DNA from: Halobacteriales archaeon SW_6_65_15 | GTDB taxonomy: Archaea; Halobacteriota; Halobacteria; Halobacteriales; Haladaptataceae | Direction of reading: 5' to 3' | DNA: 42,046 nt | Assembly (NCBI GenBank): GCA_003023465.1 | Contig: PXSM01000077.1 | Span: 1 to 42,046, forward strand | Part shown: positions 1 through 42,046 of the stretch, piece after piece | How positions within the stretch are numbered: position 1 is the first letter of the stretch | How the letters are laid out: each line of letters starts with the position of its first letter | Program-made: the position numbers and the translations under genes | Notes under the pieces: model-generated | What the model was told of the DNA's origin: nothing | What the model saw: only the letters and a program-made list of their open reading frames with translations | The model's database searches: none

Positions 1-1
1 G

Positions 2-1450
2 CTGTCGCTGGCAACGTGGTGGGCGCTGAACGAGACCCGGTTCGGTCTCGTGATCCGGGCGGGCGCGCAGGACCGCGAGATGGTCCGGAACCTCGGCATC
101 GACATCGACCGGTACTACACCCTCGTCTTCGGCGTGGGCGCGGCGCTCGCGGGGGTCGCGGGCATCGTGCTCGGGGCGCAGCGCAACGTCAGCCCCACGA
201 TGGGCAACGAGGTCATCATCCCGGCGTTCGTCATCGTGGTGCTGGGCGGCCTCGGGAGCTTCCGGGGCGCGGTCGTGGGCGGACTCGGAGTCGGCGTAAT
301 CCAGACGCTGGCCCGGTCGTACGTCCCGCAGCTGGAGGGCCTCATCGTCTTCCCGCTGATGATCACGGTCCTGCTCGTCCGGCCGGAGGGGCTGTTCGGC
401 ACCTCGGCCGACGAGGGGTCGGAGGCCGAACTCCTCGCGGTCGTCCCGTTCGGCGTGGAGGTGTTCTACTCGGAGTACGTGCTGACCCTGCTGTCGGACG
501 TGCTGGTGTGGGCGCTGTTCGCGCTCAGCCTCGACTTCGTGATGGGCTACGCCGGCCTGGTGTCGCTGGGCCACGCCCTGTTCTACGGCACCGGCGCGTA
601 CGCCGCAGTCCTCGCGCTGATGCACCTCTCGCCGTCGATAGTCATGGCGCTCGCCGTCGCCGTCGCGGTGTGCGCGGTCGTGGCGTGGGTCGTGGGCTAC
701 CTCTCCATCCGGGTGTCGGGCGTCTACTTCGCCATGATAACGCTGGCGTTCGCTCAGTTGTTCTACAACGCGGTGTTCAAGTTCGACTGGACCGGCGGGG
801 GCGACGGCCTGTTCGGCGCGGACGTGGTGTACGGCCTCGGGAGCTTCGCGGTCGAGTTGGACGAGTTAGAGGAGTCGGTTCCACTGCTGAGCGACGACGC
901 CCTGTTCTACTACTTCCTGCTCGTGGTCGTGGTCGGCTCGTACCTCCTCGCCCGCCGCATCATGCAGGCCCCGTTCGGGAGCGTGCTCCAGTCCATCCGC
1001 GAGAGCGAGCGCCGGACCGAGTTCGTGGGCTACGACGTGACCGCGTACAAGCGCCGGGCGTTCGTGGTCAGCGGCGCGATGGCCGGGCTCTCGGGCGGGC
1101 TGTTCGCGGTCCGGGACGGCTACGTCGCGCCGTCGTTGCTCCACTGGCTCAACTCTGGCGAGGTGGTCGTGATGACGGTGCTGGGCGGGATGGGCACCCT
1201 CTACGGGCCGATGGTCGGCGCGGGCGTCTACATCGGGTTCGAGGACCTGCTGTCGTCCTATACGGACCAGTGGCAGCTCGTCCTCGGGACCATCTTCGTC
1301 GCGTTCGTCATCTTCCTGCCGCGCGGGCTGGTGTCGTTCCCCGACCAGTTGGTCGGAGCGCGCACGAGGAGCGGCGTGGGTGAAGAACCCGCCGACCGCG
1401 ACGAGACCGAGCCGCTGGCCGACGGGGCCGACCGGGAGGTGAACGAATGA
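2..1450 (+). CDS. Branched-chain amino-acid ABC transporter permease, LivH C-terminal part fused to LivM (5' truncated by window edge)
   Basis: Frame is open to the window start (LSLATWWALNETRFGLVIRAGAQ...). LivH-like end GLIVFPLMITVLLVRPEGLFG runs without a stop into LivM-like VLVWALFALSLDFVMGYAGLVSLGHALFYGTGAYAA. Confidence 0.88.
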   Translation: MSLATWWALNETRFGLVIRAGAQDREMVRNLGIDIDRYYTLVFGVGAALAGVAGIVLGAQRNVSPTMGNEVIIPAFVIVVLGGLGSFRGAVVGGLGVGVIQTLARSYVPQLEGLIVFPLMITVLLVRPEGLFGTSADEGSEAELLAVVPFGVEVFYSEYVLTLLSDVLVWALFALSLDFVMGYAGLVSLGHALFYGTGAYAAVLALMHLSPSIVMALAVAVAVCAVVAWVVGYLSIRVSGVYFAMITLAFAQLFYNAVFKFDWTGGGDGLFGADVVYGLGSFAVELDELEESVPLLSDDALFYYFLLVVVVGSYLLARRIMQAPFGSVLQSIRESERRTEFVGYDVTAYKRRAFVVSGAMAGLSGGLFAVRDGYVAPSLLHWLNSGEVVVMTVLGGMGTLYGPMVGAGVYIGFEDLLSSYTDQWQLVLGTIFVAFVIFLPRGLVSFPDQLVGARTRSGVGEEPADRDETEPLADGADREVNE

Positions 1451-2250
1451 CGACGACCCAACCCGACGACTTCCATCCCACGACCGACGCGGTGCTTCGG
1501 ACCGAGGAGCTGACCAGGGAGTTCGGCGACTTCGTGGCGCTCGACCGGGTGAACCTCGACGTTCGGGACGGCGAGTTCCGGAGCGTCATCGGCCCGAACG
1601 GGGCTGGCAAGACGACACTGTTCAACTGCATCACCGGGGCGCTCGCGCCGACTTCGGGGCGGGTCCGCTTCCGCGGCGAGGACGTGACCCGGATGGCACC
1701 CCACGAGCGAGTCCGGCAGGGGATGGGCCGGTCGTTCCAGATCAGCACCGTCTTCGGCGGCCTGACGGTCCGGGAGAACGTGCGCCTCGCGGCCCAGTCG
1801 GTCGCCGAAAGCGAGGGGAAGATTCCCTTCCACCGGAGCCTGTTCAGCCCGACAGACCGATTCGAGGAAGTCGAATCCCGGACCGACGAGGTACTCTCGG
1901 AGATCGGCCTCGCCGACAGGAGCGACGAGCACGCCCGGGCGCTCGCCCACGGCGACCGGCGACGGCTCGAACTCGGGCTGGTGCTGGCGACCGACCCCGA
2001 CCTCGTCATGCTGGACGAGCCGACCGCCGGGATGGGCAACGAGGAGACCCAGCGCACTATCGACCTCATCAACGACGTGCTGGCCGAGCGGACCCTGCTC
2101 CTCGTCGAGCACGACATCGACCTCGTGATGAACGTCTCGGACTCCGTGACGGTGCTGAACCGCGGGCAGGTACTCACGACGGGGTCGCCGGAGGCGGTCG
2201 CGGCCGACGACGAAGTTCAGCAGGCGTACCTCGGGGGCGTCCGCGAATGA
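1447..2250 (+). CDS. livG: Branched-chain amino-acid ABC transporter ATP-binding protein (LivG-like)
   Basis: Walker A GPNGAGKTT, Walker B DLVMLDEPTAGM; overlaps the permease stop by 4 nt. Confidence 0.9.
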   Translation: MTTTQPDDFHPTTDAVLRTEELTREFGDFVALDRVNLDVRDGEFRSVIGPNGAGKTTLFNCITGALAPTSGRVRFRGEDVTRMAPHERVRQGMGRSFQISTVFGGLTVRENVRLAAQSVAESEGKIPFHRSLFSPTDRFEEVESRTDEVLSEIGLADRSDEHARALAHGDRRRLELGLVLATDPDLVMLDEPTAGMGNEETQRTIDLINDVLAERTLLLVEHDIDLVMNVSDSVTVLNRGQVLTTGSPEAVAADDEVQQAYLGGVRE

Positions 2251-3002
2251 GCGATAGAGACCGCCTCGACGCCGGGGCCTGTCAGGACCCTTTGCTCGAC
2301 GCGTCGGGGCTCGTGGCGGGCTACGGCGCGACCGAGGTGCTCCATGGCGTGTCGCTGTGCGCCGGGGAGGGCGAGGTCGTCTCGCTGGTCGGCCGGAACG
2401 GCGCGGGCAAGACCACCACCCTGCGCTCCATCGTAGGCACCGTCACCCCGACTGCCGGGCGGGTCACCTTCGCAGGCGAGGACGTGACGGACCTCTCTGC
2501 GGAGAAGACGGTGCGGCGCAACGTCGCTTTCGTCCCGGAGGAGCGGCGCATCTTCCCCGGCCTGACGGTGCTGGAGAACCTCCGCGTCGGGCAACTGGGC
2601 GGCGGCGAGACGACCCAGCGCCGCGACCCCGAGGAGATACTGGCGGAGTTCGAGAACCTGCGCGACCATCCGGACCGCCGGGGCGGCGCGCTCTCGGGCG
2701 GCGAACAGCAGATGCTCGCCATCGCTCGGGCGCTGGTCGCGGGCGCGGACCTCCTCCTGCTCGACGAACCCACAGAGGGGCTGGCCCCGTTCATCGTTCG
2801 GCAGGTCGAAGAGCTCGTCCGCGGCCTGAACGACGACGGCATCTCGGTCCTGCTGGTCGAGCAGAACGTGGAGGTGGCGCTCGAACTCGCCGACCGCCAC
2901 TACGTCCTCGACCGCGGCGAAATCGTCTATCACGGCACGAGCGAGCAACTCCGGAACGACGAGGACGTGATGGACCGCCACCTCGGCGTGACGACGAACT
3001 GA
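2247..3002 (+). CDS. livF: Branched-chain amino-acid ABC transporter ATP-binding protein (LivF-like)
   Basis: GRNGAGKTTT, LSGGEQQMLAIARAL, LLLLDEPTEGLAP; overlaps livG. Confidence 0.9.
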   Translation: MSDRDRLDAGACQDPLLDASGLVAGYGATEVLHGVSLCAGEGEVVSLVGRNGAGKTTTLRSIVGTVTPTAGRVTFAGEDVTDLSAEKTVRRNVAFVPEERRIFPGLTVLENLRVGQLGGGETTQRRDPEEILAEFENLRDHPDRRGGALSGGEQQMLAIARALVAGADLLLLDEPTEGLAPFIVRQVEELVRGLNDDGISVLLVEQNVEVALELADRHYVLDRGEIVYHGTSEQLRNDEDVMDRHLGVTTN

Positions 3003-3087
3003 CCCTCGACTTTTCGGGACGGGGAACTTCCTTCGGGACTCGCTCGGTGACACGTTCCACGAAGGGCACACCCGGTGAACCAGACCA

Positions 3088-3168
3088 CCGTCGGGTGGAT
3101 AAAGGGGCCGCCAGAGACGACCACGGGCCGGTGGCCCGCGACCGGGCGGGAGCTTTCGAAACGTTCTC
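3088..3168 (+). repeat. Short copy of a dispersed MITE-like intergenic repeat
   Basis: GGGTGGATAAAGGGGCCGCCAGAGACGACC...CGCGACCGGGCGGGAGCTTTCGAAACGTTCT; termini shared with 36538-36727 and 38523-38836. Confidence 0.7.
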
Positions 3169-3330
3169 GGCTGTGGATTCTGCTGCAAATTCTCTATCGA
3201 CCGCTAGCGACAGAGTGGGGACTTTCGAAGCTGTCCCGTTCATGACGAGTTCTCCAACGAACCGACCGCCAACAACTGATCGTCGCGGGTGTCACCCATA
3301 TTTAACACCCCGTGGACCTTTTCACCAGCC

Positions 3331-3549
3331 ATGGCCTCGGACACGCTCTCGAAGGTAAAGCAGTTGATCCCGCAGTTCCTGATAATGATGGTCATCTACT
3401 TCGTCGCCGTCACGGCACTCCGGCAGGTCGGCGTCGAGGGGTTCTACCCGGAAGTCGCCGTCGCGCTGGTGATCGCGTTCGGCTACCCCGCGCTCCTTCG
3501 GTACTTCGACCGCGCACCGCCCGTGTGGCAGTACGACCGACCGGAGTAA
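3331..3549 (+). CDS. Small hydrophobic membrane protein, unknown function
   Basis: 72-aa ORF MASDTLSKVKQLIPQFLIMMVIYFVAV..., two hydrophobic segments. Confidence 0.7.
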   Translation: MASDTLSKVKQLIPQFLIMMVIYFVAVTALRQVGVEGFYPEVAVALVIAFGYPALLRYFDRAPPVWQYDRPE

Positions 3550-3565
3550 TGTCATTCGTCGTTTA

Positions 3566-3605
3566 GAACATATTTCTATTTTTTTAGCAATTTATTCCTA
3601 TTTTA
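3566..3605 (+). terminator. Possible T-rich archaeal terminator
   Basis: tatttctatttttttagcaatttattcctatttta shortly after the stop at 3549. Confidence 0.35.
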
Positions 3606-3778
3606 CGTCGGGAAGGCTCATTTTCGACTCGCCCAGTCCGTGTTCGGAGTGACATCGGGGCTCGACCGGCGGTAGGGTTACTCTCACTGAGCAGACCGAG
3701 CCGATATCGAGAAGTACGGGCCCCCTACAGCTCCACAGACGGCCCATAACAAACCTCGTTCCGGAACGAGTGGCGCGC

Positions 3779-5200
3779 ATGCGAGGATTCACAGCGACCG
3801 TCGCGGTGCTGGTCGTCGCCGCGAGTCTCGTGGCCGCCATCCCGGCCGAGGCCGTCGGCGACCGAGTACCCGAATCCACGGGAGAACCGACGGGAGAGAT
3901 CGGTGCCCAAGAACCGCCGGACCTGCCCGAACAGTGGCGACAGACGTACGGCGCGGACGGCGACGACATGTTCTCGGACCTCGTGCGAACCGAGGACGGC
4001 GGTTACCTCGTCGTAGGCTGGACCCAGCGCGAAACCACCGAGGGCTGGGTGGTGAAGATCGACGGCGAGGGCGAGCGCGAGTGGGAGCGGACCCTCGGCG
4101 GTTCGGGCACGGACCGCTTCTGGGGCGTCGCCGAGACCGAGGACGGCTACCTGCTCGCGGGCCGGACCGACGGCGACGGCGGCACGACCACGGCGTGGCT
4201 CGTCGAGTTGAACGCCGACGGCGAGGTCCGCGAGGAGCGAACCGCCGGACCCGGGGCGTTCAACGCCATCGCCCGCGACGGGTCGGGAGCGGACTCGGGC
4301 TACCTGCTCGCCGGATGGACCAGTAGTGGAGAGGGGAAGGCGCTGAAGCTCGACGAGAACCTCTCTCGGGAGTGGCAGCAGACGTACGCGACCCCCGATG
4401 GCTACGGGAGCGGCTACCTCCGAGCCGTCGTGCCCGTCGAGAGCGAGAACGGAACCGGCGGCTACTACCTCGCCGGGAAGATCGAGGGCGACAGTAACGA
4501 CGCGTGGGCGCTGAAGGTCGGTTCCGAAGGCGACCGCGAGTGGCAGGCGACCGCTGGCAGCCCGAACAGAGACGACGCGTGGGCCGCGGCACCCGCCTCG
4601 TCGGACGCCGACGACGGATTCGTCCTCGCGGGCGAGACCGGGATCGATACCGACGACCGAAGCGGTTGGCTGGTCAAGTTCGACGCGGACGGGAGCGTCG
4701 CGTGGGAGCGCACGCCCGGCAACGGAGCCCTGTGGTTCGACTCCGCGATGAAGACCGACGACGGCTACCTCTTCACCGGAAGCGGAGACGGCGGCCCGAC
4801 CGGGGGCACCGACGGGTACGTCCTTCGGACCGGCGACGACGGGACTGCCGAGTGGGATGTCTACTACAGCACCCAAGGGTGGGACAAGCCGTGGCCCGCC
4901 ATCCGCGCCCACGACGGCGGCTACCTGCTGGCCGGACAGACCGGCGGCGACGACGGCGGTGCCAAAGACGGGTGGCTCGTCCGGATCGGAAACGGGTCGG
5001 TAGCTGGCGGACCGGACTCCGAAACCGACGAGTCTGGCGACGAAGGAAGCCGAGGCGAGACCGCCGACACCACGGACAGCGCGATCCGCGACGGGACCGA
5101 GACGACTGCGAACGACCCCGACGTGGAGGGCGTCCCGGGAATGGGGGTCGGCGCTACCCTCCTCGCTCTCGTAGTGCTCCTTCTCTTGGCCCGGCGATAA
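3779..5200 (+). CDS. Secreted repeat (beta-propeller-like) protein with C-terminal PGF-CTERM-like sorting signal
   Basis: N-terminal signal MRGFTATVAVLVVAASLVAAIPAEA; repeated GGYLLAGxTxG...WLVKxDxDG units; C-terminus VPGMGVGATLLALVVLLLLARR. Confidence 0.75.
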   Translation: MRGFTATVAVLVVAASLVAAIPAEAVGDRVPESTGEPTGEIGAQEPPDLPEQWRQTYGADGDDMFSDLVRTEDGGYLVVGWTQRETTEGWVVKIDGEGEREWERTLGGSGTDRFWGVAETEDGYLLAGRTDGDGGTTTAWLVELNADGEVREERTAGPGAFNAIARDGSGADSGYLLAGWTSSGEGKALKLDENLSREWQQTYATPDGYGSGYLRAVVPVESENGTGGYYLAGKIEGDSNDAWALKVGSEGDREWQATAGSPNRDDAWAAAPASSDADDGFVLAGETGIDTDDRSGWLVKFDADGSVAWERTPGNGALWFDSAMKTDDGYLFTGSGDGGPTGGTDGYVLRTGDDGTAEWDVYYSTQGWDKPWPAIRAHDGGYLLAGQTGGDDGGAKDGWLVRIGNGSVAGGPDSETDESGDEGSRGETADTTDSAIRDGTETTANDPDVEGVPGMGVGATLLALVVLLLLARR

Positions 5201-5303
5201 GTCCGGCCTATAACCCCGATAAGCCAAGACAACGCGCCGTTACGCTCCCCTTGCGCTCCGGATAACAAAGGTGGAAGGCAGGTTATTCCGCGACTGAGAC
5301 ACA

Positions 5304-6566
5304 ATGGCGCGGGGAGAGGGCGACGCGAACCGCCGGCTCCAAGTCTTGATCTTCTCGTGGCTGCTCGTCGCCAGCGCCGTAGGTGCGAGCGGTTTCGTCG
5401 CTAGAGCCGACGCGAAGCCGACGACCATGGAGTCGCCGCAATCCTTCGAACCCCGGTTCGACTTCACCTGTGAACAGGTGGCGGTGACCGCGCGCAGCTA
5501 CGATTCGGTGACGCTGATCTTCGCGGACGACCGCCAGACCTTCTACTGGTCGTTCCGCGGTCGAAACGTCTTCTTCGGAACCGGCGAGAACGTCGGCGCT
5601 GTCGTGGAACGGGTGGTGGTCCGACGCGACGGCGAGCGAGTCACCCGGCGCAACCCCCGCTTCGAGGCGTGCGTGGGGTCAAACGTGACCGTCGAAGGCA
5701 CCGCAATCGGCAAAACTACCACAGTCGCCGAGACCGCCGTAGCCACCGAAACTACCACAAGCACTGTAACCACCACGGTCGCCGCGACCCACACGACTAC
5801 TGCAAGTACCGCAACTGTCGCAAATACCACAACTACTCCGAGTACTACGACTCCCCGAACCACCGCAACGACCCGAGCTACCGAAACGAATCGACCGACC
5901 GCGACGGTCGATTTTCCGACAATCCCCGAGATCACGGCGGTCGCGACCGCGACGCCCGAAACGACCGTTGTCGAGACGACCACGATGCCGACGCCTACGA
6001 CGGCTCCCGTTCCGACGCCGACCGTCACGCCCCAGCCCATCGCTGGCTTTCCCAGGTGCTCGGACGAGGAGTTCCGACTCACGAACGTCCTGAACCTGAT
6101 CTACGAGGACGGGGGGTTCACGAGCGAGAACGCCACCGAACTCGAGGCAAACCGCTTCCGGTTCACCGTCGAGAACGAGACTTACGAGGTCGAACTGGTC
6201 GAAGTCGAGCGCAACGAACGGGGCCAGCCCGTCTCGGTGACCTTCGTCGCGACGCTACCGGTGGACGGAGTCGTCGTCCGCGGTGGGCCGGGCGCGAACG
6301 TCTACGAGTTCCCCGAGGGCGTCTCCCGGCGGGCCGACCTCCGAGCGCCGACCGACGGGAACACCGGCCAGCCGTTCGCCATCGACGAGATCGCGTTCTG
6401 CGACGAGCTCGGGGATTCCACCCGGACCGAGAGCGGAACGGAGAACGAGGGTGGGCTCGGTACTCTCGGGGTGGGCTTCGAGCTACTGGTCGGTAGGGAC
6501 GCGACCGCGGCGGTCGGGCTGGCGGCCGCTGGCCTCCTCACCGTTCGACGGAGGCTGGCCGCGTAG
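5304..6566 (+). CDS. Secreted/surface protein with Thr-rich linker and C-terminal hydrophobic tail
   Basis: N-terminal hydrophobic segment, ~130-aa Thr/Ala/Pro/Val tract, C-terminal AAVGLAAAGLLTVRRRLAA. Confidence 0.7.
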   Translation: MARGEGDANRRLQVLIFSWLLVASAVGASGFVARADAKPTTMESPQSFEPRFDFTCEQVAVTARSYDSVTLIFADDRQTFYWSFRGRNVFFGTGENVGAVVERVVVRRDGERVTRRNPRFEACVGSNVTVEGTAIGKTTTVAETAVATETTTSTVTTTVAATHTTTASTATVANTTTTPSTTTPRTTATTRATETNRPTATVDFPTIPEITAVATATPETTVVETTTMPTPTTAPVPTPTVTPQPIAGFPRCSDEEFRLTNVLNLIYEDGGFTSENATELEANRFRFTVENETYEVELVEVERNERGQPVSVTFVATLPVDGVVVRGGPGANVYEFPEGVSRRADLRAPTDGNTGQPFAIDEIAFCDELGDSTRTESGTENEGGLGTLGVGFELLVGRDATAAVGLAAAGLLTVRRRLAA

Positions 6567-6612
6567 CTACCGCGCCGGTCGCGGAGCCTGCCGGTCGCAG
6601 AGCCCCGACCAC

Positions 6613-7038
6613 TCAGAGTTTCTCGTCGGCGTCTCGGACGAGCCGCCGGACGTGACCGAGCGAGTAGGAGACGTCGTACTCGCGCTCGATGAGCTTCCGG
6701 ACGAGTTCGGGCGTCCACGACGACGCGTCGAAGCCGTACGCCTCGGGTGAGTCGGCGATGGCGTCGAACACCGCCTCGCGCTCGCGCTCGTCGAGCTCCG
6801 ACGGCCGTCCGGGTCGGTCGTCGTCCTCGACTGCCTCCGAGAGGGGCTTGTCGGCGATGCGGTCGAGCCAGTAGTACAGCGTCGACTCGGGCACGCCGTA
6901 CCGGTCCGAGAGCGTCGAGACCGGCACGCCGTCCTTGTAGGCGATGGCGACCATCAGCCGCTTCGTCGCCTTCGGGCTCTCGGCCGCGTCGAGGTGCTCC
7001 TGCAACGCGGAGAGCGAGACACCGTCGAGCTTGTCCAT
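6613..7038 (-). CDS. Stand-alone helix-turn-helix protein (IS630-type transposase N-terminal-like)
   Basis: KRLMVAIAYKDGVPVSTLSDRYGVPESTLYYWLDRI ... GRPSELDEREREAVFDAI; no DDE domain follows. Confidence 0.75.
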   Translation of the reverse strand: MDKLDGVSLSALQEHLDAAESPKATKRLMVAIAYKDGVPVSTLSDRYGVPESTLYYWLDRIADKPLSEAVEDDDRPGRPSELDEREREAVFDAIADSPEAYGFDASSWTPELVRKLIEREYDVSYSLGHVRRLVRDADEKL

Positions 7039-7041
7039 CGG

Positions 7042-7055
7042 TGTGAAATTTCACA
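7042..7055. promoter_or_regulatory. Perfect 14-bp palindrome TGTGAAATTTCACA directly upstream of the HTH gene start
   Basis: Self-complementary; 3 nt from the start codon at 7038 (minus strand). Confidence 0.55.
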
Positions 7056-7310
7056 TTTCTGGTTTTTAATTCTACCTGTTTTATCCGGATGGACGCGCCG
7101 AAGTAACTTTCCACGAGATCGACGCCGAGACCGGAACGGGCCCGAAAGCCGGGTTTCCGAAAAGATATATGATTAGAGATTCTTTAACCACAAATACATT
7201 GTCTATAACACTTTTTCTATTTCTCAAGGTCACTAGGCTCGGCGATACTAGCCGCTGCCGTAATCCCTCGTCGTTGCCAGAGGTTGAGACGATACGTGCG
7301 TGGTGCGAAT

Positions 7311-8720
7311 CTACCGTTCTTTCGTGATGAACGGTATCGTGGCGCTGACGCCGGGTTCAGCGTCTTTTGCAGTTTCGGAGTACGAGACGCCCGGGGCGTG
7401 CCCGTCTGGCATCTCTTGGAGACGCTGACGCCGCCGCCGCTTCTTCACGTATCGATACAGCGGATACATCACGTCGTACGTCCAGTCTGGCGCATTTCGA
7501 TACGCGAACTGGAGCAGTTGCGTCGTCACGTCCCCCTGAGGCCGGTGCATATACTTGGAGAAGTCCGTCGTCAGCATCCAATCGAAGAACGCTTGGGCCT
7601 CCTCGTATCGGTCGTTCACGTCGGGTGAGACCCGCGTCTGGAGGTCCTCCCACATTATCCGTTCGTCGTTTCCAACCGGCCACTCCCGCCTCTCGAACTT
7701 GCGGGGGATTTCGTCGAACGAGTCTACGTCCAACGGATACCCGTGGTCGCTGGGGTCGAGTCCGGCTACGAACATCCCGACCGCGGTTCGATAGCACTTC
7801 TCGCAGTCTCCGCAGTTTTCGGCGACTGTTTCGTTACACGTGCGAAGTTCCAGACCTGGATTCTCCTCGCGAACGTAGTCTGCGACCGCTTCGAGACGCT
7901 CTTGACGCGTGATCTCGTACCCGTCGTGGTGACATCGAGTTCCCGCCCAGGCGACGTTCTCGACGATGCTGGGATTCGACCCCCACGGGAGCGAAATCCC
8001 GTTCCAGTGGGTCGCAGCCATGTAGAGGTCACCGATACCGTTGGCGTACGCCAGCGGTGCGCACATCCCGAGTAAGCCTACTCCGTGACCGACCGAACTG
8101 TACCATGCGCCGTCGACGTACGGTTCGCATTGAGCCTTCAGCATCCCTACGTTGAAGAGCGAATGCCTGTTCGAGCGAACGAAGTAGTTGTCGGCACCGT
8201 GGTCGGTACCGAACGCTTCGACGTGACCCTTCAGGCCATTCCACTTCTCGAATTCTACGTCGACTACCGTCCACCCTTGAATGGTGATGAGCGCGAGGTC
8301 TTCGTCGCGGTGTTGGATAAACGAGTAGGTCGAGTCAACCCCTCCAGTGAAAAGAAGGCCGGTCTCCTCGAATTCGCCAGCGGGATTCCGTTCTTCCAGT
8401 TCCTTGTAACGGAGATTTCCTCCGAGCACGAACTTCGGATACAGTTGCATCAGCGTGTCTCTCACATCGAGCAGAGAGGCTGCGAATCGCGAATCGACCG
8501 TCGGAACTCGAACGTCGGCGTTCTGAGTCCACGCGACGGGACAGACCTGTGCCAGTACCGGCAAGACGAGAATGCTGTCGGGTACGTCGTCGATACTCGT
8601 ATCGTACTCGACGAGGAAGTCCTCGCCGGAGAAGAACATACGCAGGTCTGGTGAGCAGGTAATCTTCGCCCGTAACACGTTAGTGTCCGATTTGACTTGC
8701 TCTATTGAAATCTCTGACAT
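7311..8720 (-). CDS. QueC-like PP-loop ATPase family protein of unknown function
   Basis: PP-loop LLFTGGVDSTYSF and C-terminal Cys cluster CNETVAENCGDCEKCYRTA; ATG at 8720 preferred over TTG at 8732. Confidence 0.7.
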   Translation of the reverse strand: MSEISIEQVKSDTNVLRAKITCSPDLRMFFSGEDFLVEYDTSIDDVPDSILVLPVLAQVCPVAWTQNADVRVPTVDSRFAASLLDVRDTLMQLYPKFVLGGNLRYKELEERNPAGEFEETGLLFTGGVDSTYSFIQHRDEDLALITIQGWTVVDVEFEKWNGLKGHVEAFGTDHGADNYFVRSNRHSLFNVGMLKAQCEPYVDGAWYSSVGHGVGLLGMCAPLAYANGIGDLYMAATHWNGISLPWGSNPSIVENVAWAGTRCHHDGYEITRQERLEAVADYVREENPGLELRTCNETVAENCGDCEKCYRTAVGMFVAGLDPSDHGYPLDVDSFDEIPRKFERREWPVGNDERIMWEDLQTRVSPDVNDRYEEAQAFFDWMLTTDFSKYMHRPQGDVTTQLLQFAYRNAPDWTYDVMYPLYRYVKKRRRRQRLQEMPDGHAPGVSYSETAKDAEPGVSATIPFITKER

Positions 8721-9160
8721 CTTATCCCCCAACCCTACGTGATATGCACGAATTTAATATTTATTAGTTTTCGCCACCAGCTGGTAGCTGGAAACAGCGG
8801 ATTCCCCGTCGTTTCTCGGGGAACGACTGCAGAGAACGTGGTCGTAAACGACACGATGACTACAGAACATGTGGGTTAAATCCAGAAGGTAGACGACTAC
8901 TGATTACTACGGGTCGCTTATTTCGAGGTCGTCTCACCGAAGTTCACGCTTCTCGCTCCCCGTCTATGCATCGCGATCTGAACCGCCTTTTCACTACCGT
9001 TTCAATTGTCTCTTACCGGTCGTCACCAGACCCGACTCCGGCCACCTTCTTGCTCGCCAGTTCCCACTGTCTTCGAGGTCGTGGAGTTTCGTCGCTTGCA
9101 GACACCGAGTGTCAATTACGACCCTGCAGGTTTAGACCGTGGCCCGCGTAGCCCGCGAGC

Positions 9161-10240
9161 ATGGAGATCACCGACTACGAACTGTTCGAGGTGCCCCCGA
9201 GGTGGCTGTTCCTGCGCCTCGAAACCAGCGACGGGACCGTCGGCTGGGGCGAGCCCGTGGTCGAGGGCCGCGCCCACACCGTCCGGGCCGCGGTCGAGGA
9301 GCTCCTGGAGAGCTACCTGCTCGGTAAAGACCCGACGCGGATCGAAGACCACTGGCAGACCATGTACCGCGGCGGGTTCTATCGCGGCGGACCGGTCCTG
9401 ATGTCGGCCATCGCGGGCATCGACCAGGCGCTGTGGGACATCAAAGGCAAGCAGTTCGGCGCGCCCGTCTACGAACTGCTCGGCGGGCGGGCCCGCGAGG
9501 TCGAGGCCGGATTCACGGCCCTCAAGATGAACGCCACCGCCGAGATGGAGCGGATCGACTCGCCCGCCACAGTACGGGAGGCCGAAGCCAGACTCGCAGA
9601 GGTCCGCGAGGCGGTCGGCGACGAGGTGGACGTCGGCGTGGACTTCCACGGCCGGGTCGCCAAGCCGATGGCCAAGCGCCTCGCCAGCGCACTGGAGCCC
9701 TACGAGCCGATGTTCGTCGAGGAGCCGGTCCTGCCCGAGCACAACGATGCCCTGCCGGAGATCGCGGCCCACACCACGATTCCCATCGCCACGGGCGAAC
9801 GGATGTACTCGCGATGGGACTTCAAGCAGGTCCTCGAATCGCAGGCCGTGGACGTGATCCAGCCCGACCTGAGCCACGCCGGCGGCATCACGGAGGTCCG
9901 GAAGATCGCCGCGATGGCCGAGGCTTACGACGTGGCGCTCGCGCCCCACTGTCCGCTGGGTCCCATCGCGCTGGCGGCTTGCGTGCAGGTTGACGCCTGC
10001 ACCCACAACGCCCTGATTCAGGAGCAGAGCCTCGACATCCACTACAACGAGGGCAGCGACCTGCTGGACTACCTCGCGGACCCCTCCGTCTTCGAGTACC
10101 ACGACGGGTACGTCGAACTCCCGGACGGGCCGGGACTCGGCATCGAAATCGACGAGTCGGTCGTCCGCGAGCGCGCGGGCGACGTGAACTGGCACAACCC
10201 CGTCTGGCGACACGCCGACGGAAGCGTCGCGGAGTGGTGA
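9161..10240 (+). CDS. Mandelate racemase/muconate lactonizing family enolase, D-galactonate dehydratase-like
   Basis: [107 protein letters not shown]. Confidence 0.88.
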
Positions 10241-10241
10241 G

Positions 10242-10589
10242 ATGGCGGAGCCACTCGACTCGTTTCCGGACGTGGAGGGTGAGGACGACCGAGAACTGGT
10301 CGCTCGCCACCAACAGGCGGTTCGGAATCTGGAGGGCGTGACGGTTGACGGCCTCGTCTACGAGTACCGGACCCAGTTTCACCGGGACCCCCTCGTGACC
10401 CAGACCGAGACGGCCTACTACCTCTCGGTCCGGAGCCACGTCTGGGACGAATTTGGGGAGCGAATGGGGTTGAGCGACGCGGAGCTGGAGACCCTGAAGG
10501 ACGCCCACGCCGAACAGTTCGCGGCGAGCGTGGGGGAGGAGACGGGCGACGCGAAGAATGGCGAGGACATGATCCTGACGAAGGAGTGA
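10242..10589 (+). CDS. Conserved haloarchaeal hypothetical protein
   Basis: 115-aa acidic ORF starting just after the upstream stop. Confidence 0.65.
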   Translation: MAEPLDSFPDVEGEDDRELVARHQQAVRNLEGVTVDGLVYEYRTQFHRDPLVTQTETAYYLSVRSHVWDEFGERMGLSDAELETLKDAHAEQFAASVGEETGDAKNGEDMILTKE

Positions 10590-10651
10590 TACGAACTCCG
10601 GTGGCGGACAGAAGACAAACGGTTTATGCTGTCCGTCGGCGAGAGAAGACC

Positions 10652-11644
10652 ATGCCCTCCAACGCGTCACGACGAACGATTCTCGCGGCGTGCACCGCGA
10701 TAGCTACGTCGACGGTCGGCGGCTGTTTGGAAGCACTGACCGGCAGATCGGAGTCGGACTCGTTGCGCAAGCTAACGCTCCGGTTGTCTCATCGAGACGG
10801 GTCGCTTCGCGAGCGACACGTCGTGGACCTCGACGAAACCCGGATACCGTGGGACGAAGCGGCGTTCGCGGCGGCGCTCGACGGCGAGTCGTACACGACG
10901 ACGACCCGGAAGCCGTTCTTCGCCAGCGACCGACCGAAGTACGTCAAGCACGACGGCACCTACTACGAACTCGGCTCGGTCGTCGTAAACGAAGCGACCC
11001 ACGTCCACCCCGTTCTGCGTCTGGAGACGGTCGGCCGGACGAGCGAGATGAACTCGGTTCCCGACCACGTCTCCCGGTCCGAACTTCCTGAAGAGGATCG
11101 ACAGGCCGTACACGTCGCATACATGGCGGCGAGAGCCCGCGGCAACGAGGGCGGCGTGCCGTGGGGACTCGTCGAGCGCGGCGGGTACGTCTACCGGAAC
11201 GAGGACGCCGTGGAGAACAGTCGCCTGCTCGGCGATTCGGGACCGTCGCACGTCGAGTATCGGGACCGGATATACGCGGTCGAGGTGACCCGCGAGGAGT
11301 TCCGAGAACCGGTCTATCGGGCGACCGTCGAACCCGTCACGGAGAACGAGACCGCCGTGGAGACGATTCTGCGCGCTCGACTGGTCGACGCCTACGTCGA
11401 CCGGGGCGACCTCTCGGCGGAAGCCCAGTCAGTTCTGCGGAAGGCCCGGCGCGACGGCGGCTACGCCGAGTCACACCCCTACTCGGCGGCGTTCGAGACG
11501 GTACTCCGGGAACTCGACCGCCGGGCGTACCTCGACGGAAACGTCGAAAGTGACGCTGGCGTAGCGCCGAACGAGCGAAGGCTCGTCCGATACGACGGCC
11601 GATACTTCGACTACCGACTCGAATTCGGGGAGGCGGACGCGTGA
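10652..11644 (+). CDS. Putative lipoprotein, unknown function
   Basis: MPSNASRRTILAACTAIATSTVGGCLEALTG: twin-Arg plus lipobox. Confidence 0.7.
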   Translation: MPSNASRRTILAACTAIATSTVGGCLEALTGRSESDSLRKLTLRLSHRDGSLRERHVVDLDETRIPWDEAAFAAALDGESYTTTTRKPFFASDRPKYVKHDGTYYELGSVVVNEATHVHPVLRLETVGRTSEMNSVPDHVSRSELPEEDRQAVHVAYMAARARGNEGGVPWGLVERGGYVYRNEDAVENSRLLGDSGPSHVEYRDRIYAVEVTREEFREPVYRATVEPVTENETAVETILRARLVDAYVDRGDLSAEAQSVLRKARRDGGYAESHPYSAAFETVLRELDRRAYLDGNVESDAGVAPNERRLVRYDGRYFDYRLEFGEADA

Positions 11645-11728
11645 CGCGGAGTGTCCGTGAGAAGGTTCGACCGAGGGAGTCCACCGGCCCACAGGAATAC
11701 GACTACTGACGCCGTACCCTGGAGGGTC

Positions 11729-12732
11729 ATGCGAACCGAGATTCCGTACGACCCACGTTCGCGCAGTTGACGGTCCACCTCGACCAGAACGAGGGGATTC
11801 AGGCCGAAGCGGGCGCGATGCTCGGTATCCCGGGGTATCGACGTCGAGACCGGCATGCGAGGAGGGTTCGTCCAGTCGCTCAAGCGGTCGGTGTTCGGCG
11901 GCGAGTCGTTCTTCCTGAACCGGTTCATCGCCCGCGAACCGGGGTCGGTGACCTTCGCGCCGCGACTCCCCGGCGACGTAATCGAGCGCGACCTCGGGAC
12001 CGAACCGCTGTTCGTCCAGTCGAGTTCGTTCCTCGCCGGGACGCCGGGGGTCGAAATCGACACCAAGTTCGGCGGGTTCAAGACCTTCTTCGCGGGCGAG
12101 GGGCTCTTCCTGCTGAGGCTAACCGGCCCGGGACGCGCGTTCCTGTCGAGCTTCGGTGCCATCGACGAGATCCGACTCGGGGCCGGCGAGGAGTACGTCG
12201 TCGATACCGGCCACGTCGTCGCCTTCGAGTCGTCGATTCCGTACTCGGTCCGGCGAGTCGGCGGCCTCGCCTCGACCGTACTCAGTGGAGAGGGACTGGT
12301 CGTGGAGTTCGAAGGTCCGGGGACCGTCTGGACCCAGTCGCGGAGCCCCGACGCCTTCCTCTCGTGGATCGCCGCAAACGCCCCGTCCGGAACCGGGGCC
12401 GTCGTTCCGGTCGATTACTCGTCCGATTCGACGCCGACCGCGGCGGGGGTGAGAGCGGGATTATCGCTCCACCGGGCGGAGATTCCCCGAGGGCCGGGAA
12501 GCCACCGAGGAGAGGCGAAGGGTCGCCACGGGGAGGAACCGCGCCACGTCGGGGACGCAACGAGCCACCTCGCGGGCGCAGTGGAGCACCACGGGGACGC
12601 GGTGGAGCTTCCGAGAGGGGCGGAAAGGCACCGAACCGGAACCGAGGGGCCTCCGGCGGTGGAACGCGAGTCGGCGGAAATCGCGGGCCGTCGCGGCAGT
12701 CGGTGGATCAGAATGCAGGAAAGCGTCGATAG
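11729..12732 (+). pseudogene. AIM24-family protein gene with apparent compensating frameshifts
   Basis: Protein pieces in two frames: LTVHLDQNEGIQAEAGAMLGI (frame of 11767) and IDVETGMRGGFVQSLKRSVFGGESFFLNRF...GPGRAFLSSFGAIDEI (frame of 11855); the initiating frame hits TGA after 13 codons. Confidence 0.7.
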
Positions 12733-12741
12733 GAATCGGGA

Positions 12742-13749
12742 TTACGCGGAGTCGTGAATCTGGCGCATAGTCCCGTCCGAGGCGAAGATGGCGTCCACGA
12801 CGCGCTGAACCCGGTTCGCCTCCGCGAACGAGACGAGGTCGCCCCCTTCGCCGTCCAACTCGGCGACGAATTCGTCCACGAGGGTGAGCGTGGTTCGCTC
12901 TCGGGCGTCGTTCAGGACGGTCTCGTCGTCCCCGCACCGGTTCTCGACGAGCCTGTACCATTCGAGGAGCGAGAGCGAGCCCTGCGAACCGACGACCGTG
13001 ATGGAGTTCTCCTCCGACTGCTGGTGGTCCGTGAGCAGGTCGATGGTTCCGTGGACCTCGTTGCCACCTCGGCCGGTCTCCGTCCCGCGAGGGTCGTCCA
13101 CCGCGAAGTGACCGACGATGGACTCCTCGTACCGGTCGGGGGCGCTGTAGGTGACCTCCGCACTGACGCGCTCGATGGGGCCAAATATCTCCTGTACGCC
13201 GAAGAGGAAGTGCGTGCCGACCTCTCGGAGTGGGCCGCCCTGCTCGCGGGTCCGGAGCCAGTCAACGTCCTGCCACTCGCGGGGCCACCGGGGGAATCGG
13301 AAGTCGAGGGTGATGCGCTTGGGCTGACCGATCTCACCGGCCTCGATTCGCTCTCGCATCGCCACGAATCCCGGCGTGTAACGGAACGGCAGGTTGACGG
13401 CGGTCGCTTGCTCGCTCTCCGCGGCCAGTTCGACCATCCGCTGGCCCTCGTCGGGGTTCTCTGCGAGGGGTTTCTCGCAGATGACGTGCTTGTCGCTTTC
13501 GAGGGCGTCGCGGACGATGGCGGCGTGGTGAACCGGCGGCACGCCGACGTAGACCACGTCCACCTCGTCGCGAGCGATCAGGTCGCGGTGGTCCGCGAAC
13601 GCCTCGCAGTCGTGCTTCTCGGCGAACGCGGACAGTTTCGACTCGTCCACGTCGCAGGCTCCCCAGACGGTCGTTCGCTCGTGGTCGTCGAACGACTCCG
13701 CGAGGCGATTGCCGACGACCCCGCAGCCGATGACACCGACGTCGTACAT
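12742..13749 (-). CDS. Gfo/Idh/MocA family oxidoreductase
   Basis: VGVIGCGVVGNRLAE Rossmann start; HVICEKPLAENPDEG. Confidence 0.88.
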   Translation of the reverse strand: MYDVGVIGCGVVGNRLAESFDDHERTTVWGACDVDESKLSAFAEKHDCEAFADHRDLIARDEVDVVYVGVPPVHHAAIVRDALESDKHVICEKPLAENPDEGQRMVELAAESEQATAVNLPFRYTPGFVAMRERIEAGEIGQPKRITLDFRFPRWPREWQDVDWLRTREQGGPLREVGTHFLFGVQEIFGPIERVSAEVTYSAPDRYEESIVGHFAVDDPRGTETGRGGNEVHGTIDLLTDHQQSEENSITVVGSQGSLSLLEWYRLVENRCGDDETVLNDARERTTLTLVDEFVAELDGEGGDLVSFAEANRVQRVVDAIFASDGTMRQIHDSA

Positions 13750-14080
13750 GCTCGGACGGTTCGGTGCGCGGCATTTGTAACTGCGGGTTGGGAGTTAGGC
13801 GTTCTAGAGCAATATAATTCGTCGTTAAGAGACTATTTAGTGAGGTCCGCTGAAGGGACCTTCCATCGCTAGCTTCCGCTCGGCCGGATAGAAGTCACGT
13901 CGAACCGCCACGCATTGCTAGTGACTGGTTCGGCGGGGCTGTCGCCGAGACCGTCGCATCTCACGTACGGGAGTAATTCCGAATTTCGACGTGATATCCA
14001 GTATATCAAAACCGGGAGGTTTTTGTATTAGAGGATGGTGGGGTTGGTAAGCCGATTGCGAGATTTCCGATTCGAAAACC

Positions 14081-14440
14081 ATGACACGGGATACCGAAGA
14101 CCTCACGGAGCGCGCGCCGTCGCTCGACCAGAACGGACGCGCGGCGTATCGAGTAGCACCGAACGGCCGGAGTCCGAGCACGAACGTCATCGAAGCCGTC
14201 GTCGAGGTGGCCGACTGTGACCCGCTCGCCGGCGACTGCGTGCTCTACGACGTGATCGACCCGGACGCGCTCGACCGACTGTTCGCCGACCGAGATGCCG
14301 GAACCGGCCTGACCGCCGGAAAAGTGGTCTTTTCCCTGCAAGGATGTCGCATCGAAGCCTGCGCCGACGGCAAACTCGTCGTCCACGAACCCCACGACGG
14401 CCACGGGGAGTCGAACACCTCGGCCGCGTGGTCGGCCTGA
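14081..14440 (+). CDS. HalOD1 output domain protein
   Basis: STNVIEAVVEVADCDP...LYDVIDPDALDRLF...VVFSLQGCRIEACADGKLVV. Confidence 0.75.
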   Translation: MTRDTEDLTERAPSLDQNGRAAYRVAPNGRSPSTNVIEAVVEVADCDPLAGDCVLYDVIDPDALDRLFADRDAGTGLTAGKVVFSLQGCRIEACADGKLVVHEPHDGHGESNTSAAWSA

Positions 14441-14625
14441 CCTCGTAAGGTGGGCATAACGCGGGACGAGTCCGCTTCTGCAGCGCGGCGGCCAGTTCGT
14501 CGCTGCACCCGAGTACGACTTCGAACGGCTTCACCGGTCGGTCTCACGCCTGCGACAGGTCGAACGGCGTTTACGAAAAGGTAATGTGGCGGTAGTTGCA
14601 GAATTGGTCAAGGAGCGATTACCGC

Positions 14626-14877
14626 ATGGCCGTCTCGGACAACGTCACGTTTTGGGAGATGTACCGCGAGCTGCCGGTTCGAACGACGATTGCGACCGTC
14701 GTCCCGCTCTTTCTAGGCGTGGCGCAGTTACTCAACGGCGTCGTACACGACGTGCCGATAGTGCGAATTCTCGGGTTCACGGCGGGAATGGTCATCGCAG
14801 CTGTGCTGGTCACTCAGCTCCACCTCGTCCAGTACCACCGTCGAAAGCTCCAGCAGGAAGTGCTCGGCGAGGAGTAG
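14626..14877 (+). CDS. Small membrane protein
   Basis: 83-aa ORF with two hydrophobic segments. Confidence 0.6.
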   Translation: MAVSDNVTFWEMYRELPVRTTIATVVPLFLGVAQLLNGVVHDVPIVRILGFTAGMVIAAVLVTQLHLVQYHRRKLQQEVLGEE

Positions 14878-14895
14878 CGGACCTACTTTGTATTC

Positions 14896-17015
14896 TTACG
14901 CGTCGGGGTCGTGGCGCTCGAACCAGTCCGTCAGTGCTTCTAACCGATGGATGGCCCGGTCGGGGTCGCCGATGGCGTGGTGTTCGTCGGGGTAGACGAC
15001 CAGTTTCGCGGGGACGCCGCGCTTCTTGAGGCTGACGTAGAGCTGTTCGCTCTGGGATGGCGGACACCGCCAGTCGTCGCCGCCCGCGGTCACGAGGAGC
15101 GGGGTGTCCATCTCCCCGACGTCGCCGATGCTGGAGGCGGCCTCGTAGGCCTCCGGGTTCTCCCACGGGAGGCCGAAGTCGTTCGCCCACCAGACGTGGC
15201 AGTCGTCGGTGCCGAACGCCGACCGGAAGTCGTAGACGCCGTGCTCGGCCGCCCCGGCGGCGAACCGGTCGGTCTCGGCGACGAGGTAGCCGGTGGTGAT
15301 GCCGCCGTAGGAGAAGCCCGCGACGAACAGCCGGTCGGGGTCTGCCCACCCGCGTTCGACGAGTTCCTCGACGCCGGCCAGCACGTCGGCCGTCTCGCGG
15401 GGACCCCAGTCGGCGCGGATACACTCGCTGAACTCCCGGCCGTACGAGCTACTCCCGCGGTAGTTCACCCGGAGGACGACGTACCCCCGACCGGTCCAGT
15501 ACGAGAAATCGAAGTCGAAGGTGGGCGCGTCGTAGGCGACCGGCCCGCCGGGGATCGAGGTGATCAGTGGTCGCCGTTCCGGATTTTCAGAGTCGAAGTC
15601 TTCGGGGAGGTACGCGATGGCCTCGACCTCGTGGCCCTCGGACTCGAAGGTGACCCGGCGACACTCGGGCGTGCGGTGGTCGGCGACGAGTTCGTCGTTG
15701 ACCTCGGTGAGTCGCGTCGGGGAAGCGTCCGTCCCGGTGTCACCTTCAGCTTCGAGTCCCTCGGCGTCCGTGGCCTCTGCCTCGCCTTCGAAGTCGTCCG
15801 CGTCCACCGCGTAGAGGTCCTTGCCCTCCTGCGGGTCCGAGAGGACGACGACCGCGGTCCCGCCGCGGAGGTCGAAGCCCTCGACGGTCCGATGGCGGCC
15901 CTGCGCGTCGAAGGTGCGTTCCGGGTCGGCGTCCGCTCGGAATCGCGCGAGTCGAGTCAGCCCCTCGTCGCCGATGGGCGCGAGCAGGTCGTCGCCGTGC
16001 CACGAGATGTCGTATCTGCCGACCGGTCGGTCGAGGTCGGCCGACCACGATTCGTAGGTCTCGCTCGGAGCCGACTCGTCGCCCAACTCGGCGACGTGGA
16101 CCTCGGGCGGAACGTGACCGTTCTCGGGGTCTCTCCCGACGAAGGCGAGTCGGTCGCCGTCCGGGTGCCACTGAAGCTGGTACGCCGTCAGTTCGGAGTC
16201 GGTTACCTTGCGGAGGTCCGAGCCGTCGGGCGCGATGGTGTAGACGTCCATCACGTAGCTGTCGTCCGGGCGCTCGGTCCGGTTCGAGAGGAAGGCGATT
16301 CTCTCTCCCTTCGGCGACCAGGAGGGGTCCAGCCCCGTGATCGGCTCCTCACCTCGTCCAGCCAGCCCTGACCGTCGTACTTGTGCTGGAGGCGTTCCGT
16401 GACGATGGGGCCCCCCTCCGCGCGCCGGTCCGTCAGGTACTCGCGCTCCTCGTCGGTCGGATCGCGGGCCGCGACCACGAGGCGGTCGCCCGCCGGACCC
16501 CAGTCGAAGCCCCTCGCGCCCTCCTCGAAGTCGGTTACCTGCCGGGCGTCCCCGCCGCGGTCGAGGTCGAACGCCCAGACCTGTGACTTGGGTTCGTCGT
16601 CCCCGTTCTCGTCGGCCGCGGCGTTCGCGTCGTTTCCGTCGTCCTCCTCGTCGCTCCCGTCGCCGGGTTCGTCGGACCCCGACCCGGAGTCGTCGATTTC
16701 GATTGCCACGTCGGTCTCGCGGGCGGCCGTGAACCCCAGTTTCGAGCCGTCGGGGCTCCCCTTCGGGGAGCCAGCGTCCGAGACCCGCGTGAGGCGGTGA
16801 GGCTCTCTGGAGCCGTCGGTCGGAACGACGAACAGCGAACTCCGTCGGTCGTCGTTGTCGCGGTCGAACTCGTCGGCGACGAAAGCGACGCGCTCGCCGT
16901 CAGGCGAGACTGCAGGGTCGGAGACCAGCGTCAGGTCGTAGAAGTCTTCGAGGTCGAGTGGGTCTGGAGTGTTGGAGATGTCGGATGTGTCGTGTGAGTC
17001 AGAGGAGTCGCTCAT
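14896..17015 (-). pseudogene. S9 family (prolyl oligopeptidase/acylaminoacyl peptidase) serine peptidase, frameshifted near 16350
   Basis: N-terminal half MSDSSDS...LQHKYDGQGWLDEV and C-terminal half with GFSYGGITTGYL lie in different frames that meet at ~16345-16355. Confidence 0.8.
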
Positions 17016-17113
17016 GGAGATAGCCTCGGGTGCCGTCCCCATTAGGGTGTGGGCAGGGGCAATCCGGTGGCTCGCGGGAGCGCGAGCAGTGGAGGCGCGA
17101 GCGGCCGAGTCGG

Positions 17114-18118
17114 TCACCCGCTTCGCGAGGTGCTCACGACGTAGATTCCCAAGGCCATGACGGCTCCGCCGAAGAGGAATCCGCCGCCGACTCGCTCGTC
17201 GAGAAAGACGACCCCGAGCACGGTTCCGACGACCGGCTGGGCGAAGAAGAACACCGCGACGGTGCCCGCGTCCACGTATTCGAGGCCCTTGTACCAGAGG
17301 TACCACGCGGCCGCGGTGCTGGCGAGTCCGAGGTAGAGAACCGCCGCGGCGACGGAGAGCGACGGCGAGAGGAGCACGTCTTCGACGGCGTACCCAGTCA
17401 CGAGGAGTTCCCCGAGAGCGAGGCCCCCCAGCATCGGCACGGCGGCGACCGTCGAGTAGGTCGCGGTCACCAGCGCGGAGTACTTCCGGACGAGCGGCTT
17501 CCCGTAGACGGTGTAGGCCGCCCACGCGAAACTGGCCGCGAGGAGCACCGCGACCCCGCCGAGGTTGCCCGCGGCCATCGCTGCGAGGTCGTACCGACCC
17601 GCGAGGACGACGAGAGTGCCCGCCGCGGCGAGAGTCATCCCCGCGGTCTTGCGCCGGGTCAGAGGCTCGGAGAGGACTGAGATTCCTAGCAGGAGGGTGA
17701 ACACGGGCGTCAGAACCGTCAGGAGCGCTCCCTGACTCGCGTTGGTCAGGTCGGTGCCGACGAACTGGGTGGCGATGGTCGCGGTGACCCAGCCGCCGAG
17801 GACGATCAGGTTGCGCCAGTCAGACCGCGAGAAGTTCCGCCCCGGTTGGCCTCCTCGGGGAGCCGTCCCCCACCGGACCAGCGCGAGCAGGGCGGCCGCT
17901 CCGAGCGCGACCCGGAGGAACCCGAGCGTGACCGGCGGAATCGCCGAGAAGCTCCACTTGCTGACGACGTACATGCCTCCCCAGAGCGCGGCCGCGGCGA
18001 GCGGTGCGAGCGCGTAGGTGAGGCCGCCGAGCGACTCGCTACGTGACGAGTCACCCGATGAGTCAGGCGAATCGCTGGTGGCACCCGAGGGAGACGCTCG
18101 GCTCTGGTCGTCGGCCAT
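17114..18118 (-). CDS. DMT superfamily (EamA) transporter
   Basis: About 10 TM segments, two EamA-like halves: ALWGGMYVVSKWSFSAIPPVTLGFLR, ASFAWAAYTVYGKPL. Confidence 0.85.
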   Translation of the reverse strand: MADDQSRASPSGATSDSPDSSGDSSRSESLGGLTYALAPLAAAALWGGMYVVSKWSFSAIPPVTLGFLRVALGAAALLALVRWGTAPRGGQPGRNFSRSDWRNLIVLGGWVTATIATQFVGTDLTNASQGALLTVLTPVFTLLLGISVLSEPLTRRKTAGMTLAAAGTLVVLAGRYDLAAMAAGNLGGVAVLLAASFAWAAYTVYGKPLVRKYSALVTATYSTVAAVPMLGGLALGELLVTGYAVEDVLLSPSLSVAAAVLYLGLASTAAAWYLWYKGLEYVDAGTVAVFFFAQPVVGTVLGVVFLDERVGGGFLFGGAVMALGIYVVSTSRSG

Positions 18119-18244
18119 GGCGTACGGTGTACTGTGCGGTGACTGGTATTTGAATGTGCGTGATTGAAGGTGCGGTGGTACCGCCAGATAGTATTGTGGA
18201 AACCTTGCAAAACGGTTAAAGCTGGCCGACGCCAAAGGCGAGTA

Positions 18245-18694
18245 ATGACCGACGACGAACTGGAAGCCATCCGCGAGCGGAAGCGAGAGGAACTCCTCGA
18301 GGAGGAGCCAAACGTGGGTGAAAGGGACTCGGATGTGGGTGCCGACGTGAGCGACGCTGGCGACTCGACGGTCGCACCCGACGAACCCGTCCACGTCGAA
18401 AGCGTCGAACAGTTCTCGACCGTGACCACCCAACACGACGTGGTGTTGGTGGACTTCTACGCGGACTGGTGTGGTCCGTGCACCATGCTCGAACCCACCG
18501 TGGCCGCCATCGCCGAGAACACCGACGCCGCCGTGGCGAAGGTTGACATCGACGAGCATCAGGGCCTCGCGGCCCAGTACGGCGTCCGGAGCGTTCCGAC
18601 CCTGCTCCTGTTCGCCGACGGTACGCAGGTCGAGCAGATCGTCGGCGCGCAGGACGAAGCGAAGTTGACCGCACTCGTGGAACGGTACGCCTGA
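18245..18694 (+). CDS. Thioredoxin family protein
   Basis: VDFYADWCGPCTMLEP, YGVRSVPTLLLFADG. Confidence 0.92.
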   Translation: MTDDELEAIRERKREELLEEEPNVGERDSDVGADVSDAGDSTVAPDEPVHVESVEQFSTVTTQHDVVLVDFYADWCGPCTMLEPTVAAIAENTDAAVAKVDIDEHQGLAAQYGVRSVPTLLLFADGTQVEQIVGAQDEAKLTALVERYA

Positions 18695-18754
18695 GCTGAT
18701 CTTCACGCCGTTCGCTTCGAGTCTCCGCGACGATAGGCCACCGAGAGGAGCACG

Positions 18755-19318
18755 ATGGGCTTTCACACGTTCGATCCCGAGTCGGCGGACAAGCTCGAAG
18801 ACGAGTCCCGGTATCGCTATCTCTCGCGCGAGGAGTTGGTGAGTGCACTCGACCTCGGTCGGGGAAGGTCGCGCGACACGATTGCCGACCTTGGAAGCGG
18901 CACCGGGTTCTACACCGACGACGTTGCCCCCTTCGCTGGCGACGTTCGAGCCGTGGACCTGCAGGACGCGATGCACGAACTGTACCGCGAGAAGGGCGTT
19001 CCCGAGAACGTGGAGCTGGTGACCGCCGACGTGGAGGACTTGCCGTTCGGCGACGGCGAACTCGACGCCGCATTCTCCACGATGACGTTCCACGAATTCG
19101 CCAGTGAGGGAGCACTGGCGGAGGTCGCCAGAGTGCTCGAGGACGGCGCACGGTTCGTCGTCGCAGACTGGACTGCAAATGGTGACGGCGAGAGCGGCCC
19201 GCCGGTCACCGAGCGCTACGACCGCGACGAGGCGGTCGAACTCCTCGAAGATGCGGGGTTCGAGGTTCTTCGGGGCGACGAGCGCCCCGAGACGTTCTTC
19301 GTGATCGCGATGGCGTAG
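18755..19318 (+). CDS. Class I SAM-dependent methyltransferase
   Basis: IADLGSGTGFYTDDVAPF, VDLQDAM, ADVEDLPFGDGELDAAFS. Confidence 0.85.
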   Translation: MGFHTFDPESADKLEDESRYRYLSREELVSALDLGRGRSRDTIADLGSGTGFYTDDVAPFAGDVRAVDLQDAMHELYREKGVPENVELVTADVEDLPFGDGELDAAFSTMTFHEFASEGALAEVARVLEDGARFVVADWTANGDGESGPPVTERYDRDEAVELLEDAGFEVLRGDERPETFFVIAMA

Positions 19319-19535
19319 CGGTGAGGGAAGTGGATTTTCATTCCCTTTAGTGGTGATATCACGTGGTAAAGGATGGAATAGTTGTTTTGTGGAGAGGATC
19401 GTTTAGACGAGGAAGCCGTTAAACGGTAAGCAGTCCCTACCAACCCCGTCGTTTCCGCTGTTTTATCGAACTGGTCGGTCGGGGAGACGGATCGAGGAGA
19501 CGGGCCCAGTTTTGAGTGAAACGACGAGACGGGTA

Positions 19536-19571
19536 TCCCGTGGGTAGGGAAGGACACCACGATTTCCGGTG
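19536..19571 (+). repeat. Direct repeat copy 1 containing an ORB-like core
   Basis: tcccgtgggtagggaaggacaccacgatttccggtg; near-identical to 19721-19755. Confidence 0.8.
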
Positions 19572-19720
19572 TTTTCGAACGTCGGCGAAGAAAGGAGAAG
19601 GCGACCAGGGCGGCTCAGACCGACGAATGACTCGAATCGGCTGTTGCTCGACCCCACCATTTCCGCTGTTGTCCGATCTGGACCCTACTGTTGGCTGATC
19701 TAAACCGACCAAGAGCAACA

Positions 19721-19755
19721 TCCCGTGGGTAGGGATGACACCACGATTTCCGGTG
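19721..19755 (+). repeat. Direct repeat copy 2 containing an ORB-like core
   Basis: tcccgtgggtagggatgacaccacgatttccggtg. Confidence 0.8.
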
Positions 19756-20311
19756 CAAGAGTGTCCAAGAGCGACCAACAGTGACCGATAGTGTTTGAGC
19801 AGTGTCTGGAGCTCGTCAGGCGACTCCGTGAAGTCGTCGGGTGACTCCCACCCCACCGTTTCCGGTGTTTTGGATGCGGAGTGACCTGTAGGAAGAAAGA
19901 CAGTCGTCGGGGACACTCACCCCGTCGTTTCCGCTGTCTCGCGGCGAGGTGATGGTGTGGGGTGGATTTACGGTGGAATTGACAGGAAAGTCGAGGCGAT
20001 CAGAAGTAATCTCCGACAGTTTCCGGCAGTTTTCGACTCTCCAAGCCTGAACCCACACCTAAAACGCCTAACTAGTCTATTTCGACTAACTGTAGTGCGG
20101 GTATGGTCTTACGCTTATTCACATAAAGCTTTCGACCTATGCATACTTCTCTCAACACGTCCACCACCTTACCTCCCGATAACTCCGGAAACGATGGGGT
20201 GGGTGTGTCTTTAAACCTGACGAGACAACGGAAACGACGCACCCCTCCCGAACACTCGTTGCTTAAAAATGAGCGGGACAGAAGAAACAGCGGACGTCCC
20301 AGTAACCACGT

Positions 20312-20323
20312 GGCTTTATATCC
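20312..20323 (+). promoter_or_regulatory. TATA-like box of orc1/cdc6
   Basis: ggctttatatcc about 35 nt before the ATG at 20354. Confidence 0.5.
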
Positions 20324-20353
20324 CCGCCCGTACAACCACCGTCCAGACGACCA

Positions 20354-21595
20354 ATGTCATCGTTCAGCTTCGACCGGGACAACTCCCTCTACAAGAACCG
20401 GGACGCCCTGCTGGAGGAGTACACCCCGGACAACCTCGTCGGTCGCGACGAGGAACTCGAAGAGTACCACGCCGCGCTTCAGCCGATCATCAACGGCGAA
20501 GCGCCCTCGAACATCTTCCTCTACGGGAAGAGCGGCGTGGGCAAGACCGCGGCCACCCGCTTCCTGCTCAACCGCCTGCAGGACGACGCCGCCAAGTACG
20601 ACGACATCTCGCTCAACGTCCTCGAGATCAACTGCGACGGACTCAATTCGAGCTACCAAGTTGCCGTACGACTCGTCAACACGCTCCGGGACCCCTCCGA
20701 GCAGATCAGCAACACGGGCTACCCGCAAGCACAGGTGTACAGCTTCCTCTGGGAGGAACTCGACGAGTTGGGCGGGACCATCATCGTGGTCCTCGACGAG
20801 GTCGACCACATCAACGACAACTCCATCCTCTACCAGATTCCTCGCGCCCGGTCGAACGGCTACCTCGAAGACGCCAAGATCGGCCTCATCGGTATCTCCA
20901 ACGACCTCTCCTTCCGCGATTCGCTCTCCGCCAAAGTCCGCTCGTCGCTCTGTGAGAAGGAGGTCTCGTTCCCACCCTACGACGCCACCGAACTCCAGAA
21001 GGTCCTCAGCCAGCGCGAGGAGGTGGCGTTTCACGACGGCGCGCTCGCCGACGACGTGATTCCGCTCTGTGCCGCCTACGGTGCGCAGGACGCGGGTGAC
21101 GCCCGGCAGGCGCTCGACCTCCTGCTCGAAGCAGGCGACCTCGCGAGGAAGGAAGCGGTCGATCAGGTCACCGACGGACACGTTCAGGAGGCCCGCGAGA
21201 AGCTCGAACGCGACCGCATCATGGAAGGCGTCGCCGACCTGACCGAACACGCCCGACTCGTCCTCTACGCCCTCACCTCGCTCGAAGCCGAGGGCGAGAC
21301 CCCCGCGCGCTCCAGAGACATCCGACCCCGGTACGAACAACTCTGCAACCACGTCGGTACCGAACCCCTGACCAGTCGCCGGATGCGCGACCACCTCGCG
21401 GACCTCGCGATGCTCGGGGTCATCTCCTCGACGGAGAAGAACGAGGGCATGTCCGGCGGCAAGTACCGCGAACACGCCCTGAAGCAGGAACTCCAGCTCG
21501 TCGTCACCGCGCTGGAGGAGACCATCGAGTTCGCGGGCGTCCACGAGAGCATCCGACCCTACTACCAGACGACGTTCGAGGACGCCGAGAGCTGA
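20354..21595 (+). CDS. Orc1/Cdc6 family replication initiator
   Basis: NLVGRDEELEEYHAALQPIINGEAPSNIFLYGKSGVGKTAATRFLL; Walker B IIVVLDEVDHI; sensor GLIGISNDLSFRD; C-terminal winged helix. Confidence 0.93.
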   Translation: MSSFSFDRDNSLYKNRDALLEEYTPDNLVGRDEELEEYHAALQPIINGEAPSNIFLYGKSGVGKTAATRFLLNRLQDDAAKYDDISLNVLEINCDGLNSSYQVAVRLVNTLRDPSEQISNTGYPQAQVYSFLWEELDELGGTIIVVLDEVDHINDNSILYQIPRARSNGYLEDAKIGLIGISNDLSFRDSLSAKVRSSLCEKEVSFPPYDATELQKVLSQREEVAFHDGALADDVIPLCAAYGAQDAGDARQALDLLLEAGDLARKEAVDQVTDGHVQEAREKLERDRIMEGVADLTEHARLVLYALTSLEAEGETPARSRDIRPRYEQLCNHVGTEPLTSRRMRDHLADLAMLGVISSTEKNEGMSGGKYREHALKQELQLVVTALEETIEFAGVHESIRPYYQTTFEDAES

Positions 21596-21630
21596 CCTCG
21601 GCCGCTTCGTCTCGGCGGGTTCCAGACTGC

Positions 21631-22030
21631 CACCCCAGCGTTTCCGGTGTCTCGACTTTCTTCCCCATCGCGACTCGACATCTAGCCCTGCAACACCCGA
21701 TTGCTAGCTCTGAAACGCCGCGGTCCCGGTTCTACGACACCACCATTTCCGCTGTCGGCTTCGAGCTACCTCGGCTGGCTTGCCGACTAACTCCCTCTCG
21801 AAAAACAGCGGAAACGACGGGGTGGTAGACGAATGTGCTTTCCGACCGAACAACGGAAATCCCGGTGTCCAAACCGCAGAAATCACGTCTGCCGACAGCG
21901 GAAATAACGGTGTTCCACGGTCATCGGACGCGTCCTAAATCGGGTCCGACGGTCGAGTGACAGCGGAAACAGCGGGGTTGGCCTCTTCCTAACTCTCGCT
22001 GCATGACAGCGGAAACGGTGGGGTAGTTTT
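21631..22030. other. Second ORB-like array downstream of orc1/cdc6
   Basis: C-string-first copies at ~21631 and 21737; opposite orientation at ~21801, 21850, 21894, 21957, 22004 (e.g. aaaaacagcggaaacgacggggtgg). Confidence 0.75.
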
Positions 22031-22153
22031 CCGTTCGTCTTGTCCGTCTTAAGACCTCCTCAGCCCCGAAGTCGCCGCGATTATGCGTGAAAAATGACAG
22101 ACTCATTGATTATTTACGAAGATTTATTTCGGGGAACGAAGCAATCCGTCCCG

Positions 22154-22754
22154 ATGTCCGAGGACGATTCGACATCGGATGGTAATCGTGACGCGCGTCG
22201 AAAGTCTCTATCCGATTCTGTAGGAGGGAAAGATGGAGTTGCAGTCTTAATGCGCTACGAAGGCCGTCAAACTGTCGATAATCTGAATAGTGGCCTTACC
22301 GATATCGACGCGAAGGCTAGCAAGCTAATGCGTATGAATATCATCGTTGCAGGATTACTCCTGAGCGCACTTTCGTTCGCAGCGAAATCAGCTAACGTCG
22401 GGGTGGAACCATTCATTAATCCCTTCTCGATCAGTGGACTCGTTGTTCTCGTCACCTCCATCGTTGCGGCTGTTAGTACCTATTCTGCAGCCGAGTCACG
22501 AGTTGGCATCTCTGCGGAGACGAAAGAATGCGTTCTATCTCAGCGTGACGATCCTGTTCGTTCTTGCTTCGGTGGTTCTCTTTTCCGTCGGCGCATCCGT
22601 GGGGATCGCTGGCGGTTCACTGCCTACCCACCTTCGTTTTAGCATTTGGATTCTTACCATCGTGACGATTGCCTGCATCGGCTGGATCACTGACGTTCGA
22701 AGAGAGTACGAAGCTTGGACGAAATACGGTCGAACGAATGGGGAACGGGAGTAA
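22154..22754 (+). pseudogene. Four-TM membrane protein, apparently frameshifted and shortened
   Basis: Frame 1: LNSGLTDIDAKASKLMRMNIIVAGLLLSALSF...SGLVVLVTSIVAAVSTYSAAESRVGIS; other frame continues RRRKNAFYLSVTILFVLASVVLFSVG...WILTIVTIACIGWITDVRREYEAW. Confidence 0.55.
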
Positions 22755-22857
22755 ACGTGAATGAGAAGCAGGAGCAAACGTTGACGAAGATGGCTAACGA
22801 TGTGTTCGAATGGAGAACGTTCCCGAACAAAAGTATAAACGTCACACCGACGAAAGG

Positions 22858-23001
22858 ATGACTATGAACGAAATCGGCGAACGCGAAATTAGGCGAGACG
22901 AGGACGGTGACCCTATCGTGACCGGAACGTCGTTCACGACGGGGGCTATCGAGAACGACGAACTCGAAGAGACACTCATTCAAGAGGTTCTGAAAGACTG
23001 A
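22858..23001 (+). CDS. Small acidic hypothetical protein
   Basis: 47-aa ORF MTMNEIGEREIRRDEDGDPIV...; TATA-like aagtataaac ~25 nt upstream. Confidence 0.45.
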   Translation: MTMNEIGEREIRRDEDGDPIVTGTSFTTGAIENDELEETLIQEVLKD

Positions 23002-23077
23002 TTCGACCGGCACTCAGACGGTCGCGTTAGAATTCGACACTGCCTGCGCTGTCGAACGGAAATCAGCAATCGGCGCT

Positions 23078-23887
23078 TTACTGGTCGTGTTCGACTTCCA
23101 GGAGGCGCGAGTCACACTCCGTACAGCTGACGGCCACCACGTCGAGCGTCCGGCAGCAGGATTCGACCGTCTCCTGTTCCATCGCGATCTCGCCGCCGCA
23201 GTCCGGACAGGCTTCGAGGAAGACGCGAAGCCCGCTCAGGACGCGACTCTGGTTCGTCACCGTCAGGTCGTCCCAGTCGTCGTAGCTGTCTTCGAGCACC
23301 TTCGCCGCCGCGAGGTCCGCGATGAGTGCTGCGCGGGATTCCCACTGACCGAGGCGACCGCCGTCGTACTCGGCGACCAGCGCCTCGTCGTGCTCCTCGA
23401 ACGAGAGCTGTTCCTCCTCGACGTCGAGGACGCGACTGAGGTCGCTCTTCTCGGTCTCCTCGGCCTTGATGGACTCCATGTTCGCGTCCCACGTCTCGCG
23501 GAACGAGTCGGCCAGACAGAGGTCGTCGACGTCGTCGCACGGCCGGACGGCTCCGGCCTCGGCGAGTACCTCTTCGGGGTCGCGCTCGTCGTCGGCGACC
23601 TCGACGGGTTCGGCTTCGAGCTTGTCGAACTTCGCCAGCAACCAGTCGGGGAAGTACCGCTTCGTGAGGGTCGGGGTCCCCGGCACGAGATACCCTCGCA
23701 GGTAGATGGTCACTAGCGACAGCGCGAACACTACTGCCCCGCCCGCGGGCGTGAGGACGAGCGAGAGCGCCGCACTCCCGACGGCCGCGATGACGATGTT
23801 GACGATGGTACACGGCGTACACCGATTCTCTCCCGTGTACTCCGGTTGGCGAAACCGTTCCACGAATCCGGTCGATTTTGTACTCAT
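23078..23887 (-). CDS. Membrane protein with N-terminal RCTPCT motif, two TM segments and C-terminal zinc-ribbon-like domain
   Basis: ENRCTPCTIVNIVIAAVGSAALSLVL...; CPDCGGEIAMEQETVESCCRTLDVVAVSCTECDSRL. Confidence 0.7.
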   Translation of the reverse strand: MSTKSTGFVERFRQPEYTGENRCTPCTIVNIVIAAVGSAALSLVLTPAGGAVVFALSLVTIYLRGYLVPGTPTLTKRYFPDWLLAKFDKLEAEPVEVADDERDPEEVLAEAGAVRPCDDVDDLCLADSFRETWDANMESIKAEETEKSDLSRVLDVEEEQLSFEEHDEALVAEYDGGRLGQWESRAALIADLAAAKVLEDSYDDWDDLTVTNQSRVLSGLRVFLEACPDCGGEIAMEQETVESCCRTLDVVAVSCTECDSRLLEVEHDQ

Positions 23888-24026
23888 ACTGTCTCGTTCT
23901 TTGTTTTCACCCTATATATCTGTTGTTAAAGGAAACGAACAGGTAGCAGAAACGCAGGCCCTGTGCTTGGCTCGCCGATTGAAGTTTGCGGGACTCGAAA
24001 TTCGCCGATTCGAACGTCGAATCGCG

Positions 24027-25679
24027 TCACTCCGTGCCGAGCGTCGAAACGTCCCGCGAAGACGCGGCGTCCTCGACGGCCCGCTGGAGTCGGAGCGTCA
24101 CCGCGCCGCCGGTCGCGTGGTAGTCGTCGAACGAGAGTTCGCCGCCGAACTTCCCGACGATCCAGTTCGTCAGCCAGAGGCCGAGGCCGCTTCCGTGGTG
24201 GAGCGCGGTCTCCTCGCCCGCCGCCAGCACTTCGCGTTCTTCCTCGGGGATGCCCGGCCCGTCGTCCAGCACCGTGAGTTCTATCCAGTCGCGGTCGTCG
24301 TCGGTGGCCGAGACGGTCACGGTGACCGACGACTCTCCGTCGTTGTGTTCGATGGCGTTCTCGATGACCTCGCTGATCGCGGCCTCCAAGGTCTTGTCGG
24401 CGTAGACCTGAACCGAGTCGGGGATCTCGGCGGTGATGTCGGCGTCGGGGTAGCTCTGGCGGAACTCGGTGCACGTTCGCTCGACGCAGTCGGTCACGTC
24501 GATCTGCTTCGTCGTTCGGTCCTCGCGGTCGAGCGTCTTGCCGACCTCACGGGCCTTCTCGCTGATCTCGATGAGTTCGCTCGCCTTCTGTTTGATGACG
24601 TCGGCCTCCTGTTCGGCGGGCGGGAACTCCTCGCTGATGTTCTCGGCCCGACCTAGCACGACGTTGAGGTCGTTGCGGAGGTTGTGTCGCAGGATGCGGT
24701 TGAACACCTGCAGGCGCTGTTCCCGCCGGACGAGTTCCTTGCGGGTCTGAACCGAGTCGATGGCGTACGCGACGCTGTTGCCGAACTTCGAGAGGACTCG
24801 ACGCTCGGTCTCACCGAAGGCGTGTCGCTGGTCCGACCAGACGCTCAGCACGCCGTAGGTCCTGTTCTCGTATACGAGCGGAACGGCCGCGACGGCGTGG
24901 CGGTCGGCACTCACGCCGGCGTCGATGTCGAACCGCTCCTCGACCGTGGTCTCCCGCTCGACCTGGACCGACCCCGTTTCGATGGCTTCGCGGACCGTCC
25001 GTCGGCCGTCGTGACGACCACCATCGTTTCCGGAGTCGCTACTGCCGAGGTTCACGTCGAGCGCCACCGCGTCGAGGTAGCGCTGGTCGATGCCCGCCGA
25101 CACCTCGGGGCGAACTGCGGGCGTCTCCTCGTCTACCTTCCCGATCCACGCCAGCACGTACGGTTCCGAGTCGGCGAACCGCTCGCAGACGATTCGTTCG
25201 ATGTCCTCGCGCGAGGAGGCCTGCAGGACGGACTGACTCACGTCCCAGATGAGGTCGTTGACCGCTATCTGGCGGTCGCTGAGTCGCTCGGTCCGCCGCC
25301 GGGAGATGGCGTTCTCGATGCGGTTGGCCAACACCGCGAACTGCTCGCGGCCGTCCCCTTTCTTGAGGTAATCGGTCACGCCAGCCGAGATGGCCTTGCT
25401 CGCTATCTGCTCGCTTCCGCCGCCGGTCAGCAGGATGAACGGAATCTTCGGATACGTCTCCATGACGGCGGCGAGCAGTTCGAGTCCGTCCATCCCCGGC
25501 ATCTCGTAGTCGCTGACGATGCAGTCGAATCGCTCGGATTCGAGCCGTTCGAGGGCCGCCTGCGCGCTCTCGACCGTGTACACGTCGATGTCGTAGTCGT
25601 CGTCGAGGATGCCAGCCGTCACCTTGGCGAAAAAGTCGTTGTCCTCGACGTGCAGTACACGGGGACGCGCTTCTGGCAT
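24027..25679 (-). CDS. Response regulator receiver - GAF - histidine kinase hybrid
   Basis: RVLHVEDNDFF...CIVSDYEMPGMDGLELL; RILRHNLRNDLNVVLG; DDGPGIPEEER; GSGLGLWLTNWIVGKFGG. Confidence 0.88.
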   Translation of the reverse strand: MPEARPRVLHVEDNDFFAKVTAGILDDDYDIDVYTVESAQAALERLESERFDCIVSDYEMPGMDGLELLAAVMETYPKIPFILLTGGGSEQIASKAISAGVTDYLKKGDGREQFAVLANRIENAISRRRTERLSDRQIAVNDLIWDVSQSVLQASSREDIERIVCERFADSEPYVLAWIGKVDEETPAVRPEVSAGIDQRYLDAVALDVNLGSSDSGNDGGRHDGRRTVREAIETGSVQVERETTVEERFDIDAGVSADRHAVAAVPLVYENRTYGVLSVWSDQRHAFGETERRVLSKFGNSVAYAIDSVQTRKELVRREQRLQVFNRILRHNLRNDLNVVLGRAENISEEFPPAEQEADVIKQKASELIEISEKAREVGKTLDREDRTTKQIDVTDCVERTCTEFRQSYPDADITAEIPDSVQVYADKTLEAAISEVIENAIEHNDGESSVTVTVSATDDDRDWIELTVLDDGPGIPEEEREVLAAGEETALHHGSGLGLWLTNWIVGKFGGELSFDDYHATGGAVTLRLQRAVEDAASSRDVSTLGTE

Positions 25680-25830
25680 CGTTCGTCTTGCCGGAATCGC
25701 GGCTACCTAATAAATGGTTTCCTTCTTTTAACTTTACGAAATCGGACTAGAGAAACGATGTCACCCCGTCGCCGCGATTCTCCCGGCAAAGATGACCGCC
25801 TTCGCACTTGCCGACCGTATCTCTGCTTGG

Positions 25831-27123
25831 TTATTCTTCGGTTCTGACTGGCCCATCAATGCCGGGTTCATTCACGGCTGTTATCTCGAATCGGGCTCCA
25901 CCACTCGCACTCTCCGTGATTTCTATCGTCCAGTTGTAGATATCGACCAGATGTTTCACGAATGCGAGACCGAGTCCGTTTCCGGTGTCACTCGTCGTAA
26001 ACCCTGCGTCAAACACTTCGGTACGCTGTTCCTCTGGGATTCCATTCCCAGTATCCGCGACGTAGAAACCAGTCGGAAGCCCTCCCACACGGACCGCTAC
26101 ATCACCATCATTATGCGAGACTGCATTTCGGAACAGATTTTCAAGGATATGCTGGAGATGTATTGGATCAACATTTACACGGCGGTCGGTTTCAATGAAC
26201 AATTCACTTTCCGTCGGTTCGATTGGCTTCCAGGCTTGTTCAGCAATTGGACGGATCTTGACCGTTTGCCGGTCAAGCGTTGCGTCGCTACCCCGCGTCG
26301 TCACTAATAAGACATCAATCATTTCTTCGATTCGCCCGAGTGCGTCGTCAACCTGTTGGACGGCATCCTGATTGCCTGTGGCGGCTTGTTGGAGATAGAC
26401 TTGGGCGATGGTGAGGGGATTCCGGAGTTCGTGCGCTAACATATTGGCGAACGTTTCTAACCGGTTATTTTGTTGTTTTAAGCGCTCATTTTGGTTTTCT
26501 AATCGGCGTTCGTACTGGATGCGCTCTGTCAAATCGCGGGTCACTTTGATAAACCCGAGCAGGTCTCCAGTCGAATCGTACACGCTCGAAATGACGACGT
26601 CTGCCCAAAACCGCGATCCGTCCTTCCGTACCCGCCACCCTTCATCCTCCATCCGTCCATTTGCCACTGCTTTCTCGAGATTCTGCTCGGGGACGCTCTC
26701 TGCGATATTCGATTCAGTGTAAAAGATGGAAAAATGTTTCCCAATCGCCTCCTCTTTCCGGTACCCTTTCTTCCGTTTTGCACCTTGATTCCACGTCTGA
26801 ATGTACCCCTCCGCATCCAATACAAAAATCGCATAATCGACGACGGCATCCACAAGTTCCTCAAACTGTAGATCGTTCATCTTTTGCTTTTTGGAGGCCG
26901 TATAGCTTTCCTGCTCCGGAAGATACCACCAAATCCGCTTGTTTTCTCTGGTTTGCTTGGTCTCTAAAACGCCTTCATCAGCCAAATCAATCAGCACATT
27001 TTGCACTTCCTTCGTTGACTCTCCCACTACCTCTGCGAGTTCACGAACCGTAAACGGCGTACTGGAGTCAAACGCATTCCGGACGGTGCTGAAATCAACC
27101 CCCGTCGACCCTTTTTCGCCCAT
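25831..27123 (-). CDS. Winged-HTH - PAS - histidine kinase fusion
   Basis: N-terminal FTVRELAEVVGESTKEVQNVLIDLADEGVLETKQTRENKRIWWYL; PAS VVDYAIFVLDAEGYIQTWNQGA; kinase FANMLAHELRNPLTIAQ, GNGLGLAFVKHLV. Confidence 0.82.
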   Translation of the reverse strand: MGEKGSTGVDFSTVRNAFDSSTPFTVRELAEVVGESTKEVQNVLIDLADEGVLETKQTRENKRIWWYLPEQESYTASKKQKMNDLQFEELVDAVVDYAIFVLDAEGYIQTWNQGAKRKKGYRKEEAIGKHFSIFYTESNIAESVPEQNLEKAVANGRMEDEGWRVRKDGSRFWADVVISSVYDSTGDLLGFIKVTRDLTERIQYERRLENQNERLKQQNNRLETFANMLAHELRNPLTIAQVYLQQAATGNQDAVQQVDDALGRIEEMIDVLLVTTRGSDATLDRQTVKIRPIAEQAWKPIEPTESELFIETDRRVNVDPIHLQHILENLFRNAVSHNDGDVAVRVGGLPTGFYVADTGNGIPEEQRTEVFDAGFTTSDTGNGLGLAFVKHLVDIYNWTIEITESASGGARFEITAVNEPGIDGPVRTEE

Positions 27124-27286
27124 AATGATCTATTTGTGAACCAAACTCAATAAGTTCGTCGTAATCCACGTCCGTTGAATATCTCCGAGTGGTGTCCGGA
27201 GTACAGGACGACCAGTCCCGTCCCCGACCGGACCTAGTCACAGATGCGTTCGACTCGGTGTTCGTTCCAGACGGTGACGCTGGTCG

Positions 27287-28330
27287 CTAGGTCCCTCCAG
27301 CGGACGCACTGAATCCGACGTCGGAACGCGACTCGATCTCGAACAGCGCGTCGAGCGCGGAGTTGTCCTCTGCCAACTCGCGGCCTGCACCCGTCAACTC
27401 GTACCCGCTGTCCTCTCTCTTCTCGGCGAAGCCCTCCCGTTCGAGGTGGTCGAGGTGTGCCCACGCCTCGCCGGGACCGTGCATGACGTGGATGTTCTCC
27501 AGTTCGCCGAAGAGGTCGGCGCTGACGGTCCACGGGTCGGCCACGCCGCGCTCGCGGAGGACCGAGAGGACGCGCTCGGTTCGCTCGCGGTGGTGGGCGA
27601 CGATCTCGCGGGCCCGTCCGGCCGGGTCGTCGATGGGGTCGCGGTGGCCGGGCCACGCGCGGTCGTAGTCGTTCTCGACGATCCGCGCGAGCGAGTCGAG
27701 GTAGGTGCCGAGAGGGTCCTCGACGCGGGGGTCGGCTCCGCCCACGTTCGGGGTGTACTTCAGGAGGAGGGCGTCCCCGGCGAGGAGTTCTCTGCCCCGG
27801 TCACCGGCAAATTCGAATCCCGACAGTCCGGCGGCGTGACCGGGCAGGTGGACCGCCTCCAACGCGACCCCGCTGAGGTCGAATCGGTCGCCGTCCGCGA
27901 ACGTCTCGACGGTCGGCCGGTCGCCCCGGATGTCGTCGTGGAGTTCGAGGAAGTCGAGCAGTTCCGCGGCCTTCTCGTCGGGCATTCCCCACTCGTCGAA
28001 CAGGTTCCGCTCCTCGATCTCGGCCTCGTGGCCCGCGACGTCGCTCTCGACCATCGGCGCGTCGGCCTCGTGGACGTACACCGTGGCCCCGCTCTCGGCC
28101 TGAATCTCGCCCGCGAGTCCCACGTGGTCGTGGTGCCAGTGGGTGAGGAAGATGGCGTCGACGTCCGCGAACGAGAGGTCGTACTCCGCAAGGCCGTCCC
28201 GCAACTGCTCGCGACCCTTGGCGGTGGCGACACCGGTGTCTACCAGCGCGGTCGTCCCCGAGTCCACCCCGAAGACGTACACGTCGTTTCGCCCCTCGAA
28301 GACGGTGTTTCCGAGCTGAATCCGTTTCAC
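27287..28330 (-). CDS. MBL-fold metallo-hydrolase
   Basis: AIFLTHWHHDHVGLAGEI; VHLPGHAAGLSGF; C-terminal winged-helix-like region. Confidence 0.88.
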   Translation of the reverse strand: MKRIQLGNTVFEGRNDVYVFGVDSGTTALVDTGVATAKGREQLRDGLAEYDLSFADVDAIFLTHWHHDHVGLAGEIQAESGATVYVHEADAPMVESDVAGHEAEIEERNLFDEWGMPDEKAAELLDFLELHDDIRGDRPTVETFADGDRFDLSGVALEAVHLPGHAAGLSGFEFAGDRGRELLAGDALLLKYTPNVGGADPRVEDPLGTYLDSLARIVENDYDRAWPGHRDPIDDPAGRAREIVAHHRERTERVLSVLRERGVADPWTVSADLFGELENIHVMHGPGEAWAHLDHLEREGFAEKREDSGYELTGAGRELAEDNSALDALFEIESRSDVGFSASAGGT

Positions 28331-28475
28331 GTTCGTACTCGACCCCTGCTCGATAAGTCGTTTTCCTTCTCAAAACTCTCACCGACTCGACCCGAGGCGT
28401 ACGGTTTTAGTACAACCGTAGTAAAAATCATGACGAAAATTTTATGATATATACTGTTGGCCCTACTATCACCCG

Positions 28476-28730
28476 ATGAGCGAATCAGTGGAGCGACGGG
28501 AGCGCGACGCCGAACCGGTGAACTGGCGGCGGACCGACGGCGGCGTCGAGATCTACGACGAGGCGAACCCCGACGCGTGGGTGCGGATGGAGTTCGTCAG
28601 TGGCATCGACCCGGACAAGCGACTCTACGGCGTCTGCGACGACTGCGGACTCGTCACGCCACAGCCCGCACTGCCCTCGGCGAGCATGGCCTGTGGCAAC
28701 TGCGGAGCCGAGTTCGACGCGGACTCGTAG
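28476..28730 (+). CDS. Small zinc-ribbon protein
   Basis: CDDCGLVTPQPALPSASMACGNCGAEF. Confidence 0.7.
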   Translation: MSESVERRERDAEPVNWRRTDGGVEIYDEANPDAWVRMEFVSGIDPDKRLYGVCDDCGLVTPQPALPSASMACGNCGAEFDADS

Positions 28731-28773
28731 TCCGATAGTTACCACCTCAGCAGCTCTTGCGCGGATTCTGCGG

Positions 28774-29268
28774 CTATCGTAGTTTGTCCAGCACCGACGA
28801 CCCCTCCGAGACGGAGTTCAGTTTTTCGAGCGCGGCCGTCTCCTCGCGCCGGTTCTGTTCGAGGAGGTCGCGCACGTCGTCGTCCACGTCCAGTTCGTCG
28901 GCGAGCGTGAGCAGTCCCTCGTACATCGTGAGCTCCATCCGTTCGGTTTGTCGGCCCGCCTGATTGTAGAACCGGTTCTGCAGGTCCTCGCTCTGGGCCT
29001 GGGCGTCGAACTCCCGCTTCTCCTGGAGGAGTCCGTCGAAGCTCGGGACGCTCTCCTCGGTCGCTTCCATCCCCAGCAGGTCGAACGCCTCTTCGAGACG
29101 GTCGACGTGAACCTCGGTCTCGTCCCGATGCTCGGCGAAGGCGTCCACCAGTTTCCCGTCGGTCGCGCTCGTCTGTAATTCGTCGAGCGCGTCCACGAGT
29201 CGCCGTTCGACGTAGTACGCGCTCCGGAGCTGATACTCGAAGAGGTCGGCCTCCGTTTCCAGCGTCAT
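28774..29268 (-). CDS. Ferritin-like DUF892/YciE-YciF family protein
   Basis: LFEYQLRSAYYVERRLVDALDEL...HRDETEVHVDRLEEAFDLLG. Confidence 0.75.
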   Translation of the reverse strand: MTLETEADLFEYQLRSAYYVERRLVDALDELQTSATDGKLVDAFAEHRDETEVHVDRLEEAFDLLGMEATEESVPSFDGLLQEKREFDAQAQSEDLQNRFYNQAGRQTERMELTMYEGLLTLADELDVDDDVRDLLEQNRREETAALEKLNSVSEGSSVLDKLR

Positions 29269-29392
29269 GGTCCCCGTTCCAGATACCCCGCAGGCGTCCT
29301 TAGCCGTTGTCGCCGAGAGCCGCCGTTTCGGGAGTTGTATCCTTCCGCTGCTCTGCAGTACCGTTTTCACGAATGCGACCGTTCGAGTGTCC

Positions 29393-29569
29393 ATGGGGGT
29401 TCCGAAACCGACGTCGCCGCTCCAGATCGCGGCGGTGGCCGTGGGTGCGCTGGTCGGACTGCTCGTCGTGGTACCGCTGGTTCCGTTACTGCTCGACTTC
29501 GCGGTCGGACTGTTCAGGGGCGTCTTCGACGTGGTCGTTCCCGGTGGTCGCAGTCCCGCGGCGGGGTAG
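29393..29569 (+). CDS. Small membrane protein
   Basis: 58-aa ORF with one long hydrophobic stretch. Confidence 0.5.
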   Translation: MGVPKPTSPLQIAAVAVGALVGLLVVVPLVPLLLDFAVGLFRGVFDVVVPGGRSPAAG

Positions 29570-29596
29570 AGTCCAACGTCTCCTCTTCAGACGGGA

Positions 29597-30034
29597 CTAC
29601 TCCGACCCCTCGTCTGGCGGAAGGACGGTCGAGATTCGGGCGTTCTCCTTCAGTCGAATTCCGCCGTTCCCGACCGAGAGGGGCATCCGTCCGAGTTCCA
29701 CCACCTCCAGCGTCGGGTGGAACGCACCGCGTTCGCGGAGGGCGTCGCGGGTCTGGACCGTCAGTCGTCGGTCGGCCGACAGCGACTCGTTGTACTCCAC
29801 GAGGTACTGCCCCGATTCGAGGTGCCACCACTGGTAGTCGTCGTCCTCGTCGCGCCACACCTTCTCGTGGGCCCTGACGTTGGCGTCGTCGAGTTCGTCC
29901 CCGCCGAAGTCCACGCGGCCGGGCGTCTCGACGGTCAGCACCTCGTTCACGGTGAGGTCGAGTCCGCGCTCGGTCACTTGCGTCTCCTCGTGGAGCAGGC
30001 CCTCGACGAGGGTGGTGAGTTCGCTGGGTCGCAT
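29597..30034 (-). CDS. dCTP deaminase/dUTPase-like family protein
   Basis: ERGLDLTVNEVLTV...LESGQYLVEYNESLSA...GNGGIRLKENARIS. Confidence 0.65.
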   Translation of the reverse strand: MRPSELTTLVEGLLHEETQVTERGLDLTVNEVLTVETPGRVDFGGDELDDANVRAHEKVWRDEDDDYQWWHLESGQYLVEYNESLSADRRLTVQTRDALRERGAFHPTLEVVELGRMPLSVGNGGIRLKENARISTVLPPDEGSE

Positions 30035-30088
30035 GGTCGTCTCCACGAGGGCCACGTTGAAAAGTCTCAAAGCCGATTCCGTCGTCGT

Positions 30089-30922
30089 TCAGAGGAACCT
30101 CACGCCGCCGTCGGCGTCGAGCGCGCGTCGCACGGACCCCCAGACGGACGCGAGCGTGTAGTCGCCGGTGACGCCTTCGATGGCACTCTTGCGGACGATT
30201 TCGAGGTCGAACCCGTCGCCGGACGCCGTGATGACGTGGTCGGCACTCTCGGCGCTCGGGTCCGCGACGAGCTTCGAATGGGTGTCGTCCAGTCCGAGCG
30301 AGGCGAGCGCCACTGCCGCGTGGGAGTTGAAGTTCCGGGGGAACAGTTCGCAAAGGCCTCGAACCGGCCCCTCGTAGAGGACCGTTCGGTTCTCGATATC
30401 GTCTGGGCCGAGGCTGTCCGCGTCGGCCGAGTGGAGACCGCTTACGTCGTCCGGGTCGAGTTCGTTCGCGTAGCTGAAATCGAGGTGAGAAGGCGCTTTG
30501 GTCGCCCGGATGGATACCGAATCGAGGGTCCCTCTGGCGTCTACCAATCCGTCGATGCCCAGCAGCGCGGCGTGGGGCAGATACACGTCCGTCCCGCTCT
30601 CGTTCGCGGTCTCCACCAGCCGTTCTTCGACCGTCTCGTCCACGAACGCCGACCCGGAGAGGACCATCAGGTCGCTGGCTTCGAGGACCCGTTCGCCGAG
30701 GTCGGCGAGGACCTCGTGGGTCGCGGCTTCGACGACGAGATCGACCGGCCTGTTCCCGAGTTCCGACGGGTCGGTCACCTGCTTCTCCGCCGGGAGGCCG
30801 TCCTTCGGCGAACGGACGAAGACGTAGCCGAGTTCGAAGTCGGGGTCCGACTCGACGTAGTCTGCGAGCGCGCTACCGATTCGACCGAACCCGAGTAATC
30901 CGATAGTGTACGTTTCTGCCAT
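30089..30922 (-). CDS. Aspartate dehydrogenase-like NAD(P)-binding oxidoreductase
   Basis: IGLLGFGRIGSALADYV; VVEAATHEVL; LPHAALLGIDGL; FPRNFNSHAAVALASLG. Confidence 0.75.
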   Translation of the reverse strand: MAETYTIGLLGFGRIGSALADYVESDPDFELGYVFVRSPKDGLPAEKQVTDPSELGNRPVDLVVEAATHEVLADLGERVLEASDLMVLSGSAFVDETVEERLVETANESGTDVYLPHAALLGIDGLVDARGTLDSVSIRATKAPSHLDFSYANELDPDDVSGLHSADADSLGPDDIENRTVLYEGPVRGLCELFPRNFNSHAAVALASLGLDDTHSKLVADPSAESADHVITASGDGFDLEIVRKSAIEGVTGDYTLASVWGSVRRALDADGGVRFL

Positions 30923-30936
30923 CTCTCTTCTCCTGA

Positions 30937-32058
30937 TCACAGCGTGAGGTTCTCACCAGTCGCCCGGTCGAAGAGGTGCGCCTTCGACATGTCCACCGCG
31001 AACGTGACCGTGTCGCCCGGTTGCGCCGTGCTGTTCGCATCGACGCGAACGGTGAACTCTTCGTCCTCGGGGGCGGACTCGCTCGGTGCGAGCGTGAGGT
31101 CCTTGTTGGCTCCGATGGGCTCGACGACCGTCACGTACGCGTCGAACGTCGTCTCCGGCGGGAACGACTCGTCGACGACCGTCGTGTCGGTGACGTCCTC
31201 CGGCCGGACGCCGAACACGAGGTCCGTCGCGTCGCCGGCCTGCAGGCGCTCGCCGAGCGTCTGGAGCACGGCCCGGGTCGCGCGGACGGCCTCGCCCTCG
31301 ACGAACAGGTTCGCAGGCCGCTCGTACACCGTCTGCGGCGGCGCGATCTGCTGGAGCTTCCCGTCGTTCATCACGGCGACCCGGTCGGACAGCGTCATCG
31401 CCTCCTCCTGGTCGTGGGTGACGTACACCGACGTCTTGCCGACCCTCGCGTGGAGCTTGTTCAGTTCGGTCCGCATCTCGATCCGGAGCTTGGCGTCGAG
31501 GTTCGACAGCGGCTCGTCGAACAGGAACACCTCGGGGTCGCGGATGATGGCTCGCCCGAGCGCGACCCGCTGCTGCTGGCCGCCCGAGAGGTCGCCGGGC
31601 CGCCGGTCCAGTAGCTCGGCGATGTCGAGCAGTTCGGCGACCTCCTGGACGCGGGACGCCCGCTCCTCCTTCGGGTACTTTCGTATCGCCAGCGGGAACG
31701 CGAGGTTCTCCCTGACCGTCTTGTGGGGGTAGAGCGCGTAGTTCTGGAACACCATCGCCACGTTCCGCTCGCGCGGTTCCTGGCCCAGCACGTCCTCTCC
31801 GTGTATCACGACCCGGCCCTCCGTCGGATCTTCGAGGCCGGCGATCATCCGGAGCGTCGTGGTCTTCCCGCAGCCGGACGGCCCCACGAGGACGACGAAC
31901 TCGCCGTCGCGGATGTCCATCGAGACGCTGTCGACCGCCACGACCTCGCCGCCCCCGTCCTCGAAGGTCTTAGTCACGTCTTCGAGCCGGAGACTCACGT
32001 CCCGGTCGTCTACGTCAGCCGATTCGTCCAGTGTCGTCTGTGGCGTCGTGTCGCTCAT
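30937..32058 (-). CDS. Carbohydrate ABC transporter ATP-binding protein (MalK/UgpC-like)
   Basis: GPSGCGKTTTLRMIAGLE; LSGGQQQRVALGRAI; VFLFDEPLSNLDAKLR. Confidence 0.92.
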   Translation of the reverse strand: MSDTTPQTTLDESADVDDRDVSLRLEDVTKTFEDGGGEVVAVDSVSMDIRDGEFVVLVGPSGCGKTTTLRMIAGLEDPTEGRVVIHGEDVLGQEPRERNVAMVFQNYALYPHKTVRENLAFPLAIRKYPKEERASRVQEVAELLDIAELLDRRPGDLSGGQQQRVALGRAIIRDPEVFLFDEPLSNLDAKLRIEMRTELNKLHARVGKTSVYVTHDQEEAMTLSDRVAVMNDGKLQQIAPPQTVYERPANLFVEGEAVRATRAVLQTLGERLQAGDATDLVFGVRPEDVTDTTVVDESFPPETTFDAYVTVVEPIGANKDLTLAPSESAPEDEEFTVRVDANSTAQPGDTVTFAVDMSKAHLFDRATGENLTL

Positions 32059-32200
32059 GGGTGTTCGTCCTCGGTTTCGAATCGTCGCGGGCCACGCGAC
32101 GAACTATTAAATTGATTTCTTACCATTTCTCTGGAAATCCTTGAGAAACAAGTACAAGTTCCAAACCGGCGGTCGGAGGTCCGGAGCGGTCGGCCTCCTC

Positions 32201-33070
32201 TCATCGCTTCAGCCCTCCCGTCAGCCCCACGACGATGTACCGCTGGAAGAAGAACACGACGAGCGCCGAGGGGATGGTCGCCACCACGGCGGCCGCGGCC
32301 ATCGAGGCCCACTGGATCGAGGTGTCCCCGACGAACAGGTAGGTGGCGACCGGGATGGTCATCGAGGAGAGGTCGGTGCTCACCGTGAACGCGAACAGGA
32401 ACTCCCGCCACGAGTAGAGGAAGGTCAGGATGGTGCCGGCGGCGAATCCCGGCAGCACCACCGGGAAGACGACGTGGCGGAACGCCTGAATCTTCGTGCA
32501 GCCGTCCACCCGCGCGGCCTCGTCGAGTTCCTGCGGGATGGTGATGAAGAAGTTCCGCATGATGTAGATGACGAGGGGGAGCCAGAGGTACACGTAGGCG
32601 ATGACGATGCCCGTCCGAGTGTTCAGAATGCCGAAGAACCGCATGATGCGGTAGTACGGCACCACCAGTCCGATGGGTGGGAACAGCCGCGTGAACAGGA
32701 CGAACGTGAACACGAGGTTGTCGAAGGGGAACCGGTAGCGGCTGAAGACGTACCCGGCGGGCGTGCCGAGGATCATCACCGCCACCGTCGAGGCCGACGC
32801 GATGATGATGCTGTTGACGACCGCGCGCCAGAAACCCCGGTCGAACAGCGCGATGTAGTAGCTTTCGAGCGTCGGCTCCCGGGGAAGGTACGTCAGATTG
32901 TACACGGCCTGATTCGTCTTGAACGAGGTGAGCAGTTCCCACGCCAGCGGCCCGACGATGAAGAACACCGACAGGAAGAGTACGAGGTGGACGACGTACG
33001 GACTCTCGACGACGTTCCAGAAGCGCTGTCGCCGCCGATACTGTTCGATTCCGAGGTCTTTACTCGCCAT
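32201..33070 (-). CDS. Carbohydrate ABC transporter permease (MalG-like)
   Basis: Six TM; EAA-like loop IPQELDEAARVDGCTKIQAFRHVVFPVVLPG. Confidence 0.9.
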   Translation of the reverse strand: MASKDLGIEQYRRRQRFWNVVESPYVVHLVLFLSVFFIVGPLAWELLTSFKTNQAVYNLTYLPREPTLESYYIALFDRGFWRAVVNSIIIASASTVAVMILGTPAGYVFSRYRFPFDNLVFTFVLFTRLFPPIGLVVPYYRIMRFFGILNTRTGIVIAYVYLWLPLVIYIMRNFFITIPQELDEAARVDGCTKIQAFRHVVFPVVLPGFAAGTILTFLYSWREFLFAFTVSTDLSSMTIPVATYLFVGDTSIQWASMAAAAVVATIPSALVVFFFQRYIVVGLTGGLKR

Positions 33071-33073
33071 CGT

Positions 33074-34024
33074 TCAGGCCTCTATCTCCGATATCTGTTC
33101 GAGGATGACGTTCACGTAGATGCCCGCGACGATGAGGGTCACCCCGACGAGGAACATCGACACCGCCGACGCGAAGCCGAAGTCGAACAGTTCGATGCCG
33201 AACCGGTGGATGTAGATGGCGAGCACCTCCGTCGCGCTCGCAGGCCCGCCGCCAGTGGTCGAGAACGGGATGGCGAACGCCCGGAACGCGAACATCCACG
33301 TTATCAGTCCCGCCACGAAGAACGATGGCCGGAGGTACGGCAGGGTGACGTGGCGGAACGTCTGTAACGTGGTCGCGCCGTCCACCCGCGCGGCGTCGTA
33401 CATCTCCTGCGGAATCGACTGGAGGCCGGCGAGGATGATGATGGTCGCGAACGGGATGCGCGACCACGCGTCGGCCATGATGACCACGGCCATCGCCGTG
33501 TCCGGATTGGCGAGCCACGAGAAGTTCTGCGAGAGCAACCCGACGTCCCGGAGTATCTTGTTCACCACGCCCAGTTGTCCGTTGAACATCCACCGCCACG
33601 TGACGCCCACGATGGACAGCGGGACGGCCCACGACAGCAGTATCAGGGTCGTGTAGGTGTCCCGGAGTCGCTTGCGGACGACGTTGTTCAGCGCGAGGGC
33701 GATGACGAGTCCCGCGAGCATCGAGACGGCGAACGACCCGAACGAGTACGTCAGCGTCTTCTCGACGGCGCTCCAGAACGTCGGGTCCTCTACCATCGCG
33801 GCGTAGTTGGCCGTCGGCGCGAACTCCGCCCCGACCCCGAACGCGAGGGTCCGTTGCATCGAACTCCAGACCAGATACGCGACGGGGTAGATGAAGATGA
33901 CGAGGAGACTCACCAGCGCCGGGCCGAGCAGTACGAGCCGTACGTGGTCGTTGGCGAACTCCGACACCAGTTGCTTGACCCGCCCGAACGTCGTCTCCGG
34001 AACTCGCCGATACACGTCTGACAT
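33074..34024 (-). CDS. Sugar ABC transporter permease (MalF-like)
   Basis: IPQEMYDAARVDGATTLQTFRHVTLPYLRPS. Confidence 0.9.
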   Translation of the reverse strand: MSDVYRRVPETTFGRVKQLVSEFANDHVRLVLLGPALVSLLVIFIYPVAYLVWSSMQRTLAFGVGAEFAPTANYAAMVEDPTFWSAVEKTLTYSFGSFAVSMLAGLVIALALNNVVRKRLRDTYTTLILLSWAVPLSIVGVTWRWMFNGQLGVVNKILRDVGLLSQNFSWLANPDTAMAVVIMADAWSRIPFATIIILAGLQSIPQEMYDAARVDGATTLQTFRHVTLPYLRPSFFVAGLITWMFAFRAFAIPFSTTGGGPASATEVLAIYIHRFGIELFDFGFASAVSMFLVGVTLIVAGIYVNVILEQISEIEA

Positions 34025-34055
34025 GGTGTGACTGCTGGAAATCGGAATTCGGGGA

Positions 34056-35555
34056 TTACTGGTTGAGAACGCTGTCCACGAACTGCTGGCCCTGCTGGGT
34101 CGCCTCCTGTGGCGACATGTCGCCGACGATGGCGCTCTGGAATGGATCGGCCAACCGCTGGAAGATGGCCTGTTGCTGGGGGAACAGTTCGAGAACCCCG
34201 TTCTGGATGGCCGACCCGATGACGTCGCCGTACTGGACGAGTCCGGCCTGCGCGGAGTCGTCGTACACCCTGTCCATGTACGATGCGTTGCCCTCGAAGG
34301 TGAACTCCCACCACTGGCTCGGGTAGCTCAACCGGAGGTCGCCGAAGAGCAGTCCGGCGACCTTGTGCGCGTCGTCGGCGAACGGATTGATGGCCGTGAG
34401 GTTGGGCGCGAACAGCGACGCCTGTGTCGGACTCGGCCCCGTGTTCGCCATCGGCGGGACGACCGCACGATACTGTTCGTCGGCCTCGTACTGGTTGAGC
34501 GCACGCGGCACGAAGTCGGCGAACGCGTCCACGTACGCCAACCGTCCGGCGAGGAACAGGTCCACGAGGTCGCCCTCGCCGTACCCGATGACGTCCTGAG
34601 GGACCCAGTTGTTGTCCCGCCACTCGGCCATCTTCCGGAGGACGGTCCGGGCCGGTTCGGTGTCGATCTGCACGGTGCCGTCGTCTGCTACGAGCTGGCC
34701 GCCCTGCTGGTAGAGCAGTTGTCGGAACGAGTAGAACAGGTACACCGGGTTCCCGGCGTAGTACGCGTAGCCGAACACGTCCGTTCCCTCGAAGGCCTGC
34801 ATCGTCTCTTCGAGCAGGTCCCACGACCACTCGCCGTCGAACCGGCTCGGGTCGATGCCCTGCTCTTCCACGAGGTCCGGCCGGAGGTTCCCTACCGTTC
34901 CCTCGCCGATGTTGGGGAAGCCGTACTGGTGGGTCCCTTCCCGGTTCGGGTCGATGTCCCACTCGACGAGACTTCGGAGCGCCGGGATGTAGGTGTCCCA
35001 CATCTCCTCGGAGTAGAGCGGGTCCACCGCTTCGAGATAGCCCTGCTGGATGAACACCGGGCTCAGCGGTCCGTCCACGTTCATCACGTGCGGTTCGCCC
35101 TGCTGGGCGCTCAGGAACTGCTGTTCCCTGAGGTTGGCCTGATCCACGCCGATCTCCAGCGGTTCGACGGTGATGCCCGTCTTCTCCTCGAACAGTTCGT
35201 AGGTCGCGAGCGTGGCCGGGTCGAACTCCATGTTGGCCGCCCCGTGGTTCAGGATCTGGATGCTGTCCACGTCGCCCGCTATCGTGTCGTCCCACCCCTC
35301 CGGTGGCTCCCACGGTGCGGTCTGGAACGACTGCGAGTTGGTCCACGTCTGGTCTTCCTGCCTGTTGGGCACGTCCCTCCGGGCTTCCATCGACCAGTCG
35401 TCCGCCATGTCGACGCGACGCGCTTGCCAGTTGTCTGCGAATCCGATACTCTGTGCTTCCTGCTGGTACGTGTCTCCGTCCTGTCGATTCGCGTACCCGC
35501 TAAGTCCTGCCAACCCCGCGACCCCCGTCGCGGCGATGAATTGACGCCGTTTCAT
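34056..35555 (-). CDS. Extracellular solute-binding protein of sugar ABC transporter
   Basis: Tat-type MKRRQFIAATGVAGLAGLSG; family 1 SBP features; adjacent to permeases. Confidence 0.88.
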   Translation of the reverse strand: MKRRQFIAATGVAGLAGLSGYANRQDGDTYQQEAQSIGFADNWQARRVDMADDWSMEARRDVPNRQEDQTWTNSQSFQTAPWEPPEGWDDTIAGDVDSIQILNHGAANMEFDPATLATYELFEEKTGITVEPLEIGVDQANLREQQFLSAQQGEPHVMNVDGPLSPVFIQQGYLEAVDPLYSEEMWDTYIPALRSLVEWDIDPNREGTHQYGFPNIGEGTVGNLRPDLVEEQGIDPSRFDGEWSWDLLEETMQAFEGTDVFGYAYYAGNPVYLFYSFRQLLYQQGGQLVADDGTVQIDTEPARTVLRKMAEWRDNNWVPQDVIGYGEGDLVDLFLAGRLAYVDAFADFVPRALNQYEADEQYRAVVPPMANTGPSPTQASLFAPNLTAINPFADDAHKVAGLLFGDLRLSYPSQWWEFTFEGNASYMDRVYDDSAQAGLVQYGDVIGSAIQNGVLELFPQQQAIFQRLADPFQSAIVGDMSPQEATQQGQQFVDSVLNQ

Positions 35556-35733
35556 GTTCCCCCACCTGACTTAATCGTCATCAAAAACTCTTAACGTCTT
35601 TGTGCCGATACTGACAGATTCTCGACTATGGTATTGATTCGCACATTTGTAATTAACGGCCGACCTCGGCTGACCGACGATTCGACTCGTCACCGACCAC
35701 TCGCCGCGAGCGCCTCGGTCCGTCGTTTGCAAG

Positions 35734-36354
35734 TCAGTCCGTCGTTTGCGAGTACTCGTCTACCCACTCCTGCAACGTGATTCCCATCGCAGACTGGGTG
35801 ATGGCGTTCGAACTCGCGGAGTTGGCGCTCTTGACGAGTTCGGCTTCGAGGGTCCGCTTTGGAACTTCCCCCAAGAAGTGCGGGATGGCCCGCTGAACCG
35901 CAAGCGGGCACCCGACCTCGTGGGCCAGCGCGTATCCAGACAGCGAGTGTGGAATCTCCTCGGTGGCGTAGGTCGGGTCGGGGTCGAGTAGTTTCTCGTC
36001 CTCGACGTGTTCGACGTATTCGTAGCACTTGCCCACGTCGTGGAGGAGGCAGGCCGCCCGGATCACGTCGAGGTCGGGGTCCGCGCCGTGGAAGTCGCGC
36101 TACTCCTCGGCCGACCTGACCGCGATGCGGGTTACTCCGCGGACGTGCTCGACGTTTGTGACCTCGTGGATGTTCCACGCGTACGGGACGTTGGACACGT
36201 CGCGCCAACCGCCGCGTTCGAGTCCGAGCGTCCACGCCTCCACGACCTTCTCGCGGAGGTCCGCGTCCTCGATGTCCGCGATTTCGGGGAAGGCGTCCCT
36301 GACCTGCGCCTCGTAGTCGGGGCGGTCGTCCGCGTCGGAACCGTCGTCGGTCAT
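35734..36354 (-). pseudogene. HD-domain phosphohydrolase interrupted by one in-frame TAG
   Basis: MTDDGSDADD...VEHVRGVTRIAVRSAEE*RDFHGADPDLDVIRAACLLHDVGKCYEYVEHVE...; both halves in the same frame. Confidence 0.75.
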
Positions 36355-36537
36355 GGTTCGGAAATTTACCGGACGGAACGTAAGGGTTCGTGTCTCGGAG
36401 ACGGGGTACGGATACCCCCAGTCTGCCATCTCCGCGAGGCGCTCGGTGACGCAATCCACCGGGAGCGCCCGGTGACACATTCCACCGGTAGCACTCGGTG
36501 AGACAGACCACCAGTAGCGCCCCGTGACCCAAGATAC

Positions 36538-36727
36538 CCGTCAGGGTGGACTGAAAGGGGCCGCCCGGTCGCGTCCAGTTCAGTCGTCTCTGGCGGCCCT
36601 ATCTGCGACGGGCGGTGTCTTCGGGAGCGAAGCGACCGAAGGCTCGGAAGAGCATGCTCTTCCGGTGCGGAGAGGCCGGATATGTCGCTGAGCGACCGCG
36701 ACCGGGCGGGGGCTTTCTAACCGTTCT
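36538..36727 (+). repeat. Medium copy of MITE-like intergenic repeat
   Basis: GGGTGGACTGAAAGGGGCCGCCCGGTCGCG ... GCGACCGCGACCGGGCGGGGGCTTTCTAACCGTTCT; internal palindrome GGAAGAGCATGCTCTTCC. Confidence 0.75.
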
Positions 36728-36801
36728 TCACGACGGCTTCCGCTGTAGAAACTCTCTTGATTGGTAGCGACCGGTCAAAAACGAAGACCGAACAATCGCC
36801 T

Positions 36802-37413
36802 CTAACCCCGATATCTAGCCGCCATCGAGAGCCCGAACTCCTCGACGGAGTCGGGGACGATGCCCTTGGCGGTGTAGATGTCGGGCTTGTAGAGAATCTC
36901 GTCGGTCACGCCGTGCTCGTCCCGGAGGTGCTCGCGGACGCGGTCCACGTCGTGCTTCTCGAAGTAGTTGGGTGTGTACACGACGATCATGTAGTCGTCG
37001 TAGAGGAGTTCGTCGTGACCGAACCCGGTCATGGCTTTCGCGGCCCAGAGGACGCCGTCGGCGGCGTCCGCGACGATCTCCGGCCAGAGTCGCTCTATCT
37101 CCTCGGCCGACCCCGTGACCTGCCACTTGCCGATGAACTTCTCCTCGTCGAGCGCGTCGCGGTCGATCTCTCGGACCGCCTCGTCGTCGGCCGTCGTCTC
37201 CTCCGAACGTGCAACGTCGTGTTCGTCGAAGTACTGGTCCCCGCCGATCTTCGGCGAGTCGCTCACGTCTCTGCTGCGGAGCCAGTAGTGGTCCTTCTCG
37301 GTGATCTCCGTCGGCGACTGCTCTACGGATATACCCGTTCTGGGGGTGGACTCCCCGTAAACGTTGTCCGGGAAGTGAAAGTAACCGCCAGCGGACCTAT
37401 CGTGCGTTCTCAC
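36802..37413 (-). CDS. DUF1917/putative phosphothreonine lyase domain protein
   Basis: GKWQVTGSAEEIERLWPEIVADAADGVLWAAKAMTGFGHDELLYDDYMIVVYTPNYFEKHDV. Confidence 0.65.
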   Translation of the reverse strand: MRTHDRSAGGYFHFPDNVYGESTPRTGISVEQSPTEITEKDHYWLRSRDVSDSPKIGGDQYFDEHDVARSEETTADDEAVREIDRDALDEEKFIGKWQVTGSAEEIERLWPEIVADAADGVLWAAKAMTGFGHDELLYDDYMIVVYTPNYFEKHDVDRVREHLRDEHGVTDEILYKPDIYTAKGIVPDSVEEFGLSMAARYRG

Positions 37414-37742
37414 CGCGTCTCGTTGCGGCGCTGACTGCTCTCAGTACTCACTGATCGAAAGCTTCCTCGACCCATTTGAGATATAGGAAAAGAGAACTTT
37501 AGAAATTACATTTATTGGTCAGGTCGCAAGTTCGACCGTCGCCACGATTTCTGGCGAGAACGCCTGCCGAAGCCCTCGGCCGCTAAACCGGCCGGGTCCG
37601 GCGAGACTCGGTTCGTTCGTCTCGCCGAAGTTGGGGCGTCGGGGTAGCTCGGGAGTGGAGGGAGTGGATGGTTCGTTAGGGGATTTGCAGACGCACCTGT
37701 CGAATTGACGGTTTTATTAGGGTTCCCGCAAATCGTACGGCC

Positions 37743-38459
37743 ATGAACGAGAACCTCTACGCCGAGTATCCCGAGGCGTACGACGCCCTCTACGCCGAGA
37801 AGGACTACGAGGGCGAAGTCGAGTTCGTCCTGTCTCAGTTCGAGGAGCGAGTGAATTCCGAATCCGACGCGCTGCGGGCGCTCGTCGTCGGCTGTGGCAC
37901 CGGCGAGCACAGCAAGCGCCTCCGCGAGAGAGGATTCGAGGTCGTCGGAATGGACAAGTACGAGGCGATGGTCGAGCGCGCCCGGACCAAGTCCGACGCC
38001 GAGTTCCGCGTCGAGGCACTCCCGGACCTCCCGGTCGCGGGCCGGTTCGACCTCGTCTGGCTCCCCTTCACGGTCGTCCAGCACCTCGACCCCGACGACC
38101 TCGCCGCGGGTCTGCGCGCCTGTGCAGACGTTCTCGCGGACGACGGCGTGCTGATCTTCGACCAGTTAGCCAACGACGGTGGGAACGACCCACGGCTCTG
38201 GACCTACCCGTCGGACCAAGGGACCTACGCCAGACTCGTACAGATCCACGAGGTCGGCGACGCCGAGTACCGGTGGGACTCGCTCGTCTTCACGCCCGAC
38301 GGCGAGTTCTTCGTGGACGCCCACCGACTGTTCGACCACGACCCCGAATACCTCGCGGGCGTCTGCGACGTGCTCGGTCTGTCGCTCGACCTGTACGGGT
38401 GGTACGACGAGGACGCGGAACCCGGAGAAGACGGCCACTACGTGTTCGTGGCCTCGTGA
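37743..38459 (+). CDS. Class I SAM-dependent methyltransferase
   Basis: ALVVGCGTGEHSKRLRERGFEVVGMDKYEAMVE; FDLVWLPFTVVQHLDPDDLA. Confidence 0.87.
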   Translation: MNENLYAEYPEAYDALYAEKDYEGEVEFVLSQFEERVNSESDALRALVVGCGTGEHSKRLRERGFEVVGMDKYEAMVERARTKSDAEFRVEALPDLPVAGRFDLVWLPFTVVQHLDPDDLAAGLRACADVLADDGVLIFDQLANDGGNDPRLWTYPSDQGTYARLVQIHEVGDAEYRWDSLVFTPDGEFFVDAHRLFDHDPEYLAGVCDVLGLSLDLYGWYDEDAEPGEDGHYVFVAS

Positions 38460-38522
38460 GCTGGCGGGGGTTCGCTCCCGAAAGCTTGGGATGATTGCTA
38501 TGAACTGCATGAGCTGTAGGTG

Positions 38523-38836
38523 AGAACGTTTAGAAAGCCCCCGCCCGGTCGCGGTCGTCGTCCGAAAATCGAAGATTTTCGTGACTGAGCAGGACGCAGT
38601 CCCGCGAGGGCAGCGAGAGCGGCGCTCTCGCGTGCTCACGAAAGAGCGTCGCTCTTTCGAACGACTCTGGCGGATATCTGCGCCTCACCGCAACGCACCG
38701 CCACGGCGCAGATAGAGCCGCCAGAGACGACCATGTCCTTCGGACGCCGGGAGACTGCGTCTCCCGAGGTCACCCTCGCTCACCGCGTTCGCTCGCGTGA
38801 CCGCGACCTGGCGGCCCCTTTCAGTCCCGCCCGCGC
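38523..38836 (-). repeat. Long copy of MITE-like intergenic repeat with several internal hairpins
   Basis: Reverse complement begins GGGACTGAAAGGGGCCGCCAGGTCGCGGTC and ends GACCGCGACCGGGCGGGGGCTTTCTAAACGTTCTC. Confidence 0.78.
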
Positions 38837-38966
38837 GGACTGGTCAATCGGGCGTACTTTGGTGGACTGCTCAGTTGGTCTTCGCACGAGGATTAATCGG
38901 CCAGCAGTAGTCGGTGGCCCCGGACGTCGTCACGTAAAAACCGAAATCCGTCGCGTCAGAATCAGT

Positions 38967-39932
38967 TTACTCCAGCGGCTCCAGCCCTTCCTCCGCGCGG
39001 AGGGCGTCGACGTACTCCCGGAATCCGGTTTCGAGGTCGTACTCGGGGTCGTAGCCGAGGTCCTCCTGCGCGGCGGTCATGTCGAGCTTCTGGGTCCACG
39101 GCAGTTCGCCCTCGTCGCTGACCTCGATTTCGGCGTCAGGCATGATGGACTGGACCGCCTCGGCGGCCTCCCGGATGGTGGCGACCTCGCCCCGGACGTT
39201 GTAGATTCGCTGGCTCAGGTCCTCCTCGGGTGCGAACGCGGCCTTGCGGAACGCCTGCGCGATGTCCTTGACGTACTGCCAGTCGATGACCTGATCGCCG
39301 TACTCCACCGAGAAGGACTCGCCGACCGCGGGCTTCTCCACGATGTTGGCGAGGAACGCCGAGCCGCCGGTCTCGCGGTAGGGGCCGTACGCGACCGTGG
39401 GGCGGAGGCCGACGTGGCTCAGGTCGTAGTCCTCGTAGTACACCTTGGCCTGATGCTCGTTGTACTCCTTGGTCGCGCCGTAGAGGGTGTCGGGGTACAC
39501 GAGATCCTCCTCGGCCACCCAATCGTCGTCGTAGTTCGCGGGCGGAGCGTACACCGCGGCCGAGGAGGCCCACGCCACGCGCTCGACCTGCTCGTCGAGG
39601 GTCCGGGCCGCCTCGAAGACGTTGTTCGTTCCCATGACGTTGACCCCGGCCCCCGCTCGCGGGTTCTCGCGTGCGAGGTTCGTCAGGAGTGCCGCGAGGT
39701 GGACGATCCGGGTCGCGCCCGACTCCCGGACCGCCCGGACGACGCTCGTCGGGTCGGTAATGTCGCCGCGAACGACGTCCACGTCGTCGGCGACGCCGAG
39801 TTTCTCCAGAATCCGCTCGTCGGTCGAGAGGTCGTACGCCACGACGTCGTGGCCCTCCTCCACGAGGTCCTGCGCGACGTACGATCCGATGAAGCCGGTC
39901 CCGCCCGTGACGAGTACTGTTTCGGTCATCAC
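38967..39932 (-). CDS. NAD-dependent epimerase/dehydratase (extended SDR)
   Basis: VLVTGGTGFIGSYVAQDL; YGATKEYNEHQAK. Confidence 0.88.
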   Translation of the reverse strand: MMTETVLVTGGTGFIGSYVAQDLVEEGHDVVAYDLSTDERILEKLGVADDVDVVRGDITDPTSVVRAVRESGATRIVHLAALLTNLARENPRAGAGVNVMGTNNVFEAARTLDEQVERVAWASSAAVYAPPANYDDDWVAEEDLVYPDTLYGATKEYNEHQAKVYYEDYDLSHVGLRPTVAYGPYRETGGSAFLANIVEKPAVGESFSVEYGDQVIDWQYVKDIAQAFRKAAFAPEEDLSQRIYNVRGEVATIREAAEAVQSIMPDAEIEVSDEGELPWTQKLDMTAAQEDLGYDPEYDLETGFREYVDALRAEEGLEPLE

Positions 39933-39987
39933 TCGCCAATCGTATCGGGAACGCTAAAAAAGTGCAGTAACCGGATTCCGAGTTTCG

Positions 39988-40461
39988 TCACACCGATTCC
40001 TTGACCAGCAGATAGGCCAGAACCACCGCGAGCGCCACCTCCGAGACGATGGCGAGGAACTTCACCGGCCCGGCGAAGAGGTGGTCGAGGAGGAACTGGC
40101 CGACCGGTCCCTGATGCGGCGTGGGTTCGCGGAACACGAATCCGTGGCCGCCGAGGTGCCAGCTGAAGTAGCCGACGACGTAGACTATCATCAGCCCGAT
40201 TCCGGCAGCGTACAGGGTCCTGCGGTGGCGACCCTGCGCGGCGATGAACAGGCCCGCGATCAGGGCGAGTCCGGAGACGACGAACAGGGGCCACCGGAGG
40301 TCGCGAGGAACCAGGAACCCGGCGTTGAGCCACCTGAACCAGTTGTAGAGGCCAAGCGAGACGTGAATGACCCCGACGACGACGACGAGGTGGGCCGCGA
40401 CGAGTTTGACCGGCGAGGGGAAGTCGGAGTCCAGCGCCGGAGACGAGTCCTCGGTTTCCAT
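39988..40461 (-). CDS. Membrane protein, about 4 TM segments
   Basis: Hydrophobic segments LVAAHLVVVVGVIHVSLGLY, WPLFVVSGLALIAGLFIAA, GIGLMIVYVVGYF, FLAIVSEVALAVVLAYLLV. Confidence 0.7.
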   Translation of the reverse strand: METEDSSPALDSDFPSPVKLVAAHLVVVVGVIHVSLGLYNWFRWLNAGFLVPRDLRWPLFVVSGLALIAGLFIAAQGRHRRTLYAAGIGLMIVYVVGYFSWHLGGHGFVFREPTPHQGPVGQFLLDHLFAGPVKFLAIVSEVALAVVLAYLLVKESV

Positions 40462-40576
40462 TGTCTGAGTCGAGGCAGAGCGTCCTCAAGGGTTTCACGG
40501 TTTTAGTCTCGGTTTTCGGCGGGCGTACTAACGTGGCGGATCGGAATGAGAAGTCGGTCACGACCCGCCGCATCGC

Positions 40577-42046
40577 TCACTCGTGAAGTCCGCCGACCTC
40601 GGCGTAGAACGACGACTGGAGCGTCTCGGCCATGTCCTCCTCGCGGTCGATTCGCACGTCGATGACGGTCGGCACGTCGCTGTCCGTGCCCTCGCGGAGC
40701 GCGACGGCGAGTTCGTCGGGGGTCGTCGCGCGGATGCCCTCGGCACCGAAGCCCTCGGCGACGGCGACGAAGTCGGTGTCGTGGAACTCCACGCCCGCGA
40801 TGTCGCCCTCGCCGTCTTGCATTTGGCGGACCATCCCGAGGCTGGTGTCGTTGAGCACGACGAACGTGGGAGCGACGCCCTGCTCGACCGCGGTCTCGAC
40901 GCTGGTCATCGTCATCGTAAACCCGCCGTCGCCCGCGACGCCAATGACGTCCTTGTCGGTGGTGAGAGCCGCCGATACCGCCGCGGGGGTCGCCCAACCC
41001 ATGCCGCCGACGCCGCCCGACCCGAAGTAGGTCCGGACGCCGGGCGTCTGGAGGTAGTTGAGCAGCCAGAAGCGATTGTTGCCCGAGTCGGCGGTGACGA
41101 GGGTGTCCTCGTCCACGACGGCCTCGATCTCCTTGACCGCGCGCTGGGGCTTGATGGGTACGTCGTCGGACTCGCACTCGGGCGCGTGGAACGACTCGCG
41201 GGCAGTAGCGGCGCGGTCGCGCGCCCAGTCGTTGGTACCTGCACTCACGTCTCCCTCGTCCGCAGCATCAGCGAGCGCTCGGAGGCTCTCCTTGGCGTCG
41301 CCGATGAGGCCCACGTCGGCGGGGTAGACCCACCCGGCGTTGCGGGTGTCGATGTCGGCGTGGATAATGGTCTGCTCGTCGGGCGGGATGAACGACGGAG
41401 CTTGCCAGTTGGTGTCCATCGGGTTCATCCGACAGCCGACCACGAGGAGGGCGTCGGCCTCGCTCACCACCTGGTTCGCGCCCTCGTGGCCGAACGACCC
41501 GATGACGCCCGCCGCGAGGTCGTGGATCTCGGGGAAGGTGGACTTCCCGAGGTAGGACGTGGCGACCACGGCGTCGTAGGCTTCGGCGACGGCCGCCAGT
41601 TCGTCGTAGGCCTGCGCGGCGTGGACCCCGTTTCCGGCGATTATCACGGGTCGCTCTGCCTCGGCGAGAGCTTGGGCCGCCGCTTCGGCGTCCTCGTCGG
41701 TCGGTGTAGAATCCCAGTTGCGGACCTGCTCGTCGGCGTCCCAGACCGGCGGGACGGGGTCCTCGGGCACCTCCTCGGTGATGGCGTCGCCGTCGAGGAT
41801 GACCGCGGTCGGGCCGGGCCGGCCGGCGGTGGCGTGCTTGAACGCCAGCTGGACGCTCCGGAGCGTCTCGGTCGGCGAACGGGGGAACCAGTGTTCCTTG
41901 GTCACGCCGTCGAGAATCTTCGGGAGGTCGAGGCCGCCGTAGTCGCCGCGGGCCTGCTGGTACGGCGCGAGCGTCGAGTACTCGCCGCGCTCGCTGGCCT
42001 CCGTGACCACGACCATCGGCGAGGACCCGAGGCGGGCCTCCATCTG
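40577..42046 (-). CDS. Thiamine pyrophosphate-binding enzyme, acetolactate synthase-like (5' truncated by window edge)
   Basis: GRPGPTAVILDGDAI; TPP motif GDGGFTMTMTSVETAVEQGVAPTFVVLND; frame open to window end. Confidence 0.88.
   Translation of the reverse strand, partial: QMEARLGSSPMVVVTEASERGEYSTLAPYQQARGDYGGLDLPKILDGVTKEHWFPRSPTETLRSVQLAFKHATAGRPGPTAVILDGDAITEEVPEDPVPPVWDADEQVRNWDSTPTDEDAEAAAQALAEAERPVIIAGNGVHAAQAYDELAAVAEAYDAVVATSYLGKSTFPEIHDLAAGVIGSFGHEGANQVVSEADALLVVGCRMNPMDTNWQAPSFIPPDEQTIIHADIDTRNAGWVYPADVGLIGDAKESLRALADAADEGDVSAGTNDWARDRAATARESFHAPECESDDVPIKPQRAVKEIEAVVDEDTLVTADSGNNRFWLLNYLQTPGVRTYFGSGGVGGMGWATPAAVSAALTTDKDVIGVAGDGGFTMTMTSVETAVEQGVAPTFVVLNDTSLGMVRQMQDGEGDIAGVEFHDTDFVAVAEGFGAEGIRATTPDELAVALREGTDSDVPTVIDVRIDREEDMAETLQSSFYAEVGGLHE

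Follow-up and report, generated by a model that had tools for sequence, protein, structure and literature searches.

The window analysed here, the whole stretch of 42,046 nucleotides, carries three copies of a non-coding repeat. The longest lies on the minus strand, where its hairpin core extends over 290 bp from left end to right end (38533-38822; ends read directly and found by pattern). The left end, GAAAGGGGCCGCCAGGTCGCG (38802-38822, minus strand), has one mismatch to the consensus and consists of the 5' arm of an outer stem, a GGG loop and the 5' arm of a 13-bp stem. The right end, CGCGACCGGGCGGGGGCTTTC (38533-38553, minus strand), provides the 3' arms and matches the consensus exactly. 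It is followed by a conserved tail, TAAACGTTCTCACC... (38508-38532, minus strand), with an information content above background, and the centre of the core is a variable hairpin (38658-38742, minus strand; stems P3 and P4 and the CTATC/GATAT motif) matched by the covariance model with 34.5 bits (E 5e-5). The second copy, on the plus strand, has a hairpin core of 165 bp (36553-36717; covariance model 82.5 bits, E 7e-15), with the left and right ends placed by pattern at 36553-36573 and 36697-36717. On its left is an array of 26-bp units identified by tandem repeat finder (36439-36552, plus strand; period 26 called at 36439-36532), whose last unit runs into the left end. The third copy (3100-3157, plus strand) is degenerate and, at 58 bp, has lost most of its interior; its right end has one mismatch, and the covariance model matches it weakly (E 0.11). 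Array units were read directly on its left (3041-3099, plus strand), and a second right end with five mismatches to the consensus (3206-3226, plus strand) follows 69 bp after the first, a spacing typical of right-end repeats.

In a preliminary description of this DNA the repeat had been characterised as dispersed and non-coding, with conserved ends and a modular hairpin interior, and genome counts, alignment and fold support this picture. The termini that it named are those located above on the minus strand, every short stem that it listed in the long copy is present, and a recount of the inverted ends of the second copy (GAAAGGGGCCGCCCGGTCGCG versus GAAAGCCCCCGCCCGGTCGCG) gave the same 18 identical positions out of 21. 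The three mismatches, however, are the conserved GGG/GGG internal loop and not decay. Likewise, the number of three copies stands, but the lengths of about 80, 190 and 310 bp include flanks, the cores measuring 58, 165 and 290 bp. The limits of the element had been drawn too narrowly, as it also includes the 26-bp array on the left and, on the right, about 25 bp of conserved tail.

From left to right, the repeat comprises 26-27-bp units in tandem, a long hairpin, the conserved tail and, sometimes, right-end repeats. Arrays sit left of many copies and have a unit consensus near GCGCTCGGTGACACAAACCACCGGGA; in the sequence examined, 65 of 73 array units lie directly upstream of a left end (reversed control, 0). 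The outer stem of the hairpin occurs as GAAAG/CTTTC, TGAAG/CTTCA or GGAAG/CTTCC, and the GGG/GGG internal loop is fixed, with a GGCGA/GAGGG variant in some genera. Inward of this loop follow the 13-bp stem, a bulge of 7-9 nt, a variable stem and a short internal loop, and the hairpin is topped by a CTAT/ATA stem, the upper part of which is variable, and then by the apical loop. Extra hairpin modules are found mainly in two places, the bulge that follows the 13-bp stem and the apical loop; the long copy of the window has additional modules also 3' of the central hairpin. Across 162 copies, about 25 bp past the right end exceed the background information content, and some copies repeat the right end at a spacing of 57-76 bp. 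On a plasmid of Halorussus salilacus (L150, 6190-6400), one hairpin is followed by three near-identical 66-bp units, each with a terminal right end. An alternative left module, GCGCGAGGGATGAGCAYCGC...GCAATCGGCTGGGGAGGNGTGTGGC, replaces the 26-bp array directly left of the hairpin in 15 of 23 cases examined in the genome of the window (for example L006, L043 and L056); it was also seen in other genera (L257, L281) and occurs without a hairpin too. Copies in G327, a genome of another genus, form inverted pairs that point outwards; the two members are about 290 bp apart, and the AT-rich TTTTTATAAATGG lies between them (for example L281).

Distribution and conserved fold

The window belongs to a Halorussus-like MAG (assembly G000; 2.51 Mb, 62% complete), in which the left-end pattern has 94 matches with three mismatches allowed, or 111 as a 22-mer with two mismatches, against none for the reversed pattern. 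For the right end there are 214 matches and one in the reversed control. The genome-wide search for paired termini proposed in the preliminary description showed that the ends co-occur and not by chance: 113 of 121 right ends in the sequence examined have a left end at most 700 bp upstream. Among named records, exact left ends were found in Halorussus and Haladaptatus. A covariance model built from copies of the repeat matched 75 of 300 haloarchaeal genomes at E <= 0.001, which represent 32 of the 78 genera. In a phylum sample of 397 genomes there were 22 with matches, all from the same order (the sample's number outside that order is not given). The 29 matches inspected from other genera have the same ends and motifs, with one of them partial. 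Copy number is patchy and ranges from 0 to more than 100 within one genus. Since copies were collected by their ends, the conservation of the ends is partly a matter of ascertainment. The possibility that the repeat belongs to a known ncRNA family, also raised in the preliminary description, found no support in Rfam 15, where the window had no match at the gathering score and the best relaxed match was mir-2013 with 24 bits against a cutoff of 70. Phage records gave no match, and the repeat was not found described in the literature searched; a G-quadruplex paper met in that search deals with oligonucleotides from Hadesarchaea, and haloarchaea are not among the organisms examined in the RepRanger paper. 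The repeat is a previously uncatalogued family located between genes of salt-loving archaea.

The fold of the long copy is more stable than that of shuffled sequences (z -7.7 with RNA and -7.4 with DNA parameters; 0 of 200 shuffles as stable). The check for covariation suggested in the preliminary description was based mainly on 48 copies aligned without structure and gave a strong signal: both sides have changed in 22 of 41 pairs, the number of double-changed cells is 195 against 56.7±5.9 in shuffles, and pairing amounts to 95.6% against 36-43% with the partner slid. A class-wide alignment yields the identical fold, with 23 of 34 pairs double-changed. In the 13-bp stem within the supposed terminal repeats, the letters are replaced completely between genera and pairing is retained, whereas sequence-conserved terminal repeats would keep their letters. 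The letters of the internal loop vary little between genera. As the ends and the folded shape stay constant while the stem arms change in matched pairs, the fold and not the sequence would be what is recognised, which suggests that some factor reads the fold of the repeat.

Insertion, loss and turnover between species

Mobility, as assumed in the preliminary description, is supported by one clean insertion site. The gap between cbiG and a methyltransferase gene in a cobalamin operon contains the element in Halorussus lipolyticus (G015) and in G016, where it is about 272 bp long, and measures about 35-45 bp in four other Halorussus genomes. These four gaps are roughly 230-240 bp shorter and have no recognisable array, hairpin or tail. 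The simplest reading is one insertion in the G015/G016 lineage, and since the site is clean in four related species, insertion does occur. The junctions at this one clean site are old and have diverged, and no target duplication is visible there. At three further presence/absence sites, one copy between G016 and G015 and two between G004 and G014, the hairpin is missing and array- or tail-like pieces remain; these sites are thus read as hairpin deletions. The 'empty' sites of G004 and G014 (about 95% identity) were accordingly set aside as evidence of insertion. The locus of the long copy of the window has no close intergenic homology in sister species and therefore provides no empty site. A probable counterpart of 116 bp lies beside the same epimerase gene in G017, with a match in one flank only.

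Many copies occupy addresses common to several species rather than representing recent jumps. By means of the flanking genes, 19 pairs of copies at shared addresses were enumerated, and one address is occupied in four species. Interiors at shared addresses are 0.588 identical (19 pairs), compared with 0.596±0.154 for random pairs. The ends differ at 0-2 of 42 positions in about half of the pairs, and at more positions where the end type has switched: at some shared addresses TGAAG/CTTCA stands for the GAAAG/CTTTC of the other species, at both ends at once. The TGAAG/CTTCA type is common in G015 and G016 (for example loci L178-L180 and L198-L211). In the closest pair, with flanks about 93% identical, the ends are unchanged, and both variable stems have diverged in a compensated manner. 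The two copies of a second pair have entirely different interiors; that of G016 has its nearest match in another G016 copy and not in its G015 counterpart, and nearest-neighbour interiors are in general enriched within genomes. The interiors of L161 and L290, at a shared site, are similar (0.82), so replacement is not universal. Near-left intergenic identity in the more distant pairs is 0.63 versus 0.555 for random pairs and thus near saturation, so that only close pairs bear on the rate of turnover; at the more distant addresses compensated drift alone could suffice. The set contains no identical recent copies, the best interior score being 0.97. Judging from these sequence comparisons, the turnover of interiors via compensated changes can outpace that of their surroundings. 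Ectopic exchange probably also drives the turnover of interiors, a step that we infer.

Relation to known repeat families

The preliminary description called the repeat MITE-like. This term fits insofar as the repeat is dispersed, non-coding and, by the one clean site, mobile; membership in a MITE family of a known transposon is unsupported, as no partner was found among the Y1 and TnpB loci surveyed and no target duplication was seen. MITEs, as defined for Haloquadratum, share related terminal inverted repeats with a known transposon and often have a target duplication (PMC3119063). Inverted ends are present here; the related transposon is absent from the Y1 and TnpB loci surveyed. The end pair occurs in none of 27 Y1-transposase loci from 19 Halorussus genomes and in none of four TnpB loci of the genome of the window, and neither an autonomous partner nor a link to a transposase was found among these loci. 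An IS605/TnpB partner was consequently rejected for the loci tested, none of which has the end pair. Moreover, the presence of Y1 does not track copy number, and there are genomes with 74 left ends and no Y1. An isolated right-end remnant, with no left end, lies downstream of a degenerate tnpB in the genome of the window (L245, 1955).

That the repeat is a classical MITE, with terminal inverted repeats of a DDE transposon and moved by the transposase of the latter, would agree with the inverted ends identical at 18 of 21 positions, the lack of coding capacity and the patchy copy number. We regard it as very unlikely, however: terminal repeats that are read as sequence would not have their end stem replaced completely between genera with pairing kept, the ends contain a loop that is asymmetric on one strand, and the clean site has no visible target duplication. 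An origin as an IS200/IS605-derived palindromic element (PATE) appears still more improbable. PATEs are common in haloarchaea, have palindromes near their ends and cause no duplication (PMC3119063), but end palindromes shared with IS605-type elements were not found in the 27 Y1 loci of the genus or the four TnpB loci of the genome, and Y1 is missing from genomes with 74 left ends. A linked Y1-type RAYT, as in REP/BIME systems, was not found either, as the Y1 loci lack the ends and element-rich genomes can be devoid of Y1.

The SMRs of Haloquadratum are about 110 bp long, contain no gene, cause no target duplication and have inverted ends without relatives among known transposons; identity between copies of one type commonly exceeds 95%, and the targets are IS605 or PATE ends (PMC3119063). 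The present repeat resembles them in being gene-free and in having inverted ends, with no related transposon among the Y1 and TnpB loci surveyed and no target duplication visible at the clean site. It differs in that its copies are intergenic and highly diverged, their interiors having a mean identity of about 60%. BOX elements of Streptococcus pneumoniae are modular, intergenic and capable of forming stem-loops, with conserved end modules, variable internal or tandem modules and about 100 copies. Compared by description and not by sequence, the present repeat is likewise modular and intergenic with conserved ends and variable modules, but covariation in its arms is not accompanied by conserved sequence, and its family extends over an entire archaeal class. 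ERIC elements of enterobacteria are imperfect palindromes of about 120 bp that are intergenic and of enigmatic mobility; they are conserved in sequence, whereas in the present repeat stem letters are replaced and pairing is kept. Integron attC sites, which consist of an outer box, an unpaired central spacer, an inner box and a variable terminal structure, are recognised as a folded single strand. The similarity to attC may be one of layout and mode of action only, and, judging by copy coordinates, the present copies are not ordered as gene-cassette arrays. We would class the repeat as a new family of interspersed repeats, conserved in fold and class-wide in range, that resembles BOX or ERIC in its behaviour.

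Possible functions and significance

All 178 copies with predicted neighbour genes, which were called for this context analysis by a simple composition-based heuristic, are intergenic. Copies with co-directional neighbours show a modest excess of the same orientation (67 versus 41 opposed, p 0.016). No position preference was found between convergent and divergent gaps, and a role as terminator or promoter, as judged by position, was therefore dropped. Promoters are not enriched upstream of the element. These data bear on the possibility that the repeat is a structured RNA, with the left-to-right strand transcribed and the RNA fold under selection, for example as a UTR stability or processing element or as a small-RNA family. 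Such a role is conceivable though unlikely. Strong covariation with conserved loop letters, the orientation excess with co-directional genes and the higher number of G-T than A-C mismatches (23 versus 11) would agree with it, but the lack of promoter enrichment, the indifference to convergent and divergent gaps and the missing Rfam match would not. The excess of wobble pairs is also small on alignment A1 (12 versus 7 isolated cells) and reversed in the genome of the window; the strand-specific wobble test for RNA-level selection, weak and inconsistent in its result, was set aside.

A blast search of one family variant against plasmids listed 13 Haloarcula plasmid records among its matches. By accession, all 12 records encoding an OB-fold protein ('SOSS complex subunit B') with at least 57% identity are among the hairpin matches listed. 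At nine Haloarcula loci (L307-L310, L312-L315, L319) a single hairpin lies about 500-650 bp upstream of the OB-fold gene and points away from it, and a Halorientalis plasmid (L317) repeats this arrangement, with a hairpin about 1.1 kb upstream of a 40%-identical OB-fold homologue. The plasmid hairpin is a conserved island (0.90/0.74/0.97 versus about 0.4 in the non-coding DNA on its right); its promoter side is fairly conserved as well. A hairpin copy on pHsi204 of Haloarcula sinaiiensis (L311, 4012-4115) has no OB-fold gene annotated beside it. Several of these plasmids belong to type MPF_T, and pHH126 has its counterpart in part of the minichromosome of another H. hispanica strain (PMC4441112).

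The position of the hairpin beside the OB-fold gene in Haloarcula and Halorientalis plasmids is the reason to consider a novel reading, according to which the family would be a single-strand DNA processing site acting through its fold only, such as a transfer or replication origin of conjugative plasmids, scattered over chromosomes with arms continually replaced between constant ends. We consider this reading speculative and improbable. The proposal of a plasmid site for single-strand processing in transfer, single-strand replication or recombination, from which the chromosomal copies derive, is in our view decidedly doubtful. The fixed single copy upstream of the gene in Haloarcula, the 12 of 12 gene-bearing records among the matches listed and the same arrangement in Halorientalis argue for it, and fold-only conservation would suit recognition of a single strand. 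However, most copies are chromosomal and have no such gene beside them, the pHsi204 copy does without it too, and neither a relaxase nor a nick site was identified.

We see an even chance that the long copy belongs to a haloarchaeal family of interspersed repeats that are non-autonomous and recognised by their fold. A trans-acting enzyme, which we infer along with the function of the repeat, would use the outer stem and the GGG/GGG loop to recognise a folded single strand of DNA or, with lower probability, of RNA, and would occasionally place a copy at a new site. If nothing but the fold counts, compensated changes can accumulate freely in the arms, and copies can exchange their arms, presumably through ectopic recombination that uses the conserved ends as anchors. 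Hairpins also appear to be lost, with pieces of the left array and the right tail staying behind. This fold-recognised repeat would account for the paired ends, the copy number, the covariation, the exclusively intergenic positions, the cbiG insertion, the turnover of interiors and the signs of exchange. Against it stand the lack of a mobilising enzyme or autonomous copy in the Y1 and TnpB loci and of a target duplication at the clean site, the single number of such insertion sites, the lack of identical recent copies, the partial ascertainment of end conservation and the near saturation of flanks at distant addresses.

With the repeat, a non-coding element outside Rfam is present in 32 of 78 sampled haloarchaeal genera and reaches more than 100 copies per genome at most. 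That arms turn over at fixed addresses while pairing and ends stay constant provides a natural experiment for studying how nucleic acids are recognised by fold only, and also for studying ectopic exchange in polyploid archaea. As copies reside on Haloarcula plasmids such as pHH126 and pNG500, in tractable hosts, the function of the repeat is directly testable.
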